A stretch of DNA of 64,000 bases from Candidatus Sulfopaludibacter sp. SbA3. Its GTDB lineage: Bacteria > Pseudomonadota > Alphaproteobacteria > Caulobacterales > Hyphomonadaceae. Below, piece by piece: positions 1 to 64,000 of this stretch. The stretch lies in the NCBI GenBank assembly GCA_945888325.1, contig CAMDAC010000001.1:62001-126000 (forward strand). The letters run 5' to 3'. Under the pieces are notes generated by a model. The model was not told the DNA's origin. It saw nothing but the letters and a program-made list of their open reading frames with translations, and did no database searches. The number at the start of each line of letters is the position of its first letter. Position 1 is the stretch's first letter. The translations under genes and the position numbers were made by a program.

Positions 1-276
1 GGCGCCATCGCGACCGCCGTCGCCGCCGTGAAGGCCGGCGCGGTCGATTACCTCTCCAAGCCGGCCGATGTCGAAGACATCATCCGCGCCTTGACCGCCA
101 CCCAGGACGAACGCCCCGCGCCGCCCGAGAACCCGATGTCGGCCGACCGGGTCCGCTGGGAACACATCCAGCGCGTCTACGAGCTGTGCAATCACAACGT
201 CTCGGAAACCGCCCGCCGCCTGAACATGCACCGCCGCACGCTGCAGCGGATCCTGGCGAAACGCGCGCCGCGCTAG
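1..276 (+). CDS. ActR/RegA-family redox response regulator, C-terminal part
   Basis: The reading frame is open from base 1, so the 5' part lies outside the window. What remains is the end of a receiver domain (KAGAVDYLSKP, with the conserved K-P pair), a short Pro-rich linker, and a C-terminal Fis-type helix-turn-helix (NVSETARRLNMHRRTLQRIL). This linker and HTH are typical of the RegA/PrrA/ActR family, partners of a RegB-type membrane redox kinase, which control respiration and energy genes. The gene converges with tyrA. The family call is firm; the phosphorylated Asp and the kinase gene are not visible here. Confidence 0.88.
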   Translation, partial: GAIATAVAAVKAGAVDYLSKPADVEDIIRALTATQDERPAPPENPMSADRVRWEHIQRVYELCNHNVSETARRLNMHRRTLQRILAKRAPR

Positions 277-279
277 CGG

Positions 280-1215
280 CTACTCCTCCGCCTTCGGAAC
301 GTTCCGGCCGAAGTTCACCGCGCCGGAATCCTGACCCGCATCGATGATCGCCTTGCGGATCGTGCGGGCCCGCGTGAACTCGCGCATCAGCATGTCGCCG
401 TCGCCCCAGCGGATGGCGCGTTGCAGGGCAGCAAGGTCTTCCGAGAACCGCCCGAGGCATTCCAGCACCGCCTCGCGGTTGTTCAGGAACACGTCGCGCC
501 ACATCACCGGGTCAGACGCTGCAATGCGGGTAAAGTCGCGAAATCCGCCTGCGGAGTATTTGACGACTTCGCCCTGCTCCACCGTTTCCATGTCGAAGGC
601 GGTGGCCACGATGTTGAACGCAATCAGGTGCGGCAGGTGCGAGGTGATCGCCAGCACGCGGTCATGCCGCGCGGCGTCCATCGATTCCACCTTGGCGCCG
701 AGGCCTTTCCAGAACGCCGTCAGCTGCGCCAGCGCCTCCGCCTCGCCCGGCGCCCCGGTCACGACCGGCGTCAGGATATGCCAGGCCCCCTGGAACAGCG
801 TCGGGAAGCCGGCATCGGGGCCGGATTGCTCCGTACCCGCAATCGGGTGTCCGGGGATCATGTGGATGCGGCCATCGGCGGCCGCGGTCAGCGCGCGGGC
901 CGCTTCGCTTTTCACGGAGCCGACATCCGTCAGGATGGCGCCCGCCTTCATCGCCGGCACCGCCCCGGCCGCGACATTGCCCAGCGCGCCCACCGGCACG
1001 CACAGGATCACGCAATCGGCCTGTGCCACGGCGGCTTCCAGCGACGGGGCGATCTTGCCGAGGCCGATCTCGGCCGCACGGGCCCGCACGTCCGGATTGG
1101 CGTCGTAAAGAACGATCTCGCCGGCCGCGCCATATTCCCGCGCCGCCCGCGCGATCGAGGAGCCGATCAGGCCCGCCCCGATGATGGCGATACGCGAAAA
1201 GACAGGGTCGGTCAT
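280..1215 (-). CDS. tyrA: Prephenate/arogenate (cyclohexadienyl) dehydrogenase
   Basis: This 311-residue NAD(P)-dependent dehydrogenase should oxidatively decarboxylate prephenate or arogenate in tyrosine synthesis. The N-terminus has a Rossmann motif (GAGLIG, residues 13-18), and the conserved substrate-site stretch GHPIAGTEQSG is present. There is no chorismate mutase or ACT domain, so it is the monofunctional form. I use the ATG at 1215, with AGAAG upstream, rather than a GTG three codons earlier. It ends 3 bp from the convergent response regulator gene. Prephenate versus arogenate preference cannot be read from the sequence. Confidence 0.9.
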   Translation of the reverse strand: MTDPVFSRIAIIGAGLIGSSIARAAREYGAAGEIVLYDANPDVRARAAEIGLGKIAPSLEAAVAQADCVILCVPVGALGNVAAGAVPAMKAGAILTDVGSVKSEAARALTAAADGRIHMIPGHPIAGTEQSGPDAGFPTLFQGAWHILTPVVTGAPGEAEALAQLTAFWKGLGAKVESMDAARHDRVLAITSHLPHLIAFNIVATAFDMETVEQGEVVKYSAGGFRDFTRIAASDPVMWRDVFLNNREAVLECLGRFSEDLAALQRAIRWGDGDMLMREFTRARTIRKAIIDAGQDSGAVNFGRNVPKAEE

Positions 1216-1339
1216 GGCGGGCACTTCTCTGCAGGGGGCTGGCGCGGCTGCTTGGTGGGCAAAGGCCCCCGATGCGTCAAGGGGGCGCGCGGGGCTTTGA
1301 CACGGTGCGGTCTGTACACGGGACCCCTATCTCGCCCTG

Positions 1340-1714
1340 ATGAGCAGCACGACCCCAATCCTCAACGGCCTGCGCGGGCGCTGCGGCGCCTGCGGCCAAG
1401 GCCGCCTGTTTTCGGCCTATCTGAAGCTAAACGAGGCCTGCCCCCATTGCGGCCGGGACATGCGCGCCGCCGACACGGCCGACGGCCCGGCCTTCTTCGT
1501 CGGCTTCGGCGTGCTGATCCTGACGGCGCCCTTCCTGTTCCTGATCCCGATGAGCCCACTGGCCCCGCTGATGAAGGCGGCCGCCATCGTGTCCCTGGCG
1601 CTGGTGATCACCGGCCTGTCGATGTGGCTCCTGCCGGTCGCCAAGGGAATCCTCCTCAACCTGCAGCTGCACCACCGCTCTGGCGAGGCCGAATTCGAGC
1701 GCAAGGACGGCTGA
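1340..1714 (+). CDS. DUF983 family zinc-ribbon membrane protein
   Basis: This 124-residue protein has two CxxC pairs near the N-terminus (Cys15/18 and Cys34/37), which look like a zinc ribbon. Two hydrophobic segments follow at about residues 50-70 and 76-98, and the tail is charged. The arrangement matches the DUF983 family of small inner-membrane proteins, whose function is unknown. It is divergent from tyrA with about 125 bp between them. Confidence 0.82.
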   Translation: MSSTTPILNGLRGRCGACGQGRLFSAYLKLNEACPHCGRDMRAADTADGPAFFVGFGVLILTAPFLFLIPMSPLAPLMKAAAIVSLALVITGLSMWLLPVAKGILLNLQLHHRSGEAEFERKDG

Positions 1715-1810
1715 CGCGGCACCCCCGGCGATTGCTGCAAATCCGCTCGCCACCTCCCCCGCGATACGGTAAACACGAATCCGTAATGTCGATCACACCA
1801 AAGGGTGGAC

Positions 1811-2389
1811 ATGGGTTCTCGGGACGAAAAAGTCGCCATCGCCGCCGCAACTGTCGCCCGGATGGAGCGGCAGGCCGAAAAGCGCAAGGCTGGTGACGGC
1901 ACGCAGCAACAGGGGTCACCAATGCGTCTGATTTTCGGTATTTTTCCGCTGCTGGTCATACCAGTCATCCTTTACAACCTGATCGCCCTGGGTGGTGGCT
2001 CGGTTGACACCACGAATGCGGCCGGCCAGCTGGTCCAGTCAGTCCAGGCCCCCATCGCGGGTCTCTTGAGCGAGCGCTTCCTTGGCCTGCCGATGATTTC
2101 GGGCGTCGAATGGGTGCTGACCAAGGGTGATGCGATCGTCCTGCTCGCCGTAACGTTCCTCTTCCTCGAAATCCTGAAATCGACGAGCACCGGCACCGCC
2201 ACGATCGTCAATCACGGCATTTCGCTGCTGCTCTTCATCATCTGCCTCGTGCAGTTCCTGCTGATGCCGAACTTCGCGACCTCGACCTTCTTCATCCTGA
2301 TGGCGATGACGCTGCTGGACGTGCTGGCCGGCGTGATCGTCACGATCGTCTCGGCCCGCCGCGACTTCGGCGTCGACGGCAACGTCTGA
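1811..2389 (+). CDS. Hypothetical membrane protein with four predicted TM segments
   Basis: I do not recognise this 192-residue protein. It has a charged, probably helical N-terminus (about residues 1-35, rich in Lys, Arg, Glu and Ala) and then four hydrophobic stretches. The segment after the first TM contains LSERFLGLPMISGVEWVLTKGD. Start: a GTG two codons upstream is possible, but the ATG at 1811 sits just downstream of AAGGG. A strong bidirectional terminator follows at 2412-2448. The topology suggests an inner-membrane protein; no enzyme motif is visible. Confidence 0.7.
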   Translation: MGSRDEKVAIAAATVARMERQAEKRKAGDGTQQQGSPMRLIFGIFPLLVIPVILYNLIALGGGSVDTTNAAGQLVQSVQAPIAGLLSERFLGLPMISGVEWVLTKGDAIVLLAVTFLFLEILKSTSTGTATIVNHGISLLLFIICLVQFLLMPNFATSTFFILMAMTLLDVLAGVIVTIVSARRDFGVDGNV

Positions 2390-2411
2390 CACGAAGACTC
2401 CGGACAACAAG

Positions 2412-2448
2412 AAAAAGCCGGAAGCGCAACAGCGTTTCCGGCTTTTTT
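2412..2448. terminator. Bidirectional intrinsic terminator
   Basis: A 12-bp perfect stem (AAAAAGCCGGAA at 2412-2423 with TTCCGGCTTTTT at 2436-2447) encloses a 12-nt loop. The A-run on one side and T-run on the other let it serve both the plus-strand membrane gene ending at 2389 and the minus-strand phaR ending at 2468. Confidence 0.9.
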
Positions 2449-2467
2449 CATAGGGTTTGCAGCAAGC

Positions 2468-3046
2468 CTAGTCCTTGCGGGACAGCTCGCTCAGCTGCTT
2501 CTGGATCAGCTCCATCTGCTCCTGCATCGCGGCCATCGCTTCGGCCTGGTATTCGAGGAACGGATTGGCCGCCGCCGGGGAGGCGCGGTCGTTGCGGCTC
2601 GCCTGGAAGACGGTCGGCATGAACATCTTCATCGCCTGCTCGAACATCACCATGTTGCGCTTCGCCTGCGCCTCGAACAGGTTCATCGGGTTGGCCGCCT
2701 TGCGCCATTCCTTCTGCGAGTCCGAGAACGAGTTCATCGACATCTCGAGGAAAGCCGGCAGGAAGGTCTGCGCGCCGCCGCCATAGAAGCCGATCAGCTG
2801 GCGGAGGAAGTTCAGCGGCAGGGCGCCCTGCCCCTTGGTTTCCTGCTCGAAAATGATCTGAGTCAGAACCTGACGTGTGAGGTCGTCCCCGGTCTTGGCA
2901 TCACGGACTTCAAAGTCCCGGCCCTCGCGTACGAGGTCCGAAAGATGGTCCAGGGTGACATAAGACGAGGTCGACGTGTCGTAGAGACGCCGGTTCGCAT
3001 ACTTCTTGATGATGATCGGTCCACCCGATCCATTTGTCTTGGCCAT
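2468..3046 (-). CDS. phaR: Polyhydroxyalkanoate synthesis repressor
   Basis: This 192-residue regulator has the PHB/PHA accumulation regulator DNA-binding domain at about residues 11-70 (IIIKKYANRRLYDTSTSSYV is diagnostic). The PHB_acc repeat region follows (FLRQLIGFYGGGAQTFLPAFLEMSM), then a Met/Gln-rich C-terminal helix. PhaR proteins sense PHA granules and repress phasin and synthesis genes. It is transcribed divergently from the acetoacetyl-CoA reductase gene, and the 149-bp gap contains TGC-rich inverted repeats that could be its operator. No phaC or phaA is in the window. Confidence 0.95.
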   Translation of the reverse strand: MAKTNGSGGPIIIKKYANRRLYDTSTSSYVTLDHLSDLVREGRDFEVRDAKTGDDLTRQVLTQIIFEQETKGQGALPLNFLRQLIGFYGGGAQTFLPAFLEMSMNSFSDSQKEWRKAANPMNLFEAQAKRNMVMFEQAMKMFMPTVFQASRNDRASPAAANPFLEYQAEAMAAMQEQMELIQKQLSELSRKD

Positions 3047-3091
3047 GTCCTCGCCCTAGTTCTCGCCGGGTCCGCGCCGGGCAAGCAATTA

Positions 3092-3118
3092 TTGTGCTAG
3101 TGCAAAATATTCGCACAA
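3092..3118. promoter_or_regulatory. Candidate PhaR operator in the phaR-phaB intergenic region
   Basis: An inverted repeat TTGTGC (3092-3097) and GCACAA (3113-3118) flanks an AT-rich centre, with a further TGC direct repeat (GTGCTAGTGC). PhaR proteins of alphaproteobacteria are known to bind TGC-rich sites. The location between phaR and phaB fits autoregulation. The assignment is inference. Confidence 0.5.
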
Positions 3119-3195
3119 AAGACGCGCTTGACCAATGCGGTATTGAAGTTGCAGGCAAAAGCTCGAGAAAAACTCAAACGGGAGGACGACTAAAA

Positions 3196-3921
3196 ATGGC
3201 GCGTACAGCACTGGTCACAGGCGGAACACGGGGCATAGGCAAGGCTATCAGCGAGACGCTGAAGGCCAAGGGCTACAACGTCGCGGCCAATTATGGCGGC
3301 AACGACGCGGCCGCCGCCGAGTTCTCGAAAGCCACCGGCATCAAGGTGTTCAAGTTCGATGTGGCCGATTATGGCGCAGTCGGCGAAGGCCTGAAGGCCG
3401 TCGAAGCCGAAGTGGGACCGGTCGATATCCTGGTTAACAATGCCGGCATCACCCGCGACGCGCCCTTCCACAAGATGACCCTCGCCCACTGGCAGGAAGT
3501 CATCAACGTGGACCTCACCTCCGCCTTCAACGTCACCCGCCAGGTCTGGGACGGCATGCGCGACCGCAATTTCGGCCGCATCATCAACATCTCCTCGATC
3601 AACGGCCAGAAGGGCCAGTTCACGCAGGCGAACTATTCCGCCGCCAAGGCCGGCCTGATCGGCTTCACCAAGGCCCTCGCCTATGAAGGCGCCAAGAAAG
3701 GCATCACCTCGAACGTCGTCGCCCCCGGCTATATCGACACCGAGATGCTGCAGGCCGTGAAACCGGAAGTGCTCGAAGGCATCATCGCGACCATCCCGGT
3801 CGGCCGCCTCGGCAAGGCCGAAGAGATCGCCTCGATGTGCGCCTACCTCGCTTCCGACGAAGCCGCCTTCATCAACGGCGCCACCATGACCGTCAACGGC
3901 GCGCAGTATATCGCGGGCTAG
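3196..3921 (+). CDS. phaB: Acetoacetyl-CoA reductase (NADPH)
   Basis: This 241-residue short-chain dehydrogenase reduces acetoacetyl-CoA to (R)-3-hydroxybutyryl-CoA, the monomer for polyhydroxybutyrate. Visible motifs are the cofactor site TGGTRGIG (8-15), NNAG (81-84), and the catalytic Ser134, Tyr147 and Lys151. The stretch SSINGQKGQFTQANYSAAKAG is typical of PhaB rather than FabG. The open frame extends 54 codons upstream, but the ATG at 3196 has GGAGGA nine bases ahead and the family length. Pairing with divergent phaR supports a PHB role. Confidence 0.93.
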   Translation: MARTALVTGGTRGIGKAISETLKAKGYNVAANYGGNDAAAAEFSKATGIKVFKFDVADYGAVGEGLKAVEAEVGPVDILVNNAGITRDAPFHKMTLAHWQEVINVDLTSAFNVTRQVWDGMRDRNFGRIINISSINGQKGQFTQANYSAAKAGLIGFTKALAYEGAKKGITSNVVAPGYIDTEMLQAVKPEVLEGIIATIPVGRLGKAEEIASMCAYLASDEAAFINGATMTVNGAQYIAG

Positions 3922-3932
3922 ATGTCCTGACC

Positions 3933-3958
3933 TCAGCCTGCGCGCTTGCGCAGGCTGA
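3933..3958. terminator. Hairpin after phaB, overlapping the end of the convergent gene
   Basis: An 11-bp perfect stem TCAGCCTGCGC (3933-3943) pairs with GCGCAGGCTGA (3948-3958) around a 4-nt loop, 11 bp after the phaB stop. There is no U-tract on either strand, so termination is less certain than pausing or 3'-end protection. The hairpin also encodes the last codons of the minus-strand gene. Confidence 0.5.
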
Positions 3959-4388
3959 AATAGGCCGCAGCGATCACGAGGACCGGAACCCAGAGTCCGG
4001 TCCCGATCAGCAGCCAGCCAGCCACGACAACCAGTCCGACCCGCTGTCCCGCAGACAGCCGGCGCCAGGCGGCATGCAGCGCGGCCTTCAACGCCTGCAC
4101 CCCGGGCGCAGCCTCCGCGGTTTGCTCCGCTGTGCGCACCGAGGGCGCAGCCCGCTCATGCACGGGCGACGCCGTGACCGGCTTGTTGCGGATCGCCGCG
4201 AAAGGATCGGTCTCACGTTTGCCGAACCCGCAGAAGATCGAGCCCGGCTGTTCCACCAGCACCGGCGCCTTCACCCGCAGCTGGCCCGCCTGGCTCGCCG
4301 GGCGCACCGACATCGGATCAACACGGTCCGCGCCGAGATCCATGCGCACGCCGAACGTGTCATCATACCGGGGCCGTCTGCCGAACAT
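3933..4388 (-). CDS. Hypothetical protein with C-terminal membrane anchor
   Basis: I do not recognise this 151-residue protein. The N-terminal two thirds are polar and probably disordered. One or two hydrophobic segments follow at about residues 117-145 (VGLVVVAGWLLIG, then LVIAAAYFSL), ending in a basic RKRAG. This would be a tail-anchored topology with the bulk in the cytoplasm. The stop lies 11 bp from the phaB stop. Coding use resembles the neighbours. Confidence 0.6.
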   Translation of the reverse strand: MFGRRPRYDDTFGVRMDLGADRVDPMSVRPASQAGQLRVKAPVLVEQPGSIFCGFGKRETDPFAAIRNKPVTASPVHERAAPSVRTAEQTAEAAPGVQALKAALHAAWRRLSAGQRVGLVVVAGWLLIGTGLWVPVLVIAAAYFSLRKRAG

Positions 4389-4458
4389 GGATGGGGAACC
4401 TCTTTGCCGATACGCGATCCTGCACCGCGAAGTTCAACATTCGCCTAATCGCGCGCCG

Positions 4459-4902
4459 TCAGGCGGCCGGCCGCCAATCCGGCGGCGCCAGCGTGAAGCC
4501 CGAAAACTCGAACCCCGGCGCCACGACGCAGGAGACCAGCGTCCAGTGGCCGAGCGTCTCCGCCGTCTGCCAATGGTGCGCCGGGATCACGGCCTGCGGC
4601 CGCTGCCCCGCCCGCAGGTCCGGGCCCAAAGTGATGGATGACGCGCCCTTCCCGTCCGGCGGCGACAGCGTCAGCGCCAGCGGCCCGCCCGCATGCCAGA
4701 GCCAGACCTCTTCGGCGTCCACCCGGTGCCAGGCGGACACCTGGTCGACTTCCAGCAGGTAGTAGATCGCCGTCAGCACCGCCCGCCCGTCCCCGCCCGC
4801 CCGGTAGGTCTCGGCATAGTGGCCGCCTTCCGGATGCGGCGCCATGTTCAGCACGCGGATGATCTCGTTGGCGCCGAGATCGCCGGCGCGGGCCAGCGCC
4901 AT
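4459..4902 (-). CDS. Cupin domain protein, DUF985 family
   Basis: This 147-residue single-domain cupin shows the DUF985 pattern: PHPEGGHYAETYR, then YYLLEVDQVSAWHRVDAEEVWLWHAG with likely metal-binding His and Glu, and a C-terminal VAPGFEFSGF. The family is widespread; its substrate is not established. The start codon overlaps the gloB stop by one base (TGATG), implying translational coupling with glyoxalase II. Confidence 0.85.
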   Translation of the reverse strand: MALARAGDLGANEIIRVLNMAPHPEGGHYAETYRAGGDGRAVLTAIYYLLEVDQVSAWHRVDAEEVWLWHAGGPLALTLSPPDGKGASSITLGPDLRAGQRPQAVIPAHHWQTAETLGHWTLVSCVVAPGFEFSGFTLAPPDWRPAA

Positions 4903-5672
4903 CAGAACCGGTCCTTGCGTCCGCGGATTTCCCCGAACGTCGCCGCCGCGTCGCCCGCATGCCCCATCGCCAGCTGCATCTCCGGCAGGTCGGCGCGCAG
5001 GAACGGATTGGTCGCCAGTTCCCGCTCCAGCAGCGCCGGCACGGTCGGCAGGTTGTCCGAGCGCCGCTTCTCGATCCAGGCGACGTATTCCTTCAGCGCC
5101 TTGTTCTCCGGCTCGATCGTCACCGCAAAGCGCGCGTTCGAGGCGGTATACTCATGCGCGCAGTAAAGCTGCGTCTTCGGCGGCAGCGCCTTCAGCCGCT
5201 TCAGGCTCTGCCACATCATCTCCATCGTGCCCTCGAACACCCGCCCGCAGCCGAGCGCGAACACCGAATCGCCGACGAACGCCGCCGACTGGTCGGCAAA
5301 GTGGAACGCGATATGCCCCAGCGTATGGCCGGGCACATCGATCACCGCCGCCTTCGCCTCGCCAAGCATGACCACATCCCCGCCCTTCACCGCCTGGTCG
5401 ATCCCCGGAATCTTGGCCGCCTCCCCGGCGGGCCCGATGATCCGGCAGCCGGTCTCTTCCTTCAGCCGCAGGTTTCCGCCGGCATGGTCCGGATGCCAGT
5501 GCGTGTTCCAGATCTGCGTGATCGTCCAGCCGCGCAGCTTGGCCTCGGCCAGATACCGCTCGGCATCCGGCGTATCGATCGCCGCCGTCTCGCCGGACGC
5601 CGCGTCGTGAACCAGATATCCGTAATTGTCGTTCAAGCAGGGAAACTGGTGTATGTCGATGAAGATGCCCAT
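4902..5672 (-). CDS. gloB: Hydroxyacylglutathione hydrolase (glyoxalase II)
   Basis: This 256-residue metallo-beta-lactamase-fold enzyme hydrolyses S-lactoylglutathione to lactate and glutathione in methylglyoxal detoxification. The binuclear metal motif THWHPDH is at residues 57-63. The later GHTLGHIAF and GDSVFALGCGRVFEG blocks and the C-terminal HEYTASNARFA are characteristic of GloB. I choose the ATG at 5672 because the upstream ATG at 5717 would overlap the divergent methyltransferase start. It is translationally coupled to the downstream cupin gene. Confidence 0.94.
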   Translation of the reverse strand: MGIFIDIHQFPCLNDNYGYLVHDAASGETAAIDTPDAERYLAEAKLRGWTITQIWNTHWHPDHAGGNLRLKEETGCRIIGPAGEAAKIPGIDQAVKGGDVVMLGEAKAAVIDVPGHTLGHIAFHFADQSAAFVGDSVFALGCGRVFEGTMEMMWQSLKRLKALPPKTQLYCAHEYTASNARFAVTIEPENKALKEYVAWIEKRRSDNLPTVPALLERELATNPFLRADLPEMQLAMGHAGDAAATFGEIRGRKDRF

Positions 5673-5715
5673 GAGCCCGATTCCCGAATTGCCGATTGAG
5701 GCCGGACTGTAGCCC

Positions 5716-6459
5716 ATGCGTCAGGACGCCGTCACCCTAGAACGCTTTTACGCCTCGGCCCTCGGCCGCGCCGCTGCCCGCGTGCTGGCCGGCAAGCTGA
5801 CCGACCTCTGGGGCGACGCCAGCGGCCTGTCGATGCTCGGCCTCGGCTACGCCTTGCCCGTGCTGGAGGCCTTCGGCAGCGCGCCCAGCCGGATGATCGC
5901 GGCGATTCCCTTCGAACACGGCCCCGTGCGCTGGTCCGCCTCCGAGCGCGGCAATGCCTCGGTCGCTGTGGGCGACCCGCGCCTGCCCTTACCGGACGGC
6001 CTGTTCGACCGCGTCATCGTGCTGCACGGCCTCGAGGAGACCGGCGACCCGCGCGCCTACCTGCGCGAGATCTGGCGCATCACCGCGCCGGAAGGGCGCA
6101 TCGTGCTCGCCGCCGCCAACCGCGCCGGCCTCTGGTCACGTGCCACGCAGACGCCGTTCGGACAGGGCCGGCCCTGGACGCGCAGCCAGCTGTCAAACCT
6201 GCTCTCCGGCGGCCTGTTCCAGGTCACCGCCTCCTCCAGCGCGCTCTATATGCCGCCGCTTTCCAGCGGTCTTGTCACCTCCGCCGCCGAGGGATGGGAG
6301 GCGATCGGGCGCATGTTCACGCCGGGCTTCGGGGGCGTCGTGCTGATCGAGGCTGTCAAACGCCTCTACGCCCCGCCCGGCGGCGGCGCCGTGGCTCCCG
6401 TTACGGAACGTCTGCGCATCGCCCGCCCGGCCCAGGCCGCACGACGCGAAGATCATTGA
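5716..6459 (+). CDS. Class I SAM-dependent methyltransferase
   Basis: This 247-residue protein has a methyltransferase-11-like core: motif I LGLGYALPVLEAF, the acidic stretch VGDPRLPLPDGLFDRVIVLHGLEE, and LREIWRITAPEGRIVLAA. The C-terminal half is family-specific (WTRSQLSNLLSGGLFQV). Motif I is degenerate, lacking the usual GxGxG. It sits back-to-back with gloB, as is common in alphaproteobacteria. Its substrate is unknown. Confidence 0.75.
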   Translation: MRQDAVTLERFYASALGRAAARVLAGKLTDLWGDASGLSMLGLGYALPVLEAFGSAPSRMIAAIPFEHGPVRWSASERGNASVAVGDPRLPLPDGLFDRVIVLHGLEETGDPRAYLREIWRITAPEGRIVLAAANRAGLWSRATQTPFGQGRPWTRSQLSNLLSGGLFQVTASSSALYMPPLSSGLVTSAAEGWEAIGRMFTPGFGGVVLIEAVKRLYAPPGGGAVAPVTERLRIARPAQAARREDH

Positions 6460-6521
6460 CGCGCGGAAATGTAACATTATTTTCGCACCTGCAGCAAACA
6501 ACACGCGCGAGGGTCCCCGCC

Positions 6522-6866
6522 ATGAAACTGATCACTGCCGTGTTCAAGCCGAGCCGCCTCGACGCCGTGATCGAGGCGATCTCCGAAGCCGGCGCCACCG
6601 GCCTGACCGTCACCGAAGTGCGCGGCTATGGCCGCCAGCAGGGCAAGACGGAAGTCTACCGCGGCGCCGAATACGAAGTGCGCCTGCTGCCGAAGGTGAA
6701 AGTCGAACTGGCCTGCGCCGATGATGACGCCGAGCGCCTGATCGAGGCGATCACGCAATCGGCCAATACCGGCACCATCGGCGACGGCAAGATCTTCGTC
6801 CACGACCTCGAAACCATCATCCGCATCCGCACCGGCGAACGCGACGAGCAGGCGATCTCGGGCTAG
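6522..6866 (+). CDS. glnK: Nitrogen regulatory protein P-II
   Basis: This 114-residue PII trimer subunit signals 2-oxoglutarate, ATP/ADP and nitrogen status. The T-loop KTEVYRGAEYEVRLLPK carries the uridylylation residue Tyr51, and the B and C loops (TGTIGDGKIFV; IRIRTGERDEQAI) are intact. The open frame extends 76 codons upstream but the ATG at 6522 gives the exact family length. Neither amtB nor glnA is adjacent, so GlnB versus GlnK cannot be settled; the residues around the T-loop lean to GlnK. Confidence 0.9.
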   Translation: MKLITAVFKPSRLDAVIEAISEAGATGLTVTEVRGYGRQQGKTEVYRGAEYEVRLLPKVKVELACADDDAERLIEAITQSANTGTIGDGKIFVHDLETIIRIRTGERDEQAISG

Positions 6867-6887
6867 CGTCCCGAAGCCTTACCTGCC

Positions 6888-8021
6888 CTATTCGATGATC
6901 TCGTAGCCCTCGGGGATGACGAACACGTCCTGCGTGGACGCAATCCCGATATCCGGCTCCAGCTGCTCGCCCGGTCCGTTCTCGCGCCGCTCATAGGCGG
7001 AGACGAGCGAGAGATAGGGCGGAACATGCACCCAGCCGTGATCGGCGGTGTTCTGGATGATCTCGAAGTGCAGGTGGATCGTTGTCGGCGTGCCGCCGAA
7101 ATCGTTCGACACGTAGCCGATCAGGTCGCCCGCCTTGACACTCTGGCCGGCGGTCACCGCCAGGCGCTTCATGTTGAGGTGCATGTAATTGTAGATCGAC
7201 CCTTCGGCCCGCAGTTTGACCGTGTACGTACTGATCGAGGAAATGATCCCGTCCTCGACCGCGACCACTTCGTGCAGGCCGCGAGCGTCAGCCGTCTGGC
7301 TGCGCAGCGTCTTGCAATCGGCCGCCGTGCCGACGCGGATGTCCTGGCCCTGGTGGATCTTGGCCACCGGGCAGAAGGGCGTCGTGCGGTTGGCGGAGCG
7401 CGTCTCGCAGAAATTGTCCCGCCACGGCGCGGCAAAGTTGCGCGCGTCGCACTGGTCGCCGCCGGCCACGCCGCCGCCGAAGGCAAACACCTGCGACTGC
7501 AGCACGGTCGGCGCCGACTTGATCGGGAAAACCATGTTGGGAGCATGCACGATCTGATCGGGGAATCCGCCGCCAGACCCCGCGAGCAGCGCGCCCGGCT
7601 GGTAATAGCTGAACACCGGCGCCACAGGCTCGGGCTCGGGTTCCGGCTCGGGCACAACGACCGGCGTCTCGGGCTCCGGCTCCACCGGTGTCACGTCCAC
7701 CGGCACGTCGACCGGCGGCGTTGTTGTTTCCTCGGTGGCATCCACCGGATCCGGCTGCGGCGTCGTCCCGTCCGTCGGCGTACCCGGCTCAACGGGCGTC
7801 TCCCCAACCGGCGTTTCGCCCTCTGGCGTTTCGACTGGCGTCTCGAACTCGTCATCGTCCACCACCGGCGGCGGCGGGCCGGGTGCGCCGGGCGGTGTTT
7901 CAGGCGGCGCCTCGGGGATGGTGGGTTCCGGCCCGCCATCTCCGGGAAAGCGCACGAAGTCGCAGGCAGCGATCGAGGTCAGAAGCAGCGCGGCGGCCGC
8001 TGCGGCCAGTACGCTTCGCAT
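6888..8021 (-). CDS. M23/LytM-type peptidase lipoprotein
   Basis: This 377-residue lipoprotein has a signal peptide ending in the lipobox SIAAC (Cys20) with Asp at +2. A long Pro/Glu/Thr/Val low-complexity spacer (about 25-140) is followed by a C-terminal M23 domain. Metal-ligand motifs are visible: HQGQD (His223, Asp227) and HLHFE (His316, His318). An intact set suggests an active peptidoglycan endopeptidase or LytM factor. I chose the ATG at 8021, whose TGATG overlaps the preceding gene. It is the last gene of a four-gene run with a subtilase. The extended spacer could let the domain reach across the periplasm. Confidence 0.87.
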   Translation of the reverse strand: MRSVLAAAAAALLLTSIAACDFVRFPGDGGPEPTIPEAPPETPPGAPGPPPPVVDDDEFETPVETPEGETPVGETPVEPGTPTDGTTPQPDPVDATEETTTPPVDVPVDVTPVEPEPETPVVVPEPEPEPEPVAPVFSYYQPGALLAGSGGGFPDQIVHAPNMVFPIKSAPTVLQSQVFAFGGGVAGGDQCDARNFAAPWRDNFCETRSANRTTPFCPVAKIHQGQDIRVGTAADCKTLRSQTADARGLHEVVAVEDGIISSISTYTVKLRAEGSIYNYMHLNMKRLAVTAGQSVKAGDLIGYVSNDFGGTPTTIHLHFEIIQNTADHGWVHVPPYLSLVSAYERRENGPGEQLEPDIGIASTQDVFVIPEGYEIIE

Positions 8022-8665
8022 CAACGGGTTCCTGAAATCGCAAGGTCGCGTGCGAACGCAACCGCTTCGTCTTCGGTGATGCAGGCGGGGCTGCCATTCA
8101 CCAGTTCCTTGCATTCAAACTCGACCAGATAGTCCGCGCCGTAGCGCGAGAAGGCGACCTGCGCGCCGTTGGTGGTCGGCTGGAAGCTGAAGGCATCCGT
8201 GCGGGCGGGCGGCGCGCTGGCGCCGGGCTCGGTCATCACCACGTTCGTGCCATTGACGATGATGTCGTAGGTCTCGGCCGGGAAGAAAGCGTAGTAGCCG
8301 TCATTGGTCGGCTGGAAGCGGACCGCCACCTCGCCGCTCTGGGCAGCCACCGGGCCGGACGGCAGGAAGACCGGCACCGGCGGCGCATCCCCGCCCGACT
8401 GGACCGAGAAGCTGCCCTCCATGTCATCCGCCGAGCGGGAGGCGAGGTCGCGCCGCGCGGCTTCCCAGTCGATCACCGCGCCCGAGGACGCCGATTCCGG
8501 ACGCACCGGCAATTCCGCGCCGGGCTCAGCCGCCGCCGTGTCCGGCGTCTCGCTGGCGGCCGGCTCGGTGCCCGCCGTGTCGGCCGGGCGCTGGAAAACG
8601 CGGTCACAGGCCGTCAGCGCAATCGCGCTGGCGAGCAGTCCAGAGATGATCAGTGTACGGTTCAT
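8021..8665 (-). CDS. Hypothetical lipoprotein in subtilase/M23 cluster
   Basis: This 214-residue protein has a lipoprotein signal ending LTAC (Cys20, Asp at +2) and an acidic Ala/Glu/Pro spacer (25-65). A globular region without a recognisable domain follows. Two similar segments, VRFQPTNDGYYAFFPAETYDI and FSFQPTTNGAQVAFSRYGADY, suggest an internal duplication of a small beta unit. It starts 4 bp after the propeptide-like gene and overlaps the M23 gene start. I use the ATG at 8665, not 8710, because the signal peptide begins there. Function unknown. Confidence 0.75.
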   Translation of the reverse strand: MNRTLIISGLLASAIALTACDRVFQRPADTAGTEPAASETPDTAAAEPGAELPVRPESASSGAVIDWEAARRDLASRSADDMEGSFSVQSGGDAPPVPVFLPSGPVAAQSGEVAVRFQPTNDGYYAFFPAETYDIIVNGTNVVMTEPGASAPPARTDAFSFQPTTNGAQVAFSRYGADYLVEFECKELVNGSPACITEDEAVAFARDLAISGTR

Positions 8666-8669
8666 GCAG

Positions 8670-9296
8670 TTATTCCTTGCCGGGATGAGCAACATAGTCG
8701 GGGTCGGCATAGGAGACCCCTTCCACCTTGAGAAGACGGTCCTGGACCGCGCGAATGTCTTCCGGCGTCGCGGACGCGCCGGGGGGCATCTGGTAGGCGA
8801 GCTTTATCTCGCCCGAATAGCTGGCGCCCGCCAGCGAGAAATCGGCAAGGCCCGGCAGCCGCGTGACCAGCTCGCCCCAGGCTGTCTGCGCGGCGGCGGG
8901 GTCGCGCTTGAAATTGCGGGTGATCTCGTCGATCTCCGGCGCGCCCTTCAGGCGGACGATGAAATGTACCTCGGTGCCATCGGCCCGGGCCGGACGCACG
9001 GACGGCTCGGCCTGCGCGCCCCGCACCTGGGCAATCTCCGCCACCGGAATCAGGGGCTCGGCCGCAGCTGGTCCGCTCTGCTCGAAACTCTCCGCAGCCT
9101 GCATCTGCGATGGCTCCCGCGCCGACGGCGAGTCGATATCCACGCTCAGCACCGGTGCAGAGGCCGGCGCCGGATTGCCTGGCGGCGGTTCATTGTTCAG
9201 CGCGGCAATCGCCAGAGCGACCGCCCCGCCGACACAGCCCAGTCCCAGCGCGCCGAGCGGCCCTCCCAGATGCAACGGCGCGCGGGTTCCTGCCAT
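8670..9296 (-). CDS. Membrane-anchored protein with possible subtilase-propeptide-like domain
   Basis: This 208-residue protein has one hydrophobic segment at about residues 11-33, an Ala/Pro/Glu-rich linker, and a globular C-terminal domain (about 125-208). That domain contains EVHFIVRLKGAPEI and ends VQDRLLKVEGVSYADPDYVAHP. The ending closely resembles the C-terminal edge of inhibitor-I9-type propeptides (V-x-Y-x-(D/E)-P-D), and the neighbouring subtilase has FEYVEPDFIF at the matching place. I infer a trans-acting chaperone or inhibitor. It starts 1 bp after the subtilase stop. The start at 9296 avoids a 53-codon overlap with the subtilase. Confidence 0.7.
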   Translation of the reverse strand: MAGTRAPLHLGGPLGALGLGCVGGAVALAIAALNNEPPPGNPAPASAPVLSVDIDSPSAREPSQMQAAESFEQSGPAAAEPLIPVAEIAQVRGAQAEPSVRPARADGTEVHFIVRLKGAPEIDEITRNFKRDPAAAQTAWGELVTRLPGLADFSLAGASYSGEIKLAYQMPPGASATPEDIRAVQDRLLKVEGVSYADPDYVAHPGKE

Positions 9297-9297
9297 G

Positions 9298-11607
9298 TCA
9301 GCGACCTCCTCCACCGGACGGCGCGGCGGGTATGTTGGCGAGATTGAGCAGCCCCGTCCCGCAGGGACGCGAACACATGTCCGGACTGCCCTCAACCGGG
9401 GTCGTGCCCGGATACTGGCTGCACAGGCCGGAGCATTGCAGCGGCTCGCGCGCATCCAGCGCGCCGGTCAGCGTCGCGATCAGCTCGTCCTTGGTCGCCG
9501 AGGGCGTGCGCGCCTTCAGCAGCGCCAGCGCCGCCGAGACATGCGGCGCCGCCATGCTGGTGCCCTGCTCATAGGCATAATAGCAGGTGTCGACACTCGC
9601 GCCGGTGACCGGGTCATAGCAGTTGGTCGCCGCCTTCGTGGACAGCACGCCGTCCGGCTTGCTGTCGCCGTTGTCGTCGCGCGTCAGGTCGCCGCCGGGG
9701 GCCAGCAAGGTCACTTCCGGCCCGTAGTTCGAGTACGGCGTCAGCTGCCCGCGGGCATCGCTCGCCGCCACCGTGACCACACCCCGGCATCCGGCCGGCG
9801 CATAATAGCTGGTGGACATCCGCGCATTGCCCGCCGCCGAGACGACAATCGCGCCGCGCTCGGTGACCGCATCGATCGCATCCTGCAGCGAGGCCGGGCA
9901 GGCGCCCAGCAGGCCGATGGACAGGTTGATGATGTCAGCCGGATTCTCGTTCCACACTTCGGTATCGCCCGGGCCCTCGGCCGGGATCAGCCCGGCGGCC
10001 CAGCGGATCGCGTCGTTGATGTCGGACAGGCGCCCGCCGCATTTGCCAAGCGCGCGCACTGGCACCAGGCGCACGTTCCACGCGCCGCCGGCCACGCCGG
10101 AGCCATTGTTCGTCGCCGCCGCCCCGACCGTGCCGGCCACATGCGTGCCGTGGAAACTGTCGGCGGCATACGGCTTCGTCGGGTCGCACATGTCGCCCGG
10201 ATCATTCGCGTCGCTGTCGCGCCCGTCGCCGTCATTGCCCATGCGCGGATCGGACACCATGTCCCAGCCCGCCATGATGTTCGGCGAGCCGGCAATGTCC
10301 GGATGCGTCATCTGCAGGCCGGTATCGACCACGGCCACCACCACGCTGCGCGAACCGGTCGTGCCCTGACGGTTCCAGAAGGTCTCGAACCCGGCGCCGC
10401 CAGCCGTGCGGCCGTCGGTCGTGCCGCGGTCCCGGAAATGCCACTGCAGCGCCCAGAGCGGATCGTTCGGATTGAAGCTGACCGGCGTCGTGGGCGTCGT
10501 CGTGCCGCCGGTTGTCCCGGTGCCTGTGCCCGTCGTCGGCTTGGGTGCATCCTTCGTGCGCCGCACGAACTGGTTCTGGAAAATGAAGTCCGGCTCGACA
10601 TATTCGAACTGGCCGGACGCCCGCAGGTCGCGCACCACACAGGCCGTGGCCAGCGCGAGGTCACCCGCCACGTCGGCCGGTTGCATGTCTGCCGGGCATT
10701 CCGCCTGGTCGGCCCGGACGAGAAAGTCGCCCGGCTTGCCATCGGCGCCGCGGAACTGCGTCGGGCTCGCGCCATCGGCGCCGATCTGGATGACCATCTG
10801 GCCCTGCCGCGACAGCGCCACTTCGCCGCCGATGCCATACTTGGACATTGTATCCAGCATCACCGAGTTGGCGTCGATCTGCGCCTTGATGGTCTCGCGC
10901 ACCACCGGGGCCCGGCGCGCCAGCTTGCGCATCTCGGCCTTTTCCTCGACCGGCAGCGCCTTGAACTCTTCGCGCGTCAGCCCCTTCAGGCGGCGCTCCT
11001 GCAGCGGCTGCTCGGCCACTATCTTGTCGATATCGGCCCCCGCCTGCGCAATCTCGCGTTCGGATTTGGCCACCGCTTTCGGGTCCAGCGTGATCTTCGG
11101 CAGCATCTGCTCCGGCATCACGACATCATCGATCGGCGCGCGCGAAATGGCGGACTCAGAGGCGCGCTCCGAAGGCGCCGGCGCGGCTTCAAGGCCCTCG
11201 CCCGCGCTGCCCAGCGCTTCTTCGTAATAATATTCTTCCTCGAAATACTCGAGCTCATCGGCCGAGAACTCGGCATCCTCCATCACCAGTGCCGCCGTCG
11301 GCGCAATGTCGATGGGCTTGGCGATGATCGAGCCGATGGCGAACAGCGGCCGCTCGTCCTCGTCGATCACGAACTCGGCCATCACCGTTCCGGCCAGCGC
11401 CCGGTCAGCCGTGGCGGCCGTTTCAAGGTTGCGCGCGCTCGGATCGACAATCGTCTCGCCGCTGATCTGGCCCGCCGACTTGTCCGCGAGCTCCTTCGCC
11501 CGGTCGATGCGTTCACCGATCTGGTCGCAGCCCGAAAGCAGCGCCGTTCCGGCCAGTGCAGACACGATAACCCAGCGCAGCCGCCGGTCTGTCAGTCGTT
11601 TCAACAT
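9298..11607 (-). CDS. Subtilisin-family (S8) serine peptidase lipoprotein
   Basis: This 769-residue secreted protease has a signal peptide ending ALLSGC (Cys27, Asp at +2). A long Glu/Ala-rich N-terminal region carries an acidic patch near residues 115-135 (EDAEFSADELEYFEEEYYY). A propeptide-like segment ends FEYVEPDF, and a Thr/Gly linker leads into an S8 domain. The catalytic triad is complete: Asp428 (VVDTG), His486 (FHGTHVAG) and Ser684 (GTSMAAPHV). Several Cys in the catalytic half suggest disulfides. It is first in a four-gene minus-strand cluster. Processing or anchoring in the envelope is inferred. Confidence 0.92.
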   Translation of the reverse strand: MLKRLTDRRLRWVIVSALAGTALLSGCDQIGERIDRAKELADKSAGQISGETIVDPSARNLETAATADRALAGTVMAEFVIDEDERPLFAIGSIIAKPIDIAPTAALVMEDAEFSADELEYFEEEYYYEEALGSAGEGLEAAPAPSERASESAISRAPIDDVVMPEQMLPKITLDPKAVAKSEREIAQAGADIDKIVAEQPLQERRLKGLTREEFKALPVEEKAEMRKLARRAPVVRETIKAQIDANSVMLDTMSKYGIGGEVALSRQGQMVIQIGADGASPTQFRGADGKPGDFLVRADQAECPADMQPADVAGDLALATACVVRDLRASGQFEYVEPDFIFQNQFVRRTKDAPKPTTGTGTGTTGGTTTPTTPVSFNPNDPLWALQWHFRDRGTTDGRTAGGAGFETFWNRQGTTGSRSVVVAVVDTGLQMTHPDIAGSPNIMAGWDMVSDPRMGNDGDGRDSDANDPGDMCDPTKPYAADSFHGTHVAGTVGAAATNNGSGVAGGAWNVRLVPVRALGKCGGRLSDINDAIRWAAGLIPAEGPGDTEVWNENPADIINLSIGLLGACPASLQDAIDAVTERGAIVVSAAGNARMSTSYYAPAGCRGVVTVAASDARGQLTPYSNYGPEVTLLAPGGDLTRDDNGDSKPDGVLSTKAATNCYDPVTGASVDTCYYAYEQGTSMAAPHVSAALALLKARTPSATKDELIATLTGALDAREPLQCSGLCSQYPGTTPVEGSPDMCSRPCGTGLLNLANIPAAPSGGGGR

Positions 11608-11722
11608 CTTGGTGATCCCGATGCGATTGCCAATGAACGCCCCAGCCCCATAGGTTAACGCTGTGATGAGATTATGACGAGGATGAGGCGCTGTCCAATC
11701 CCTTCAAGCGGCGGAGACCGAA

Positions 11723-12505
11723 TTGACCCAGACCATTCGCCTCGAGATCGCCGCCCCGCTGGCCGAAATCATCCTTGACCAACCGCAGCGCCGAAACGCC
11801 CTGTCGCTCGAGATGTGGGCGGCCCTGCCCGCCCGTGTTGCAGAGGCCAATGCAGACCCGGCGGTCAAGGTTCTCCTGCTCCACGGCGGCGGCGCCGGCG
11901 TCTTCGCGGCCGGCGCCGACATTTCCGAGTTTCCCGTCATCTACGGCACAGAGGATGCCGCCCGGCATTCCGGCCAGACCATCGCCCGCGCCCTCGCCGC
12001 CCTGGAAGACAGCCCGAAACCTGTGATTGCCGCCATCGAAGGCCCCTGCATCGGCGGCGGCGTCAGCCTCGCGGCCGCCTGCGACCTGCGCATCTGCGCC
12101 AGCGGAGCCACCTTCGGGGTCACACCCGCCCGGCTCGGCCTCGTCTATCCGCCCGGCGACATGCTGCGCCTTGTCCGCCTCATCGGCCCCGGCGCCACGC
12201 GGCGCCTCCTCTATACCGGCCGCATCTTGGGCAGCGCCGAAGCCCTCGCCATGGGCCTCGTCGACGAGGTGGTGGACGCGCCCGCCATCCTCCCCGACGC
12301 CCGCGCGCTCGGCGCCGAGATCGCTGCGCAGTCGCAATGGTCGGTCCGCGCCACCAAGCGCATGCTGCGCGGCTTCGATGCCGGGCAGATGCCGGACTCG
12401 CCCGAAGCCGAAGCCCTCTTCCTCGAAGGCTTCGCCAACCCCGATTTCGCCGAAGGTGTCAGCGCCTTCCTCGCCAAGCGCCGGCCGGACTGGAAAGTGC
12501 CATGA
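11723..12505 (+). CDS. Enoyl-CoA hydratase/isomerase family protein
   Basis: This 260-residue crotonase-fold protein should act on acyl-CoA thioesters. The oxyanion-hole blocks are clear: AAGADISEF and IEGPCIGGGVSLAAACDLRI. The positions of the two catalytic glutamates of true hydratases are not conserved in an obvious way (GVTPARLGLVYPPGDMLRL), so isomerase, lyase or hydrolase activity is possible. Its stop overlaps the start of a CoA-transferase gene (ATGA), which implies a joint acyl-CoA function. Confidence 0.88.
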   Translation: MTQTIRLEIAAPLAEIILDQPQRRNALSLEMWAALPARVAEANADPAVKVLLLHGGGAGVFAAGADISEFPVIYGTEDAARHSGQTIARALAALEDSPKPVIAAIEGPCIGGGVSLAAACDLRICASGATFGVTPARLGLVYPPGDMLRLVRLIGPGATRRLLYTGRILGSAEALAMGLVDEVVDAPAILPDARALGAEIAAQSQWSVRATKRMLRGFDAGQMPDSPEAEALFLEGFANPDFAEGVSAFLAKRRPDWKVP

Positions 12506-13746
12506 GCACCCTCGCCGCCCTTCGCACTTTCCGCGCCAGCCTGCCGCCGCGCGCCCGGCTCTACGTCGGCGGCTGCAGCGGCGAACCGCTCGGCCTCGCC
12601 GAAGCCTTCCGCAAAGCGCCAGACCTCGCCGCCGGCCTCACCTTCGCCGGCCAATGGGTGCCCGGCCTCAACCAGACCGACTGGGCAGGCCTCCACCCTG
12701 GCGCCGAAGCCGAGACGACCTTTCTAAGCCCAGCTGTGCGCCCCTCCTTCGAGGCCGGCCGCACGCGCATCCTGCCGATGACCTGGCACCAGTCCTGGGA
12801 CTGGCTGTGCCACACCCCGCTGGACGGCGTTGTCCTGCTCGTCTCCCCTCCGGATACAGACGGACAGGTCAGCCTCGGCGTCAGCCCGGATTTCGGACCG
12901 GCGGTGATCGCCCGCCCGGACGTGCCGATCCTCGCTCTGATCAATCCGAACATGCCCGCCCCGCGCCACAGCGTGAAAGTCCCCCTCGCCCGCTTCGCGC
13001 TGACCGCCGAAGACGACCGCCCTCTCGTAAGCGTTCCCCCGGCGCCCCTCGCCTCAGGCTTTCGCGAGATCGGCGAACGCATCTCCAGTCTCGTGCCGGA
13101 AGGCGCCGCGCTGCAATTCGGCATCGGCAATGTGCAGCAGGCCGCCCTCACCGCGCTCGCGGGACGCAGGGGCCTGTCAGTCTGGTCCGGCATCGTGTCG
13201 GACCCCGTGCTCGGCATGCTGGACGCCGACCCGGCCCTCCCCATCACCACCGGAGTCGCTGTCGGCACGCCGGCGCTCTACCAGCGCCTCGCCGAAGAGC
13301 CCCGCGTGCGTTTCCTGCCCGCCTGCGAAACGCACAATATCGCCCGCCTCGCCGCGCTGCGCCGGTTCACCGCCATCAATTCCGTGCTGGAGGTCGACCT
13401 GTTCGGGCAGGCCAATGCCGAATTCATCCGAGGACGGCAGGTCTCCGGCACCGGCGGCTTGACCGACTTCCTGCGCGGCGCCCGCGCCTCGCCCGGCGGC
13501 ACCGGCGTCACGGCCCTTCTCTCGACCGCGAGCGGCGGCGCCGTCAGCCGCATCGTCCCGAGGCTTCCGCCCGACGCTGTCACTGTTCCCCGCGCCGACA
13601 TGGATGTTGTCATCACCGAACACGGCCAAGCCCGCCTGCGCGGCCTCGGCCTCGACGCCCGCGCGGCGGCCCTGATCTCCATCGCCGCCCCGGCCCACCG
13701 GGATGCGCTCGCGAGCGCCTGGGACGAGATGCGCCGGGGAATGTAA
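12502..13746 (+). CDS. Acetyl-CoA hydrolase/transferase family protein
   Basis: This 414-residue class I CoA-transferase is similar to 4-hydroxybutyrate or butyrate:acetate CoA-transferases and acetyl-CoA hydrolases. The C-terminal half holds the diagnostic ALQFGIGNVQQAAL, the active-site glutamate segment INSVLEVDLFGQAN and the CoA-site GTGGLTDFLRGA. The ATG at 12502 overlaps the hydratase stop; the open frame runs 229 codons further upstream but only as a shadow of that gene. It probably recycles CoA for the paired enoyl-CoA hydratase. Confidence 0.88.
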   Translation: MSTLAALRTFRASLPPRARLYVGGCSGEPLGLAEAFRKAPDLAAGLTFAGQWVPGLNQTDWAGLHPGAEAETTFLSPAVRPSFEAGRTRILPMTWHQSWDWLCHTPLDGVVLLVSPPDTDGQVSLGVSPDFGPAVIARPDVPILALINPNMPAPRHSVKVPLARFALTAEDDRPLVSVPPAPLASGFREIGERISSLVPEGAALQFGIGNVQQAALTALAGRRGLSVWSGIVSDPVLGMLDADPALPITTGVAVGTPALYQRLAEEPRVRFLPACETHNIARLAALRRFTAINSVLEVDLFGQANAEFIRGRQVSGTGGLTDFLRGARASPGGTGVTALLSTASGGAVSRIVPRLPPDAVTVPRADMDVVITEHGQARLRGLGLDARAAALISIAAPAHRDALASAWDEMRRGM

Positions 13747-13883
13747 GCGGGGCTTGTGCAACAAAACCCGCCCCCTCCCGAAACAAAATCCGCCTACGTA
13801 TCAAGCGCCCGAAGGATTTCTCCGTAAACCTTGCGCCACACCCCTGTGGCCAGGGGTATACTCAGCCTCACCCCAAACCGTAG

Positions 13884-13914
13884 GTCGGATCGAGGCCAGA
13901 GGCCGAAATCCGGC
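13884..13914. repeat. REP-like imperfect palindrome
   Basis: GTCGGAT (13884-13890) faces ATCCGGC (13908-13914), with an inner GGCC-AGA-GGCC hairpin (13894-13904). The flanking CCGTAGGTCGGAT resembles the start of dispersed intergenic palindromes of other proteobacteria. I saw no second copy in this window. Confidence 0.45.
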
Positions 13915-13950
13915 ACCCCAGAGAGCCAGCGATAGCCGATCGATACCAAA

Positions 13951-13990
13951 TGATAAAAAATGAGAATCCGTGAGAATCAATGAGACGGAA
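13951..13990. repeat. Four 10-bp units beginning TGA
   Basis: Consecutive decamers begin TGATAAAAAA, TGAGAATCCG, TGAGAATCAA and TGAGACGGAA. The TGAGAATC core is exact in the middle two. The 10-bp spacing puts each unit on the same helical face. Confidence 0.5.
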
Positions 13991-14181
13991 TCGCCATCCG
14001 AAGTACAAGGATTGCAACGGAATGACACGGCCTGGAGAGGAAAAGGTCAAACTTGCGCCTACGGAAAACACGGCCCCGGACAAATAGAATCCCTTGCCAT
14101 CAGGCCCTTGCAAACTTCCCATCCATTCTTTCCGCAACACCTCCGCGCCCATCCCGCAGGACCAGCGACCAGAAAGGAAAA

Positions 14182-14583
14182 TCAGAGGTTCAACTGCGAC
14201 TGCGTCGTCAGCGCCACCAACTTGCTCTCGGCCGTCTCGATCCGCGTCTGCCAGACCTGTAGGCGGCGGCCGACACTGACCGGCTCCGCCGTCGCCGTGA
14301 GCACCGTGCCCACCGGCGCGGCCGCGATCAGGTTCGTCTTGCTCTCGGTCGTCGTCGTGCCCTTGGCGCCCTCGGGCAGATTGAGGAAGGCGCCAATCGC
14401 GCCGGCGCAATCGGCCAGCGTCATGAGAAAGCCGCCATGCGCAATGCCGCCCGCCGTACAGTGATCGACGCTCACCGTAACCGTCGCGCAGACACATCCC
14501 TTCTCGGCGCGTACGAACTTCAGGCCGACAAGCTTTGCAAAAGGCATGGACGCGGCAAACGCGTCGAGGGCCGTCTGGCTCAT
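14182..14583 (-). CDS. PaaI-family hotdog thioesterase
   Basis: This 133-residue acyl-CoA thioesterase-like protein has the hotdog signature HCTAGGIAHGGFLMTLADCAGAIGA, containing the HGG motif with Asp, and the beta-strand ESKTNLIAAAPVGTVLTATA. Proteins of this family hydrolyse aromatic or medium-chain acyl-CoAs. Its start overlaps the lipocalin stop (ATGA), so it is third in the acyl-CoA dehydrogenase-lipocalin-thioesterase run. Confidence 0.87.
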   Translation of the reverse strand: MSQTALDAFAASMPFAKLVGLKFVRAEKGCVCATVTVSVDHCTAGGIAHGGFLMTLADCAGAIGAFLNLPEGAKGTTTTESKTNLIAAAPVGTVLTATAEPVSVGRRLQVWQTRIETAESKLVALTTQSQLNL

Positions 14584-15131
14584 CGCTGCTCCGTTTCCTT
14601 CAGCATGCTGAGGTCATACCCGGCCGCAGTCGCAGCCGAATCAAGCTCGGCGCGCACTTCAGGTGTGACGCTCGGCGTGCGCGAGAGGAACCAGAGGAAG
14701 CGCCCAGAGGGCTCACCGATGACGGCATGCTGGTAGCCTTCATCGAGATGGATAATCCAGTAATTGCCGCGCCCCGCCGGCAGCGGGATGGGCGCAAAGT
14801 TGACGAAGATGCGCGCGCCGTTGGAGCCGTCCATGACGCGGGCCACCGCCTCGGCCGAGCGCGGCTCGCCGTCCTTGGTGCCGAACCGGCAGGTGTTGAC
14901 GACATCGACGCGGCCATCGTCGCGCAGCGAATACTCGGCGGTCGTGCCCTCGCAATCCTTCTGGAAACTCGTCGGATAGCGCGCAATCTCGTACCAGAGG
15001 CCCATGTACCGTTCGACATCGACCGACGCGACCGCCTCCAGCGGCGCAGCGTCCGCCGCCCGGCCCGACGGCCCGGCCACACAGGCGGCGAGGGCAAGGG
15101 AGGCGAAGGCTATCGTCAGGAGACGGAACAT
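14580..15131 (-). CDS. blc: Bacterial lipocalin (Blc-like) lipoprotein
   Basis: This 183-residue protein has a lipobox LAAC (Cys17) and the lipocalin signature VERYMGLWYEIARYPTSFQKDC with conserved Gly-x-Trp. NYWIIHLDEGYQHAVIGEPSGRFLWFLSRTP in the C-terminal half is typical of Blc. Family members bind lysophospholipids or fatty acids at the outer membrane. The start overlaps the acyl-CoA dehydrogenase stop (TGATG), an unusual coupling of an envelope lipid binder to a beta-oxidation enzyme. Confidence 0.9.
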   Translation of the reverse strand: MFRLLTIAFASLALAACVAGPSGRAADAAPLEAVASVDVERYMGLWYEIARYPTSFQKDCEGTTAEYSLRDDGRVDVVNTCRFGTKDGEPRSAEAVARVMDGSNGARIFVNFAPIPLPAGRGNYWIIHLDEGYQHAVIGEPSGRFLWFLSRTPSVTPEVRAELDSAATAAGYDLSMLKETEQR

Positions 15132-16321
15132 CAGGCGGGATTCCTCTTTATGAGCTGCTTGGCTATAATAATCCTCTGCAGCTCATTGGTTCCCTCCCCG
15201 ATGCAAAGAAGCGGCGCGTCGCGGTAAAGCCGCTCGAGCACGTACTCGGTCGAATAGCCGTAACCGCCATGGATCCGCATCGCCTCGGTCGCCACTTCCA
15301 GCGCCGTCTCGGAGGCAAACCACTTCGCCATGCCGGCTTCCATATCGACGCGCTCACCCGAGTCGTAGGCCCGCGCCGCATCTTCGGTCAGCAGTTCCGC
15401 GGCGCGAGTCTTCGCCGCCATCTCGCCCAGCTTGAGCTGGATCGCCTGATGCTCGCAGATCGGCTTGCCCATCGTCTTGCGCACCTGAGAATAGGCCACC
15501 GATTCCCGCAGCGCCCGGCGCGCAATACCAACGCCGCGCGCGGCGATGTTGATCCGGCCGAGCTCCAGCCCGCCCGTCGCCATGTAGAAGCCCTCGCCCT
15601 CCTTGCCGCCGACGAGGCAGAGGCTCGCATCACACTCATAGTCCTCGAAAATGAACTCGCCCGAATCGATCCCCTTGTAGCCGAGCTTGCCGAGCTTCTT
15701 GCCATTGCGCACACCCTTCAGGGGCACCCGCGTCTGCGGATCAATCTTCGGCACGATCAGCATCGACATGCCCCGGTGGCGGGGCACCGCGTCCGGATCG
15801 GTCTTCACCAGCAGCGCGACACAGTGGCCCTCGATGGCGTTCGAGATCCAAGTCTTTGTTCCGTTCACGATGTACTTGTCGCCGGAACGCTTCGCCACGG
15901 TGCGGATGCCCTGCAGATCGCTGCCCGCATCCGGCTCCGTCAGGCCGAGGCCGCCGCGCATCTCGCCGCTGGCAAACTTCGGCAGCCAGTAGGATTTCTG
16001 CGCGTCGGTACCGAACTTCTGCACGATGATCGCCATCATCATGTGGGTGTTGAAGATACCCGTCAGGCTCATCCACTCCTCGGAGATCAGCGAGACGATG
16101 CGCGTGTACGTCGTCGCCGAAAGTCCAAGCCCGCCATAGTCCGGATGCACCAGCGCGCCGAACAGGCCGAGCTCCGTCATGTCGGCGACAAGCTCCGCCG
16201 GCCATTCATTGTCATGCTCAAGCTTCAGCGCGACGGGCGCGACCTTCGTCTTGATCCACTTCGAGATCGCCTCGAGCATCTGGCGCTCATCGGCTTCGGA
16301 ATGCACAATCGTATCGGCCAT
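15131..16321 (-). CDS. Acyl-CoA dehydrogenase
   Basis: This 396-residue FAD flavoprotein should introduce the alpha-beta double bond in acyl-CoA. Features are LTEPDAGSDLQGIRT (the FAD/substrate signature), KTWISNA, IHGGYGYSTEYVLERLYRDA, and the C-terminal IGEGTNELQ carrying a likely catalytic glutamate. Length and domain order are standard. It is the first gene of a coupled run with lipocalin and thioesterase. Chain-length preference is not readable. Confidence 0.92.
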   Translation of the reverse strand: MADTIVHSEADERQMLEAISKWIKTKVAPVALKLEHDNEWPAELVADMTELGLFGALVHPDYGGLGLSATTYTRIVSLISEEWMSLTGIFNTHMMMAIIVQKFGTDAQKSYWLPKFASGEMRGGLGLTEPDAGSDLQGIRTVAKRSGDKYIVNGTKTWISNAIEGHCVALLVKTDPDAVPRHRGMSMLIVPKIDPQTRVPLKGVRNGKKLGKLGYKGIDSGEFIFEDYECDASLCLVGGKEGEGFYMATGGLELGRINIAARGVGIARRALRESVAYSQVRKTMGKPICEHQAIQLKLGEMAAKTRAAELLTEDAARAYDSGERVDMEAGMAKWFASETALEVATEAMRIHGGYGYSTEYVLERLYRDAPLLCIGEGTNELQRIIIAKQLIKRNPA

Positions 16322-16339
16322 GGCCGGGGTCCTTCAGGT

Positions 16340-16801
16340 CTACCAATAATCTTTCATGAGCTCGCGCGACCAGTCCGGCTGGCGAATGTCTCCGCGCGGC
16401 AGGAACTCCCGCATCACGGGCTTGATGTCGAGCACCGGCGTGCCGTCGATGGCATCAAGGCCCTCGACTTCGATCTCGCGGCCCGACACCGACACAATAC
16501 GACAGACCGTGATACCGATGCGGTTGGGCCGGTTCTTGCCGCGTTGCGCGAAGATGCCGACGAGCGGCCAGTCCGGGTTGCCACGCGGGCGGCGGGCGCC
16601 CGTTTCGATTTTCGCATCGGGCACAAGGTGGAACTGGAAAACGATCTCGGCATGGCTGAAGGCATCAAGGCCAAACAGCGCTTCGGGCCCGAACGGTTCT
16701 TCAAGCACGAGCACCGCCCGCTCCGCGCCCCAATTGTCGTCCTCGGGCGCAGCCCGTCCACCGCGAACACGGGCGACCGGAGAGACGGGTACGGACGACA
16801 T
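16340..16801 (-). CDS. TrmO/TsaA-like SAM-binding protein
   Basis: This 153-residue protein has the TsaA/TrmO beta-barrel pattern. EIVFQFHLVPDAKIETGARRPRGNPDWPLVGIFAQRGKNRPNRIGI carries the conserved R-P-N-x-I-G motif, and LDAIDGTPVLDIKPVM the conserved G-(T/S)-P-V-L-D-I-K-P. TrmO methylates N6-threonylcarbamoyladenosine at tRNA position 37; this short form may do so or act on another substrate. I prefer the ATG at 16801, with GGGAG upstream, over 16834, which would overlap the upstream lyase gene. Confidence 0.82.
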   Translation of the reverse strand: MSSVPVSPVARVRGGRAAPEDDNWGAERAVLVLEEPFGPEALFGLDAFSHAEIVFQFHLVPDAKIETGARRPRGNPDWPLVGIFAQRGKNRPNRIGITVCRIVSVSGREIEVEGLDAIDGTPVLDIKPVMREFLPRGDIRQPDWSRELMKDYW

Positions 16802-16817
16802 GAGCGGGCTCCCGAAT

Positions 16818-17639
16818 TCAGGTTGGACGGACACTTGCGAGCAGGCGCTCGGCGGCGAGGATCACCGGCCGGTCAATCATCTTGCCCTTGTGAAGCGCCA
16901 CGCCGCCGCCCGCCGCCTCCATCGCGGCGAGGATGGCGCGCGCGTCGGCAATCTCGGCCTCGCTCGGCGAGTAGGCGGCGTTCACTTGGGTCACCTGGTC
17001 CGGATGGATGCAGGCGCGCCCCGAAAAGCCCACCGCCTTCGCCTTGCGCGTCGAGGCGGCGAGACCGTCCGTATCTGACGTATCGAGCCAGGGTACGTCA
17101 TAGGCGGGCACGCCCGCTGCGCCGCAGGCGGCTGCAATCGTGCCGCGCGCCGTCAGCATCGCGTCCCAGTCCGAGAGGTCCGCGCCGAGGCTGGCAGAAT
17201 AGTCCACGCCGCCGAACAGCGCGCCGCCAGTCGCCTTCCGCGCGATCTCGAACGCGTTCGACAGGGACCGCCCGCTCTCGATGATGGGGATCAGCGGAAT
17301 CTTCCGCCCCAGCGCCTCGGCCACGATCTCGAGATCGACTGCCGTGTCCGCCTTCGGCACGATGATGAAATCCGCCCGCGCCGCAGCCGCCGAACCGGCG
17401 AGCGCGGCGAGGTCCGCGCAGCCGAAAGCGGTGCGCGGGGAGTTGATCCGCAGCCCCAGATGGCGCCCCCGCCAGGCGCCGAGCCAGGTCAGCGTCTCGG
17501 TGCGCGCCCGGTCCTTGTCCGCCGGGAGCACTGCGTCCTCAAGGTCGATGATCACGGCGTCGGCGCCGGCGGCGACCGCCTTGCCGAACCGGTCAGACCG
17601 GGCGCCGGGCACGAACAGGAGGGAGCGATAGACGATCAC
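16818..17639 (-). CDS. CitE/HpcH-HpaI family CoA ester lyase
   Basis: This 273-residue TIM-barrel enzyme is related to citrate lyase beta and malyl-CoA/citramalyl-CoA lyases. Visible are RSLLFVPGARSDRFGKA, the metal-ligand DLEDAVLPADKD, LRINSPRT, PIIESGRSLSN and the C-terminal GFSGRACIHPDQV. It starts with GTG (GGAAGG nine bases upstream). The likely reaction is cleavage or formation of a 3-hydroxyacyl-CoA; the exact substrate is not evident. It lies just upstream of the TrmO-like gene. Confidence 0.88.
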   Translation of the reverse strand: MIVYRSLLFVPGARSDRFGKAVAAGADAVIIDLEDAVLPADKDRARTETLTWLGAWRGRHLGLRINSPRTAFGCADLAALAGSAAAARADFIIVPKADTAVDLEIVAEALGRKIPLIPIIESGRSLSNAFEIARKATGGALFGGVDYSASLGADLSDWDAMLTARGTIAAACGAAGVPAYDVPWLDTSDTDGLAASTRKAKAVGFSGRACIHPDQVTQVNAAYSPSEAEIADARAILAAMEAAGGGVALHKGKMIDRPVILAAERLLASVRPT

Positions 17640-17773
17640 GGGCGGCAGGCCTTCCGAAACTCAGGTCATCCGGTATCGGACGGGCATTTCGCGGTCAAAC
17701 GGAAACCCGCACCCGGACGGTTGCGCCGCGCCGCCAATCACTTCAACCTGACGTTCGGGAATGGGAGCTGGGT

Positions 17774-18274
17774 GTGATTGCGATCCGCTATCTGGGATCT
17801 GAACGGGTCATGGAACTAGGCCTGGCCGAACTGCGCGGCGCGCAGATCGAGCGGCAGGATTTCCTGCGCGCCGATCTCAGCGGGCGCGACCTCTCCGGCG
17901 CCGTGTTCCGGGACTGCGAACTGCGCGCTGCCTGCCTCGACTGGGCGAACCTCGAGGCCGCCCGGTTCGACCATGCGCGGCTGATGTCGGCCACGTTCCG
18001 CAATGCGCACCTGCGCGGCGCGTCCCTGCGCCATGCGTCGCTGAAAGGCGCGGACATCTCGGGCGCCTGCCTGATCGGCGCGGACCTGACAGGCGCCACG
18101 CTGCGCCAGGCGAACCTCTCCGGCGCCAACCTCTGCGGCGCCGATTGCCGCTGGTCGGACGGCGAGCAGCTCGTCCTCGCCGGGGCCCTTTATGACGGCG
18201 CCACCATCCTGCCGCCGGCCTTCCGGCCGCATGAGCACGGCATGATCCGGCGGATCACCGCTGGCCGCGCTTGA
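17774..18274 (+). CDS. Pentapeptide-repeat protein
   Basis: This protein of up to 166 residues is built largely of pentapeptide repeats A(D/N)LxX from about residue 25 to 130, for example LRADLSGRDLSGAVFRDCELR and GADLTGATLRQANLSGANL. These repeats fold as a right-handed quadrilateral beta-helix. Some members mimic DNA and protect gyrase, but most have no known role. The start is a GTG at 17774 or, equally plausible, the ATG at 17810. Confidence 0.82.
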   Translation: MIAIRYLGSERVMELGLAELRGAQIERQDFLRADLSGRDLSGAVFRDCELRAACLDWANLEAARFDHARLMSATFRNAHLRGASLRHASLKGADISGACLIGADLTGATLRQANLSGANLCGADCRWSDGEQLVLAGALYDGATILPPAFRPHEHGMIRRITAGRA

Positions 18275-18309
18275 CTTAAGCCCGCCCCGTCCCCACCCCT
18301 TCCCGGCAC

Positions 18310-21090
18310 ATGACCACCCTCAAGGCCATCCTCGGCCCCACCAATACCGGCAAGACCCACTATGCGATCGAGCGGATGCTCGCGCATGGCACAGGCATGA
18401 TCGGCCTGCCGCTGCGGCTGCTCGCCCGCGAGGTCTATGACCGGGTCGTCGCCGCCAAGGGCTATGCCTACGCGGCGCTGCTGACCGGCGAGGAGCGCAT
18501 CTGCCCGCCGACCGCGCGCTACTTCGTGTGCACGGTGGAATCGATGCCGGTCGACGTGCGAGCCGACTTCGTCGCCATCGACGAGATCCAGCTCGCCGAA
18601 GACGACGACCGCGGCCACGTCTTCACCGACCGTATCCTGCACATGCGCGGCATCCACGAGACGCTGCTGCTCGGCGCCGACACGATGCGCGGCCTCCTGA
18701 AAGAGCTCAAACTCGGCGTCGAGACGGAGCCGCGCCCGCGCTTCTCGGAGCTGCGCTATGCCGGCCATGCCAAGATCACCAAGCTGCCGAAACGTACCGC
18801 CATCGTCGCCTTCAGCGCCGAGGAGGTCTACGCGATTGCCGAACTGCTCCGCCGCCAGAAGGGCGGCGCCGCGGTCGTCATGGGCGCCCTCAGCCCCCGC
18901 ACCCGCAACGCGCAGGTCGCGCTCTACCAGTCCCGCGAAGTCGACTACATCGTCGCCACCGACGCCATCGGCATGGGGCTGAATCTGGACGTCGACCGCG
19001 TCGTCTTCGCCTCGCGTACCAAGTATGACGGCCGCCGCCACCGCGCGCTGACGCTGGCCGAATGCGCGCAGATCGCCGGGCGCGCCGGACGCTTCCGCAC
19101 CGATGGCGAGTTCGGCGAGACCGGCAGCTGCCCACCCTTCCAGGACGAAGAGTGGAAATCTATCGAAGGCCACCGCTTCGATCCGGTGGACGCCGTGCAA
19201 TGGCGCAATTCGGCGCTCGACTATTCCAGCCTCAAGGCCCTCATCCGCTCCCTCGAGCGCCCGTCCGGCAAGCCGGTGCTGATCCACAATCCGCGCGCCC
19301 TGGACGAATGGGTGCTGCGCCGGATGAGCGAAGACGGCGCCATCGGCCCGAACGTGACGGGCGACCGGAAAGTCCGCCGCCTGTGGGACCTCGCCCGCCT
19401 GCCGGACTTCCGAAAGGCCGGGCCTGAAGGTCACGGCCGCCTGGTGCTCGGCCTTGCCGAGACGCTGGCGGACCCCGACGCGCGCCTCTCCGACGAGGGC
19501 CTGCGGCGCCGGATGGACGACCTTTCCTCGGTGCGCGGCGACATCAACCAGCTGCAGCAGCGCCTCGCTGCAATCCGCACCTGGACCTACGCCGCCAACC
19601 GTGAGGACTGGCTGGAGAATCCTACATATTGGCAACAGAAAACCCGGGAGATTGAAGACTCCCTGTCAGACGCGCTACACCTTGCGCTGACGGCCCGTTT
19701 CGTGGACAGGCGCACCACGGCCCTGCTCGCAAGCCTGAGGAAAGAAGATGCACTCGTGACTGACCTGACGCCCGAAGGCGACGTGACCGTTGAAGGCCAT
19801 CTCGTGGGCCGCCTGCGCGGGCTGAGCTTCGAGCCGGTCGTCGATGCGCGCACCCTCGAAGGCAAGGCCGTGCGCGGCGCGGCGCTCGCCGCCATCCGTC
19901 CGATGCTCACCGCCCGGCTGGCCGAGATTGGCTCGGCGCCGGCGGAGGCCTTCAAGCTGACCGAAGCTGCCGAGATCGAATACAAGGACGCGCCCGTCGC
20001 CCGCCTCGGCAAGGGCGCGCAATGGATGACGCCGCGCACCGAACTGATCGGCGCGGTGGAAGCTGAAGCCGCCGAGCGACAGCCGGCGCTGGCGCGGATC
20101 GAGGAATGGGTGCGCGGCGAGATCGGCCGCGTGCTGCCGACGCATGCGAAGCTCGCCTTTGCGAAATCCGGCGAAGCGCTCGAAGGCCTGCTGCGGGGTC
20201 TCGCCTTCCGCATCCTCGAAAGCGGCGCCGCGATTGATCTGCGCACGGACGAGTCCGCGCCGCGCCTCAATCCCGAACAGCGCGAGGCCCTGAAGGCCGC
20301 CGGCATCCGCGTCGGCCGCGTTGCCGCCTATGCGCCGGACGCACAGAAACCGGCCGCGCAGCGGATGATCGCAATCCTGAAGGCGGTTGAATCCTCGACC
20401 GAATATCCCCTCGCCCCGGAAGGCGCGGGCTCGTTCGGGCTGGATGGCACCTGGCCGGAACCGGCGCTCGCTGCCAACGGCTACCTGCGCTTCGGCCGCC
20501 GCGCCGTGCGCGCAGACCTCGCCGAACGCCTCGGCTGGGAACTCGCCAAGCGCCGCAAGGACGCGGGCAAGGCCGTGTTCGAAATCCCGATCGATCTCGC
20601 CTCGGTCATCTCCTGCCCGGCCGAGGACTGGCCCACTGTGCTGAAAGGCTTCGGCATCGCCCCGGCGGAAAAGAATCCCGAGACCGGCGCGGTGACGCTG
20701 TGGCGCTATGTGGCGCGCGCCCGTCCGGATGCGGAGGAGCGTCCCGCCCGCCGTCCGCCCCGCGCTGACAGCGCGGACCCGGCGCAGGAAGGCGCGCCCC
20801 GCCCGGACCGCCGCCCGAAGGATCGCCCGGAAGGCCGCAGACCGGAAGGCAGGCCAGACGGCAGACAAGACGGCCGGCCGGATCGCCGCCCCGACAATCG
20901 CAGGCACACCCCGCCGCCGCAGCCCGAGCGGCGCGCCAAGCCGATCGATCCCGACAGCCCGTTCGCCGCCCTCGCCGCGCTGCTACCGCCGCCCAAACCG
21001 GTGAAACCCGCCCGCCCGCAAAAGCAGCGGCCGGCGAAAACCGAAACCGCCCGCGCGCCCGGAGCGTTCCGGTACCGACCGTTCAGATGA
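18310..21090 (+). CDS. SUV3-like ATP-dependent RNA helicase
   Basis: This 926-residue superfamily 2 helicase resembles mitochondrial SUV3. Motifs are Walker A GPTNTGKTH (9-17), the DEIQ box (91-94), motif III-like LLLGAD, motif V TDAIGMGLNLD and motif VI QIAGRAGRF. A long C-terminal extension from about residue 800 is low-complexity and basic (Arg/Pro/Asp repeats such as RPDGRQDGRPDRRPD), probably an RNA-contacting tail. Alphaproteobacterial homologues are the presumed relatives of the mitochondrial degradosome helicase. The S4-domain gene follows 36 bp downstream. Confidence 0.9.
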   Translation: MTTLKAILGPTNTGKTHYAIERMLAHGTGMIGLPLRLLAREVYDRVVAAKGYAYAALLTGEERICPPTARYFVCTVESMPVDVRADFVAIDEIQLAEDDDRGHVFTDRILHMRGIHETLLLGADTMRGLLKELKLGVETEPRPRFSELRYAGHAKITKLPKRTAIVAFSAEEVYAIAELLRRQKGGAAVVMGALSPRTRNAQVALYQSREVDYIVATDAIGMGLNLDVDRVVFASRTKYDGRRHRALTLAECAQIAGRAGRFRTDGEFGETGSCPPFQDEEWKSIEGHRFDPVDAVQWRNSALDYSSLKALIRSLERPSGKPVLIHNPRALDEWVLRRMSEDGAIGPNVTGDRKVRRLWDLARLPDFRKAGPEGHGRLVLGLAETLADPDARLSDEGLRRRMDDLSSVRGDINQLQQRLAAIRTWTYAANREDWLENPTYWQQKTREIEDSLSDALHLALTARFVDRRTTALLASLRKEDALVTDLTPEGDVTVEGHLVGRLRGLSFEPVVDARTLEGKAVRGAALAAIRPMLTARLAEIGSAPAEAFKLTEAAEIEYKDAPVARLGKGAQWMTPRTELIGAVEAEAAERQPALARIEEWVRGEIGRVLPTHAKLAFAKSGEALEGLLRGLAFRILESGAAIDLRTDESAPRLNPEQREALKAAGIRVGRVAAYAPDAQKPAAQRMIAILKAVESSTEYPLAPEGAGSFGLDGTWPEPALAANGYLRFGRRAVRADLAERLGWELAKRRKDAGKAVFEIPIDLASVISCPAEDWPTVLKGFGIAPAEKNPETGAVTLWRYVARARPDAEERPARRPPRADSADPAQEGAPRPDRRPKDRPEGRRPEGRPDGRQDGRPDRRPDNRRHTPPPQPERRAKPIDPDSPFAALAALLPPPKPVKPARPQKQRPAKTETARAPGAFRYRPFR

Positions 21091-21143
21091 CGCCAAGGCT
21101 GGGCAGATGACGCCCGGGACGGGCCGATGACGTCAGAGACCGG
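21084..21143. repeat. Three 20-bp imperfect tandem repeats at the helicase-S4 junction
   Basis: Units begin at 21084, 21104 and 21124. Each carries (C/C)(A/C)GATGACG(C/T)C followed by nine variable bases ending mostly in GGG. The first contains the helicase stop, the third the S4 start. An ATG occurs in each unit, in different frames. Confidence 0.6.
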
Positions 21144-21426
21144 CGATGAAACGTCGGTGCGCGCGGATGTCTGGCTCTGGCGCGCGCGGTTTTTCCGCAC
21201 GCGGACGCTCTCCACCGCCTATGTCCGCAAGTCTGGCCTCCGGCTCTCGCAGGGCGGGCTGACGCGGCGCACCGACAAGCCGGGCGCGAGCCTCGCGGTG
21301 GGCGACATCGTGACATTCGGGAAAGGCGCAGATATTCTCAGCGTCGAAGTGCTGGGCCTCGGGACGCGCCGGGGGCCGGCCGAAGAGGCGCGGACGCTCT
21401 ACCGGCCGCTGGAGCCCAAGCCATGA
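21127..21426 (+). CDS. S4 RNA-binding domain protein (Hsp15-like)
   Basis: This 99-residue protein has one S4 domain (VRADVWLWRARFFRTRTLSTAYVRKSGLRLS), as in heat-shock protein Hsp15, which binds stalled 50S subunits carrying nascent chains. It lies downstream of the SUV3-like helicase, a conserved pairing in alphaproteobacteria. Its stop overlaps the TerB-like start (ATGA). Confidence 0.88.
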   Translation: MTSETGDETSVRADVWLWRARFFRTRTLSTAYVRKSGLRLSQGGLTRRTDKPGASLAVGDIVTFGKGADILSVEVLGLGTRRGPAEEARTLYRPLEPKP

Positions 21427-21869
21427 TGAAGTCCCTGAAGAAGCTGTTCACCCCGAAAACACCGGCCGAGATGCCGATGCCGGCAGAAGTCGCAGTCGGC
21501 GCCCTGCTGGTCGAAGCGGCGCTGGTCGACGGGGTTTACGTGAACATCGAAAGCGACATGATCGCCGAGATCCTGCTTGAATCCTTCGACTTCGACGCGG
21601 CCAAGGCCGACGCCGTGCTCGCCGAGGCCGAAACCCTGGCCGAGGGAGCCGTCGGCAGCCACCAGTTCACCAAGCACGCGAAGAAGCTGACCCTGGCCGA
21701 CCGGATCAAGGTGGTCGAGGCGATCTACCGGGTCATCCTGTCGGACGGCGAGCGTTCGGACGTCGAGGAGGCCTATGTGCGCCATGTCGCCGGGCTGCTG
21801 CATGTCGACGATGTGAGCCGCGCGCAAGCCCGCCAGCGCGCCGAAGCGCGTATTTCAAGCGGCACTTGA
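21423..21869 (+). CDS. TerB-like (COG4103) protein
   Basis: This 148-residue, all-alpha protein resembles the TerB/tellurite-resistance fold: AVGALLVEAALVDGVYVNIESDMIAEIL and a second similar half KVVEAIYRVILSDGERSDVEEAYVRHVAGLL, both with acidic loops that may bind metal. Chromosomal members of this group are not shown to confer tellurite resistance. It is coupled to the S4 gene. Confidence 0.82.
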   Translation: MMKSLKKLFTPKTPAEMPMPAEVAVGALLVEAALVDGVYVNIESDMIAEILLESFDFDAAKADAVLAEAETLAEGAVGSHQFTKHAKKLTLADRIKVVEAIYRVILSDGERSDVEEAYVRHVAGLLHVDDVSRAQARQRAEARISSGT

Positions 21870-21972
21870 GCGAAACTGCACGCCCGATTGAGCCTGTGAC
21901 ATTGACAGCGCGAAGCCTCGCCGCCAATTGGCTGGCCTGATCCGATCCTCTCCCAACGAGACTTGCCCGCCC

Positions 21973-22314
21973 ATGACCTACATCGTCGTCGATGCCTGCA
22001 TCCGCTGCAAATACATGGACTGTGTGGAGGTCTGCCCGGTCGACTGTTTTTACGAGGGCGAGAACATGCTCGTCATCCATCCGGACGAGTGCATCGACTG
22101 CGGCGTCTGCGAGCCGGAATGCCCCGTGGAGGCGATCAAGCCGGACACCGAAGACGACCCTGACAGCAAGTGGCTGAAGCTGAACACCGAATACGCGAAA
22201 ATCTGGCCGAACATCACCCGGCTCAAGACCCCGCCGGAGGACCGCGAGAAATTTGCGCAGGAGACGGGCAAGCTCGAAAAATACTTCAGCCCGAACCCCG
22301 GCTCCGGCGACTGA
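21973..22314 (+). CDS. fdxA: Seven-iron ferredoxin FdxA
   Basis: This 113-residue protein has two cluster-binding blocks: [21 protein letters not shown] (with the 3Fe-4S pattern) and [16 protein letters not shown]. The C-terminal extension [16 protein letters not shown] is characteristic of alphaproteobacterial FdxA. Its likely role is low-potential electron transfer. The open frame starts 15 codons earlier; the ATG at 21973 gives the family N-terminus MTYIV. carD follows downstream, a conserved arrangement. Confidence 0.94.
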
Positions 22315-22431
22315 AAACGGCCTGCGGCAGCGATTCGCCCCGCAGCGGCTACAGCTTCCAGAGTGCCCCAAAAGTTAACGAGGCGCTTGATTCCAAACCG
22401 TTTACATTTCGCGCCAGCCTGCGCGGAACTG

Positions 22432-22460
22432 TTGTAAATGCGTCAAAATCGTGCTATCAG
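22432..22460 (+). promoter_or_regulatory. Candidate sigma-70-type promoter for carD
   Basis: TTGTAA (22432-22437), 17-bp spacer, TATCAG (22455-22460). It lies about 115 bp upstream of the carD ATG, leaving a moderately long untranslated leader. Confidence 0.5.
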
Positions 22461-22574
22461 TTGATCCTGATCAATAATCCAAGAGAAGCGGGATTTCCTA
22501 ACTCAGTACCTCAATAAGGGCACTGGGCCGGGAAAACGTCGCTTCCGTGTGTGTAGAAAAAGGGTCAATTCAGA

Positions 22575-23099
22575 ATGGCGAAAAAAGCAGAGACTCGGAC
22601 TTTGGCGTTCGAGGTCGGGCAAAGCGTTGTCTACCCGGCTCACGGCGTCGGCCGCATCACGGCTGTCGAGAAGCAGACGGTCGCCGGCATGGCGCTCGAA
22701 GTCTATGTCGTTGCCTTCGACCAGGACAAGATGATCCTGCGCGTGCCGACCAACCGCGCCGAAGCCTCGGGCATGCGTGCCCTGGCCGGCTCGAAGCTCG
22801 TCGATGACGCCCTGAAAACCCTTGGCGGCAAGGCCCGCATCAAGCGCACCATGTGGTCGCGCCGCGCCCAGGAATACGAAGCGAAGATCAATTCGGGCGA
22901 CCTGATCTCGATCGCGGAGGTCGTTCGCGACCTGCACCGCGGCGACGACCAGCCGGAACAGTCTTACTCGGAGCGTCAGCTCTATGAGAGCGCGCTGGAC
23001 CGGATGGCCCGCGAACTGGCCGCCGTCGAGAACATCGACAAGGTCAAGGCGATGGAAAAACTCGCCAAGTCGCTGGCCAAGAAGAAGATCGCCGCCTGA
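22575..23099 (+). CDS. carD: CarD/CdnL family transcription regulator
   Basis: This 174-residue protein begins with the RNA-polymerase-interaction domain (FEVGQSVVYPAHGVGRITAVEKQTVAGMALEVYVV). An alpha-helical DNA-binding C-terminal domain follows (WSRRAQEYEAKINSGDLISIAEVVRDLHR and LYESALDRMARELA). CarD/CdnL stabilises open complexes at rRNA and other growth promoters and is essential in Caulobacter. A clear terminator lies 29 bp after the stop. Confidence 0.95.
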   Translation: MAKKAETRTLAFEVGQSVVYPAHGVGRITAVEKQTVAGMALEVYVVAFDQDKMILRVPTNRAEASGMRALAGSKLVDDALKTLGGKARIKRTMWSRRAQEYEAKINSGDLISIAEVVRDLHRGDDQPEQSYSERQLYESALDRMARELAAVENIDKVKAMEKLAKSLAKKKIAA

Positions 23100-23127
23100 T
23101 TTCAGGGTAGGCCAAAGTAAATTGAGG

Positions 23128-23162
23128 AAATCCCCGTGGGTCGATGGACCTGCGGGGATTTT
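23128..23162 (+). terminator. Intrinsic terminator after carD
   Basis: A 9-bp stem AAATCCCCG (23128-23136) pairs with CGGGGATTT (23153-23161), with an inner GGTC-GATG-GACC hairpin. TTTTCATTTT follows. Confidence 0.88.
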
Positions 23163-23227
23163 CATTTTGACTCTCGCTGCGGCCAATGGCATTTGTGAAC
23201 AAATCATGAACACTTTGGGAGAAGTCC

Positions 23228-23632
23228 ATGTCCATCACAGGCGGCTGCCAATGCGGCGCAATCCGGTATGAACTGAGCGGGGCGCCAGACCGCGTCTCGA
23301 TCTGCCATTGCCGGGACTGTCAGATGAGCGCCGGGGCGCCGATGGTCGCCTGGGCGGTCATGCCGGCCGGGAACCTGAAGATCACCAAGGGCACACCCGC
23401 GACGATCAACTCCTCTGGCGACAGTTTCCGCCGCTTCTGCAGCCAGTGCGGCACTGGCCTGTTCTATGTGAACGAGACCTTCCTGCCGGGCCTTGTCGAC
23501 GTGCAGTCGGTCACGCTGGATGACCCTTCCGCCTTTCCGCCCGGCGCGCAGGTGCAGACTGCCGAGCAGCCCGGCTGGATGGCACACATCCACACCTTGC
23601 CGGCCTTCCGCCGCTATCCGGGGATGGACTGA
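23228..23632 (+). CDS. GFA family protein (glutathione-dependent formaldehyde-activating-like)
   Basis: This 134-residue zinc protein has the Gfa pattern: GGCQCGAIRYEL, CHCRDCQMSAGAP and FCSQCGTGLFY, giving the seven-cysteine metal-binding set. Family members are CENP-V/GFA-fold proteins, only some of which act on S-hydroxymethylglutathione. No formaldehyde dehydrogenase gene is nearby, so the enzymatic name is only a family label. Confidence 0.85.
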   Translation: MSITGGCQCGAIRYELSGAPDRVSICHCRDCQMSAGAPMVAWAVMPAGNLKITKGTPATINSSGDSFRRFCSQCGTGLFYVNETFLPGLVDVQSVTLDDPSAFPPGAQVQTAEQPGWMAHIHTLPAFRRYPGMD

Positions 23633-23835
23633 AAGATCCGCCCACGGCGCAAACCCTTACGCTGCGGCCTGAATCCTTCACACAGCCGCCGCTTGGCAAA
23701 CCGCAAATTAACCAAGCGCCAATGCCTTCAGGGCACCTTTGATCCGTTGCCGGATGGTCTGGCAGGTGAATGGTTTTGCAGCGCGGACATGGGGAATTCC
23801 CGGCCCGCTGCGCAGGTGTCAAAGGAAGAAATGCA

Positions 23836-24105
23836 ATGGCTTATTCAGATATCCCCGTGGAGCCCGGCGCGCTGATTGGTGCCCACTCCCTGCCCGACGA
23901 TCTCTACCGCGCAGGCCTCGCCTTCGCGACCGGCACGGGCACCGAGATCAATCTCATTGAGGCCCACAAATGGTTCAACCTCGCCGCTGCCCGCGGTCAT
24001 GAAGATGCCCGCGCGCTACGCCAGGACATGGCGGAAATGCTGACCTCGGCCGAAATCAAGATGGCGCTGCAAGCCGCCCGCGACTGGCTGAAACTGGCGA
24101 ACTGA
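23836..24105 (+). CDS. Small Sel1-repeat protein
   Basis: This 89-residue protein contains one Sel1-like repeat (YRAGLAFATGTGTEINLIEAHKWFNLAAARGHEDA) and a C-terminal helix. Such short Sel1 proteins are common in alphaproteobacteria; they act as protein-binding solenoids with unknown partners. The ATG at 23836 follows AAGGAAG by 7 bases, which decides the start over an upstream in-frame ATG at 23770. It converges with the hydrolase gene. Confidence 0.8.
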   Translation: MAYSDIPVEPGALIGAHSLPDDLYRAGLAFATGTGTEINLIEAHKWFNLAAARGHEDARALRQDMAEMLTSAEIKMALQAARDWLKLAN

Positions 24106-24121
24106 TCCCCGGCCGGCCTGC

Positions 24122-25306
24122 CTAGTCCGGCGCGCCGGCACCGCAGGAAGCCGGCACCTTCGCGCGTGCCGCCTCGATGCCAGGTTCGACCGCATACGGA
24201 CGGATGCAGTTCACCAGCGTAATGAGCGTTGCGCCCGGCTCCTCCATGTACGAGAGGTGCGCCGAATGCTCGAACCAGTAGGTCGCCTTGGCCGGCGCTG
24301 ACAGCTTGTCCATCCAATCCGCCGCGATCGGTGACGGTGTGTTGAGATCATCGCGGCCGAGCAGCATGAAGACGGGTACCGGACTTTCGTTGACGGCGTC
24401 GAAATCCACGTCCGTCAGTTCCGGCAGCAGCGCCGCAAGTGCGGCGAGACCGCCCGTATCATAGGATTTGCGGTCATCCTCGGAATACTCCGGCGCCAGC
24501 TTGATGGCGCGGAACCAGGGATCCATGTTGCTGCGGAACGCGGCCGTTCCGCCATAATGGATCAGCCAGTTGCGCTGGGCGCCGATGCGTTCGATCGTCA
24601 GCGGGCCTGGTCCCGGATACGGCGCCATAGCCTCGAGGTCCGCTATCGCCTCCGCATTCCCGTCCGCCTTCGCGGCCGCAAGCGTGCCCTCATACCCGAC
24701 CTGCTCATTGCGGCGCATGTTCACCATCTGGCCGCTGGCGATGTAAACCGAGACCGCGTCCGGCCGCTCCAGCGCAGCCTGGAGACCAATCACGGTCCCC
24801 CAGGAGTGGCCCAGCAGGATGACCTTTTCCTGCCCGAGCCGGGCCCGGACGAAGTCGATCACTTCAATCAGGTCGGCGCGCATGCGCCCGATGGTGAAAG
24901 TGCCTTCAACGTCGGCTGCATCGTTCAGGCGGAAGGTCTTGCCGGTGCCGCGCTGATCCCATTGCACAACGGTGAAATAGTCTTCCCAGCCGCGCTGATA
25001 GGTCCAGCTCATCGCCATTTCCGGCGTGCCAGGTCCGCCGTGCACGACGATCAGCACCGGGTTCGCCCTGTCCTTGCCGCGGATCGTCAGTGCCTGATCG
25101 ATCCCGCCGATACGCGCCGTGATCGCATCGTTGAAACCGTTGGGCGTATTGATCTCGCCGAGCGCGGCCACGATGTCCTTGGCGTCCTGCTGCGTGAAGG
25201 CCGGCGCGGCGTCGGCCTCGCTTTCCGGCGTGACCGGCGTCGCGCAAGCTGCAGCGAGCATCGCCAGCACAGCAGCGCTCAGCGTTCGAAAGGGGGATCG
25301 TTTCAT
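24122..25306 (-). CDS. Alpha/beta hydrolase (S33 proline iminopeptidase-like) lipoprotein
   Basis: This 394-residue protein has a lipobox LAAAC (Cys21), the oxyanion motif HGGPGTP (89-95), WDQRGTGKT (116-123) and the nucleophile GHSWG (Ser168). The C-terminal LLGRDDLNTP and HSAHLSYMEEP supply Asp and His. The layout matches S33 prolyl aminopeptidases or related esterases, here exported and lipid-anchored. Substrate unknown. It is upstream of, and on the same strand as, no obvious operon partner. Confidence 0.88.
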   Translation of the reverse strand: MKRSPFRTLSAAVLAMLAAACATPVTPESEADAAPAFTQQDAKDIVAALGEINTPNGFNDAITARIGGIDQALTIRGKDRANPVLIVVHGGPGTPEMAMSWTYQRGWEDYFTVVQWDQRGTGKTFRLNDAADVEGTFTIGRMRADLIEVIDFVRARLGQEKVILLGHSWGTVIGLQAALERPDAVSVYIASGQMVNMRRNEQVGYEGTLAAAKADGNAEAIADLEAMAPYPGPGPLTIERIGAQRNWLIHYGGTAAFRSNMDPWFRAIKLAPEYSEDDRKSYDTGGLAALAALLPELTDVDFDAVNESPVPVFMLLGRDDLNTPSPIAADWMDKLSAPAKATYWFEHSAHLSYMEEPGATLITLVNCIRPYAVEPGIEAARAKVPASCGAGAPD

Positions 25307-25385
25307 GCGGCTTGCTCCTCATCGCTGCATCGTAGATGCAGCGGCAAGCCGCCCCGGATGCACCCCGGCCGCTTTTTTTCGCCGC

Positions 25386-26954
25386 CTAGCCCACGCGGCG
25401 CGTCATGCCTTTCCAGTAGGGCTCCCGCAGGTCCTTGCGGAGGATCTTGCCGGACGGGTTGCGCGGCAGGGCGTCGATGAAGTCGACCGACTTCGGCGCC
25501 TTGTAGGCCGCGATGCGTTCCTTCGCCCAGGCGATGATGCTTTCGGCCGTCGGCTCCTCGCCGGGCTTTTTCACGACGATGGCCTTCACCGCCTCGCCCC
25601 ACTTCTCGTCCGGCACACCGATGACGGCGACATCGGCCACGCCCGGCGCGCCGAAGATCGCGTTCTCGACCTCGGCCGGATAGACGTTCTCGCCGCCGGA
25701 GACGATCATGTCCTTCACGCGGTCATGGATGTAAAGGAAGCCGTCCTCGTCGAAATAGCCCGCGTCGCCAGTATGGAAGAAGCCGTCGCGCACGGCGTCC
25801 TTCGTTGCATCCTCGCGGTTCCAGTAGCCTTTCATCACGAAGCCGGACTTGATGACGATCTCGCCGACTTCGCCGGTCGGCACGGGCTTGCCCTCACCGT
25901 CCACAACGCGAACGACCGCGCCCGGCCAAGGCACGCCGCAGGAGCGCAGCTTGCCCCAGGCAGGATCATGCGCCTCGGGCGGCAGGAAGGTCCCGGCGCC
26001 GACGGTTTCAGTGAGCCCGTAGAGCTGCGTGAAGCGCGCATCCATGATCTCCACCGCCGTGCGCAGTAGGGCCTCCGAGATCGGCGAAGCGCCGTAGAAC
26101 ACCTGCTTCAGGCAGGAGAAATCCACCTCGCGGATATTCTTCTGCTGCGTCAGCATCAGGATCACCGCCGGCACCCAGAAGGCGTGGGCAATCTTGTGCT
26201 CGGGGATGAGCTTCAGGATCAGCTGCGGATCAATGTCGCGCAGGATGACTGTCTTGGCGCCCTGCAACGATGCCAGCACCCCGACATTGACGCCCGCCAC
26301 ATGGAATTGCGGCATCGCGTTCATCACCGCTTCGCCCGCATCATAACTCGACCATTCGAGCATGCCGGCCTGCGTGAAGAAGGCGCGGTAATTGTCATTG
26401 GTGAGCTGCACGCCCTTCGGCAGGCCGGTGGTGCCGGACGTGTAGAGCTGGATGACATCATCATCGCCGCGCACCGTGAGGCCCGGATTGGTGACCGGTT
26501 TCGACGCGCGCCAGGAGGGGTAGAAATCCCAGTCCTCGCGGTCGCCGTCGAGCGTGATGATGCGTTTCAGATCCGGCAGCTCGGCCTTGATCTGGTCGAT
26601 CATGGCGTAGAAATCCTTGCCAACGAACAGCACCTTGGCCCGCGCATCCGACAGGATGAACTTCACTTCCGGCGGGGCGAGGCGCGTGTTGACGCCGTTC
26701 ATCACTGCGCGCGCCTTGGCGGCGCCGAACAGCATCTCGTAATAGACGTCCGTGTTCTTCGCGAGATAGCCGATCCGGTCCCCCGGCTGGATGCCGAGCG
26801 CGAGGAGGCCATTGGCCACCTGGTTGGTGCGTGTCTCGAGATCGCCGTAGCTGGTGGCCTTGCCTTCGAACCACATCGCGGTCTCGTTCGGGCGCCGCTG
26901 CGCCTGAACGCGCGGAATATCTGCCAGGTAAGGCATCGCCTCAATGTCGATCAT
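25386..26954 (-). CDS. Acyl-CoA synthetase (AMP-forming)
   Basis: This 522-residue ANL-superfamily ligase activates a carboxylic acid to its CoA thioester through an acyl-adenylate. The P-loop YTSGTTGLPKG is at residues 171-181. YGLTETVG, TGDAGYFDEDGFLYIHDR and the catalytic-lysine region PRNPSGKILRKDLRE follow in order. The ATG at 26954 has GGAGG seven bases upstream; the frame stays open 458 codons further but only antisense to the TIR gene. Likely a medium- or long-chain fatty acid ligase. Confidence 0.92.
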   Translation of the reverse strand: MIDIEAMPYLADIPRVQAQRRPNETAMWFEGKATSYGDLETRTNQVANGLLALGIQPGDRIGYLAKNTDVYYEMLFGAAKARAVMNGVNTRLAPPEVKFILSDARAKVLFVGKDFYAMIDQIKAELPDLKRIITLDGDREDWDFYPSWRASKPVTNPGLTVRGDDDVIQLYTSGTTGLPKGVQLTNDNYRAFFTQAGMLEWSSYDAGEAVMNAMPQFHVAGVNVGVLASLQGAKTVILRDIDPQLILKLIPEHKIAHAFWVPAVILMLTQQKNIREVDFSCLKQVFYGASPISEALLRTAVEIMDARFTQLYGLTETVGAGTFLPPEAHDPAWGKLRSCGVPWPGAVVRVVDGEGKPVPTGEVGEIVIKSGFVMKGYWNREDATKDAVRDGFFHTGDAGYFDEDGFLYIHDRVKDMIVSGGENVYPAEVENAIFGAPGVADVAVIGVPDEKWGEAVKAIVVKKPGEEPTAESIIAWAKERIAAYKAPKSVDFIDALPRNPSGKILRKDLREPYWKGMTRRVG

Positions 26955-27071
26955 CGTATCCTCCAAAGTCTTTGCGGCTGAACTTACGGCATTTCCGCAA
27001 CCTGTCAGCCCCTCGTTGGCGGCAACCAGCCGGCGCCATCCTGCAGCCCCTTTGGCAATGGCGGATTCTGT

Positions 27072-27083
27072 GCGAACGTTCGC
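27072..27083. promoter_or_regulatory. Perfect 12-bp palindrome upstream of the TIR-FGE gene
   Basis: GCGAACGTTCGC is perfectly self-complementary and lies 43 bp upstream of the TIR-FGE start, in the divergent region shared with the acyl-CoA synthetase. It could be an operator half-site pair. It does not match the alphaproteobacterial SOS box GTTC-N7-GTTC. Confidence 0.35.
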
Positions 27084-27125
27084 CCCACACGCGAGCAGCG
27101 ATGAACGCGGAGTGGGGACAAGACG

Positions 27126-28814
27126 ATGGCGGACATATTCCTTTCCTATAGCAGGGCCGACCGGCCGAAGGCGCAGATGGTGGCCGAGGCGCTGATCGCC
27201 GAGGGCTTTTCCGTCTGGTGGGACAAGGTGCTTCGCGCAGGGCAAACCTATGACGAAGTGACCGAAGGCATGTTGCGCGACGCGGATGTCGTCGTGGTGC
27301 TCTGGTCCGCCGTTTCGGTGAAATCGAAATGGGTGCGCGCCGAGGCTACGCTCGGCCAGCGCACCTCGGTGCTCGTTCCGGCGATGATGGAGAATGTGGA
27401 CCGTCCGATCATGTTCGAGCTGACGCAGTCGGCAGACCTGGTGGGCTGGGAAGGCGACCGTAGCGATCCGCGCTGGACGGAATTCGTGCAGGATATCCGG
27501 CGCGCCGCTGAGCATGCAGCGCCCGCAACGCCGCCCGTGGCGCCGCCGCCTCCCGCACCGGGGCAAGCCGCCGACAACACGATGGAGCTGACCTTCTGGT
27601 CGTCTGTGAACGACAGCGACGACAAGGCCGACTTCGAAGCCTACCTGAAGCGCTATCCGGATGGCCACTATTCCGACCTTGCGCGCAACCGTATCGCGGC
27701 GCTGACCCGCGCCGAGGCACGCGCGGCCACGCCGCCGCCAGTCCCGCCGCCCCCTCCGCCTGCACCGGCGCCCTCTCCCCCGAAGGCCGCCGCGCCGCCT
27801 CCCCCGAAACCGGCCCCGGCGCGCGCCCCGTCCGCGCCGGCCAAGTCCGCTGCGCCCCCACCAGCGAAAAAGTCCGGATCCTCCGTACCCGTCATGATCG
27901 GTGGTCTGGTGGCGATCGTGCTGGCAGGCTGGGGCGTGTCGCAGATTTTGCCGAACCGGGAGGATGAGGCGGGACCTGCAGAAGTTGCGGAGGCGGCTGC
28001 AGCGCCGCCGGCGCCAACCGTCGCTGCACCGGACATTCCAGCCGTGGAAATCGCTGCAGCGGAGACGGCCCTTCCCGAAACCGAAACGCCAGCCGCGGCC
28101 CCGCCCGAGCCTGAACCGCCGCCGGCGCCGGTCTGCGAAATCTGCCCGGCCATGGTCGCCCTGCCCGGGGGCACGTTCCAGATGGGTTCGCCCGTTACCG
28201 AATCCGGCCGGGAGCCCATCGAAGGCCCGGTGCGGGAGGTGACCGTGAAGCCGTTCGCGATCAGCAAGGCCGAAATCACATATGCCGAGTGGATCACCTG
28301 CGTCGACGCGGGTGGCTGCAATGGCCATCGCCCCGGCGCACCGGCGAACGATGCGATGCCGGCTGCCGCCATTTCCTGGCGCGATGCGGCCGCCTATACG
28401 AAATGGCTATCGGCTGAAACCGGTCAGACCTACAGGCTGCCAACGGAAGCCGAATGGGAATATGCCGCACGCGGAGGAACCAGCACCGCATACTGGTGGG
28501 GGGACAAGTTCGACGCGGCCAGCGCCCCGCGCGACAAGGTCCGCGAAGCAGGGAGCTTGCCGGAGAATCCGTTCGGCCTGCAGGGCATGCTCGGCAATGT
28601 CAGCGAATGGACGCAGGACTGTTACGTAAACGGCTATACTGACGCGCCCACGGATGGCAGCGCTGTGACCAGCGGTGACTGCAGCCGCCGCGTCGTGCGC
28701 GGCGGTTCGGTCAAGAGCAGTCCGGCGGCCCACCGCGCCGCCAACCGCGCACGCCTGCCGGTCGCCACCCGCGACCGCCAGTATGGCTTCCGCATTGTGC
28801 TGAGCGAAGACTAG
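27126..28814 (+). CDS. TIR domain - transmembrane - FGE/SUMF1-like domain fusion
   Basis: This 562-residue protein has four parts. Residues 1-128 are a bacterial TIR domain (ADIFLSYSRADRPKAQMV; WSAVSVKSKWVRAEA, with putative NADase Glu73). Residues 150-195 form a short helical module (ELTFWSSVNDSDDKADFEAYLKRYPDG) also found in caspase-like and repeat proteins. A Pro-rich stretch and one TM (about 254-275) follow, then a second Pro-rich linker and an FGE-sulfatase domain (341-560: GGTFQMGSP, YRLPTEAEWEYAARGG, GNVSEWTQDCY, RVVRGGSV). No signal peptide, so TIR is predicted cytoplasmic and FGE periplasmic. The Cys pair of active aerobic FGEs is replaced by Ser531 and His536, so the domain is probably a binding fold. 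Confidence 0.88.
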   Translation: MADIFLSYSRADRPKAQMVAEALIAEGFSVWWDKVLRAGQTYDEVTEGMLRDADVVVVLWSAVSVKSKWVRAEATLGQRTSVLVPAMMENVDRPIMFELTQSADLVGWEGDRSDPRWTEFVQDIRRAAEHAAPATPPVAPPPPAPGQAADNTMELTFWSSVNDSDDKADFEAYLKRYPDGHYSDLARNRIAALTRAEARAATPPPVPPPPPPAPAPSPPKAAAPPPPKPAPARAPSAPAKSAAPPPAKKSGSSVPVMIGGLVAIVLAGWGVSQILPNREDEAGPAEVAEAAAAPPAPTVAAPDIPAVEIAAAETALPETETPAAAPPEPEPPPAPVCEICPAMVALPGGTFQMGSPVTESGREPIEGPVREVTVKPFAISKAEITYAEWITCVDAGGCNGHRPGAPANDAMPAAAISWRDAAAYTKWLSAETGQTYRLPTEAEWEYAARGGTSTAYWWGDKFDAASAPRDKVREAGSLPENPFGLQGMLGNVSEWTQDCYVNGYTDAPTDGSAVTSGDCSRRVVRGGSVKSSPAAHRAANRARLPVATRDRQYGFRIVLSED

Positions 28815-28946
28815 TGCGGCCGGATGCGCGGTCGGCGGAAGCCTCGCGCAGCGCTGGCCAATGTGCCCTGACCAACTGCCACTGCCGAACCGGCCCTGAG
28901 CCAAACCTTGCAGCAGGCGCTCATTTGCGGCACATCCCTGCCTGTC

Positions 28947-30233
28947 ATGACCCTTGCCGCCCCGCCCCCGGACGCTGTCCTTGCCGAGCACATGCACGCC
29001 ATGGGCGCGCGGGCCCGCGCGGCCTCGCGTGCGCTCGGCCTCATGAGCGCTGCCGACCGCACGCGCGGCCTGACCGCCATCGCTGCCGCCATCCGCGCCG
29101 CCGCGCCGCACATCCTCATGGCGAACGCCGAGGACATAGCCGCCGCCGCAGCCAAAGGCCTCTCCGCCTCGATGCTCGACCGGCTTGCACTGGATGCCGC
29201 ACGCGTCGAAGCCATCGCCGCGGGCGTTGAGACCGTGGCCGCCCTGCCCGACCCGGTCGGCCGCGAACTCGCCCGCTGGACGCCGCCGAACGGGCTCGAC
29301 ATTACGCGCGTCGCCGTGCCCCTCGGCGTCATCGGCATCATCTATGAGAGCCGCCCTAATGTCACCGCTGATGCCGGCGCGCTGTGCCTGCGCTCCGGCA
29401 ACGCCGCCATCCTGCGCGGCGGCTCGGAAAGCATACATTCCTCACGCACGCTCGCCGGCGCGATGCGGGCGGCGCTGACCGCCGAAGGCCTTCCGGCCGA
29501 TGCCATCCAGCTGGTCGAGACGACCAGCCGCGACGCCGTCGGCCACATGCTCGCAGGCCTTGGCGGCGCGCTCGACGTGATCGTGCCGCGCGGCGGGCGC
29601 ACCCTGGTGGAGCGCGTGCAGGCCGAAGCCCGCGTGCCGGTGATCGGCCACCTCGAAGGCCTCTGCCATACCTATGTCGACGGCGCCGCCGACCCGGCCA
29701 AGGCCGTGGACATCGTCGTCAATGCCAAGATGCGCCGCACCGGTGTATGCGGTTCGACCGAGACGCTGCTGATCGATGTCGCCTGCGCCGCCTCGCTGCT
29801 GCCTCGGATCGCCGCCGCGCTCGAAGCCGCGGGCTGCGAACTGCGCGGCGATCGCCGCAGCTGCGCGCTGCTGCCGCATATCACTCCGGCCACGGAAGAA
29901 GACTGGGCGACCGAATACCTCGCCCCGATCCTGTCGGTCGCGGTGGTCGACGGACTTGAAGGCGCGCTCTCCCATATCGACCGCTGGTCGTCGAACCATA
30001 CCGACGCGATCATCACCGAGGACGCGGCGACCGCCGAGGCCTTCCTCGCCCGTGTCGACAGCGCCATCGTGCTGCACAATGCCTCGACCCAGTTTGCCGA
30101 TGGCGGCGAGTTCGGCTTCGGCGCCGAGATCGGCATTGCGACGGGGCGCATCCATGCCCGCGGACCGGTCGGCGCCGAGCAGCTGACCACCTACAAGTAT
30201 GCCGTGCGCGGCACGGGCCAGGTTCGCCCTTGA
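28947..30233 (+). CDS. proA: Gamma-glutamyl phosphate reductase (glutamate-5-semialdehyde dehydrogenase)
   Basis: This 428-residue enzyme reduces gamma-glutamyl phosphate with NADPH in proline synthesis. It has the ALDH-fold signatures VPLGVIGIIYESRPNVT, LRSGNAAILRGGSES and the catalytic-cysteine segment MRRTGVCGSTET (Cys268). The C-terminal block STQFADGGEFGFGAEIGIAT is typical. I use the ATG at 28947; an in-frame TTG 13 codons earlier is less likely. Its stop overlaps the nadD start, the usual alphaproteobacterial proA-nadD order. Confidence 0.95.
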   Translation: MTLAAPPPDAVLAEHMHAMGARARAASRALGLMSAADRTRGLTAIAAAIRAAAPHILMANAEDIAAAAAKGLSASMLDRLALDAARVEAIAAGVETVAALPDPVGRELARWTPPNGLDITRVAVPLGVIGIIYESRPNVTADAGALCLRSGNAAILRGGSESIHSSRTLAGAMRAALTAEGLPADAIQLVETTSRDAVGHMLAGLGGALDVIVPRGGRTLVERVQAEARVPVIGHLEGLCHTYVDGAADPAKAVDIVVNAKMRRTGVCGSTETLLIDVACAASLLPRIAAALEAAGCELRGDRRSCALLPHITPATEEDWATEYLAPILSVAVVDGLEGALSHIDRWSSNHTDAIITEDAATAEAFLARVDSAIVLHNASTQFADGGEFGFGAEIGIATGRIHARGPVGAEQLTTYKYAVRGTGQVRP

Positions 30234-30817
30234 AACGCCCCCTACTGCCCGGCCCGGCTGCCAGCCGCCGCATCGGCCTCCTCGGCGGCAGTTTCAACCC
30301 CGCCCATGGCGGCCACCTGCACGTAGCCGAGACGGCCATGAAGCGCCTGCGCCTCGACGCCGTCTGGTGGATCGTCGCGCGCGGCAATCCGCTGAAGTCC
30401 GAACACGGATCATTTGAATCGCGCCTCGAATCCGCCCGCGCCGTCGCCGATGCGCCCGGCATGTACGTGACCGATCTCGAGCAGCAGCTCGCGCTCACCT
30501 ATACGGTCGATACGCTCCGAGCCCTGCAGGAGATGGAGCCGGAGGCGCACTTCGTCTGGCTGATGGGCGCCGACAGCGCCGCAAGCTTCCATCTCTGGAA
30601 GGACTGGCAGGTCATCGCGGGCCGCGTGCCGATTGCCATCATCTCACGCCCCGGCACACGCCTGACGCGCGCCCTGCCCTTCACACGGCATTTTGGGGAC
30701 GCCCGCATCGCCGAACGCGACGCCGGCACGCTACCCGGCCTTGCGCCGCCCGCCTGGGTGTATCTGAGAGCGCCGGGCAACACCCTCTACTCGACGGCGC
30801 TGCGAGGCACGCGATGA
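30230..30817 (+). CDS. nadD: Nicotinate-nucleotide adenylyltransferase
   Basis: This 195-residue nucleotidyltransferase makes nicotinic acid adenine dinucleotide for NAD synthesis. The N-terminal GGSFNPAHGGHLHVAETA contains the H-x-G-H nucleotide-binding motif, and the C-terminal ISRPGTRL plus STALR complete the pattern. It starts at TTG 30230, overlapping the proA stop; no later start is possible because the signature begins at residue 19. It is coupled to the downstream MoeB/ThiF gene (ATGA). Confidence 0.93.
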   Translation: MKRPLLPGPAASRRIGLLGGSFNPAHGGHLHVAETAMKRLRLDAVWWIVARGNPLKSEHGSFESRLESARAVADAPGMYVTDLEQQLALTYTVDTLRALQEMEPEAHFVWLMGADSAASFHLWKDWQVIAGRVPIAIISRPGTRLTRALPFTRHFGDARIAERDAGTLPGLAPPAWVYLRAPGNTLYSTALRGTR

Positions 30818-31554
30818 GCCTGACGCCGGGCGACATCGAACGCCACAAGCGCCACATTCTGCTGAAAGAAATCGGCGGCCCCGGCGTGCAGAAGCTGCGC
30901 GCCGCTTCGGTTTCCATCATCGGCGCCGGCGCGCTCGGCGGGCCCTGCGCGCTCTACCTGGCGGCGGCCGGTGTGGGACATATCGAGCTGTGGGACGATG
31001 ACATCGTGGAGCGCTCGAACCTGCAGCGGCAGATCCAGTTCGGCGACGCCGACACCGGCGCCGGAAAGGCTACCACCCTCGCCGCGCGCCTGCGCGCCAT
31101 TGATCCGGTACTGACGATCACCGCGCACGCCCGCCGCTTCATGGACGGCGACGCGGCGGCAGGCGATATCCTGGTAGACGCCTCCGACAATTTCACCACG
31201 CGCTTCGCGCTGAACCGCCTCGCCCACACCTCGCGCCGCCCGCTCGTGTCCGGCGCGGCCAGTGGATGGTCCGGACAGGTCGGCGTGTTCGCTTCCGGCG
31301 TAGTGCAGGATGCCCCCTGCTACCAGTGCTGGGTGCCCGAAGCGCCGCCCGCGGCCGAGGCATGCGACGAGGTCGGCGTGGTCGGCGCGGTTACAGGCAT
31401 GACAGGTTCGGCCATGGCGCTGGAAGTGATCAAGCTGGTCAGCGGCGCCGGCGATCCGCTGATCGGCCGCCTGCTGCTGATCGACGGCCTGGCGGGCCAC
31501 ACGCGGACGATCAACCTGCGGCGCGATCTGCAGTGTCCAATGTGTAATGCCTGA
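30814..31554 (+). CDS. moeB: MoeB/ThiF-family E1-like adenylyltransferase
   Basis: This 246-residue protein adenylates the C-terminal glycine of a small sulfur carrier such as MoaD or ThiS. The nucleotide site IGAGALGGPCALYLAAAGVGHIELWDDD, RSNLQRQ and the two CxxC pairs (CYQC and C-terminal CPMC) for zinc are all present. There is no rhodanese domain. MoeB versus ThiF cannot be separated here because no moa or thi genes are adjacent. Confidence 0.9.
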   Translation: MSLTPGDIERHKRHILLKEIGGPGVQKLRAASVSIIGAGALGGPCALYLAAAGVGHIELWDDDIVERSNLQRQIQFGDADTGAGKATTLAARLRAIDPVLTITAHARRFMDGDAAAGDILVDASDNFTTRFALNRLAHTSRRPLVSGAASGWSGQVGVFASGVVQDAPCYQCWVPEAPPAAEACDEVGVVGAVTGMTGSAMALEVIKLVSGAGDPLIGRLLLIDGLAGHTRTINLRRDLQCPMCNA

Positions 31555-31563
31555 ACTGAGAGT

Positions 31564-31593
31564 TTGACAGCGCGCCGTCCAAGGGCGTTATCT
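31564..31593 (+). promoter_or_regulatory. Candidate sigma-70-type promoter
   Basis: TTGACA (31564-31569), 18-bp spacer, TTATCT (31588-31593), located 36-65 bp upstream of the alpha/beta hydrolase ATG and just past the moeB stop. Confidence 0.55.
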
Positions 31594-31628
31594 CCGCGCA
31601 GATTCGAGTTTGAAAGTTGCACTCTGCC

Positions 31629-32633
31629 ATGTTCCGACGCTTCCTCGCTGTCTTCCTAACCTTGGGTGTAATCCTCTTCGCCGGTTGGATGACGCTGCGC
31701 CGCGACGACATTCCCTACGAACAGCTGGAAGCGATCTACGCCAATACCGACAGCCGCTATCTGGCCTTCGGCGACAACATGCGCGTGCACTTCCGCGATG
31801 TCGGCCCGCGCGACGCCGAGGCGATCATCCTCGTCCACGGCTTCTCCGCCTCGCTGCACACCTGGGAGCCCTGGGTCGACAACCTGAAGCGCGACTATCG
31901 CGTGATCAGCATTGACCTGCCAGGCCATGGCCTCTCACGCTGCATCGACAACAAAGAGATCGGCCCGGGGCAATTCATAGAGACGATCAACCGCGTGGCC
32001 AACACACTGGAGATCGAACGCTTCACGCTGGCCGGAAACTCGATGGGCGGCGCCGCCGCCTGGAATTATGCGCTTGCCTTTCCGCAGCGCCTCGATGGCC
32101 TCGTGCTGGTGGACGCCGCTGGCTGGCCGCGCACCGAGACGGAAAGCGAAGACCGCCCGCTGGTCTTCCGGCTGCTGGAGGTCGACCTGGCGCGCCGCGT
32201 GATGAAAGATCTCGATCTGTCCTCGCTGATCCGCGGCGGGCTGGAAGACAGTTTCGGCAATCCGGGCTTCGTCACCGACGAGATGGTGGAACGCTATGCC
32301 AGCCTCGCGCGCGCGCCCTGCCACCGCGAAGCACTGCTCGAACTCGTCTCCGGACAGGGCGAGACGCGCCGTGAAGCGACGGCGGAACTGCTCTCGGGCA
32401 TCACCGCGCCGACGCTGGTCATGCACGGGGAGCGCGACAACCTGATCCCTTACCAGCACGGCGAACAATTCGCCGCCGCGATCCCCGGCGCGCAGCTGAT
32501 CCTCTATCCCGGCGTCGGCCACCTGCCGCAGGAAGAAATCGCCGAACTCTCCGCCGGAGACCTCCGCGCTTTCCTCACCACCCGTGTGCACGGTGTCCGC
32601 GAGGAAGCCTTGCAAGCCATCACACCGGAATGA
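31629..32633 (+). CDS. Alpha/beta hydrolase with N-terminal membrane anchor
   Basis: This 334-residue hydrolase begins with a hydrophobic segment (about residues 5-22) that should anchor it or act as a signal. The fold motifs are VHGFSAS (69-75), DLPGHGLS, the nucleophile elbow GNSMGG (Ser138), Asp in HGERDNLIP and His in GVGHLPQEE. These are typical esterase/lipase or haloalkane-dehalogenase-like residues; substrate unknown. An upstream TTG at 31617 is possible but the ATG at 31629 is preferred. Confidence 0.85.
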   Translation: MFRRFLAVFLTLGVILFAGWMTLRRDDIPYEQLEAIYANTDSRYLAFGDNMRVHFRDVGPRDAEAIILVHGFSASLHTWEPWVDNLKRDYRVISIDLPGHGLSRCIDNKEIGPGQFIETINRVANTLEIERFTLAGNSMGGAAAWNYALAFPQRLDGLVLVDAAGWPRTETESEDRPLVFRLLEVDLARRVMKDLDLSSLIRGGLEDSFGNPGFVTDEMVERYASLARAPCHREALLELVSGQGETRREATAELLSGITAPTLVMHGERDNLIPYQHGEQFAAAIPGAQLILYPGVGHLPQEEIAELSAGDLRAFLTTRVHGVREEALQAITPE

Positions 32634-32637
32634 TGCG

Positions 32638-34695
32638 TCACTCCACCGGCAGGTGGCGCTTCAGGAATTTGATGATGGCGTCGAATTCAGCCCGGCTGTC
32701 AGTCTCTGTTCGGGATGAATGCGCTGAATCTTCGAGCCGCAGGAACTGAACGGGTTTGCCGGCCTTCTTCAGCGCCTTTTCCATATACTCCGACTGCTCG
32801 ACCGGAACGATCCCGTCATCCTCGCCGTGGATCAGCAGGACCGGACGGGTCACACGGTCTGCGAGGCGCGCGGGCGAAACGGCGGCGAGCGCCTCCCTGT
32901 CATTGGAGGGGTGGCCAATATGGTCAACCCAATAGAGATAGGCTTCAGACTCCCGCCCCTCTTCCCGCCGCTCCCATTCGAGCATGCGAATCAGGTCCGA
33001 CGGTCCCGCACCTGCGATGACGCACTGATAGAGATCCGGCGTCAGCGTCGCGGCCGCCAGCGCTGCATAACCGCCATAGGAGTGACCGAAGATGCAGGCC
33101 CGGCCCTCTTCGGCCAGACCCGCCGCGACAAGGTGCGCATAGGCATCGTCAACGTCGGTCTGCATCGCCTTGCCCCACTGGCGGCGGCCGCGGTCAGCAA
33201 AACCTTTGCCAAAGCCCGATGACCCGCGGAAGTTAGGCTGGAAGACCTGATAGCCGAGCGCGACCAGCAGCTGGACATTCTTATCAAAGCCGAAGGCGTC
33301 GCGCGCTTCCGGGCCGCCATGCGGCATCATGATCAGCGGCAGCTTGTCGCCCGGCTTCGCCGAAGCCGGGCGGGAGAGATAGCCCTTGAGCGGCAGGCCA
33401 TCGCGCGCCGCAAAACTGACGACCTCGACAGCCGGTGCCTCTATGCCGGCAAGCCGGGCGCTGCTGTGTCCGAAGAGCTGTAGGTCGCCGGTGGCTGCAT
33501 CATAGACGTGATATGATCCGTAGTCGGACGGGCCCGACGCAAAGAGCAGCCAGCGGTCGCCGCTCTTGCTGCGATCGATCGGCAAGACGTCCACCGTGGC
33601 GGCGAGCTTAGTCTTTACAGCATCGACGGCCGCCTGCATCTCCGGCGAGCTCATCTCGACGACAAGCCGGTCCTCGTGGTGATACATGCCTAGAAGCGTC
33701 CGCTGCTCGGTGTCGAACAACGCGTTCTGAACATCGAACGGCTTTTCACCGCTGACACGCTCAAGGAACTGGTCGGAGTGAATGTCGTAAAGATAGATTC
33801 CGGTCGTTCCCGCGCCTTCCGGACGGGCGGCGACGTAGTAGCTGCTTGCCGTCGGCCCCGGATACAGGATCTCGAATTCCGGCGCGGTCAGATTGCTGCC
33901 CTCGCGGTTCAGCCGGGCCGTCCGCACTTTGCGCCAGGCCACCTTGCCGTCCGGCATGTCTTCCCGCGCCTGGATCTCGATGATCGATCCGCGCGAATTG
34001 GTGTTGAACCTGAAGACCGGCTTTCCATTCCGGTCCGTCGCAAAAGCGAAGGTTTCATCCAGGCCTTGCGCGACCCGCCGGATGCTCCCGTCATGGATAT
34101 TCAGGCGGAAGAGGTCATTGCCCTTGTCGAGGTTGGCCATGAGCAGGATATGGTCGGGATCATCGGGCAGGAAATCGGTGATCTGTCCCTGATTGGTCAG
34201 TGCAAAGCGGACATAGCCGCCGGGCGTCAGCTGTTTGAGTTCCTGGGTGTCGACCTGAAATGTCATCAGTGTCGGGACATAAGTTGACCGGCCATTCAAC
34301 ACGGCCTTGTAGGCCTTTGCGTCCAGCTGGACATAAGGCAGGTTCATCTCGGTGCGCAGCAGAATGCGGTTGTCGTCCACCCAGAACGCCCAATCGATTG
34401 CCGCCACACCCAGCGGAAACGTCTCGGCTTTCGCAATGCCCGCTTCGAGATCGGTCACGGTCAGTATGTGTTGCCGTTCCTTTATGCGGGTTGAGAGCAC
34501 GAAGCGGCCGTTCGGCGACAGGGACACGCCTTGCAACTCCGGCCCGGCGATGAAATCTTCGGGCACAGGCTTGCGGGGGGCTTCCTGTGCGAGGACCGGT
34601 GCCGCCGCAAGGCAGACCGCCAACAGGAAGGCGCGCAAGTGTCGCCCCCAGAAACCCGCCCTGTGATCTCCGGTTCCGGATTTCAGGATGCGCAT
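32638..34695 (-). CDS. S9 family peptidase (prolyl oligopeptidase-like), exported
   Basis: This 685-residue protein has a signal peptide (about residues 1-36, cleavage near VLAQ), an N-terminal beta-propeller region, and a C-terminal alpha/beta-hydrolase domain. The triad is Ser539 (FGHSYGGYAA), Asp627 (HGEDDGIVP) and His659 (DSAHSSR). The organisation fits acylaminoacyl-peptidase or dipeptidyl-peptidase relatives acting on periplasmic peptides. It converges with the alpha/beta hydrolase gene, 4 bp apart. Confidence 0.9.
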   Translation of the reverse strand: MRILKSGTGDHRAGFWGRHLRAFLLAVCLAAAPVLAQEAPRKPVPEDFIAGPELQGVSLSPNGRFVLSTRIKERQHILTVTDLEAGIAKAETFPLGVAAIDWAFWVDDNRILLRTEMNLPYVQLDAKAYKAVLNGRSTYVPTLMTFQVDTQELKQLTPGGYVRFALTNQGQITDFLPDDPDHILLMANLDKGNDLFRLNIHDGSIRRVAQGLDETFAFATDRNGKPVFRFNTNSRGSIIEIQAREDMPDGKVAWRKVRTARLNREGSNLTAPEFEILYPGPTASSYYVAARPEGAGTTGIYLYDIHSDQFLERVSGEKPFDVQNALFDTEQRTLLGMYHHEDRLVVEMSSPEMQAAVDAVKTKLAATVDVLPIDRSKSGDRWLLFASGPSDYGSYHVYDAATGDLQLFGHSSARLAGIEAPAVEVVSFAARDGLPLKGYLSRPASAKPGDKLPLIMMPHGGPEARDAFGFDKNVQLLVALGYQVFQPNFRGSSGFGKGFADRGRRQWGKAMQTDVDDAYAHLVAAGLAEEGRACIFGHSYGGYAALAAATLTPDLYQCVIAGAGPSDLIRMLEWERREEGRESEAYLYWVDHIGHPSNDREALAAVSPARLADRVTRPVLLIHGEDDGIVPVEQSEYMEKALKKAGKPVQFLRLEDSAHSSRTETDSRAEFDAIIKFLKRHLPVE

Positions 34696-34765
34696 GGTTC
34701 ACTCCAAGCCTTCGGCATGAAATTGATCGCAAGCGCAACGCCCGTCAATCTATGATTGGCTGCGC

Positions 34766-35752
34766 CTAGAGAATTGCGGGGATCACGCGGTCGGGCGGGC
34801 GGTGGCCGTCGGCGAAGGTCTTGATGTTGATGATCACCTTCTCGCCCATCTCGGTGCGCCCCTCGATGGTCGACGAGCCCATGTGCGGGAGCAGCAGCAC
34901 GTTGGGCAGGCCTATCAGGTCCGGGTTCACCGAAGGCTCGCGCTCGAAGACGTCGAGCCCGGCGCCGGCCAGCTTGCCGCCGCGAATGGCGCGGGCGAGC
35001 GCCGCCTCGTCGATCACTTCGCCGCGCGCCGTGTTGATGATGTAGGCGTCCGCCTTCATCAGCGCGAGACGGCGGGCATTGATCAGGTGGAAGGTCGCCG
35101 GCGTGTGGGGGCAGTTGACCGAGACGATGTCCATCCGCGCCAGCATCTGGTCCAGCGAATCCCAATAGGTCGCCTCAAGGCCTTCCTCGATGCGCGGGCC
35201 GACGGGTTTGCGATTGTGGTAGTGGATCTGCATACCGAACGCCTTGGCGCGGCGGGCGACGGCCTGGCCGATGCGGCCCATGCCGATGATACCGAGCCGC
35301 TTGCCGGAGAGCCGGCGGCCCATCATCCAGGTCGGCGTCCAGCCATCGAACTTGCCGCTTTCCATGATCTGCACGCCCTCGTGCAGGCGGCGCGGCACGG
35401 CGAGGATCAGCGCCATGGCGACATCGGCGGTATCATCCGTCAGCACGCCTGGCGTGTTGGTGACGGTGATGCCGCGCTGCACCGCGCTGGCCACGTCAAT
35501 ATTGTCCACCCCGGCCCCGAACTGGGCGATCAGGCGCAGCTGCTGGCCGGCCCGGGCCATCAGGCGCCCGTCGATCCGGTCGGTCACCGTCGGCACCAGC
35601 ACATCAGCGGTCTGCATCGCCTCGGCCAGTTGTTCGGTCGTCAGCGGGATATCGGCCTCGTTGAGGCGGGCGTCGAACAGCTCTTTCATCCGCAGCTCGA
35701 CCGGGGCCGGCAGCTTGCGGGTGACGACGACTTTGAGTTTCGATGCCGGCAT
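34766..35752 (-). CDS. D-2-hydroxyacid dehydrogenase (glyoxylate/hydroxypyruvate reductase-like)
   Basis: This 328-residue NAD(P)-dependent enzyme has the family elements AQFGAGVDNID, the Rossmann motif GMGRIGQAVARRAKAFG, NCPHTPATFHLI, NTARGEVIDEAAL and the catalytic-His segment LLPHMGSSTIEGR. Glyoxylate or hydroxypyruvate reduction is most likely. The ATG at 35752 has GGGAG just upstream; the longer frame starts ten codons earlier. Confidence 0.9.
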   Translation of the reverse strand: MPASKLKVVVTRKLPAPVELRMKELFDARLNEADIPLTTEQLAEAMQTADVLVPTVTDRIDGRLMARAGQQLRLIAQFGAGVDNIDVASAVQRGITVTNTPGVLTDDTADVAMALILAVPRRLHEGVQIMESGKFDGWTPTWMMGRRLSGKRLGIIGMGRIGQAVARRAKAFGMQIHYHNRKPVGPRIEEGLEATYWDSLDQMLARMDIVSVNCPHTPATFHLINARRLALMKADAYIINTARGEVIDEAALARAIRGGKLAGAGLDVFEREPSVNPDLIGLPNVLLLPHMGSSTIEGRTEMGEKVIINIKTFADGHRPPDRVIPAIL

Positions 35753-35889
35753 GGGACTCCCGTAGAACCTTTTTGTTGTCATTGCCGCTTACCAGAGCGC
35801 ACGCGCCGCGCCAATGACCCGCTGTTTTACCTCGGATTCATGTAGGGCGTTGTACAGATACGTCTCCCGGAAATTGAGGATCGCTGCAC

Positions 35890-36393
35890 ATGAAACGGGC
35901 AGTTCTTGCACTCGCCTTTGTCATGGCGGCGCCCGCCGCCGCGCCGGCCTTCGCCGAAACGCAGGGCGAGGTGATGATCAGCCGGTTTTCCGGCAAGCCC
36001 GTCCCCCGGTTCGAGACCCTGAAACATGAGAAGGTAAACGGCCGCAAGGGCCCCAGCGAAGACTATCAGGTGCAGTGGGAATATGCCCGCAAGGGCCTGC
36101 CGATGCTGATCGTCAAGGAAAGCGGTGACTGGCGCTATGTGCGCGACCCCGACGGCGACGAGGTCTGGATCAAGAAAACCCAGCTGGCCGGCCAGCAGAA
36201 CGCCCTGACGACCGGCGATTTCGTCCTCAAGGCCGGCCGCGCGGCCGACAGCGAGGACGTCGCCACGGTGGCCGCCGGCGTGCTGGTCCAGCTCGGCACC
36301 TGCGAGGCGGCGATGTGCCAGATCACCGCCGACGGCTACCGGGGCTGGGCGCCGCGCGATCAACTCTGGGGCGCAACCGCCACAAAAGGTTGA
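35890..36393 (+). CDS. Periplasmic SH3-domain protein
   Basis: This 167-residue protein has a Sec signal peptide (about 1-22, ending APAFA) and a bacterial SH3-like domain of the SH3_4 type: [62 protein letters not shown], then [24 protein letters not shown]. Such domains are thought to bind cell-wall peptides; members are common in alphaproteobacteria. Divergent from the hydroxyacid dehydrogenase gene. Confidence 0.85.
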
Positions 36394-36454
36394 CTTTACC
36401 CCCGCCAGGCGGTGGGAAGGCGCCTGTTTCAGCGCCTTTCACAGGATAAAACCG

Positions 36455-36991
36455 ATGCCTGGTCCGCACGATTTTCACACCCCCAAGTCTTCCTATTCGA
36501 AGGAAGACCTCCTGCTCAGCGGCAAGGGCGGCTATTTCGGCCCCGGCAACGCCCAGTTGCCCGCCCCCCCGATGCTGATGATGGACCGGATCACCGAGAT
36601 CAGCACCGATGGCGGCCCGTTCGGCAAGGGCCATGTGGTCGGCGAACTCGATATCCATCCGGATCTCTGGTTCTTCAAATGCCACTTCCCGGGCGACCCG
36701 GTGATGCCGGGCTGCCTCGGCCTCGACGCCATGTGGCAGGCCGTCGGCTACTGGCTCGGCTGGTCAGGCTCGCCCGGCAAGGGCCGCGCCCTCGGCGTCG
36801 GCGAAGTGAAATTCACCGGCGAGATCACGCCGGACAAGAAGCTCGTTCGCTACGAGATCGACATCAAGCGCGTGCGCCGCGGCAAGCTGAACCTCGGCAT
36901 CGCGGACGGCCGCGTCTATGTCGACGGCGAGCACGTCTACACCGCGCTCGACATGAAAGTCGGCCTCAAGAACCTCGAGAAAGACGCGTAA
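36455..36991 (+). CDS. fabA: 3-hydroxyacyl-ACP dehydratase/isomerase FabA
   Basis: This 178-residue hotdog enzyme dehydrates 3-hydroxyacyl-ACP and isomerises trans-2- to cis-3-decenoyl-ACP for unsaturated fatty acids. The active-site block [17 protein letters not shown] gives His77 and Asp91, and [10 protein letters not shown] at 40-49 is also diagnostic. fabI lies downstream, but the usual partner fabB is not between them. A strong hairpin follows the gene at 37036-37062. Confidence 0.95.
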
Positions 36992-37035
36992 GACCGGTCC
37001 AGAAACGGTCCACAGGGGCAGTCCGGACGTCGGGA

Positions 37036-37062
37036 CTGAATTCGCCTCGCAGGCGAGTTCAG
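37036..37062. terminator. Strong hairpin after fabA (U-tract absent)
   Basis: A 12-bp stem (CTGAATTCGCCT at 37036-37047, AGGCGAGTTCAG at 37051-37062) with a 3-nt loop, perfect if one G-U pair is allowed. No U-tract follows on either strand. It also overlaps the stop of a 28-codon minus-strand ORF. Confidence 0.45.
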
Positions 37063-37145
37063 AGCCCGGCGATTCGGGCCACGTCTGCCCAGGACGGCTC
37101 GAGGAAAAGACCCACGATCACTAAGATGGCGATGGCGATACGCAT
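37059..37145 (-). CDS. Possible 28-residue membrane microprotein
   Basis: ATG at 37145 is preceded by GGGAG at an ideal 5-base distance. The peptide starts MRIAIAILVIVGLFLEPSWA and continues DVARIAGL before TGA: one short hydrophobic helix, or a signal peptide cut after SWA. It lies antisense in the fabA-fabI gap. A real small protein is plausible because of the ribosome binding site and hydrophobic composition; chance cannot be excluded at this length. Confidence 0.4.
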   Translation of the reverse strand: MRIAIAILVIVGLFLEPSWADVARIAGL

Positions 37146-37284
37146 GTCGGCTCCCGGCAGAGCTGGCGGGCACGCGCCCCGGCTCTCGGGACGCGAATTG
37201 CAGGAAGCATGCCGGAAACTTGACGCGCCCCGCAGGCCCGCCTAGCCCTCGCAGCAGACCTCAAATCAACCAAGGGAGCCCCCG

Positions 37285-38103
37285 ATGGCCGATGACTGGA
37301 ACATGCCCAAGGGCGACCTGATGAAGGGCAAGCGCGGCATCGTCATGGGCGTCGCCAACCAGAACTCGATCGCCTGGGGTATCTCGAGCCAGCTCGCCGC
37401 GCAGGGCGCCGAGATCGCCTTCACCTACCAGGGCGAAAACCTCGAACGCCGGGTGCGCCCGCTCGTCGAATCCATCGGCATGGACACGATGATCTCCGCC
37501 GACGTGACGGACGATGCCTCGATGGACGCCGCCTTCGCCGCTATCAAGGCGAAGTGGGGCAAGATCGACTTCCTCGTTCACTCGATTGCCTTCGCTGGCA
37601 AAGACGAGCTGCAAGGCTCGATGGTGGCCAACACCACGCGCGAAGGCTTCCGCCGCGCGATGGATATCTCCGTGTACAGTTTTATCGACTGCGCCCGCCG
37701 CGCCTCCGAACTCATGCCTGATGGCGGCTCGATCATCTGCATGACCTATCTCGGCGCCGAGCGCACCGTGCCGTCCTATAACGTGATGGGCGTCGCCAAG
37801 GCCGCGCTCGAAGCCTCGACCCGCTACGCCGCGCGCGATCTCGGCCCGCAAGGCATCCGCGTCAACGCGATCTCCGCCGGCGCCATGCGCACGCTGTCGC
37901 TCGCGGGCATCAAGGGCGGCAAGAGCCTGATGGGCACGGGCCGCAGCTGGTCCCTCCTGAAGGAAGACACCAGCATGGAAGGCGTCGCGGGCTGCGCGCT
38001 ATATCTCCTTTCCCCGCTCGGCCGCTCGATTGCGGGCGAAGTGATCCACGTCGATGCGGGCTTCCATGTCGTCGGCGTTCCGGACGCCAGCGAAGAGGAA
38101 TAG
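37285..38103 (+). CDS. fabI: Enoyl-ACP reductase (NADH) FabI
   Basis: This 272-residue enzyme catalyses the last reduction step of fatty acid elongation and is the target of triclosan. Its SDR-like features are GIVMGVANQNSIAWGI, HSIAFAGKDEL and the catalytic Tyr155, Tyr165 and Lys172 with the exact E. coli spacing. It follows fabA after a 293-bp gap. A broken small ORF begins 11 bp after its stop. Confidence 0.95.
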   Translation: MADDWNMPKGDLMKGKRGIVMGVANQNSIAWGISSQLAAQGAEIAFTYQGENLERRVRPLVESIGMDTMISADVTDDASMDAAFAAIKAKWGKIDFLVHSIAFAGKDELQGSMVANTTREGFRRAMDISVYSFIDCARRASELMPDGGSIICMTYLGAERTVPSYNVMGVAKAALEASTRYAARDLGPQGIRVNAISAGAMRTLSLAGIKGGKSLMGTGRSWSLLKEDTSMEGVAGCALYLLSPLGRSIAGEVIHVDAGFHVVGVPDASEEE

Positions 38104-38114
38104 GCCGCCTGCGG

Positions 38115-38381
38115 ATGATCCCCACGCTGCAGTCGATCGAGAAGACCTGCATCGCATCACCCGCTTAATGGGAAGGCGAAATTTCCGACGGAAGCTACTT
38201 CTATGTCCGCTATCGCTACGGCGTGTTGAGTGTCGGCTTCGGCACAGCGCCGCAGGCCGCCGTCGATGACCACCGGTTCGAATGGGAACTCGGCGGCGGG
38301 CTGGATGGCTGGATGGAGTGGGACCAGGCGAGCGACTATTTCGACCGCGCGGTACTGTCCGCCTATCGGGGCGATGCGTGA
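38115..38381 (+). pseudogene. Small ORF interrupted by an in-frame TAA
   Basis: From ATG 38115, 17 codons (MIPTLQSIEKTCIASPA) run into TAA at 38166-38168. The same frame then continues for 70 codons as a convincing protein (WEGEISDGSYFYVRYRYG, then VLSVGFG and a Trp/Asp/Glu-rich end) to TGA at 38381. Together they would be about 88 residues. I do not recognise the family. Either a nonsense mutation inactivated it or a shorter product begins at GTG 38223. Confidence 0.55.
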
Positions 38382-38452
38382 ACATCTGGGGCGGGTCGTG
38401 TCTTGACCCCGCCCGCGCCGCGCGCCTAAATCGCGTCTTCACCGGAGCGCCA

Positions 38453-38482
38453 ATGTCTCTCAACCTGTCCGAGTCCCGCTAG
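38453..38482 (+). CDS. Nine-residue leader peptide candidate
   Basis: ATG 38453 to TAG 38482 encodes MSLNLSESR, preceded by CGGAG at a usable distance (38443-38447). It ends 2 bases before a strong hairpin, the usual arrangement of a regulatory upstream ORF. Ser and Leu codons dominate. Confidence 0.35.
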   Translation: MSLNLSESR

Positions 38483-38484
38483 AG

Positions 38485-38585
38485 GGCCTGCCGCACGTGC
38501 ACGGAGCATTCCGTGCGAGGCAGGCCGACAAGAGCGACGCCCCGGCGCCCCTCCCCTTCGGGATCGTGCGCCGGACACGTTTTTG
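38485..38585 (+). ncRNA. Structured leader or small RNA upstream of yjhX
   Basis: Hairpin 1: outer stem GGCCTGCC (38485-38492) with GGCAGGCC (38519-38526), inner 7-bp stem GCACGGA/TCCGTGC (38499-38505, 38510-38516), loop GCAT. Hairpin 2: CCGGCGC (38542-38548) with GCGCCGG (38568-38574), inner TCCC-CTTC-GGGA, followed by ACACGTTTTT (T-run 38580-38584), which looks like an intrinsic terminator. The element could be an attenuator for yjhX or a separate small RNA. I cannot match it to a named RNA family. Confidence 0.5.
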
Positions 38586-38633
38586 TGCGCCCTCTGCTCC
38601 AAGAGCACGGCGCAAAGCCGGACACTTCTCACA

Positions 38634-38891
38634 ATGGATATTTCACGCGAGGAGCAGCGTGTGCTGCACCTGTTGGCGCAAGGCGGATGGATTGACGTCA
38701 AGCATGGCGACGGCGCCAAGATCATCGAGGCCGATTGCTTCACCCGCGAGGGCTGGCGCTATACCGGCCTGCGGCTCGATCTTTTCCGCAAGCTGAAACG
38801 CCGCGGCACCATCGCCTCGAGCGCAGGCAAACCCTACCGCATCACGCGGCGGGGCCTGCGCCTCGTGCGGTCGCAGCCGGACAATTGCTAG
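38634..38891 (+). CDS. yjhX: YjhX family protein (UPF0386, putative toxin)
   Basis: This 85-residue protein is typical of the YjhX family: SREEQRVLHLLAQGGWI, ECFTREG-like ADCFTREGWRYTGLRLDLFRKLKRRGTI and GKPYRITRRGLRLVRSQPDN. E. coli YjhX is reported as a toxin paired with the acetyltransferase YjhQ; no yjhQ-like gene is adjacent here, so a solo chromosomal role is likely. The ATG at 38634 gives the family start. Confidence 0.88.
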   Translation: MDISREEQRVLHLLAQGGWIDVKHGDGAKIIEADCFTREGWRYTGLRLDLFRKLKRRGTIASSAGKPYRITRRGLRLVRSQPDNC

Positions 38892-38990
38892 CAGGCCTTC
38901 GCCCCGTCCTTGCCGGAAGGCAAAGACGGGGCCCTTGCCGGGAGCCGGAAATTCGCGGAGCAATTGACCGGCCACCCGCCGGAGAGGCCC

Positions 38991-39743
38991 ATGCCACGCT
39001 TTGCGCCCCTGACACTCCTCCTGATGCCAGGCGCGCTGGCCCTCGGCAGCTGCTCCGGCATCCCGGACGGACCGCTGGCCGCAGACGGCACACTCTGCCC
39101 GGGCGTCGCGACCTACGATGTCGAAGCGATCCGCGCGCAAAATGCCGAGACACCCGACCGCATCGCCCGGATTGCCGAACTGGTCGCGGACACGCCCCTG
39201 CCGCCGGGCGCCGAGGACGCCGCGACCCGCATCCGCGTGCGCGTGCCGCCGGGCGGCCTGTCGGGCCTCGATACACGCGTGACGCTCTGGAAGGACCAGA
39301 GCGACGTCTGGCAAATCGCGACGAACAATCGCGATTACCGCGCGCCGCCGCCCCCGCCCCCGCCGCCCCCACCGGTCGACTCGAACGGAGTGGTGCTGCC
39401 CGGATACGAATACCTGCTGGAGCCGCCGAAGCCGAAACCGCCTTACCTGACCTCGGCCTTGGATGCCGCCAACGCCGCGAAGATCGAAGCGGCACTCGCG
39501 GATGCCTGCTTCAAGGCCGGCCCCGACCGCCTTCCCTATGATGTGCCGCTGCGCAAAAAATCCGAAAGCGGGCAAACCTCATGGCTCTGCCCGCCGGATT
39601 CCGCTTTCTATTCGGCGGAAGTGCAGGTGCCCGGAGAGGCCCCGCGTAACATTTCCCATGCCTGCTATATGGACTTTGCCACCTCGCAGTTCCTGAGCCT
39701 GACGGCCTATCTCGACGCAGCCCCCGCACCGGAGATCGAATGA
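38991..39743 (+). CDS. Hypothetical lipoprotein with poly-proline tract
   Basis: This 250-residue protein has a lipobox ALGSC (Cys21) with Ser at +2 and an unbroken run of ten prolines near residue 120, followed by more Pro-rich sequence. Several Cys lie in the C-terminal half (ADACFKAG, SWLCPPDS, ISHACYMD). I recognise no domain. The ATG at 38991 follows GGAGAG. Its stop overlaps the start of the NAD(P)H oxidoreductase gene (ATGA). Confidence 0.75.
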   Translation: MPRFAPLTLLLMPGALALGSCSGIPDGPLAADGTLCPGVATYDVEAIRAQNAETPDRIARIAELVADTPLPPGAEDAATRIRVRVPPGGLSGLDTRVTLWKDQSDVWQIATNNRDYRAPPPPPPPPPPVDSNGVVLPGYEYLLEPPKPKPPYLTSALDAANAAKIEAALADACFKAGPDRLPYDVPLRKKSESGQTSWLCPPDSAFYSAEVQVPGEAPRNISHACYMDFATSQFLSLTAYLDAAPAPEIE

Positions 39744-40333
39744 CCGCGCGCATATTCCTCTGGGTCGGCCATCCCCGCGAAACCTCGCTCAGCCACGGCA
39801 TGGCGGACGCGTATGAGCGCGGCGCAAAGGCGAACGGCGCCGAGACGCGCCGCATGCACCTGTCGGACATGGTCTTCGATCCGGACCTGCATGACGGCTA
39901 CCACGCGCGCAAGACGCTGGAGCCTTGCCTCGAAGAGTGGCGGGCAAACATCATGTGGGCGAACCATCTCTGCTGGGCCTATCCGCAATGGTGGGGCGGC
40001 ATGCCGGCGAAGATGAAAGGCGTGATCGACCGCGCCTACCTGCCCGGCTTTGCGATGCGCTATCATGAAAAAGATCCGTGGTGGGACAAGCTGCTGACCG
40101 GACGCTCAGCGGATGTGCTGATGACATCCGACGGCCCGGCCTGGTTCGACCAGCTCAGGTACGGGCGGCCAGCCAAGCTGCAGGTGGAAAACCTCGTGCT
40201 CAAGTTCGCTGGGGTAAAACCCGTCCGTACCCTGCAGGTCGGCACAGTGAAGTCCGCCAACACGGCCAATCTCGAGACTTGGCTCAAGCAAGCCGAAGCG
40301 CGGGGCGCCGTGGCGGCACGGAAGCTGGCATGA
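39740..40333 (+). CDS. NAD(P)H dehydrogenase (quinone), flavodoxin-like fold
   Basis: This 197-residue flavoprotein belongs to the KefF/MdaB/NQO family: [25 protein letters not shown] at the FMN-binding N-terminus, [30 protein letters not shown], and [15 protein letters not shown]. Likely a two-electron quinone or azo reductase. It is coupled to both the upstream lipoprotein gene and the downstream nitroreductase. Confidence 0.88.
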
Positions 40334-41010
40334 AGACGTCTGCGGACACACATGTGCCGCTCACGGACTTTCCGGCTTGGCCGGAGTCCGAGATGCGGGC
40401 GCGCGCGCTGGCGTTCCACGCGCAGATGGCCTCGCGCCGGTCTGTGCGCTCCTTTTCGGACCGGCCGGTGCCCCGCGACATCATCGAGGCGTGCGTGCTG
40501 ACCGCCGGCGGCGCACCGTCCGGCGCAAACCACCAGCCGTGGTTCTTCGCCTGCGCCGGCAGCGCACAGATCAAGCAGGAGATCCGACGCGCCGCCGAAG
40601 CGGAGGAGCGTGCCTTCTATGCCGGGAAAGCAGGGGCAGACTGGCTGGACGCGCTCGCACCGATCGGCACGGATGCTGACAAGCCCTACATGGAGACGGC
40701 GCCCTGGCTGATCTGCATCTTCGCGCAGCGGCGCGGCGGGGTGAACGCCGGGGACGACCGCAAGAATTACTACATCCATGAAAGCGTGGGCATCGCGACC
40801 GGCCTGCTGATCGCCGCCTGCCACATGGCGGGCCTCGCCACGCTGGTGCATACGCCCAATCCCATGGCCTTCCTGAACCAGATTTGCGGCCGCCCGGAGA
40901 CAGAGAAACCGTTCCTGATCCTGGTGGCCGGTTATCCCGCCGGGGACGCGCAGGTTCCGAAACATGCGCTGATCAAGAAACCGGCAGCGCAGATCTGCAG
41001 CTTTCTGTGA
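40330..41010 (+). CDS. Nitroreductase family flavoprotein
   Basis: This 226-residue enzyme has the FMN-binding nitroreductase pattern: [41 protein letters not shown] at the N-terminus, [29 protein letters not shown] and [15 protein letters not shown]. The layout is closest to iodotyrosine-deiodinase-like or BluB-like members. The ATG at 40330 overlaps the quinone reductase stop. Confidence 0.88.
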
Positions 41011-41017
41011 CGCCCCT

Positions 41018-41839
41018 TCAGGGCGTGACCGTCACCGCCGGGCCCAGAAACCGGATCCAGTAGAACGACCGCCGGTCTTCGCCGGGCTGGGTGGCGTAGG
41101 CGGCGAGGCGGGCGCCGGCTTGCTCCGGCGGCAGGCGCACGGCGGGGACGGGGTCCCCTTCCTCCGTGACCAGATCAAACCGCACGAAGGTCCATCCCTC
41201 CAGCCCCTTCGGCGCGCGCAGGCGCGAAGCCTCTGACAGGCGCAGCGGCGCCGCTTCTGGCAGTGTGCCCGACAGGCGCAGGAACACCTGCGTCACCCAG
41301 ACGCCGCCCTTCGTGCGCACCACGCCGAAGGCCACATGCGTCGCCTTGGGGTGCAGGATGTTCACCCGGTGGCCGGGGCTGTTCATCAGGTTTTCGTGCA
41401 GCCGGTTCAGCGCAAAGTCCGGGTCCATCCGGCCGGAGGATTTCGACACGGTGGCGACATTCTCGGCCGAGAAGTCCGCCAGCGCGGTGCGGTCGAAGGC
41501 GGCCACGCGTTCATCACTGGCGCGCCCGTCCGGGCCTTCGTGTCCGAAGAAGGCATTCACCGCCATGTCGAGCGAGTGGAAGCGCGCCGCGCCGCGAAGT
41601 TCGGTGCGCGCCTGCACGGGCGCAACGCCCGCCGCGCGGCGCTCCGCGTTCACCCGCTTGAGGAAACCCGCTTCCAGCGCGGCGTCAAAGGCAAAGCCCT
41701 CCGGCGGCGCCGCGAGGCAGGCACTGCCCAGCTCGACATATCCCGCCACATCGGCCGGGCGATCCAGCGTGCCGAGGTCGCAGGCGAGCGCCGGCGCACC
41801 CGCGAAAACCATCAGGAGAAGGACAAGAAAGCCGCGCAT
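41018..41839 (-). CDS. CAP (SCP/PR-1) domain protein, exported
   Basis: This 273-residue protein has a signal peptide (about 1-19, ending APALA). The CAP superfamily domain includes FLKRVNAERRAAGVAPVQ, AARFHSLDMAVNAFFGHEGPDGR, ENLMNSPGHRVNILHPKATHVAFGVV and WVTQVFLR. The conserved His and Glu cavity residues (FFGHEG, SAENVA) are present. Bacterial members are secreted with unclear biochemical roles. It converges with the nitroreductase gene, 7 bp apart. Confidence 0.88.
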   Translation of the reverse strand: MRGFLVLLLMVFAGAPALACDLGTLDRPADVAGYVELGSACLAAPPEGFAFDAALEAGFLKRVNAERRAAGVAPVQARTELRGAARFHSLDMAVNAFFGHEGPDGRASDERVAAFDRTALADFSAENVATVSKSSGRMDPDFALNRLHENLMNSPGHRVNILHPKATHVAFGVVRTKGGVWVTQVFLRLSGTLPEAAPLRLSEASRLRAPKGLEGWTFVRFDLVTEEGDPVPAVRLPPEQAGARLAAYATQPGEDRRSFYWIRFLGPAVTVTP

Positions 41840-41880
41840 GCGAGACTATGCCTAGCATGCTTCGCGCGGGCGTTCACGGG

Positions 41881-42567
41881 TCAGATCACACCAGCCGTCT
41901 GCAGGCGCGTCAGCACGGGCGCCATCATCCGGTCGATTGCCTCGGCCGACGGCTTCACGTCGCCGTAAGCGGGCACGCCCTCGTCGGCGATCACCAGATC
42001 GGCCTCGAACATCGCCGGATAGGTGAAGCGGTAATGCGCGGCGCGGACGGTAGACATGTACTGCATCAGCACCGAGTCCACGGTCCGCCCGCGCTCGATC
42101 ACGTCGCGGCGGATGCGGCGCGCGAGGCGCAGGTCGTCCGGCGTGTCGACATAGACCGAGAGATCAATGAGCGAGCGGATCTTCGGCATCGACAGCGCGT
42201 GGATCCCCTCGAGGATCAGCACCGGCGCGGACTCGATCCGGCGCGTCTTCTTGGAGCGATCGTGCAGCTCGTAATCATAGATCGGCTGGTCCACCGCCTC
42301 GCCGGCCTTCAGCGCCTTCAGGTCCGAAACAAGGTGGTCGACTTCCTTGGATTTCGGGTCGTCATAGTTGATGCCCTTGACCAGCGCACGGCGCTCGTCC
42401 TCGCTCTGCGGGGCGCCGTAGAAACTCATCGGATGGTAATAGGCGTCCTCGCCGAACATCACCGCCTTGCCGGGCCCCAGCCGCTCGAGCAGCGCCACCG
42501 CCAGCGTGGACTTGCCGGAGCCGGAGCCGCCGGACATCGCGATCAGGAACGCTTTCTTCTTCGACAT
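41881..42567 (-). CDS. udk: Uridine kinase
   Basis: This 228-residue P-loop kinase phosphorylates uridine and cytidine in pyrimidine salvage. The Walker A GGSGSGKST is near residue 12. DAYYHPMSFYG, NYDDPKS, LILEGIHAL and RLARRIRRDVIERGRTVDSVLMQY are typical of Udk. The ATG at 42567 gives the family N-terminus; the ORF start 18 codons earlier lies in the pnp terminator region. Confidence 0.9.
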   Translation of the reverse strand: MSKKKAFLIAMSGGSGSGKSTLAVALLERLGPGKAVMFGEDAYYHPMSFYGAPQSEDERRALVKGINYDDPKSKEVDHLVSDLKALKAGEAVDQPIYDYELHDRSKKTRRIESAPVLILEGIHALSMPKIRSLIDLSVYVDTPDDLRLARRIRRDVIERGRTVDSVLMQYMSTVRAAHYRFTYPAMFEADLVIADEGVPAYGDVKPSAEAIDRMMAPVLTRLQTAGVI

Positions 42568-42604
42568 TTCAAACGCCCTTTTGCCCGCAAATGGCTTTCC
42601 CATG

Positions 42605-42635
42605 AAAAAGGGCCGCCCCACAAGGAGCGGCCCTT
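42605..42635 (-). terminator. Intrinsic terminator after pnp
   Basis: On the minus strand a 9-bp stem (AAGGGCCGC, 42635-42627, with GCGGCCCTT, 42616-42608) is followed by a U-run. It lies 26 bp after the pnp stop and 38 bp upstream of the udk ATG, so it separates the two genes. Confidence 0.85.
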
Positions 42636-42660
42636 CCGATTTTCAGAAGCTGCGGGACGA

Positions 42661-44790
42661 TTACTCGCCGGCGTCCGCGCCTTCGATTTCCTTGCCGGTC
42701 TCCTGGTCGACGACCTTCATCGACAGGCGAACCTTGCCCTTCTCGTCGAGGCCCATCAGCTTCACCCAGACCTTGTCGCCCTCTTTGACCATCTCTTTCG
42801 GGTGGCCAATGCGCTTGTTGGCCATCTGCGAGACGTGGACGAGGCCGTCCTTCGGACCGAAGAAGTTCACGAACACGCCGAAGTCTTTCATCGACACGAC
42901 CTTGCCTTCGTAGATGGCGCCGATCTCGGCTTCCGCCGTGATGCCGCGGATCATCTTGATGGCAGCGTCGATCGACTTGCGGTCCAGTGCAGAGATCTGC
43001 ACCGTGCCGTCGTCCTCGATGTTCACCTTGGCGCCCGTCTGGTCGACGATGCCGCGGATGACCTTGCCGCCGGAACCGATGACGTCACGGATCTTGTCGA
43101 CCGGGACTTTCATGATTTCCATCTGCGGGGCGGTTTCTGCGAGCTTGCCGCGGGCGGAGGAGAGGCCCTTCGCCATTTCGCCGAGGATGTGGTGACGGCC
43201 ACCTTTCGCCTGATCGAGGGCCTTGCCCATGATCTCGCGCGTGATGCCGGCCACCTTGATGTCCATCTGGAGCGAGGTGATGCCCTTCTCCGTACCGGCC
43301 ACCTTGAAGTCCATGTCGCCGAGGTGATCTTCATCACCCAGGATGTCGGAGAGGACGGCAAAGTCCTTGCCTTCAAGGATCAGGCCCATCGCGATGCCGG
43401 AAACCGGGCGCGTGATCGGCACGCCGGCATCCATCATGGCGAGGGAGCAACCGCAGACCGTCGCCATCGAGGACGAGCCGTTGGACTCGGTGATCTCGGA
43501 GACGAGACGGATCGTGTACGGAAAGTCCTCATGCTTCGGCAGGACGGCTTGCAGCGCGCGCCAGGCCAGTTTGCCGTGGCCGATTTCGCGGCGTCCGGCG
43601 CCGCCGAGGCGGCCGGTCTCCCCCACCGAGTACGGAGGGAAGTTGTAGTGCAGCATGAACTTCTCTTTGCGGGTGCCGTCCAGGCCTTCGATATATTGTT
43701 CGTCATCGGACGTTCCGAGCGTCGTGACGCAGATCGCCTGCGTCTCGCCGCGCGTGAACAGGGCCGAGCCGTGCGTACGCGGAAGGAAGCCTGCCTCGGC
43801 GAGGATCGGACGGATCTGGTCCAGCTTGCGGCCGTCGATGCGCTCACCCGTTTTCAGGATGTCGCCGCGCACCACCGAAGCTTCGGCTTCCTTGAACGCG
43901 GTCTTGAACAACTCACCGGACATCTCGCCGGGCGCCTCATCGGTGCCAACGAGTTTCGCCTTGGCCGCATCGCGCGCCGCGCCGACAGCAGCATAACGCT
44001 CGCCTTTCGCGGTGATCTTGTAGGCTTTCGACAGGTCCTTGCCGACGATCTTCTCGATCGCTTTGACGGCGGCGGAATTGTCTTCGGCTTCGAACTCGAA
44101 CGGGGCGTTGGCGGCTTTCTCGGCGAGCTGGATGATCGCATCGATCACCGGCTGCATCGCGTCATGACCGGCAACCACGGCGCCCAGCATGATTTCTTCC
44201 GAAAGCTCGTAGGCTTCCGATTCCACCATCATCACCGCGTCGGACGTGCCGGCGAGGACGAGGTCGAGATCGGATTCCTCGATTTCGGCCTGGGTCGGGT
44301 TGATGACATACTTGCCATCGATATAGCCGACGCGGGCAGCGCCGATCGGGCCCATGAACGGGGCGCCGGAGAGCACCAGCGCAGCAGACGCGCCGATCAT
44401 GCCGAGCACGTCGGCATCGTTCTCGAGGTCATACGAGAGAACGGTGATGATCACCTGGACTTCGTTCTTGAAGCCCTTGACGAACAGCGGGCGGATCGGC
44501 CGGTCGATGAGGCGCGAGGTCAGCGTCTCTTTCTCGGTCGGGCGGCCTTCACGCTTGAAGAAGCCGCCGGGAATGCGGCCGGCAGCGAAGTATTTTTCCT
44601 GATAGTTGACGGTCAGCGGGAAGAAGTCCTGACCCGGCTTGGCCGACTTTGCGAAGACGGCGGTCGCGAGCAGCGTGGTGTCGCCATAGGTGACCATGAC
44701 GGCGCCATCAGCCTGACGCGCCACATGGCCCGTCTCGATCGTGAGTGTGCGGCCGGCCCATTCCAGCGACACGGATTGCGTATTGAACAT
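42661..44790 (-). CDS. pnp: Polynucleotide phosphorylase
   Basis: This 709-residue phosphorolytic 3'-5' exoribonuclease is a core RNA-decay enzyme. It has two RNase PH-like domains ([33 protein letters not shown] and the second core with [18 protein letters not shown]), then KH ([20 protein letters not shown]) and S1 ([29 protein letters not shown]) domains. Gene order rpsO-pnp is the standard one. A terminator precedes it after rpsO. Confidence 0.97.
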
Positions 44791-44812
44791 GTCTGTCTTT
44801 CTTTCACATACG

Positions 44813-44847
44813 AAAAGCCCGCCATGGCCCTATTGCCTGGCGGGCTT
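44813..44847 (-). terminator. Hairpin between rpsO and pnp
   Basis: On the minus strand AAGCCCGCC (44847-44839) pairs with GGCGGGCTT (44823-44815), followed by TTTTCG. In other bacteria this interval contains an attenuating terminator and RNase III site controlling pnp; a similar role here is inference. Confidence 0.75.
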
Positions 44848-44856
44848 GGTGTGGAA

Positions 44857-45126
44857 CTAGCGGCGGATGCCGAGTTCCGTGATGAGCTTCGTGTAACGAG
44901 CTTCATCCTTGCCCTTGACGTAATCAAGGAGCTTCCGGCGGGTGGCGACCATGGTCAGCAGGCCCCGGCGGGAGTGGTTGTCTTTCTTGTTGGCCTTGAA
45001 GTGGTCCGTCAGGCCGTTGATGCGAGCCGTGAGGATCGCAACCTGGACTTCCGGCGAGCCCGTATCGCCCGGTTTCGTGGCGAACTTCTTGATGAGCTCT
45101 TGCTTGTGTTCAGCGGTAATCGACAT
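44857..45126 (-). CDS. rpsO: 30S ribosomal protein S15
   Basis: This 89-residue protein matches S15 end to end: [69 protein letters not shown]. It binds 16S rRNA helix 22 and nucleates the platform of the 30S subunit. It is read as rpsO-pnp. A perfect GC palindrome lies just upstream at 45147-45160 and may form its autoregulatory leader. Confidence 0.98.
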
Positions 45127-45146
45127 CGAAAAAGCCTTCTAGCATC

Positions 45147-45160
45147 GCGCCCGCGGGCGC
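45147..45160 (-). promoter_or_regulatory. Perfect palindrome in the rpsO leader
   Basis: The 14-bp GC palindrome lies about 20 bases upstream of the S15 start codon and just before AGAAGG. S15 is known to repress its own mRNA through leader structures in several bacteria; the same is possible here. Confidence 0.4.
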
Positions 45161-45354
45161 TGGGTTCACAAATCGCCTGAATTGGCGGGGTTTTTTTGGA
45201 ACGGGCCTGATCAGGTGGCCACAGCCGGGATGTCGTCCAGCAGGGTCAAGAGACAGCGTCTCCGCCCCAAAAACGGGCTTATGACTCAAATGGGGGGGAA
45301 TGGGAAGGGGCACTCTGCCCGCGGCGGGCGCAAGACGGATTTCGGCAGCGCTCT

Positions 45355-45395
45355 ATGTTGACAGTGTTAATATTGGATATTAACAGCGTTAACAT
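45355..45395. promoter_or_regulatory. 41-bp dyad operator upstream of membrane protein gene
   Basis: Half-sites match at 16 of 20 positions around a centre at 45375. The core GTTAATA-N5-TATTAAC is perfect, and outer arms read ATGTT and AACAT. A TTGACA (45358-45363) sits inside the left arm, so a bound repressor would cover the -35 element. Size and symmetry suit a TetR- or MarR-type dimer pair. No such regulator is encoded nearby. Confidence 0.6.
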
Positions 45396-45430
45396 AGCAT
45401 CATCCGGTGCGGCATCAGGGAGTTACACCA

Positions 45431-46039
45431 ATGAACGGATTTTCCGAAAAGGTCTCAGGTTCGGCTCTGGTCGCGGGCGGGGCGTGCCTCGCCGTGTTCT
45501 GGGCCATCATCAGCCAGTTTCAGAGTTTCGCAGGCGCGGACATCGTGCTCGACCCGCTTCAACTGACGGCCCAGGGCTTTCACCTCGCCGCCAGTCCGCT
45601 GCTGGCGCTCGGGCTGGTGCCGCTGGCGTCCCGGCGCATGCGGCCCGGCGTGCTGACTGTGCTGGGCGTCGCCGCAACGATGGCGGGCCTGCTCGGCTTC
45701 TTTGCGGACGGCGTCATCGCGGCCGTCATTAGCCCCATCCTGGCCCACGCGCACCCGGCCGCCATTGAAGCGGACGGCGCGATGTTCACCGGGCCGATCT
45801 TCATCTTCTATGTCGCGACCTTCGCCACCCTGATGACCGGGCTGCTGCTCTGCGCGCTGGGCCTGGCCCGCGGCGCAAACCCCGACTGGGCCGGCATAGC
45901 ACTGTGGACGATCGGCGGCGTGATGATGAACCTGCCGCCGATGCCCGGACTTCACCTCGTCCAGGTCATCGGCGGGGTGCTGCTGGGCGGGGCCTTTGTC
46001 CTCTACGGCGTGCGGATGATGGGCGACAAAACCGAATGA
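45431..46039 (+). CDS. Hypothetical multi-pass membrane protein
   Basis: This 202-residue protein has about six hydrophobic segments and little else: SGSALVAGGACLAVFWAII at the N-terminus, FHLAASPLLALGLVPLA, VLTVLGVAATMAGLLGFF, GPIFIFYVATFATLMTGLLL, and a Gly-rich last pair. I do not recognise its family. The ATG at 45431 follows AGGGAG. It lies behind the large palindromic operator and looks independently regulated. Confidence 0.72.
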   Translation: MNGFSEKVSGSALVAGGACLAVFWAIISQFQSFAGADIVLDPLQLTAQGFHLAASPLLALGLVPLASRRMRPGVLTVLGVAATMAGLLGFFADGVIAAVISPILAHAHPAAIEADGAMFTGPIFIFYVATFATLMTGLLLCALGLARGANPDWAGIALWTIGGVMMNLPPMPGLHLVQVIGGVLLGGAFVLYGVRMMGDKTE

Positions 46040-46127
46040 CCGGCGGCTGGGTGCATTGGATGAAAACCAATGCACCCGTTGGCCTGAGACAGGCTACACT
46101 CTCAGAGAGATTCGCCCGGACCCCCAC

Positions 46128-46661
46128 ATGCCTGAAATCACGCCCCTCCCCTCCGACATTGCCCACATCATCCAGCTGGCCATCGCGCCGGTGTTCACGC
46201 TCGCGGGCATCGGCGCGCTGCTGAACGTGATGGCCAACCGCCTGGCCCGGGTGGTCGACCGGTGGCGGGCGCTGGAGGAAGGCCTCGCCTCGGAGGACGA
46301 GACGTCCCGGCGCGTCCACCACACCGAACTCGGCGTGCTCGACCGCCGCATGGTGCACATCCACCGCGCCATTGCGCTGTGCACGCTGGCCGCCCTGATG
46401 ATCTGCCTCGTCATCATCCTCCTGTTCACCGGCCAGCTGATCGCCATCCCGGTCGCGGCCGCCGTGTCCCTGCTGTTCGTCGTCTCGATGAGCCTGCTCG
46501 TCGTCGCGCTCGTCTCCTTCTACATCGAAGTCCGCATCGCCAGCCGCATCCTGCGCGTCACGCGCGCCGTGCTGGAGGCGGGGATGAGCGGAAAAACGAG
46601 GTGCACTGGACTTCCCGGCCTTCCAATGAAACGCTGCCTCAAAACCCGGGAGAGACACGCC
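46128..46661 (+). CDS. DUF2721 family membrane protein, no stop before the next gene
   Basis: The product starts MPEITPLPSDIAHIIQLAIAPVF, a typical DUF2721 N-terminus. It has three membrane segments (near residues 12-34, 80-100 and 105-130) separated by a charged cytoplasmic loop. The frame does not close: after VLEAGMSGK it runs through 46661 straight into the alcohol dehydrogenase coding sequence in phase. Either the native stop was lost, or the two are made as one chain of about 524 residues. The start at 46128 fits the family; a longer start at 46056 is open. Confidence 0.72.
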
Positions 46662-47702
46662 ATGCAAGTTGCCGCCTATGCCACACAGGGGCCCACAGAC
46701 CTCCTGAAGCCCTTCGAGATCACCCGGCGCGACCTGCAGCCCGATGACGTGCTGATCGACATCACCCATTGCGGCATCTGCCACAGCGACATCCACTCGG
46801 CCCGCAACGAATGGGGCCGCGCGAAATATCCCTTCGTGCCGGGCCACGAGATTGTCGGGCGCGTCAGCGCTGTCGGCCCCAAGGTCACCAGGCACAAGGT
46901 CGGCGACCTGGTCGGCGTCGGCTGCCTCGTGGACGCCTGCCTCAAATGCACCGCCTGCCATGACGGCGACGAGCAGTATTGCGAGAAGGGCTCGGTCGGC
47001 ACCTATGGCGGCACCGAACCGGTGATCGGCGGGCCGACCTATGGCGGCTATTCGAAACAGATCGTCGTGCGCGACAGTTTCGTCCTGAAGATTTCCGAAA
47101 AGCTCGACCCCGCCGCCGCCGCGCCCCTGCTCTGCGCGGGCATCACCAGCTGGTCACCGCTGAAGCATTGGGCCGTCTCGAAAGGCGACAAGGTCGGCGT
47201 CATCGGCCTCGGCGGGCTCGGCCACATGGGCATCAAGTTCGCCGTCGCCCTCGGCGCCGAAGTGGTGATGATCACCACCTCGCCGCAAAAGGGCGCGGAC
47301 GCCCGCCGCCTCGGCGTGTCGGATGTGCTGGTCTCGAATGACCGTGAACAGATGAAAGCGCACCGCGGCAGTTTCGATTTCCTGCTCAACACCGTGCCGG
47401 TGAAGCACGACCTCAATCCCTATCTCGGCCTGCTCGCGCGCAATGGCACGATGGTGATCGTCGGCGCGATCGAGCCGCTGGAGGAAATGCATGGCGGCCT
47501 GCTACTGGCGAACCGCCGCAGCGTCGCAGGTTCCGGCATCGGCGGCATCGCGGAGACGCAGGAGATGCTCGACTTTTGCGCGGAACATAACATCGTCTGC
47601 GACATCGAGATGATCGACATGAAAGACGTGAACCCCGCCTATGACCGCGTGGTCAAAGGCGACGTAAAGTACCGCTTCGTGATCGACATGGCGACGCTCT
47701 AG
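46662..47702 (+). CDS. Zinc-dependent alcohol dehydrogenase (cinnamyl/YahK type)
   Basis: This 346-residue medium-chain dehydrogenase reduces aldehydes, usually with NADPH. Catalytic zinc ligands are in CGICHSDIH and GHEIVG, and the structural zinc set in CLVDACLKCTACHDGDEQYC. The cofactor site is GLGGLGHMGIKFA. The pattern matches the cinnamyl-alcohol/YahK subgroup. A good ribosome site (GGGAGA) precedes the ATG at 46662, so independent initiation is likely despite the open fusion frame upstream. Converges with truB, overlapping by 4 bp. Confidence 0.92.
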   Translation: MQVAAYATQGPTDLLKPFEITRRDLQPDDVLIDITHCGICHSDIHSARNEWGRAKYPFVPGHEIVGRVSAVGPKVTRHKVGDLVGVGCLVDACLKCTACHDGDEQYCEKGSVGTYGGTEPVIGGPTYGGYSKQIVVRDSFVLKISEKLDPAAAAPLLCAGITSWSPLKHWAVSKGDKVGVIGLGGLGHMGIKFAVALGAEVVMITTSPQKGADARRLGVSDVLVSNDREQMKAHRGSFDFLLNTVPVKHDLNPYLGLLARNGTMVIVGAIEPLEEMHGGLLLANRRSVAGSGIGGIAETQEMLDFCAEHNIVCDIEMIDMKDVNPAYDRVVKGDVKYRFVIDMATL

Positions 47703-48652
47703 ACCGCAAACACGCGCACCGGCTCGAAATGCCCGGCGCGCACTTCGCCGAGCGCGACCGCGTCATCGCCCGCCAGCGCCAGCGCGACACGGTCATCCTC
47801 GCCGCTCCGGCCCGCGCGCCAGCCTTCGACCACGTGCGGCATCAGCATGATGGTGCGCCCCTGCCGCAGGTTGCCGGCGTCCTGCGCGGTGACCTGCAGG
47901 TGCGGCATGGAATTCAGCACCGCGTGCAGCGGTTTGAGGTGCGCGAACAGCCCGTCCCGGTCCTCGGCCAGCGCCTGAAGGTCGGCCACTGAAACGGCCC
48001 TCGCCGCATCGAACGCGCCGACGCGCGTACGCCGCAACTGGCTGATATGGCCCTCGGCGCCGAGATCGGCAGCGAGGTCCCGCGCCATCGCTCGGACATA
48101 GAATCCCTTGCCGGAGACAACATGGATCACCGAATGATCCGCATCCGGCATACCGATCACCTTGGCGGCGTGGACATCCACTTCGCGCGCTTCCAGTTCG
48201 AAAACCTCGCCGCCCCGGGCGAGATCGTAAGCCCGCTCGCCAGCCACCTTGATGGCGGAAAATTTCGGCGGAACCTGCCGGATCTTGCCGATATAGTTCT
48301 TCAGCGCAGCTTCCACCGCCTCGCGTTCCGGTCGCACATCGGACGTGGCGGTCACTTCGGCTTCGGCGTCCTGGCTGGCGGTCGAGATGCCCCAGCGGAT
48401 GGTGAAGACGTATTCCTTTTCGGAATCCATCGCCCACTGGACCGTTTTCGTCGCCTCGCCCAGCGCGATCGGCAAGATACCGTCCGCCAACGGATCGAGC
48501 GTGCCGCCATGGCCGACCTTCTCGGCATTGAACAGGCGTTTGACGATCGCGACGGCCTGCGTGGACGTCATGTCGACGGGCTTGAACAGGTTCAGCCAGC
48601 CCGTGACAGGCTCGCCCTTGCGTTTTCTCTGACGGGACAAGGTATTCTCCAA
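47699..48652 (-). CDS. truB: tRNA pseudouridine(55) synthase
   Basis: This 317-residue enzyme makes pseudouridine 55 in the T loop of tRNAs. Catalytic Asp is in KVGHGGTLDPLADGIL, and KNYIGKIRQVPPKFSAIKVAGERAYDLAR and GKGFYVRAMARDLA are also typical. It usually precedes rpsO directly, but here three plus-strand genes intervene. Confidence 0.96.
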   Translation of the reverse strand: MENTLSRQRKRKGEPVTGWLNLFKPVDMTSTQAVAIVKRLFNAEKVGHGGTLDPLADGILPIALGEATKTVQWAMDSEKEYVFTIRWGISTASQDAEAEVTATSDVRPEREAVEAALKNYIGKIRQVPPKFSAIKVAGERAYDLARGGEVFELEAREVDVHAAKVIGMPDADHSVIHVVSGKGFYVRAMARDLAADLGAEGHISQLRRTRVGAFDAARAVSVADLQALAEDRDGLFAHLKPLHAVLNSMPHLQVTAQDAGNLRQGRTIMLMPHVVEGWRAGRSGEDDRVALALAGDDAVALGEVRAGHFEPVRVFAV

Positions 48653-48766
48653 AGGGTCCGGGCGGGCGGGTCGAACGCGCGTCTGGACCAGATACTGAAG
48701 GACGCCGCTTATCCGGTATGGGCGGTACGCGTCAATCCATGCGGCAGCGAGCCGCGCCCGAACGGG

Positions 48767-49372
48767 TCAGGCCGCGGGAGGCGGGCCGTCTTCCTCGTCA
48801 TCCATGACGTCCGCCACGGTCGGCCGGACGGGCCCCGCGCCTTTCGGCATGCGGAGGTTGACGATGTCGAGGTTGAGGTCGAAGTCTCCGGTGATCGAGG
48901 TATCGCCGGAATCCAGCTTGTGGCGGATCACGTCACGGATCTTGGTCAGGACTTCGCGATTGTTGTCGACCAGCGGAATCTGGCGGCCATCCGAGGTGCC
49001 GATCAGGAGGCGGTAGTAGGGCTCCTGCTTCTTCAGCTTCATTGCAATCATCGCGGCGCGCACGCCGAGGACCAGGCCGAGCAGCATCAACAGCGCGCCC
49101 ACCATCAGGCCGATCACGCCGTCGCCCTGCGCCTGGCGGATCGCCCACCAGGCAAAGCCGGCCAGGCCGAAGAACAGGAAGCCGACACAGGCGGTGGCAT
49201 ACACGCTCTGGGTTTTCCGGTTGGCCGGCGTGTCCCAGGGAAAGAAATCGTGCCGTTCGACGGTCATCGTCGCGATGCGGCGGATGGCGATCGTGTCGTC
49301 CCCAAGCTGCAGCGATGCGGCCGAGACTTCGCCCTGGCGGGCACCTTCCTGGTCGATGGTCTGGCGTTGCAT
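48767..49372 (-). CDS. DUF6232-like membrane protein
   Basis: This 201-residue protein begins with a soluble N-terminal segment (VSAASLQLGDDTIAIRRIATMTVERHDF), followed by two hydrophobic segments around residues 65-112. A soluble tail holds YYRLLIGTSDGRQIPLVDNNREVLTKIRDVIRHKLDSGD. The pattern matches small DUF6232-type proteins of unknown function. It sits between truB and rbfA, an unusual place. The ATG at 49372 is preferred over a start 25 codons upstream. Confidence 0.65.
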   Translation of the reverse strand: MQRQTIDQEGARQGEVSAASLQLGDDTIAIRRIATMTVERHDFFPWDTPANRKTQSVYATACVGFLFFGLAGFAWWAIRQAQGDGVIGLMVGALLMLLGLVLGVRAAMIAMKLKKQEPYYRLLIGTSDGRQIPLVDNNREVLTKIRDVIRHKLDSGDTSITGDFDLNLDIVNLRMPKGAGPVRPTVADVMDDEEDGPPPAA

Positions 49373-49477
49373 GCCCTTATTCCCCGGCTTCTTGCGCAGT
49401 GTTCGTGTCAATACTGGGCGCTGAGCTGTCAAATGACAAAGCATCAAGGCAGAAACGCGGCAATTCCGCCGCCGGAC

Positions 49478-49879
49478 TCAGCCCTCGACGTCGCGGCGGA
49501 CGCGCGGATCGGACAGCAGCTTGTCGATGGCGGTGGCCTCATCGTACGATTTGTCGGCGATGAAGTGCAGTTCCGGCGTGAACTTGAGGTCGATCTCGCG
49601 CCCGAGGCGCCCGCGCAGGAAAGCCCCTGCCCGGTTCAGCGCGCCGGCAAGGCGGGCGCGGCCTTCCTCGGAATCGTCGCCCAGCGGGGTGACGTAGACC
49701 TTGGCGCGGCGCAGGTCCGGCGAACAGCGCACTTCGCCGACCGTGACCAGCACGCCGGTGAGTTCCGGATCGCGCAGGTCTTCGCGCGCGATGACATCGG
49801 CGAGGGCATGACGGATGATCTCGCCGGCGCGCAACTGGCGCTGCGACGGCAGACCGGGGGTGGAAGGTTTCTTGGCCAT
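49478..49879 (-). CDS. rbfA: 30S ribosome-binding factor A
   Basis: This 133-residue KH-fold protein assists 16S rRNA 5'-end maturation. Family landmarks are RQLRAGEIIRHALADVIAREDLRDPELTGVLVTVGEVRCSPDLRRAKVYV and LKFTPELHFIADKSYDEA. Its start overlaps the stop of the preceding minus-strand gene (TGATG). Confidence 0.95.
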   Translation of the reverse strand: MAKKPSTPGLPSQRQLRAGEIIRHALADVIAREDLRDPELTGVLVTVGEVRCSPDLRRAKVYVTPLGDDSEEGRARLAGALNRAGAFLRGRLGREIDLKFTPELHFIADKSYDEATAIDKLLSDPRVRRDVEG

Positions 49880-50406
49880 CAGTGGCTTACCCTTGAAGTG
49901 ACAAATTCCGTGAAGGTGGCCCGGCGGGCCGTATCATTTCCGAACCAGGCTTCCGGGATGATCAGCGTGTCGGCGCCCTCGATGAAGACAGCCAGATGCC
50001 CCGGTCCGACGTCAATCTTGCGGATTCCGGTCCACCCGATCCGGGTTTCGACCGGACCGCGGCGCACCGAAAGGCAGTCCTCCGTAACCGTCACCTGCGT
50101 GTCGAGGGTGAGTTCGGTGCCCCGTCCGGGACGGTTGCGATAGGACCAGCGCATGAAGATCAGATACCACGCAATGCCCGCAAAGGCAGCCAGATTGGCC
50201 GAAACCAGGATCTGCAGCAGCGTATCCCAGCCCATCGACCGCGCCACATCTTTCGCCAGCAGGGCGACGCTGGCCGAGATGATCGGCGCGGTGAAGCCCG
50301 CATAGTAAAGCGCGGTCGGCCCGATGGTGCCGGTCCGGCTGACCCGGACCAGACGCTTGAGATCGCGGCTTGTCAGCCGTCCGGATACCGCCAGGGACTC
50401 GCTCAT
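49879..50406 (-). CDS. Membrane protein with YcxB-like C-terminal domain
   Basis: This 175-residue protein has two hydrophobic segments (about 30-50 and 62-85) and a C-terminal beta-rich domain (ELTLDTQVTVTEDCLSVRRGPVETRIGWTGIRKIDVGPGHLAVFIEGADTLIIPEAWF). That domain resembles the YcxB family, whose function is unknown. It is inserted between infB and rbfA, coupled to rbfA by a TGATG overlap and only 9 bp from infB, so it is probably co-transcribed with the translation genes. Confidence 0.78.
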   Translation of the reverse strand: MSESLAVSGRLTSRDLKRLVRVSRTGTIGPTALYYAGFTAPIISASVALLAKDVARSMGWDTLLQILVSANLAAFAGIAWYLIFMRWSYRNRPGRGTELTLDTQVTVTEDCLSVRRGPVETRIGWTGIRKIDVGPGHLAVFIEGADTLIIPEAWFGNDTARRATFTEFVTSRVSH

Positions 50407-50415
50407 CCCGAAAGA

Positions 50416-52980
50416 CTAGGCGAGCGTCCTTGCGATTTCCTCAACCTGGAAGCACTCGATCTTGTCGCCGGTCCGAATGTCTTCGTAACGCTCGAACGCC
50501 ATGCCGCATTCCATGCCCGAATTGACCTCGGACACTTCATCCTTGAAGCGCTTGAGCGTCTTGAGCTTGCCTTCGTGGATGACGACGTTGTCGCGCAGCA
50601 GGCGCACGCCGCAGCCCCGCATGACCTTGCCTTCGGAAATCCGGCAGCCGGCAACCTTGCCGACCTTCGTGATGTTGAAGACTTCCAGGATGTCCGCGTA
50701 GCCGAGGAAGGTTTCGCGCTTCTCCGGGGCGAGCATGCCCGACAGGGTCGATTTGACGTCGTCTAGCAGGTCGTAGATCACCGAATAGTAGCGGATCTCC
50801 ACGCCTTCGCGCTCGGCAAGATCGCGCGCCTGCTTGTTGGCGCGGACGTTGAAGGCGAAGATCGGTGCGTTGGATGAACGGGCCAGCAGGACATCGGATT
50901 CCGAAATTCCGCCCACGGCGCCATGGATGACCTTGGCGCGGACTTCCTCGGTCGAGATCTTGTCGAGCGACATCGAGATCGCCTCAACGGAGCCCTGCAC
51001 ATCGGCCTTGAGGACGATCGGCAGTTCGCGGGTTTCCACGGTGCCGTCCTTGAGACGCAGCAGCAGCTGGTCGAGCGAGGCGCGGGCCGCAGCCCCTGCT
51101 CCGCCGGACACCTGACGCTTCGTCCGGATACGGTATTCCGTGATCTCGCGGGCACGCGCTTCGCTGTCGACGACAACCATCGGCTCGCCCGGATCGGGGG
51201 CGCCGTCCATGCCGAGCACTTCGACCGGAAGCGAGGGGCCTGCGCCGTCAAGCTGCTGGCCGCGCTCGTCCACGAGGGCGCGGACCTTGCCCCACTGGGC
51301 GCCGGCCACAACAATGTCGCCGCGCTTCAGGGTGCCGCGCTTGATCAGCACGGTGGCAACCGGGCCGCGGCCCTTGTCGAGCTTGGATTCGATCACGACG
51401 CCGTCGGCTTCGCGGTTCGGGTTGGCTTTCAACTCGAGGACTTCGGCCTGCAGCGAGATCGCGTCGGTGAGTTCGTCGAGACCTTCACCGGTCTTGGCCG
51501 AAACCTTGACCGCGATGGTCACGCCGCCCATCGATTCAACCTGGATGTCGTGCTGCAGGAGGTCTGTCAGCACCTTGTCCGGGTTGGCATCGTAAAGGTC
51601 GGTCTTGGTGACGGCCACGATGATCGGGACGCCGGCCGCCTTGGCGTGATTGATGGACTCGATCGTCTGCGGCATGATCGAATCGTTCGCCGCAATGACG
51701 AGGATCGCAATGTCGGTCGCGTTGGCGCCGCGGGCACGCATGGCCGTGAAGGCGGCGTGGCCGGGTGTGTCGAGGAAGGTGATCCGCTCGCCGGATTTCA
51801 GCTGCACCTGGTAGGCACCGATATGCTGCGTGATGCCGCCGGCTTCGCCCGAGACCACGTCGGTCTTGCGCAGCGCGTCGAGCAGCGAGGTCTTGCCGTG
51901 GTCGACGTGACCCATGATCGTCACGATCGGGGCGCGCGGCTGCAGGTCGGTATCGTCGTCGGCGAGGCCTTCGAGGCCGATTTCGACGTCGGCTTCCGAC
52001 ACGCGTTTCACGGTGTGCCCGAATTCTGCAGCGATCAGTTCGGCCGTATCGGCGTCAACGATATCGTTGCCGCGCAGCATCTGGCCTTCCTTGATCATGA
52101 ACTTCACGACGTCAGCGACGCGTTCGTTCATGCGGCCGGCAAGATCCTGCAGCGTGATGGTTTCGGGCAGCGTGACTTCGATGGAAACCTTATCGCGGTC
52201 TCCGGCGCCGCCCATCTTGCGTTCGCGTTCGCGCTCACGCGCGCGGCGCACAGAGGCGAGCGAGCGTTGGCGGTCGGCGTCGTCGCCGAGAGCCGACGCA
52301 ATGGTCAGTTTGCCTTGGCGGCGCGCACCGGTATCGCGGCTGCGGGCTGCGGCTTCACGGGCACGGTCGCCAGCGCCGCGGTCATCCTTGACCGGCTTGC
52401 CGCCGCCGCCGCGCTTGGCGCGGCCGGCCTCTTCATCTTCCACCGGAACGGCGGCCGCAGGCGACGCGGCGTCAGCGCGCGGGCGCACCTTGGTCGGACG
52501 ATCAACCACCGGCTCTTTCGGCGCGGCTTCGGCGATCTTGCGGGCTTCTTCCTCGGCCTTGCGGCGTGCTTCGGCGCCGTCGCGGTCGCGACCTTCCTGA
52601 GCCTTGCGCTCCTGCTCGGTGCGCAGACGGTCCTGGGACGCCTTTTCCTTTTGCTGGTCTTCGGCGCGCGCCGACTCTTCGGTCTTGCGGCGCTCGAGAA
52701 CTTTCTGGCGAGCCTTCAGCTCGGCCACCGTGATGCCCAGCTTCGAGGCGAGCGCGACAAGCTTCGCCTCCATCGATTCCGAAACAGGGGTGGGCGAGTC
52801 CGCAGCTTGTCCAGCCGCAGGCGCGCCGCCAGCCGTGACCGGGCGGCGTTTTTTCGTCTCGACCACTACCTGTTTGGAGCGGCCGTGGCTGAAGCTCTGC
52901 TTCACTGTGCCGGCGGACTTGCGCACGACTGTCAGCGGCTTGCGCCCACCGGAATTGCCTTGATCGTTGTTATCGCTCAT
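50416..52980 (-). CDS. infB: Translation initiation factor IF-2
   Basis: This 854-residue GTPase brings fMet-tRNA to the 30S subunit. The N-terminal third is a charged, repetitive extension rich in Lys, Arg, Glu and Ala, then IF2_N ([30 protein letters not shown]). The G domain has [20 protein letters not shown] and TKTD, and the C-terminal IF-2 domains end in [15 protein letters not shown]. It follows ylxR in the usual nusA operon order. Confidence 0.97.
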
Positions 52981-53035
52981 TCGTCCTACATATCATATTC
53001 TGAGCCCGGACGCCCATGCGTCCCGGCAGATTCCG

Positions 53036-53719
53036 TTACCGATCCGGTTCAGGGAACCAGTCAAGTTCGGGAGCAGCGCGAAATCCGGTAAGGCGCCGGT
53101 AGGCGACTTCCCAGTTCTTCGCGATAGCGCCCCGGCGGACGAGGCCGTGTATCACACGGTCACGTCCGAAAGCCATGCCCAATTCCTGCGAGCTGAGCGC
53201 TCCGGCTACTTTCACGTCGCTATATATGGCTTTCGCGAGGAAATACACCTTGTTGCGCCCATCCTCTGCGCCGTCGCTAGCTTCGAGGAGGAAGGCGGGT
53301 TCCTTGCCGCGCAGGGCGTCGCGCACCTGGTCGTGGCCCTGGATGGCGAGGCCTGCCTTGCGGGCGAGGCCGAGAAGTTCCACGCACCGTTTCACCAGCA
53401 GGCGTTCGGTCAAATCCGACAGTCCTTCGGGAACCGTCACCGCACTCTTGAAGCCGCGCGCGAAGGCGCCCTTGGCGGCCGCCGTGTCGACATGGCGGCG
53501 CTCGGCCCCAACCCACACGCCCCTGCCCGGCAGGCGATCGGCGACATCCGGGGTCACAACATTGTCCGGAGACAGAACAAAACGGATCATCGCCTCCTTG
53601 GGGAGGCGCGTGCGCGTGACGGCGCACTGACGCTCCGGCGATGCCGAAGCATCGCCGTCATCGTCCATTTCATTTTCGGGGATCAGACCCGGTTCACTGC
53701 TCGGGTACGGCTTCTTCAT
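53036..53719 (-). CDS. ylxR: YlxR (DUF448) - ribosomal L7Ae-like fusion RNA-binding protein
   Basis: This 227-residue protein joins a YlxR domain (RQCAVTRTRLPKEAMIRFVLSPDNVVTPDVADRLPGRGVWV, residues about 30-100) to a C-terminal L7Ae-like domain (LLGLARKAGLAIQGHDQVRDALR). YlxR binds RNA and modulates transcription or RNase P in other bacteria. The ATG at 53719 has GGAGGG six bases upstream, so it overlaps the nusA 3' end by 26 bp. The fusion is common in alphaproteobacteria. Confidence 0.9.
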   Translation of the reverse strand: MKKPYPSSEPGLIPENEMDDDGDASASPERQCAVTRTRLPKEAMIRFVLSPDNVVTPDVADRLPGRGVWVGAERRHVDTAAAKGAFARGFKSAVTVPEGLSDLTERLLVKRCVELLGLARKAGLAIQGHDQVRDALRGKEPAFLLEASDGAEDGRNKVYFLAKAIYSDVKVAGALSSQELGMAFGRDRVIHGLVRRGAIAKNWEVAYRRLTGFRAAPELDWFPEPDR

Positions 53720-55457
53720 CGCCGCCCTCCATCTGCAGGTCTGCGAGGTCGATGCCGAGTTCCTCGGCGAGGCTTTCCTCGTCGTCGTCATTGTTGCCAA
53801 GCTCACCGAGGGCGAGGAGCGCGCGCTCCTCTTCGGTCAGCTCCGGCGCTTCCTCATCGCCGGCTTGCTGGGCGATCAGGGCGTCGACGGCTTCCTGTTC
53901 GATCCAGCCCGCGATGACGCGTGCCTTCATGATGAACATCTGGGCGTCGTCCTTGCGCATTTCGCCCTTCTTCAGGATGCCTTCAACCCAGACAGGTTTG
54001 CCGTCCGGACCGGGCTCGCGGTAGCCGGTGATGTCGTCCGGCACGAGGCCGGCCACGTCTTCGACCGTCTTGACGCCCTGCTCGCCGAGTTTCACGGCGA
54101 AGGACGGCGTCATGCTGTCGAGTTCCATCACGTCATCCTCGACGCCGAGTTCGCGGCGCTTGGTGTCGTTCTCGACGGCGACGCGGTCCAGGAATTCGCG
54201 GGCGCGTTCCTGCAGCTCTTCGGCCACGTCCTTGTCGAAGCCTTCGATGGTGATGAAGTCTTCCGGCGCCACGAAGGCGATCTCCTCGACCGATTCGAAG
54301 CCTTCGGAAGCGAGCAGCTGGGCGAGGGTTTCGTCCGCATCCAGAGCTTTCATGAACAGGCTCGTGCGCTCCTGGAATTCCTTCTGGTAGCGCTCGGAAT
54401 CTGCCGACTCGGTGATCAGGTCGATCTGCCAGCCGGTGAGCTGCGAGGCGAGGCGCACGTTCTGGCCGCGGCGGCCGATGGCGAGCGGGAACTGGTCGTC
54501 GGCAACGACAACCTCAACGCGGCGCTCGTCTTCATCGAGCACGACTTTCGAGACTTCTGCCGGCTGCAGCGCGTTCACGATGAACGTGGCGGCGTCATAG
54601 TTCCACGGAATGATGTCGATCTTCTCGCCCGAAAGCTCGCCGACAACCGCCTGCACGCGCGCGCCGCGCATACCGACGCAGGCGCCGACGGGGTCAATGG
54701 ACGAGTCGTTCGAGATCACGCCGATCTTGGCGCGCGAGCCCGGGTCGCGGGCGCAGGCCTTGATCTGGATGACGCCTTCGTAGACTTCCGGCACTTCCTG
54801 GGCGAACAGCTTGCGCATGAAGTCTGGCGCCGCGCGCGACAGGAAGATCTGCGGACCCTTCAGCTCGCGGCTGACCTTGTAGAGATAGGCGCGGACGCGG
54901 TCGTTCGGCTGGAAGTTCTCGCGCGGGATACCGTCATTGCGGCGGATGATGCCCTCGGCGCGGCCGAGATCGACAATGACGTGGCCATACTCGACGCGCT
55001 TGACGATGCCGTTGATGACTTCGCCGACGCGGTCCTTGTACTCATTGTACTGACGCTCGCGCTCGGCATCGCGCACTTTCTGCGTGATCACCTGCTTGGC
55101 GGTCTGGGCGGCGACTCGGCCGAAGTCGAAGGGCGGGAGCTCTTCCGTCAGTTCACTGCCGATAACCATCGCGGCATCGATTCTCTTGGCTTCGGTGAGG
55201 CGCAGCTGCTTGGCCTCGTCTTCGAGGCTGTCATCCGCGACAACCGTCTGCACGCGCCACAGCGTCTGTTCGCCGGTCGCGGGGTCGATCCGGGCACGGA
55301 TGTCGTGCTCCTGGCCGTACTTGGCCTTGGCGGCCTTTTCGATGGCTTCCTGCATCGCTTCGATGACGATGCGCTGGTCGATCGATTTTTCTTCCGCGAC
55401 CGCTTTCGCGATCTGCAGGATTTCAAGACGGTTGGCGGAAACGCCTACGGTGCTCAT
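53694..55457 (-). CDS. nusA: Transcription termination/antitermination factor NusA
   Basis: This 587-residue protein contains the N-terminal RNA-polymerase-binding domain ([40 protein letters not shown]) and S1 ([31 protein letters not shown]). KH1/KH2 ([50 protein letters not shown]) and two C-terminal helix-hairpin-helix repeats follow. A long acidic tail ends the protein ([29 protein letters not shown]). It overlaps rimP by 4 bp (ATGA). Confidence 0.97.
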
Positions 55458-56056
55458 TGGAGATCTCCTGTCTCTTCTTCATCTGTGTCGTCTTCGGACT
55501 CGTCGATCTCGAAATCGGCGAGCAGGTCTTCGTCTTCGTCCGGCTGCGGCGGCAGATTGCCGGCGGCGCGGGCGGCCTCGATCAGTTCATCGGTGAGCAC
55601 GAGCGTGGCGCGGCTCATCTCGTGGACGCCGGCGACCAGTTCGGTCTCGTCGTCGATCTCGAGGTGCACCCCGTCCTCCCCTTCCGACACGATCGTACCG
55701 GTGAACCGGCGGCGGCCATCGATGGGGCGGGCAAGTTCGATGCGGGCGGCGTGGCCGATCCAGCGGCCGAAGTCGCCCGGGCGGGTCAGCGGCCGGTCGA
55801 TGCCGGGGGTCGAGACCTCAAGGATATAGGCTTCCGAAATCGGGTCGGCCTCTTCCAGGACCGGGCCCATGGCGCGGCTGAGGCGGGCGCAGTCCTCGAC
55901 ATCGGTCGGCGCGCCCCCGGCCTTCTCGGCCATCACCTGCAGGTGGGGCCGGCGGCCGCCCGAGACGCGCAGGCGCACGACTTCCATGCCGAGACGGTCC
56001 GCAACGGGGCGGATGATGTCCAGCAGGCGGCGTTCCTGTTCCGAGACGGCGATCAT
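55454..56056 (-). CDS. rimP: Ribosome maturation factor RimP
   Basis: This 200-residue 30S assembly factor has GMEVVRLRVSGGRRPHLQVMAEKAGGAPTDVEDCARLSRAM and ILEVSTPGIDRPLTRPGDFGRWIGHAARIEL, both characteristic. A C-terminal acidic extension (PDEDEDLLADFEIDESEDDTDEEE) is present. Start: ATG 56056, giving IAVSEQERRLL; the open frame above overlaps the leader hairpin and is not used. First gene of the rimP-nusA-ylxR-infB operon. Confidence 0.94.
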   Translation of the reverse strand: MIAVSEQERRLLDIIRPVADRLGMEVVRLRVSGGRRPHLQVMAEKAGGAPTDVEDCARLSRAMGPVLEEADPISEAYILEVSTPGIDRPLTRPGDFGRWIGHAARIELARPIDGRRRFTGTIVSEGEDGVHLEIDDETELVAGVHEMSRATLVLTDELIEAARAAGNLPPQPDEDEDLLADFEIDESEDDTDEEETGDLQ

Positions 56057-56082
56057 GAGAGGCGGGGCAAATCCGGATAAAG

Positions 56083-56113
56083 AAAAACGGCGGACCCGTT
56101 TCCGGACCCGCCG
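56083..56113 (-). terminator. Terminator-like hairpin in the rimP leader (possible attenuator)
   Basis: On the minus strand, an 11-bp stem (56113-56103 with 56098-56088, allowing two G-U pairs) carries a GAAA tetraloop and is followed by TTTTTC. It lies between a promoter candidate (56165-56137) and rimP. In E. coli the nusA operon leader also has terminators affected by NusA. Confidence 0.7.
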
Positions 56114-56136
56114 CCGATATATTTCGACTTGGCGGT

Positions 56137-56165
56137 TTGATAGTCGCGATTGGGCGGTCTGTCGA
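56137..56165 (-). promoter_or_regulatory. Candidate promoter of the rimP-nusA operon
   Basis: On the minus strand TCGACA (56165-56160), 17-bp spacer, TATCAA (56142-56137). It is downstream of the cspA terminator and upstream of the leader hairpin and rimP. Confidence 0.5.
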
Positions 56166-56183
56166 GGGGGTTGCTGAGGCAAA

Positions 56184-56215
56184 CAGAAACGGCGGCCAGG
56201 TTGCCCGGGCCGCCG
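56184..56215 (-). terminator. Intrinsic terminator after cspA
   Basis: On the minus strand an 8-bp stem CGGCGGCC (56215-56208) pairs with GGCCGCCG (56197-56190), followed by TTTCTGTTT. It is 28 bp past the cspA stop. Confidence 0.75.
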
Positions 56216-56242
56216 CTTCCTCACCCTCGAGGGGCGAATGAC

Positions 56243-56452
56243 TTAGAGGACTTTCAGGTCCACAGCCGAGGTTTTGCCGCGGCGTTCGTCCTTGTGCAGT
56301 TCATACTGGATGGACTGGTTCTCGGCGAGCGTGCGCAGGCCCGAACGCTCAACGGCGGAAATGTGAACGAAAACGTCCGCACCGCCCTCATCCGGCTTGA
56401 TGAAGCCGAAGCCTTTTTGGTCGTTGAACCACTTTACTTTTCCGGTTGCCAT
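56243..56452 (-). CDS. cspA: Cold-shock domain protein
   Basis: This 69-residue OB-fold protein is a full cold-shock domain: TGKVKWFNDQKGFGFIKPDEG carries RNP1 (KGFGFI), and DVFVHISAVERSGL carries RNP2 (VFVHI). It binds single-stranded nucleic acid and acts as an RNA chaperone. Whether it is cold-induced is not evident. It has its own terminator and lies between trmB and rimP. Confidence 0.95.
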   Translation of the reverse strand: MATGKVKWFNDQKGFGFIKPDEGGADVFVHISAVERSGLRTLAENQSIQYELHKDERRGKTSAVDLKVL

Positions 56453-56636
56453 ATTGGCTTTCCTTTGCCGTTCCGGGCCGCGACAAGCGCGGGATGCGCC
56501 ATGCCGGTGCCCATCGAAAGCGGGGGAGGGAAAGTCATTGCCGTCGGTCTGACGGGGTCTTGATATTCAGACCGACCGGTTTCGATGCGATGGAAAAGGC
56601 CACAAATGATGCGAAATGTCAATATTCTCCACAGGC

Positions 56637-57338
56637 TCAGATGCGCAGGAAATCGTACCAGATCGGGGCGCAATCGCCGAGTTTCTTGGCCTCGTAGCGG
56701 GTGGTCACATGATCCGCGGGCGGACAGCGCCAGTCATCGGCACGCGCGGCGGTCCATTCGAAAGCGTCATTCCCCAGAAAGGCGAGCAGGGCTTCATCGG
56801 CGTAGCTGGCGACATCGGTGGCAAAGCGCAGGCGCCCGCCGGGGGCAAGGATGCGGGCAAGGCCTGCCACAACGTCCGGCTGCACGAGGCGGCGTTTCTG
56901 CTGGCGCCGTTTCGGCCAGGGGTCCGGGAAGAGGATGAAGACCCGCGCGATGGAGGCCGGCGCAAAAGCGTCCAGCAGCAGGCGCGCATCATCCGGCCAC
57001 AGACGGACATTGGCGAGACCATTGTCCTCGATGCCGGCGATCGCCTTGGCGACGCCTTCGACAAACGGTTCGCACCCGATGAAGCCGGTATCCGGGTTCG
57101 CTGCGGCCTGCGCCACGAGATGTTCGCCGCCGCCGAACCCGATTTCGAGCCAGGCCGCGCGGGCGGACGGAAAGAGGCTGAGGGGTTGAAAGTCCGGCGC
57201 CGCCGGTTGCGGCAGGCGCCAGTGGTCGAGGCGGGTTTCGATCAGCTGCTGCTGGCGCGGCGACAGCGGGCGTCCGCCGGTGCGGCCGAACGTGCGGATC
57301 GGGCGATCCCTCAAACCTTCGTGTTCAGGCGCGCTCAT
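56637..57338 (-). CDS. trmB: tRNA (guanine-N7)-methyltransferase
   Basis: This 233-residue class I methyltransferase forms m7G46 in tRNA. Motif I is WLEIGFGGGEHLVAQA, and the TrmB signature FILFPDPWPKRRQQKRRLVQP follows. The C-terminal TRYEAKKLGDCAPIWYDFLRI is also characteristic. It is 13 bp downstream of the XRE regulator gene. Confidence 0.95.
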   Translation of the reverse strand: MSAPEHEGLRDRPIRTFGRTGGRPLSPRQQQLIETRLDHWRLPQPAAPDFQPLSLFPSARAAWLEIGFGGGEHLVAQAAANPDTGFIGCEPFVEGVAKAIAGIEDNGLANVRLWPDDARLLLDAFAPASIARVFILFPDPWPKRRQQKRRLVQPDVVAGLARILAPGGRLRFATDVASYADEALLAFLGNDAFEWTAARADDWRCPPADHVTTRYEAKKLGDCAPIWYDFLRI

Positions 57339-57350
57339 GACGTAACCGGA

Positions 57351-57773
57351 TCAATCCTGGCCGGAGCGGTTGTCGAAAGCAGAGGCGGCCGCGCGCACGG
57401 TGTTCAGCAGCGACTTGCGCAGCGAAATGTCCTCGATCTTCTGGAAGGCGGAAATGAGTTCCAGCATCTCGGGTGTCATAACCGGCGCGTGCGGTTCATC
57501 TTCGTCTTCGGCGAATTCGGCTTGCTCCGCGCCAAGGAATTCTTCGGCGCCGTCAAAGAAATAACTGATCGGCACACCCAGCACGCCGGCGATTTCGTAC
57601 AATCGGCCCGCCGAGACACGGTTGACGCCCTTCTCGTACTTCTGAACCTGCTGAAACGTCAGCTCAAGCAGTTCGCCAAGGCGTTCCTGCGTCAGCTTGA
57701 GTTCGCGGCGGCGCCACCGGATACGCTGGCCGACAACCCGGTCGATGCCGCTCGGAAGTTTGCTGTCCGTCAT
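57351..57773 (-). CDS. XRE-family transcriptional regulator
   Basis: This 140-residue regulator has an N-terminal HTH (VGQRIRWRRRELKLTQERLGELLELTFQQVQKYEKGVNRVSAGRLYEIAGVLGVPISYFF, residues about 14-73) and an acidic linker. A C-terminal helical segment (PEMLELISAFQKIEDISLRKSLLNTVRAAA) follows. Such regulators accompany lnt and metK or trmB in many alphaproteobacteria. metK is not adjacent here. Target genes unknown. Confidence 0.9.
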   Translation of the reverse strand: MTDSKLPSGIDRVVGQRIRWRRRELKLTQERLGELLELTFQQVQKYEKGVNRVSAGRLYEIAGVLGVPISYFFDGAEEFLGAEQAEFAEDEDEPHAPVMTPEMLELISAFQKIEDISLRKSLLNTVRAAASAFDNRSGQD

Positions 57774-57815
57774 CTTCCATCCCGTTCCGGCCCCAGCGCC
57801 TCGCGTTTTAGGGAC

Positions 57816-59459
57816 TTAACGCCTCCAGCCGAGGAAGGCCAGTAGCGCGAAAAGGCACAGGCTGAACCAGAAGAGTCCCGCGCCAAGCCGGGTCTGGAAA
57901 ACGGTGACAGGTGCGGGTTCCGGAATGCGGTCGCGGCCGTAGGTGGTCGCCCAACCTTCCGGCGCGGTTTCTGCCGGCAGCGTGCGCATCGTCTCCCGGC
58001 CATATCCGTCGACGATGCCGGACGCGCCCCGGTTGGCGGCGCGCACCATCGGCAAGCCGGTCTCGATCGCGCGGTAGCGGTTCTGCGCATAGTGCTGGGC
58101 GGGGCCCATGCCGGCGCCGAACCAGGCGTCGTTCGAGATCAGCACGATCCATTGTGCCCGGTCGGTCTCGTTCGCCTTGCGGGTGATTTCCGGGAACAGG
58201 CCTTCATAGCAGATCAGGGCGACGAAGGGCGGAATCTGCGCGGTGTCGAGCGCCGTCGCCCCTCCCCCGGGCCGGAAACCGGACGCGGCGAGGCGCTGCG
58301 TGGTCGGCGGCAACAGCGCGGCAAACTCGCGCCCGAACGGAATGAAATCGACCGCGGCCAGTTCGCCGAACGGCACGAGGCGGTGCTTGTCATAGAGCGC
58401 GATCGGACCGGTATTGTTGGCCGAGGCATCGAGGACGGCGAGGCTGTTGTAATAGACCGGCGTGTCCTCGGAGAACCATTCATAGCGCGTGGCGCCGACG
58501 ATCAGCTTGCGCTCGCCGATATACGACGAGATGGCATCGAGCGAGTCCGATTCCTGCAGCAGGAAGCCGGGCACGGCGCCTTCCGGCCAGATCACGATGT
58601 CGCCAGGGCGGCTGTCCGGATAGGTCAGCATACGGACGTATTCGACAAGCACGGCGCCGGGCTCCATCCGGTCCCAGTCGGCCTGCGGTACGCCGGCGTC
58701 CATGATCACGACCTGCTGATCGGTCATCGGAGACGCCGCCGCCGTGCGCTCTGCGCCCCAGGCCCAGCCGAGGGCGAGCGCGACAACCGCCGCAAAGGAC
58801 GGGGCCATGCGCAGGCCAAGGCCGCGAGCATCGCGCGTATCCACTAGCGCCGCGGGGGCCGCCATCACGAAGACGGTGAGCAGGGTCAGCCAGTAGACGC
58901 CGCCGAGCGAGGCCGCCTGCGAGAGGGCGCCGCCGGGAATCCATGTCGTGCCCGGCAGGTTCCAGGGAAAGCCGCCGAAGAGGTGCCCGCGCACCCATTC
59001 GGCGAGCGCGAAGAAGGCCGCGAAGACAAAGATGCGCGACGGCGAGGCGGACCAGAACGCACCGGCCATCGCCGCGAAGGCGCCCCAGATCAGGCCCATG
59101 CCGGCGGGCAGCACGATCAGGGGCAGCCAGATGAAGACGAGGTGCTGTTCAGGGTTCACCAGGAACGGCATCGCCGTCCAGTGCATGCTGACCAGAAAGA
59201 AGCCGGAGCCGAAGGCCCAGCCGCGCAGCGCCACCTGCCGGCCCCAGCGGCGGTGCCCGCGGGCGCCGTCGATCATCCAGACGAGCGCGGTGAAGGAAAT
59301 GGCGAGGACGGCGCTGAAATGGAACGGCGCAAAGGCGAAAGCGGCCAGCGCGCCGAAGACGGCCGCCGCGAGCGCGGCCTTCCATCCGGTCAGGCGGGCG
59401 AGCGACTCGTGAAGGGGCCCCAAAGCCGTGAAGCCGTGGCTGCGGACAGGTTCCGACAT
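57816..59459 (-). CDS. lnt: Apolipoprotein N-acyltransferase
   Basis: This 547-residue inner-membrane enzyme transfers the third acyl chain to lipoproteins. An N-terminal multi-TM region precedes the nitrilase-like domain, which has the catalytic Glu in IWPEGAVPGFL, Lys in LYDKHRLVPFGE and Cys in ALICYEGLFPE. A last TM closes the protein. It is required for mature triacylated lipoproteins, of which this window encodes at least six. Follows the corC gene by 7 bp. Confidence 0.96.
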   Translation of the reverse strand: MSEPVRSHGFTALGPLHESLARLTGWKAALAAAVFGALAAFAFAPFHFSAVLAISFTALVWMIDGARGHRRWGRQVALRGWAFGSGFFLVSMHWTAMPFLVNPEQHLVFIWLPLIVLPAGMGLIWGAFAAMAGAFWSASPSRIFVFAAFFALAEWVRGHLFGGFPWNLPGTTWIPGGALSQAASLGGVYWLTLLTVFVMAAPAALVDTRDARGLGLRMAPSFAAVVALALGWAWGAERTAAASPMTDQQVVIMDAGVPQADWDRMEPGAVLVEYVRMLTYPDSRPGDIVIWPEGAVPGFLLQESDSLDAISSYIGERKLIVGATRYEWFSEDTPVYYNSLAVLDASANNTGPIALYDKHRLVPFGELAAVDFIPFGREFAALLPPTTQRLAASGFRPGGGATALDTAQIPPFVALICYEGLFPEITRKANETDRAQWIVLISNDAWFGAGMGPAQHYAQNRYRAIETGLPMVRAANRGASGIVDGYGRETMRTLPAETAPEGWATTYGRDRIPEPAPVTVFQTRLGAGLFWFSLCLFALLAFLGWRR

Positions 59460-59466
59460 GCGAACT

Positions 59467-60324
59467 CTACTCCTCGGGAGGCGGGGATGCGGGTGGCTCG
59501 GGAAGGCGCAGTTTCAGTCGCCGGATGCGCCGGGAATCGGCTTCCATGATTTCCAGTTCGGCCCCGCCCGGGTGGCGCAGGATCTCGCCGCGCAGCGGGA
59601 CCTTGCCGGCGAGGGCCATGGCGAGGCCGCCGAGCGTGTCGATCTCCGCATCGCTGTCGGCCAGGCCGAGATCGACGCCGGATTCGTCGGTGAACTCGTC
59701 GATCTCCATGCGCGCATCAGCTTCCCAGAGGCGCGCATTGCGGCGGATGAACAAGGGCTCGTCATCGTCGTGTTCGTCTTCGATGTCGCCGACGATCACC
59801 TCGACGAGGTCCTCCAGCGTCAGGAGGCCGTCGGTGCCGCCATACTCGTCGACGACCAGTGCAAGATGGATGCGGGTCGCCTGCATCTTCACCAACAGGT
59901 CGGTCAGCTTCATCGAGGGCGGAACGTACAGCACTTCGCGGTGCAGACGCTCCAGCGGGCGTTTCGGCAGCGTCTCGTCCTTGGCCAGTTCGCTGACCAC
60001 ATCCTTGATGTGCACGAAGCCGATCGGATCATCGAGCGTCTCGCGGAACACCGGCAGGCGCGAATGGGTCACTTCAGCGAAGAAGCGTAGCAGGTCCGGG
60101 AAATCCGTGCCGGCTTCGACGGCCTGGATTTCGGCGCGGGGCACCATGACATCGTAGACGCGCAGTTGCTCGAATTCGGCGACCCGCAGGCGCATGACTT
60201 GAGGCGCGCTCCCGGCGACGGTTTCGGGGGCACCGGTCTCCGGCGGCGGCGCAGGTTTGCGCTTGAAACCGAATAGCCCCCGTCTTCGTCCGGGGGCGGC
60301 GTCTGAAGGATCAGAATCACTCAT
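59467..60324 (-). CDS. CorC/HlyC family CBS-domain protein
   Basis: This 285-residue soluble protein has two CBS domains ([22 protein letters not shown]-like [21 protein letters not shown], and [33 protein letters not shown]). The C-terminal CorC/HlyC domain is [34 protein letters not shown]. It was named hemolysin by similarity to TlyC; the CorC role is Mg/Co efflux-associated. It overlaps ybeY (ATGA) and precedes lnt, the conserved order. Confidence 0.93.
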
Positions 60325-60785
60325 GCAGGCCCCGTATCACAGAGCAGATATGGATTGGCTATACCCAGCGAAGCAAGCGCGCTGATCTCCAGCGACTCCA
60401 TCAGCTCGGCCTCTGCCGGTGTTTCGTGGTCATGGCCGAGCAGGTGCAGGTAGCCGTGGATCAGCAGATGGGTCAGATGATCCGGCATCGCCTTTCCCTG
60501 CGCGGCGGCGTCACGGGCGGCGACGCCGTGGGCGACCGCGATGTCGCCGAGCAGCGGCCGGTCCATCGGCAGGGCCGGAAAGGACAGCACGTCCGTCGGC
60601 TTGTCCTTGCCGCGGAAGTCGCGGTTCAGCTGCTGCAGTTCGCCGTCATCGGTCAGCAGCAGCGAGACAAGACCCTCGGCGGGCGCCTGCTTCGCGGCGG
60701 CGGCAAAAGCGCGGCGGCTCAGGGCATCAAGGTCCCCAAGGGCGGACCAGATCTCCCCTTCGACGATCAAGGCGACATCGATCAT
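60321..60785 (-). CDS. ybeY: Endoribonuclease YbeY (rRNA maturation factor)
   Basis: This 154-residue zinc endoribonuclease participates in 16S rRNA 3'-end processing and ribosome quality control. The metal site [16 protein letters not shown] contains the family H-G-x-L-H-L-x-G-H-D-H set. [17 protein letters not shown] is the other signature. It lies between phoH and the CorC gene, as usual. Confidence 0.96.
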
Positions 60786-60793
60786 GGCTTCGC

Positions 60794-61776
60794 TCAGCTT
60801 TCGCCTGCCGCCGCATAGGCGTCGATGATGCGGCTGACGAGTCCATGGCGCACGACGTCGGCCGCGGTCAGCCGGTGCGCGGCGATGCCCTCGACATTCT
60901 CGAGGATGCGCAGCGCATGCTTCAGCCCCGAGGGCTGGCTGCCCGGCAGGTCGACCTGGTCGGGGTCACCGGTGACGACCATGCGGCTGTCGCGGCCGAG
61001 GCGGGTCAGCACCATCTTCATCTGCGGGACGGTCGTGTTCTGCGCCTCGTCGACAATGACAAAGGCATTCTTGAGGGTGCGCCCGCGCATGAAGGCGATC
61101 GGGGCGACTTCGATCTCGCCGCGCAACATGCGCCGCTCCATCTGTTCCTGCCCCATCAGTTCGCGCAGCGCGTCCCAGATGGGCAGCATGTAAGGATCGA
61201 CTTTTTCTTCCAGCGTGCCCGGCAGGAAGCCGAGTTTCTCGCCGGCCTCCACCGCAGGGCGGGTGACGATCAGGCGCTGGCGCAGGCCCGCCTGCAGCTC
61301 GGCGACACCTGTGGCAACAGCGAGGAAGGTCTTGCCGGTGCCGGCGGGGCCGACGCCGAAGATCAGCGCGTTTTCAGGCTGGGAGAGGAGTTCAATATAC
61401 TTTGCCTGGCCGCGCGTCATCGCGGTGACGGGTTTGCGCAGGCCCTTGAGACCGGAGAAGGATTGCGAAGGCGACTGCGCCGCTTGCAGCGCGCCTTCGA
61501 GTTCCATTTCCGTGGCCTCGGCGCCGTTACGCAGGCGGCGCTCGAACTCGGCAAGCGCCGCTTCGGCGAGGGAGACCCCCTCCTCCGCACCATCAAGCCG
61601 GATGCCGCCGCCCATGCTTTCAGCGCGCAGGCCGAACGGCTTCAGGCGGGATTCGAGCAGCGCAAGGTTACGGTGGTGCGGACCGCAGAGGTCGCGCAGG
61701 CGTTCGGCCTGCTGCACCGGGTAGACACGGCTCACGGTTTCGGAGTTCTGCGCGTTGGCGGGGGGACGTTTCGCGC

Positions 61777-61780
<4 letters not shown>
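60794..61780 (-). CDS. PhoH-like ATPase
   Basis: This 328-residue protein (YbeZ group) has an N-terminal KH-like region and a PhoH ATPase domain: Walker [14 protein letters not shown], Walker B IVDEAQNT, and [11 protein letters not shown]. It is linked with YbeY function in RNA metabolism. The start overlaps the miaB stop (ATGA). Confidence 0.94.
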
Positions 61781-63153
<1,373 letters not shown>

Positions 63154-63299
63154 CGAGCGGCTTATGCCTGAAAAGGGGGCAAGCTGAAAGAACCTTCCTC
63201 CATCTACCTGGGCCACGGCAATCAGTGCCTTCACAGCCCGGGAAACCGGGCTAGGGTGCCCCCAAATTGACACTTTCGGCGCCGGGGAGGCCCTCAAAC

Positions 63300-64000
63300 A
63301 TGTTCGACAAACTCTTCGCCGACTTCGAAGCAGGCGTGACCAATGTCAGCGGTTTCATCTGGGCCGGCGAGTGGAATGGCCAGAGCCTTCTGCCACTCGG
63401 CCCAATCATTGTTCTGCTGCTCGGCACCGGCATCTATTTCATGTTCCGGATCGGATTCCGCCCGATCCGCCGGCTTGTGCCCGCAATCGGCGAAGTCTGG
63501 GCAGGCCGCAAAGGTAATGGCGACCCGAGCGCGATCACACCCTTCCAGGCGCTGACGACCGCGCTTTCCGGCCAGGTCGGCACCGGCAACATCGTCGGCG
63601 TGGCCACCGCCATCACGCTGGGTGGACCCGGCGCCGTATTCTGGATGTGGATCACGGCCATCTTCGGCATGGCGCTCGCCTTCGCCGAAAGCTCGCTGGC
63701 CATCAAATACCGCGAGCGTGACGAGTTCGGGCGGCTGAACGGCGGCCCGATGTATTACATCACCAACGGTCTCGGAAAGCACTGGAAGTGGCTGGCCATC
63801 CTCTTCTGCATCGGCACGATCTTCTCGGCCACCGCCACGGGCGGCATGGTGCAGGCCAACGGGATCACCCAGAATCTGGTCGAAACGTTCGGCGCCGCCT
63901 TCGGTGATCAAAGCCTGATGTCTGCATCCGTCAGCCTTGGCGGGGTCGATCTTCCCATCGCCAAGATTGTCATCGGACTGGTGATGTCCGTTCTGGTGTT
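63300..64000 (+). CDS. AGCS-family sodium:amino acid symporter, N-terminal part
   Basis: The coding frame is open to the window end, so only the first 233 residues are seen. Family features are [72 protein letters not shown] and [14 protein letters not shown], typical of alanine or glycine:cation symporters. The start ATG at 63300 follows GGGGAGG by nine bases. Divergent from miaB. Confidence 0.92.

What the first reader, a model, noticed from the sequence alone, without database searches (positions are those of the whole stretch)
6888..11607. Four-gene envelope cluster: subtilase, propeptide-like protein, lipoprotein, M23 peptidase
Four minus-strand genes are packed with a 1-bp gap, a 4-bp gap and a TGATG overlap, so they are very likely made together. 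They pair a subtilisin-type protease with a LytM/M23 protein with intact metal ligands, plus two unrecognised partners. The combination suggests a proteolytic cascade at the cell envelope that processes or activates a peptidoglycan hydrolase. I know of no named system with this composition.
Basis: partly seen in the sequence, partly recalled or inferred. Interest (0 to 1): 0.75.

Follow-up and report, generated by a model that had tools for sequence, protein, structure and literature searches.

The report
Two envelope enzymes with paired restrainers
Bacteria of the Hyphomonas family keep four adjacent genes in one fixed order: a predicted protein-cutting enzyme, a predicted cell-wall-cutting enzyme and two small proteins, predicted to sit in the cell envelope, that would each restrain one of the enzymes, likely forming a switch for cell-wall cutting.

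Summary
In detail: four minus-strand genes (A subtilase, B, C, D M23 peptidase) with 1-bp and 4-bp gaps and a TGATG overlap. A-B-C-D is found together in 34 of 41 family genomes of an order-wide sample and in 64 of 67 named loci (the other three are cut by contig ends), in several flanking contexts. But it is two separable pairs: in a second family a B-like gene follows A in 22 of 23 loci, nearly all without C or D; in three other families, Caulobacteraceae probably among them, a C-like gene precedes D in 20 of 20 loci. B models as a subtilase-propeptide-like fold; its C-terminal tail is kept where A exists (64 of 66 named loci) and mostly gone where A is missing (2 of 10). C's fold match is too weak to assign. 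Best reading: each enzyme travels with a dedicated membrane-anchored restrainer, and Hyphomonadaceae joined the pairs; a proteolytic relay from A to D is plausible but not required by the comparative data. Unexpected: relatives without the enzymes keep a short lipoprotein made of A's N-terminus plus B, or only B's N-terminus, with codon patterns of purifying selection in the reduced forms tested.

The parts
9298..11607 (-). gene A: S8 subtilase, predicted lipoprotein, 769 aa
   Evidence: Pfam S8 5.2e-52; triad D428/H486/S684 in 33 of 33, lipobox Cys27 33 of 33; nearest solved structure 5yl7, E 1.4e-65, residues 379-725
9460..10350 (-). S8 catalytic domain of A (residues 420-716)
8670..9296 (-). 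gene B: N-terminal hydrophobic segment plus subtilase-propeptide-like domain, 208 aa
   Evidence: no Pfam family for the window copy; Fervidolysin_NPro-like in 10 of 50 relatives, best 1.5e-4
8697..8972 (-). propeptide-like core of B (residues 109-200), modelled beta-alpha-beta-beta-alpha-beta
   Evidence: block pLDDT 89-98
8673..8711 (-). C-terminal tail of B (YADPDYVAHPGKE), the part expected to reach a protease cleft
   Evidence: motif in 64 of 66 named loci with A, 20 of 21 of the second family, 2 of 10 without A
8021..8665 (-). gene C: predicted lipoprotein, no known family, partner of the M23 gene
   Evidence: C-like gene before D in 20 of 20 loci of three other families
8024..8377 (-). 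conserved C-terminal beta-rich domain of C (residues 97-214) with two invariant Cys (185, 195)
6888..8021 (-). gene D: M23 peptidase, predicted lipoprotein with a long Pro/Glu-rich linker, 377 aa
   Evidence: 38.9 bits, cut-off 28.7; ligands
7047..7271 (-). Pfam M23 match in D (residues 251-325)
8019..8023 (-). TGATG: stop of C overlapping start of D

Best explanation
Four co-directed genes, kept in the order A-B-C-D across Hyphomonadaceae, encode two predicted envelope enzymes, a subtilase (A) and an M23 peptidoglycan peptidase (D), each with a neighbour protein that would act as its dedicated, likely membrane-anchored restrainer: B for A, C for D. B is predicted to bind A like a detached subtilase propeptide, its C-terminal tail lying in the active-site cleft. 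C is predicted to bind D or its tether and to hold or place it; D lacks a visible autoinhibitory domain of its own. In Hyphomonadaceae the pairs were joined into one translationally coupled unit, so that protease, hydrolase and restrainers are made in proportion; once freed from B, A would likely cut C or the long linker of D and so locally start or stop wall cutting. Shown here: gene order, separability of the pairs, intact catalytic residues, lipobox cysteines of A, C and D, and the link between B's tail and the presence of A. Inferred: binding, inhibition, location and the relay.
For: Block conserved in 34 of 41 and 64 of 67 with varying flanks. Spacing in the named loci with my own start choice: A-B median 2 nt (41 of 61 within 30 nt), B-C -1 (61 of 62), C-D -1 (50 of 63). 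A-B pair without the other: B-like ORF after A in 22 of 23 loci of family f3 (E 5.6e-12 to 0.0085), and 23 of the 25 f3 genomes with A had no C or D hit. C-D pair without A: C-like ORF before D in 20 of 20 loci of f2, f4, f5 (E 2.4e-14 to 9.8e-4), taken from 19 of the 49 such genomes with D. B: the subtilisin BPN' prosegment is the best profile hit in the PDB, though E is only 0.084; Fervidolysin_NPro-like is the one Pfam family hit by more than one member (6 of 25; 10 of 50); modelled fold; Foldseek first row PfSUB1 prodomain, E 0.053, and PC1/3 prodomain, probability 0.93. Tail motif tracks A: 64 of 66 and 20 of 21 with A, 2 of 10 without. Precedent: SUB1-ProM, a stand-alone propeptide-like inhibitor encoded beside subtilase genes (PMC6993865, abstract).
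Confidence: 0.45

Rival explanations
1. The two pairs are joined only for joint expression in one envelope process; A is a general periplasmic protease held by B, C is an activator or positioning lipoprotein of D, and there is no proteolytic link.
For: Each pair is conserved without the other. Neighbours of the lone pairs that I scanned are ordinary genes (aspartate decarboxylase, SIMPL, OmpA, alpha/beta hydrolase, histidine kinase, eight representatives).
Against: In Hyphomonadaceae the four stay together while the flanks change; across the 41 sampled genomes no genome has one functional pair without the other.
Confidence: 0.35
2. A degrades D: the protease limits a peptidoglycan hydrolase, as LbcA-CtpA does with MepM, with C as the adaptor lipoprotein.
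For: LbcA-CtpA precedent: a lipoprotein-bound serine protease degrades peptidoglycan cross-link hydrolases (PMC6050968, abstract). Same parts list here: protease, lipoprotein, M23 enzyme.
Against: A is S8, not a CTP; C shows no match to any Pfam family; C-D exists without A in three families.
Confidence: 0.12
3. B is a foldase (trans-acting intramolecular-chaperone equivalent) rather than an inhibitor, needed to fold A.
For: Propeptides of subtilases fold and inhibit; B is coupled directly behind A (median 2 nt).
Against: A carries a long N-terminal pre-region of its own that ends in a propeptide-like helix and strand (P 0.0061; but no Pfam or PDB hit for that region). B outlives A in g5 and G175.
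Confidence: 0.08

Closest known systems
SUB1-ProM of Plasmodium (PMC6993865; abstract seen)
   Same: stand-alone propeptide-like protein encoded next to subtilase genes; potent inhibitor of one of them
   Different: eukaryotic and not coupled in an operon; B carries an N-terminal membrane segment and sits beside a peptidoglycan peptidase pair; inhibition by B is untested
LbcA-CtpA of Pseudomonas aeruginosa (PMC6050968; abstract seen)
   Same: envelope serine protease plus lipoprotein that together control M23-type hydrolases
   Different: CTP protease that degrades several hydrolases; here an S8 enzyme, a propeptide-like partner, and enzyme and hydrolase genes in one unit
LmdC-BacA of Hyphomonas neptunium (PMC10945521; passages seen)
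   Same: an M23 peptidase of the same genus, with intact zinc ligands and a dedicated partner gene
   Different: LmdC is a bitopic membrane protein with coiled coils, paired with a bactofilin; D is a lipoprotein with a Pro-rich linker, paired with C
Subtilases of the AprV2 / Pro21717 group (5yl7, 3lpa)
   Same: catalytic domain of A, residues 379-725
   Different: A is a predicted lipoprotein with a pre-region of over 350 residues and a separate B
Tsi3 immunity protein and the RseB C-terminal domain
   Different: scores under the level at which a shared fold can be claimed; a lead only

Membership tests
S8 subtilase (gene A) | Asp/His/Ser triad and a Pfam match over the cut-off | tested here: met
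   177.4 bits, cut-off 21.8; 33 of 33
Subtilase propeptide / I9-type inhibitor (gene B) | beta-alpha-beta-beta-alpha-beta fold | tested here: met
   residues 109-200 of the model; the same arrangement is common in unrelated proteins
Subtilase propeptide / I9-type inhibitor (gene B) | profile match to a propeptide family | tested here: inconclusive
   window copy none; Fervidolysin_NPro-like in 10 of 50 relatives, best 1.5e-4; 1spb_P E 0.084
Subtilase propeptide / I9-type inhibitor (gene B) | C-terminal strand and tail, lost when no protease is present | tested here: met
   64 of 66, 20 of 21, against 2 of 10; pattern chosen after seeing the sequences
Subtilase propeptide / I9-type inhibitor (gene B) | inhibits or folds the cognate protease | not testable with these tools
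   needs purified proteins
M23 peptidase (gene D) | HxxxD and HxH zinc and catalytic residues, Pfam match | tested here: met
LmdC (bactofilin-linked M23) | bitopic membrane protein with coiled coils next to a bactofilin gene | tested here: not met
   D has a lipobox and a Pro/Glu-rich linker, and its neighbour genes in the window are C and a P-II-like gene; coiled coils were judged by eye only
CTP protease-adaptor complex (LbcA-CtpA) | the protease is a carboxy-terminal processing protease | tested here: not met
   A matches only Peptidase_S8 in Pfam

The most novel reading that the evidence does not exclude
The locus is a double-locked wall-cutting switch: a membrane-tethered detached propeptide (B) locks a lipid-anchored subtilase (A), a second lipoprotein (C) locks a lipid-anchored peptidoglycan peptidase (D), and release of A from B unlocks D by cutting C. 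The membrane-proximal ends of A and B form a pairing module of their own, which is why they survive as two tiny genes after the enzymes have been lost.
Probability: 0.2. Interest if true: 0.78.

Novelty: new variant of a known kind. Interest (0 to 1): 0.52.

Why it matters
Bacteria must cut their wall without bursting, and how the cutting enzymes are held is an open question. Here each of two enzymes comes with its own small partner, in separable gene pairs that evolution has joined in one family. That makes the question directly testable in Hyphomonas neptunium, a stalked budding laboratory bacterium that carries the block (G195 / L136; named through P0101) and in which CRISPRi depletion has been used (PMC10945521, passages). 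A membrane-anchored, detached subtilase propeptide in bacteria would also be a new way to keep an envelope protease in check.

Tried and rejected

Counts that could mislead: genomes scored as lacking A-D still hold remnants of A and B, so 'lacking' means lacking the enzymes and C. L228 prints as A-C-B-D because open frames were sorted by frame start; the stop codons run A-B-C-D. Of 25 f3 genomes with A I fetched 23 (G142 and G177 not); of 49 f2/f4/f5 genomes with D I fetched 19. For the tail count in f3 I used 21 of the 22 B-like frames (L157 is cut by the contig end). In the dN/dS pairs, several comparisons were saturated and gave no value.

Full report
What is there. Four genes lie on the minus strand: A 11607-9298, B 9296-8670, C 8665-8021, D 8021-6888, with gaps of 1 bp, 4 bp and a 1-nt TGATG overlap. 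A is an S8 subtilase, D an M23 peptidase, B and C match no Pfam family. A, C and D start with signal peptides ending in a lipobox; the lipobox Cys is present in 33 of 33 aligned A and 34 of 34 aligned D and in 90% or more of C. The residue after it is Asp or Glu in 33 of 33 A and Asp in 34 of 34 D; in E. coli this would favour retention at the inner membrane (recalled rule, not tested for this group). Each of the four gives one match in its own genome at the thresholds used, A also a weak second one at 2.9e-4.

Is the order conserved? In 200 genomes drawn from the order, B was found in 34, C in 55, D in 85 (E <= 1e-8) and A in 64 (E <= 1e-20). The 34 genomes with B are all in the window's family (f1, 41 genomes in the sample), and in each the four genes are adjacent and in the same order (in G070 D runs off the contig, in G185 A is split over two frames). 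A scan of named genomes with a C alignment gave 67 loci (Hyphomonas, Henriciella, Hirschia, unnamed Hyphomonadaceae): 64 hold all four, and L207, L245 and L246 are cut by contig ends. The block sits in different surroundings in different genera, so it is not just slow decay of synteny. Spacing is tight throughout.

Two pairs. Using profiles of the f1 proteins on the loci of other families, a B-like frame follows A in 22 of 23 fetched f3 loci (not in G033); in 23 of the 25 f3 genomes with A neither C nor D was detected, G028 having C and D and G172 D. Conversely, in families f2, f4 and f5 a C-like frame stands just before D in 20 of 20 fetched loci, and the genomes of those loci have no A at 1e-20. 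The D of one f2 genome (G161) has its nearest named relatives in Caulobacter, Phenylobacterium and Asticcacaulis, so f2 is probably Caulobacteraceae. The unit is therefore (A+B)+(C+D), joined in Hyphomonadaceae and in one f3 genome (G028).

When the enzymes are gone. All 105 genomes of the family that are held were searched with the C alignment: 82 have C. Of the 23 without it, 10 have a B match, and A is found in one as a full-length relative (G209) while G244 shows two distant subtilase hits inside much longer frames. At the old site of six Henriciella-like genomes (G011, G016, G085, G090, G125, G175) the flanks are kept, and between them lies a 67-78-aa lipoprotein that matches only the N-terminus of A (E 1e-8 to 3.5e-10), followed by the N-terminal membrane segment of B alone (five genomes, 40-53 aa, E 2e-4 to 4e-3) or by a 167-aa B ending at LSYVEQQE (G175). 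The reduced frames are under purifying selection: among four genomes dN/dS is 0.31-0.41 for the A stub and 0.03-0.14 for the B stub; variable sites by codon position are 24/14/31 of 68 and 10/4/29 of 34, against 19/16/18 of 46 in the following intergenic stretch. G204 and G205 look the same with weaker B-stub scores (0.006-0.008). In the seven g5 genomes a short A-like lipoprotein precedes a B whose tail is lost or altered. On an rpoB tree the six form one clade (support 0.68; five of them 0.998) and the g5 genome in the tree branches elsewhere, so at least two separate events are likely. This speaks for a function of the membrane-proximal ends of A and B together, and against B being nothing but A's inhibitor.

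How it most likely works. B holds A, C holds or places D (inferred). Joining the pairs gives one message for both enzymes and both partners. The simplest use is a gate on wall cutting: a signal frees A from B, A cuts C or D's linker, and D acts locally or is released (inferred; no direct evidence). That C-D works without A in three families, and A-B without D in another, says that the relay, if it exists, is an addition in this family. Alternatives are given as rivals.

Known or new. I found no paper describing this set in the listings of seven searches (open-access PMC only). Nearest relatives in kind are SUB1-ProM (PMC6993865, abstract), LbcA-CtpA (PMC6050968, abstract) and, in the same genus, LmdC-BacA (PMC10945521, passages). 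None is the same system.

Noticed in passing
L318, L320, L321 (between the cluster-17 and cluster-18 genes), L319, L322; L326, L330: Old operon site reduced to two overlapping small frames: the lipoprotein N-terminus of A (67-68 aa) and the N-terminal membrane segment of B (40-53 aa), with codon patterns of purifying selection in the five first named; G205 and G204 similar.
   Followed up: partly
L355, L357-L363 (G175 and seven g5 genomes): A short A-like lipoprotein next to a B whose C-terminal tail is cut or altered, with no orthologous protease.
   Followed up: partly
L367 4033-4551 (G205), L368 4013-4453 (G210): A second kind of B-like gene at an unrelated locus beside an FAD-type monooxygenase-like gene, tail motif kept, no A found in either genome (G210 is 84% complete).
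   Followed up: partly
L187 2214-6783 (G039): Tandem copies of the C-D pair: three C-like frames and two M23 genes in a row.
   Followed up: no
L199 4912-6396 (G010): C-like domain at the end of a 495-residue frame with an additional N-terminal region of about 200 residues.
   Followed up: no
L155 5703-8854 (G185, the same region as L257): A split over two frames and B with an altered end: a frameshifted or decaying copy, or a sequence error.
   Followed up: no
L194 4887-5578 (G161): The C-like gene before D is split over two reading frames.
   Followed up: no
L205, L207, L215: Contigs titled Sulfopaludibacter, Acidobacteria and Halieaceae carry Hyphomonas-like clusters (91% identity in C for L207); probably misbinned or misnamed MAG contigs.
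   Followed up: no
window 6522-6888: A P-II (GlnB-like) gene ends 21 bp from the end of D, facing it; the same neighbour follows D in 7 of the 32 loci counted. The P-II name is from its sequence, recalled.
   Followed up: no
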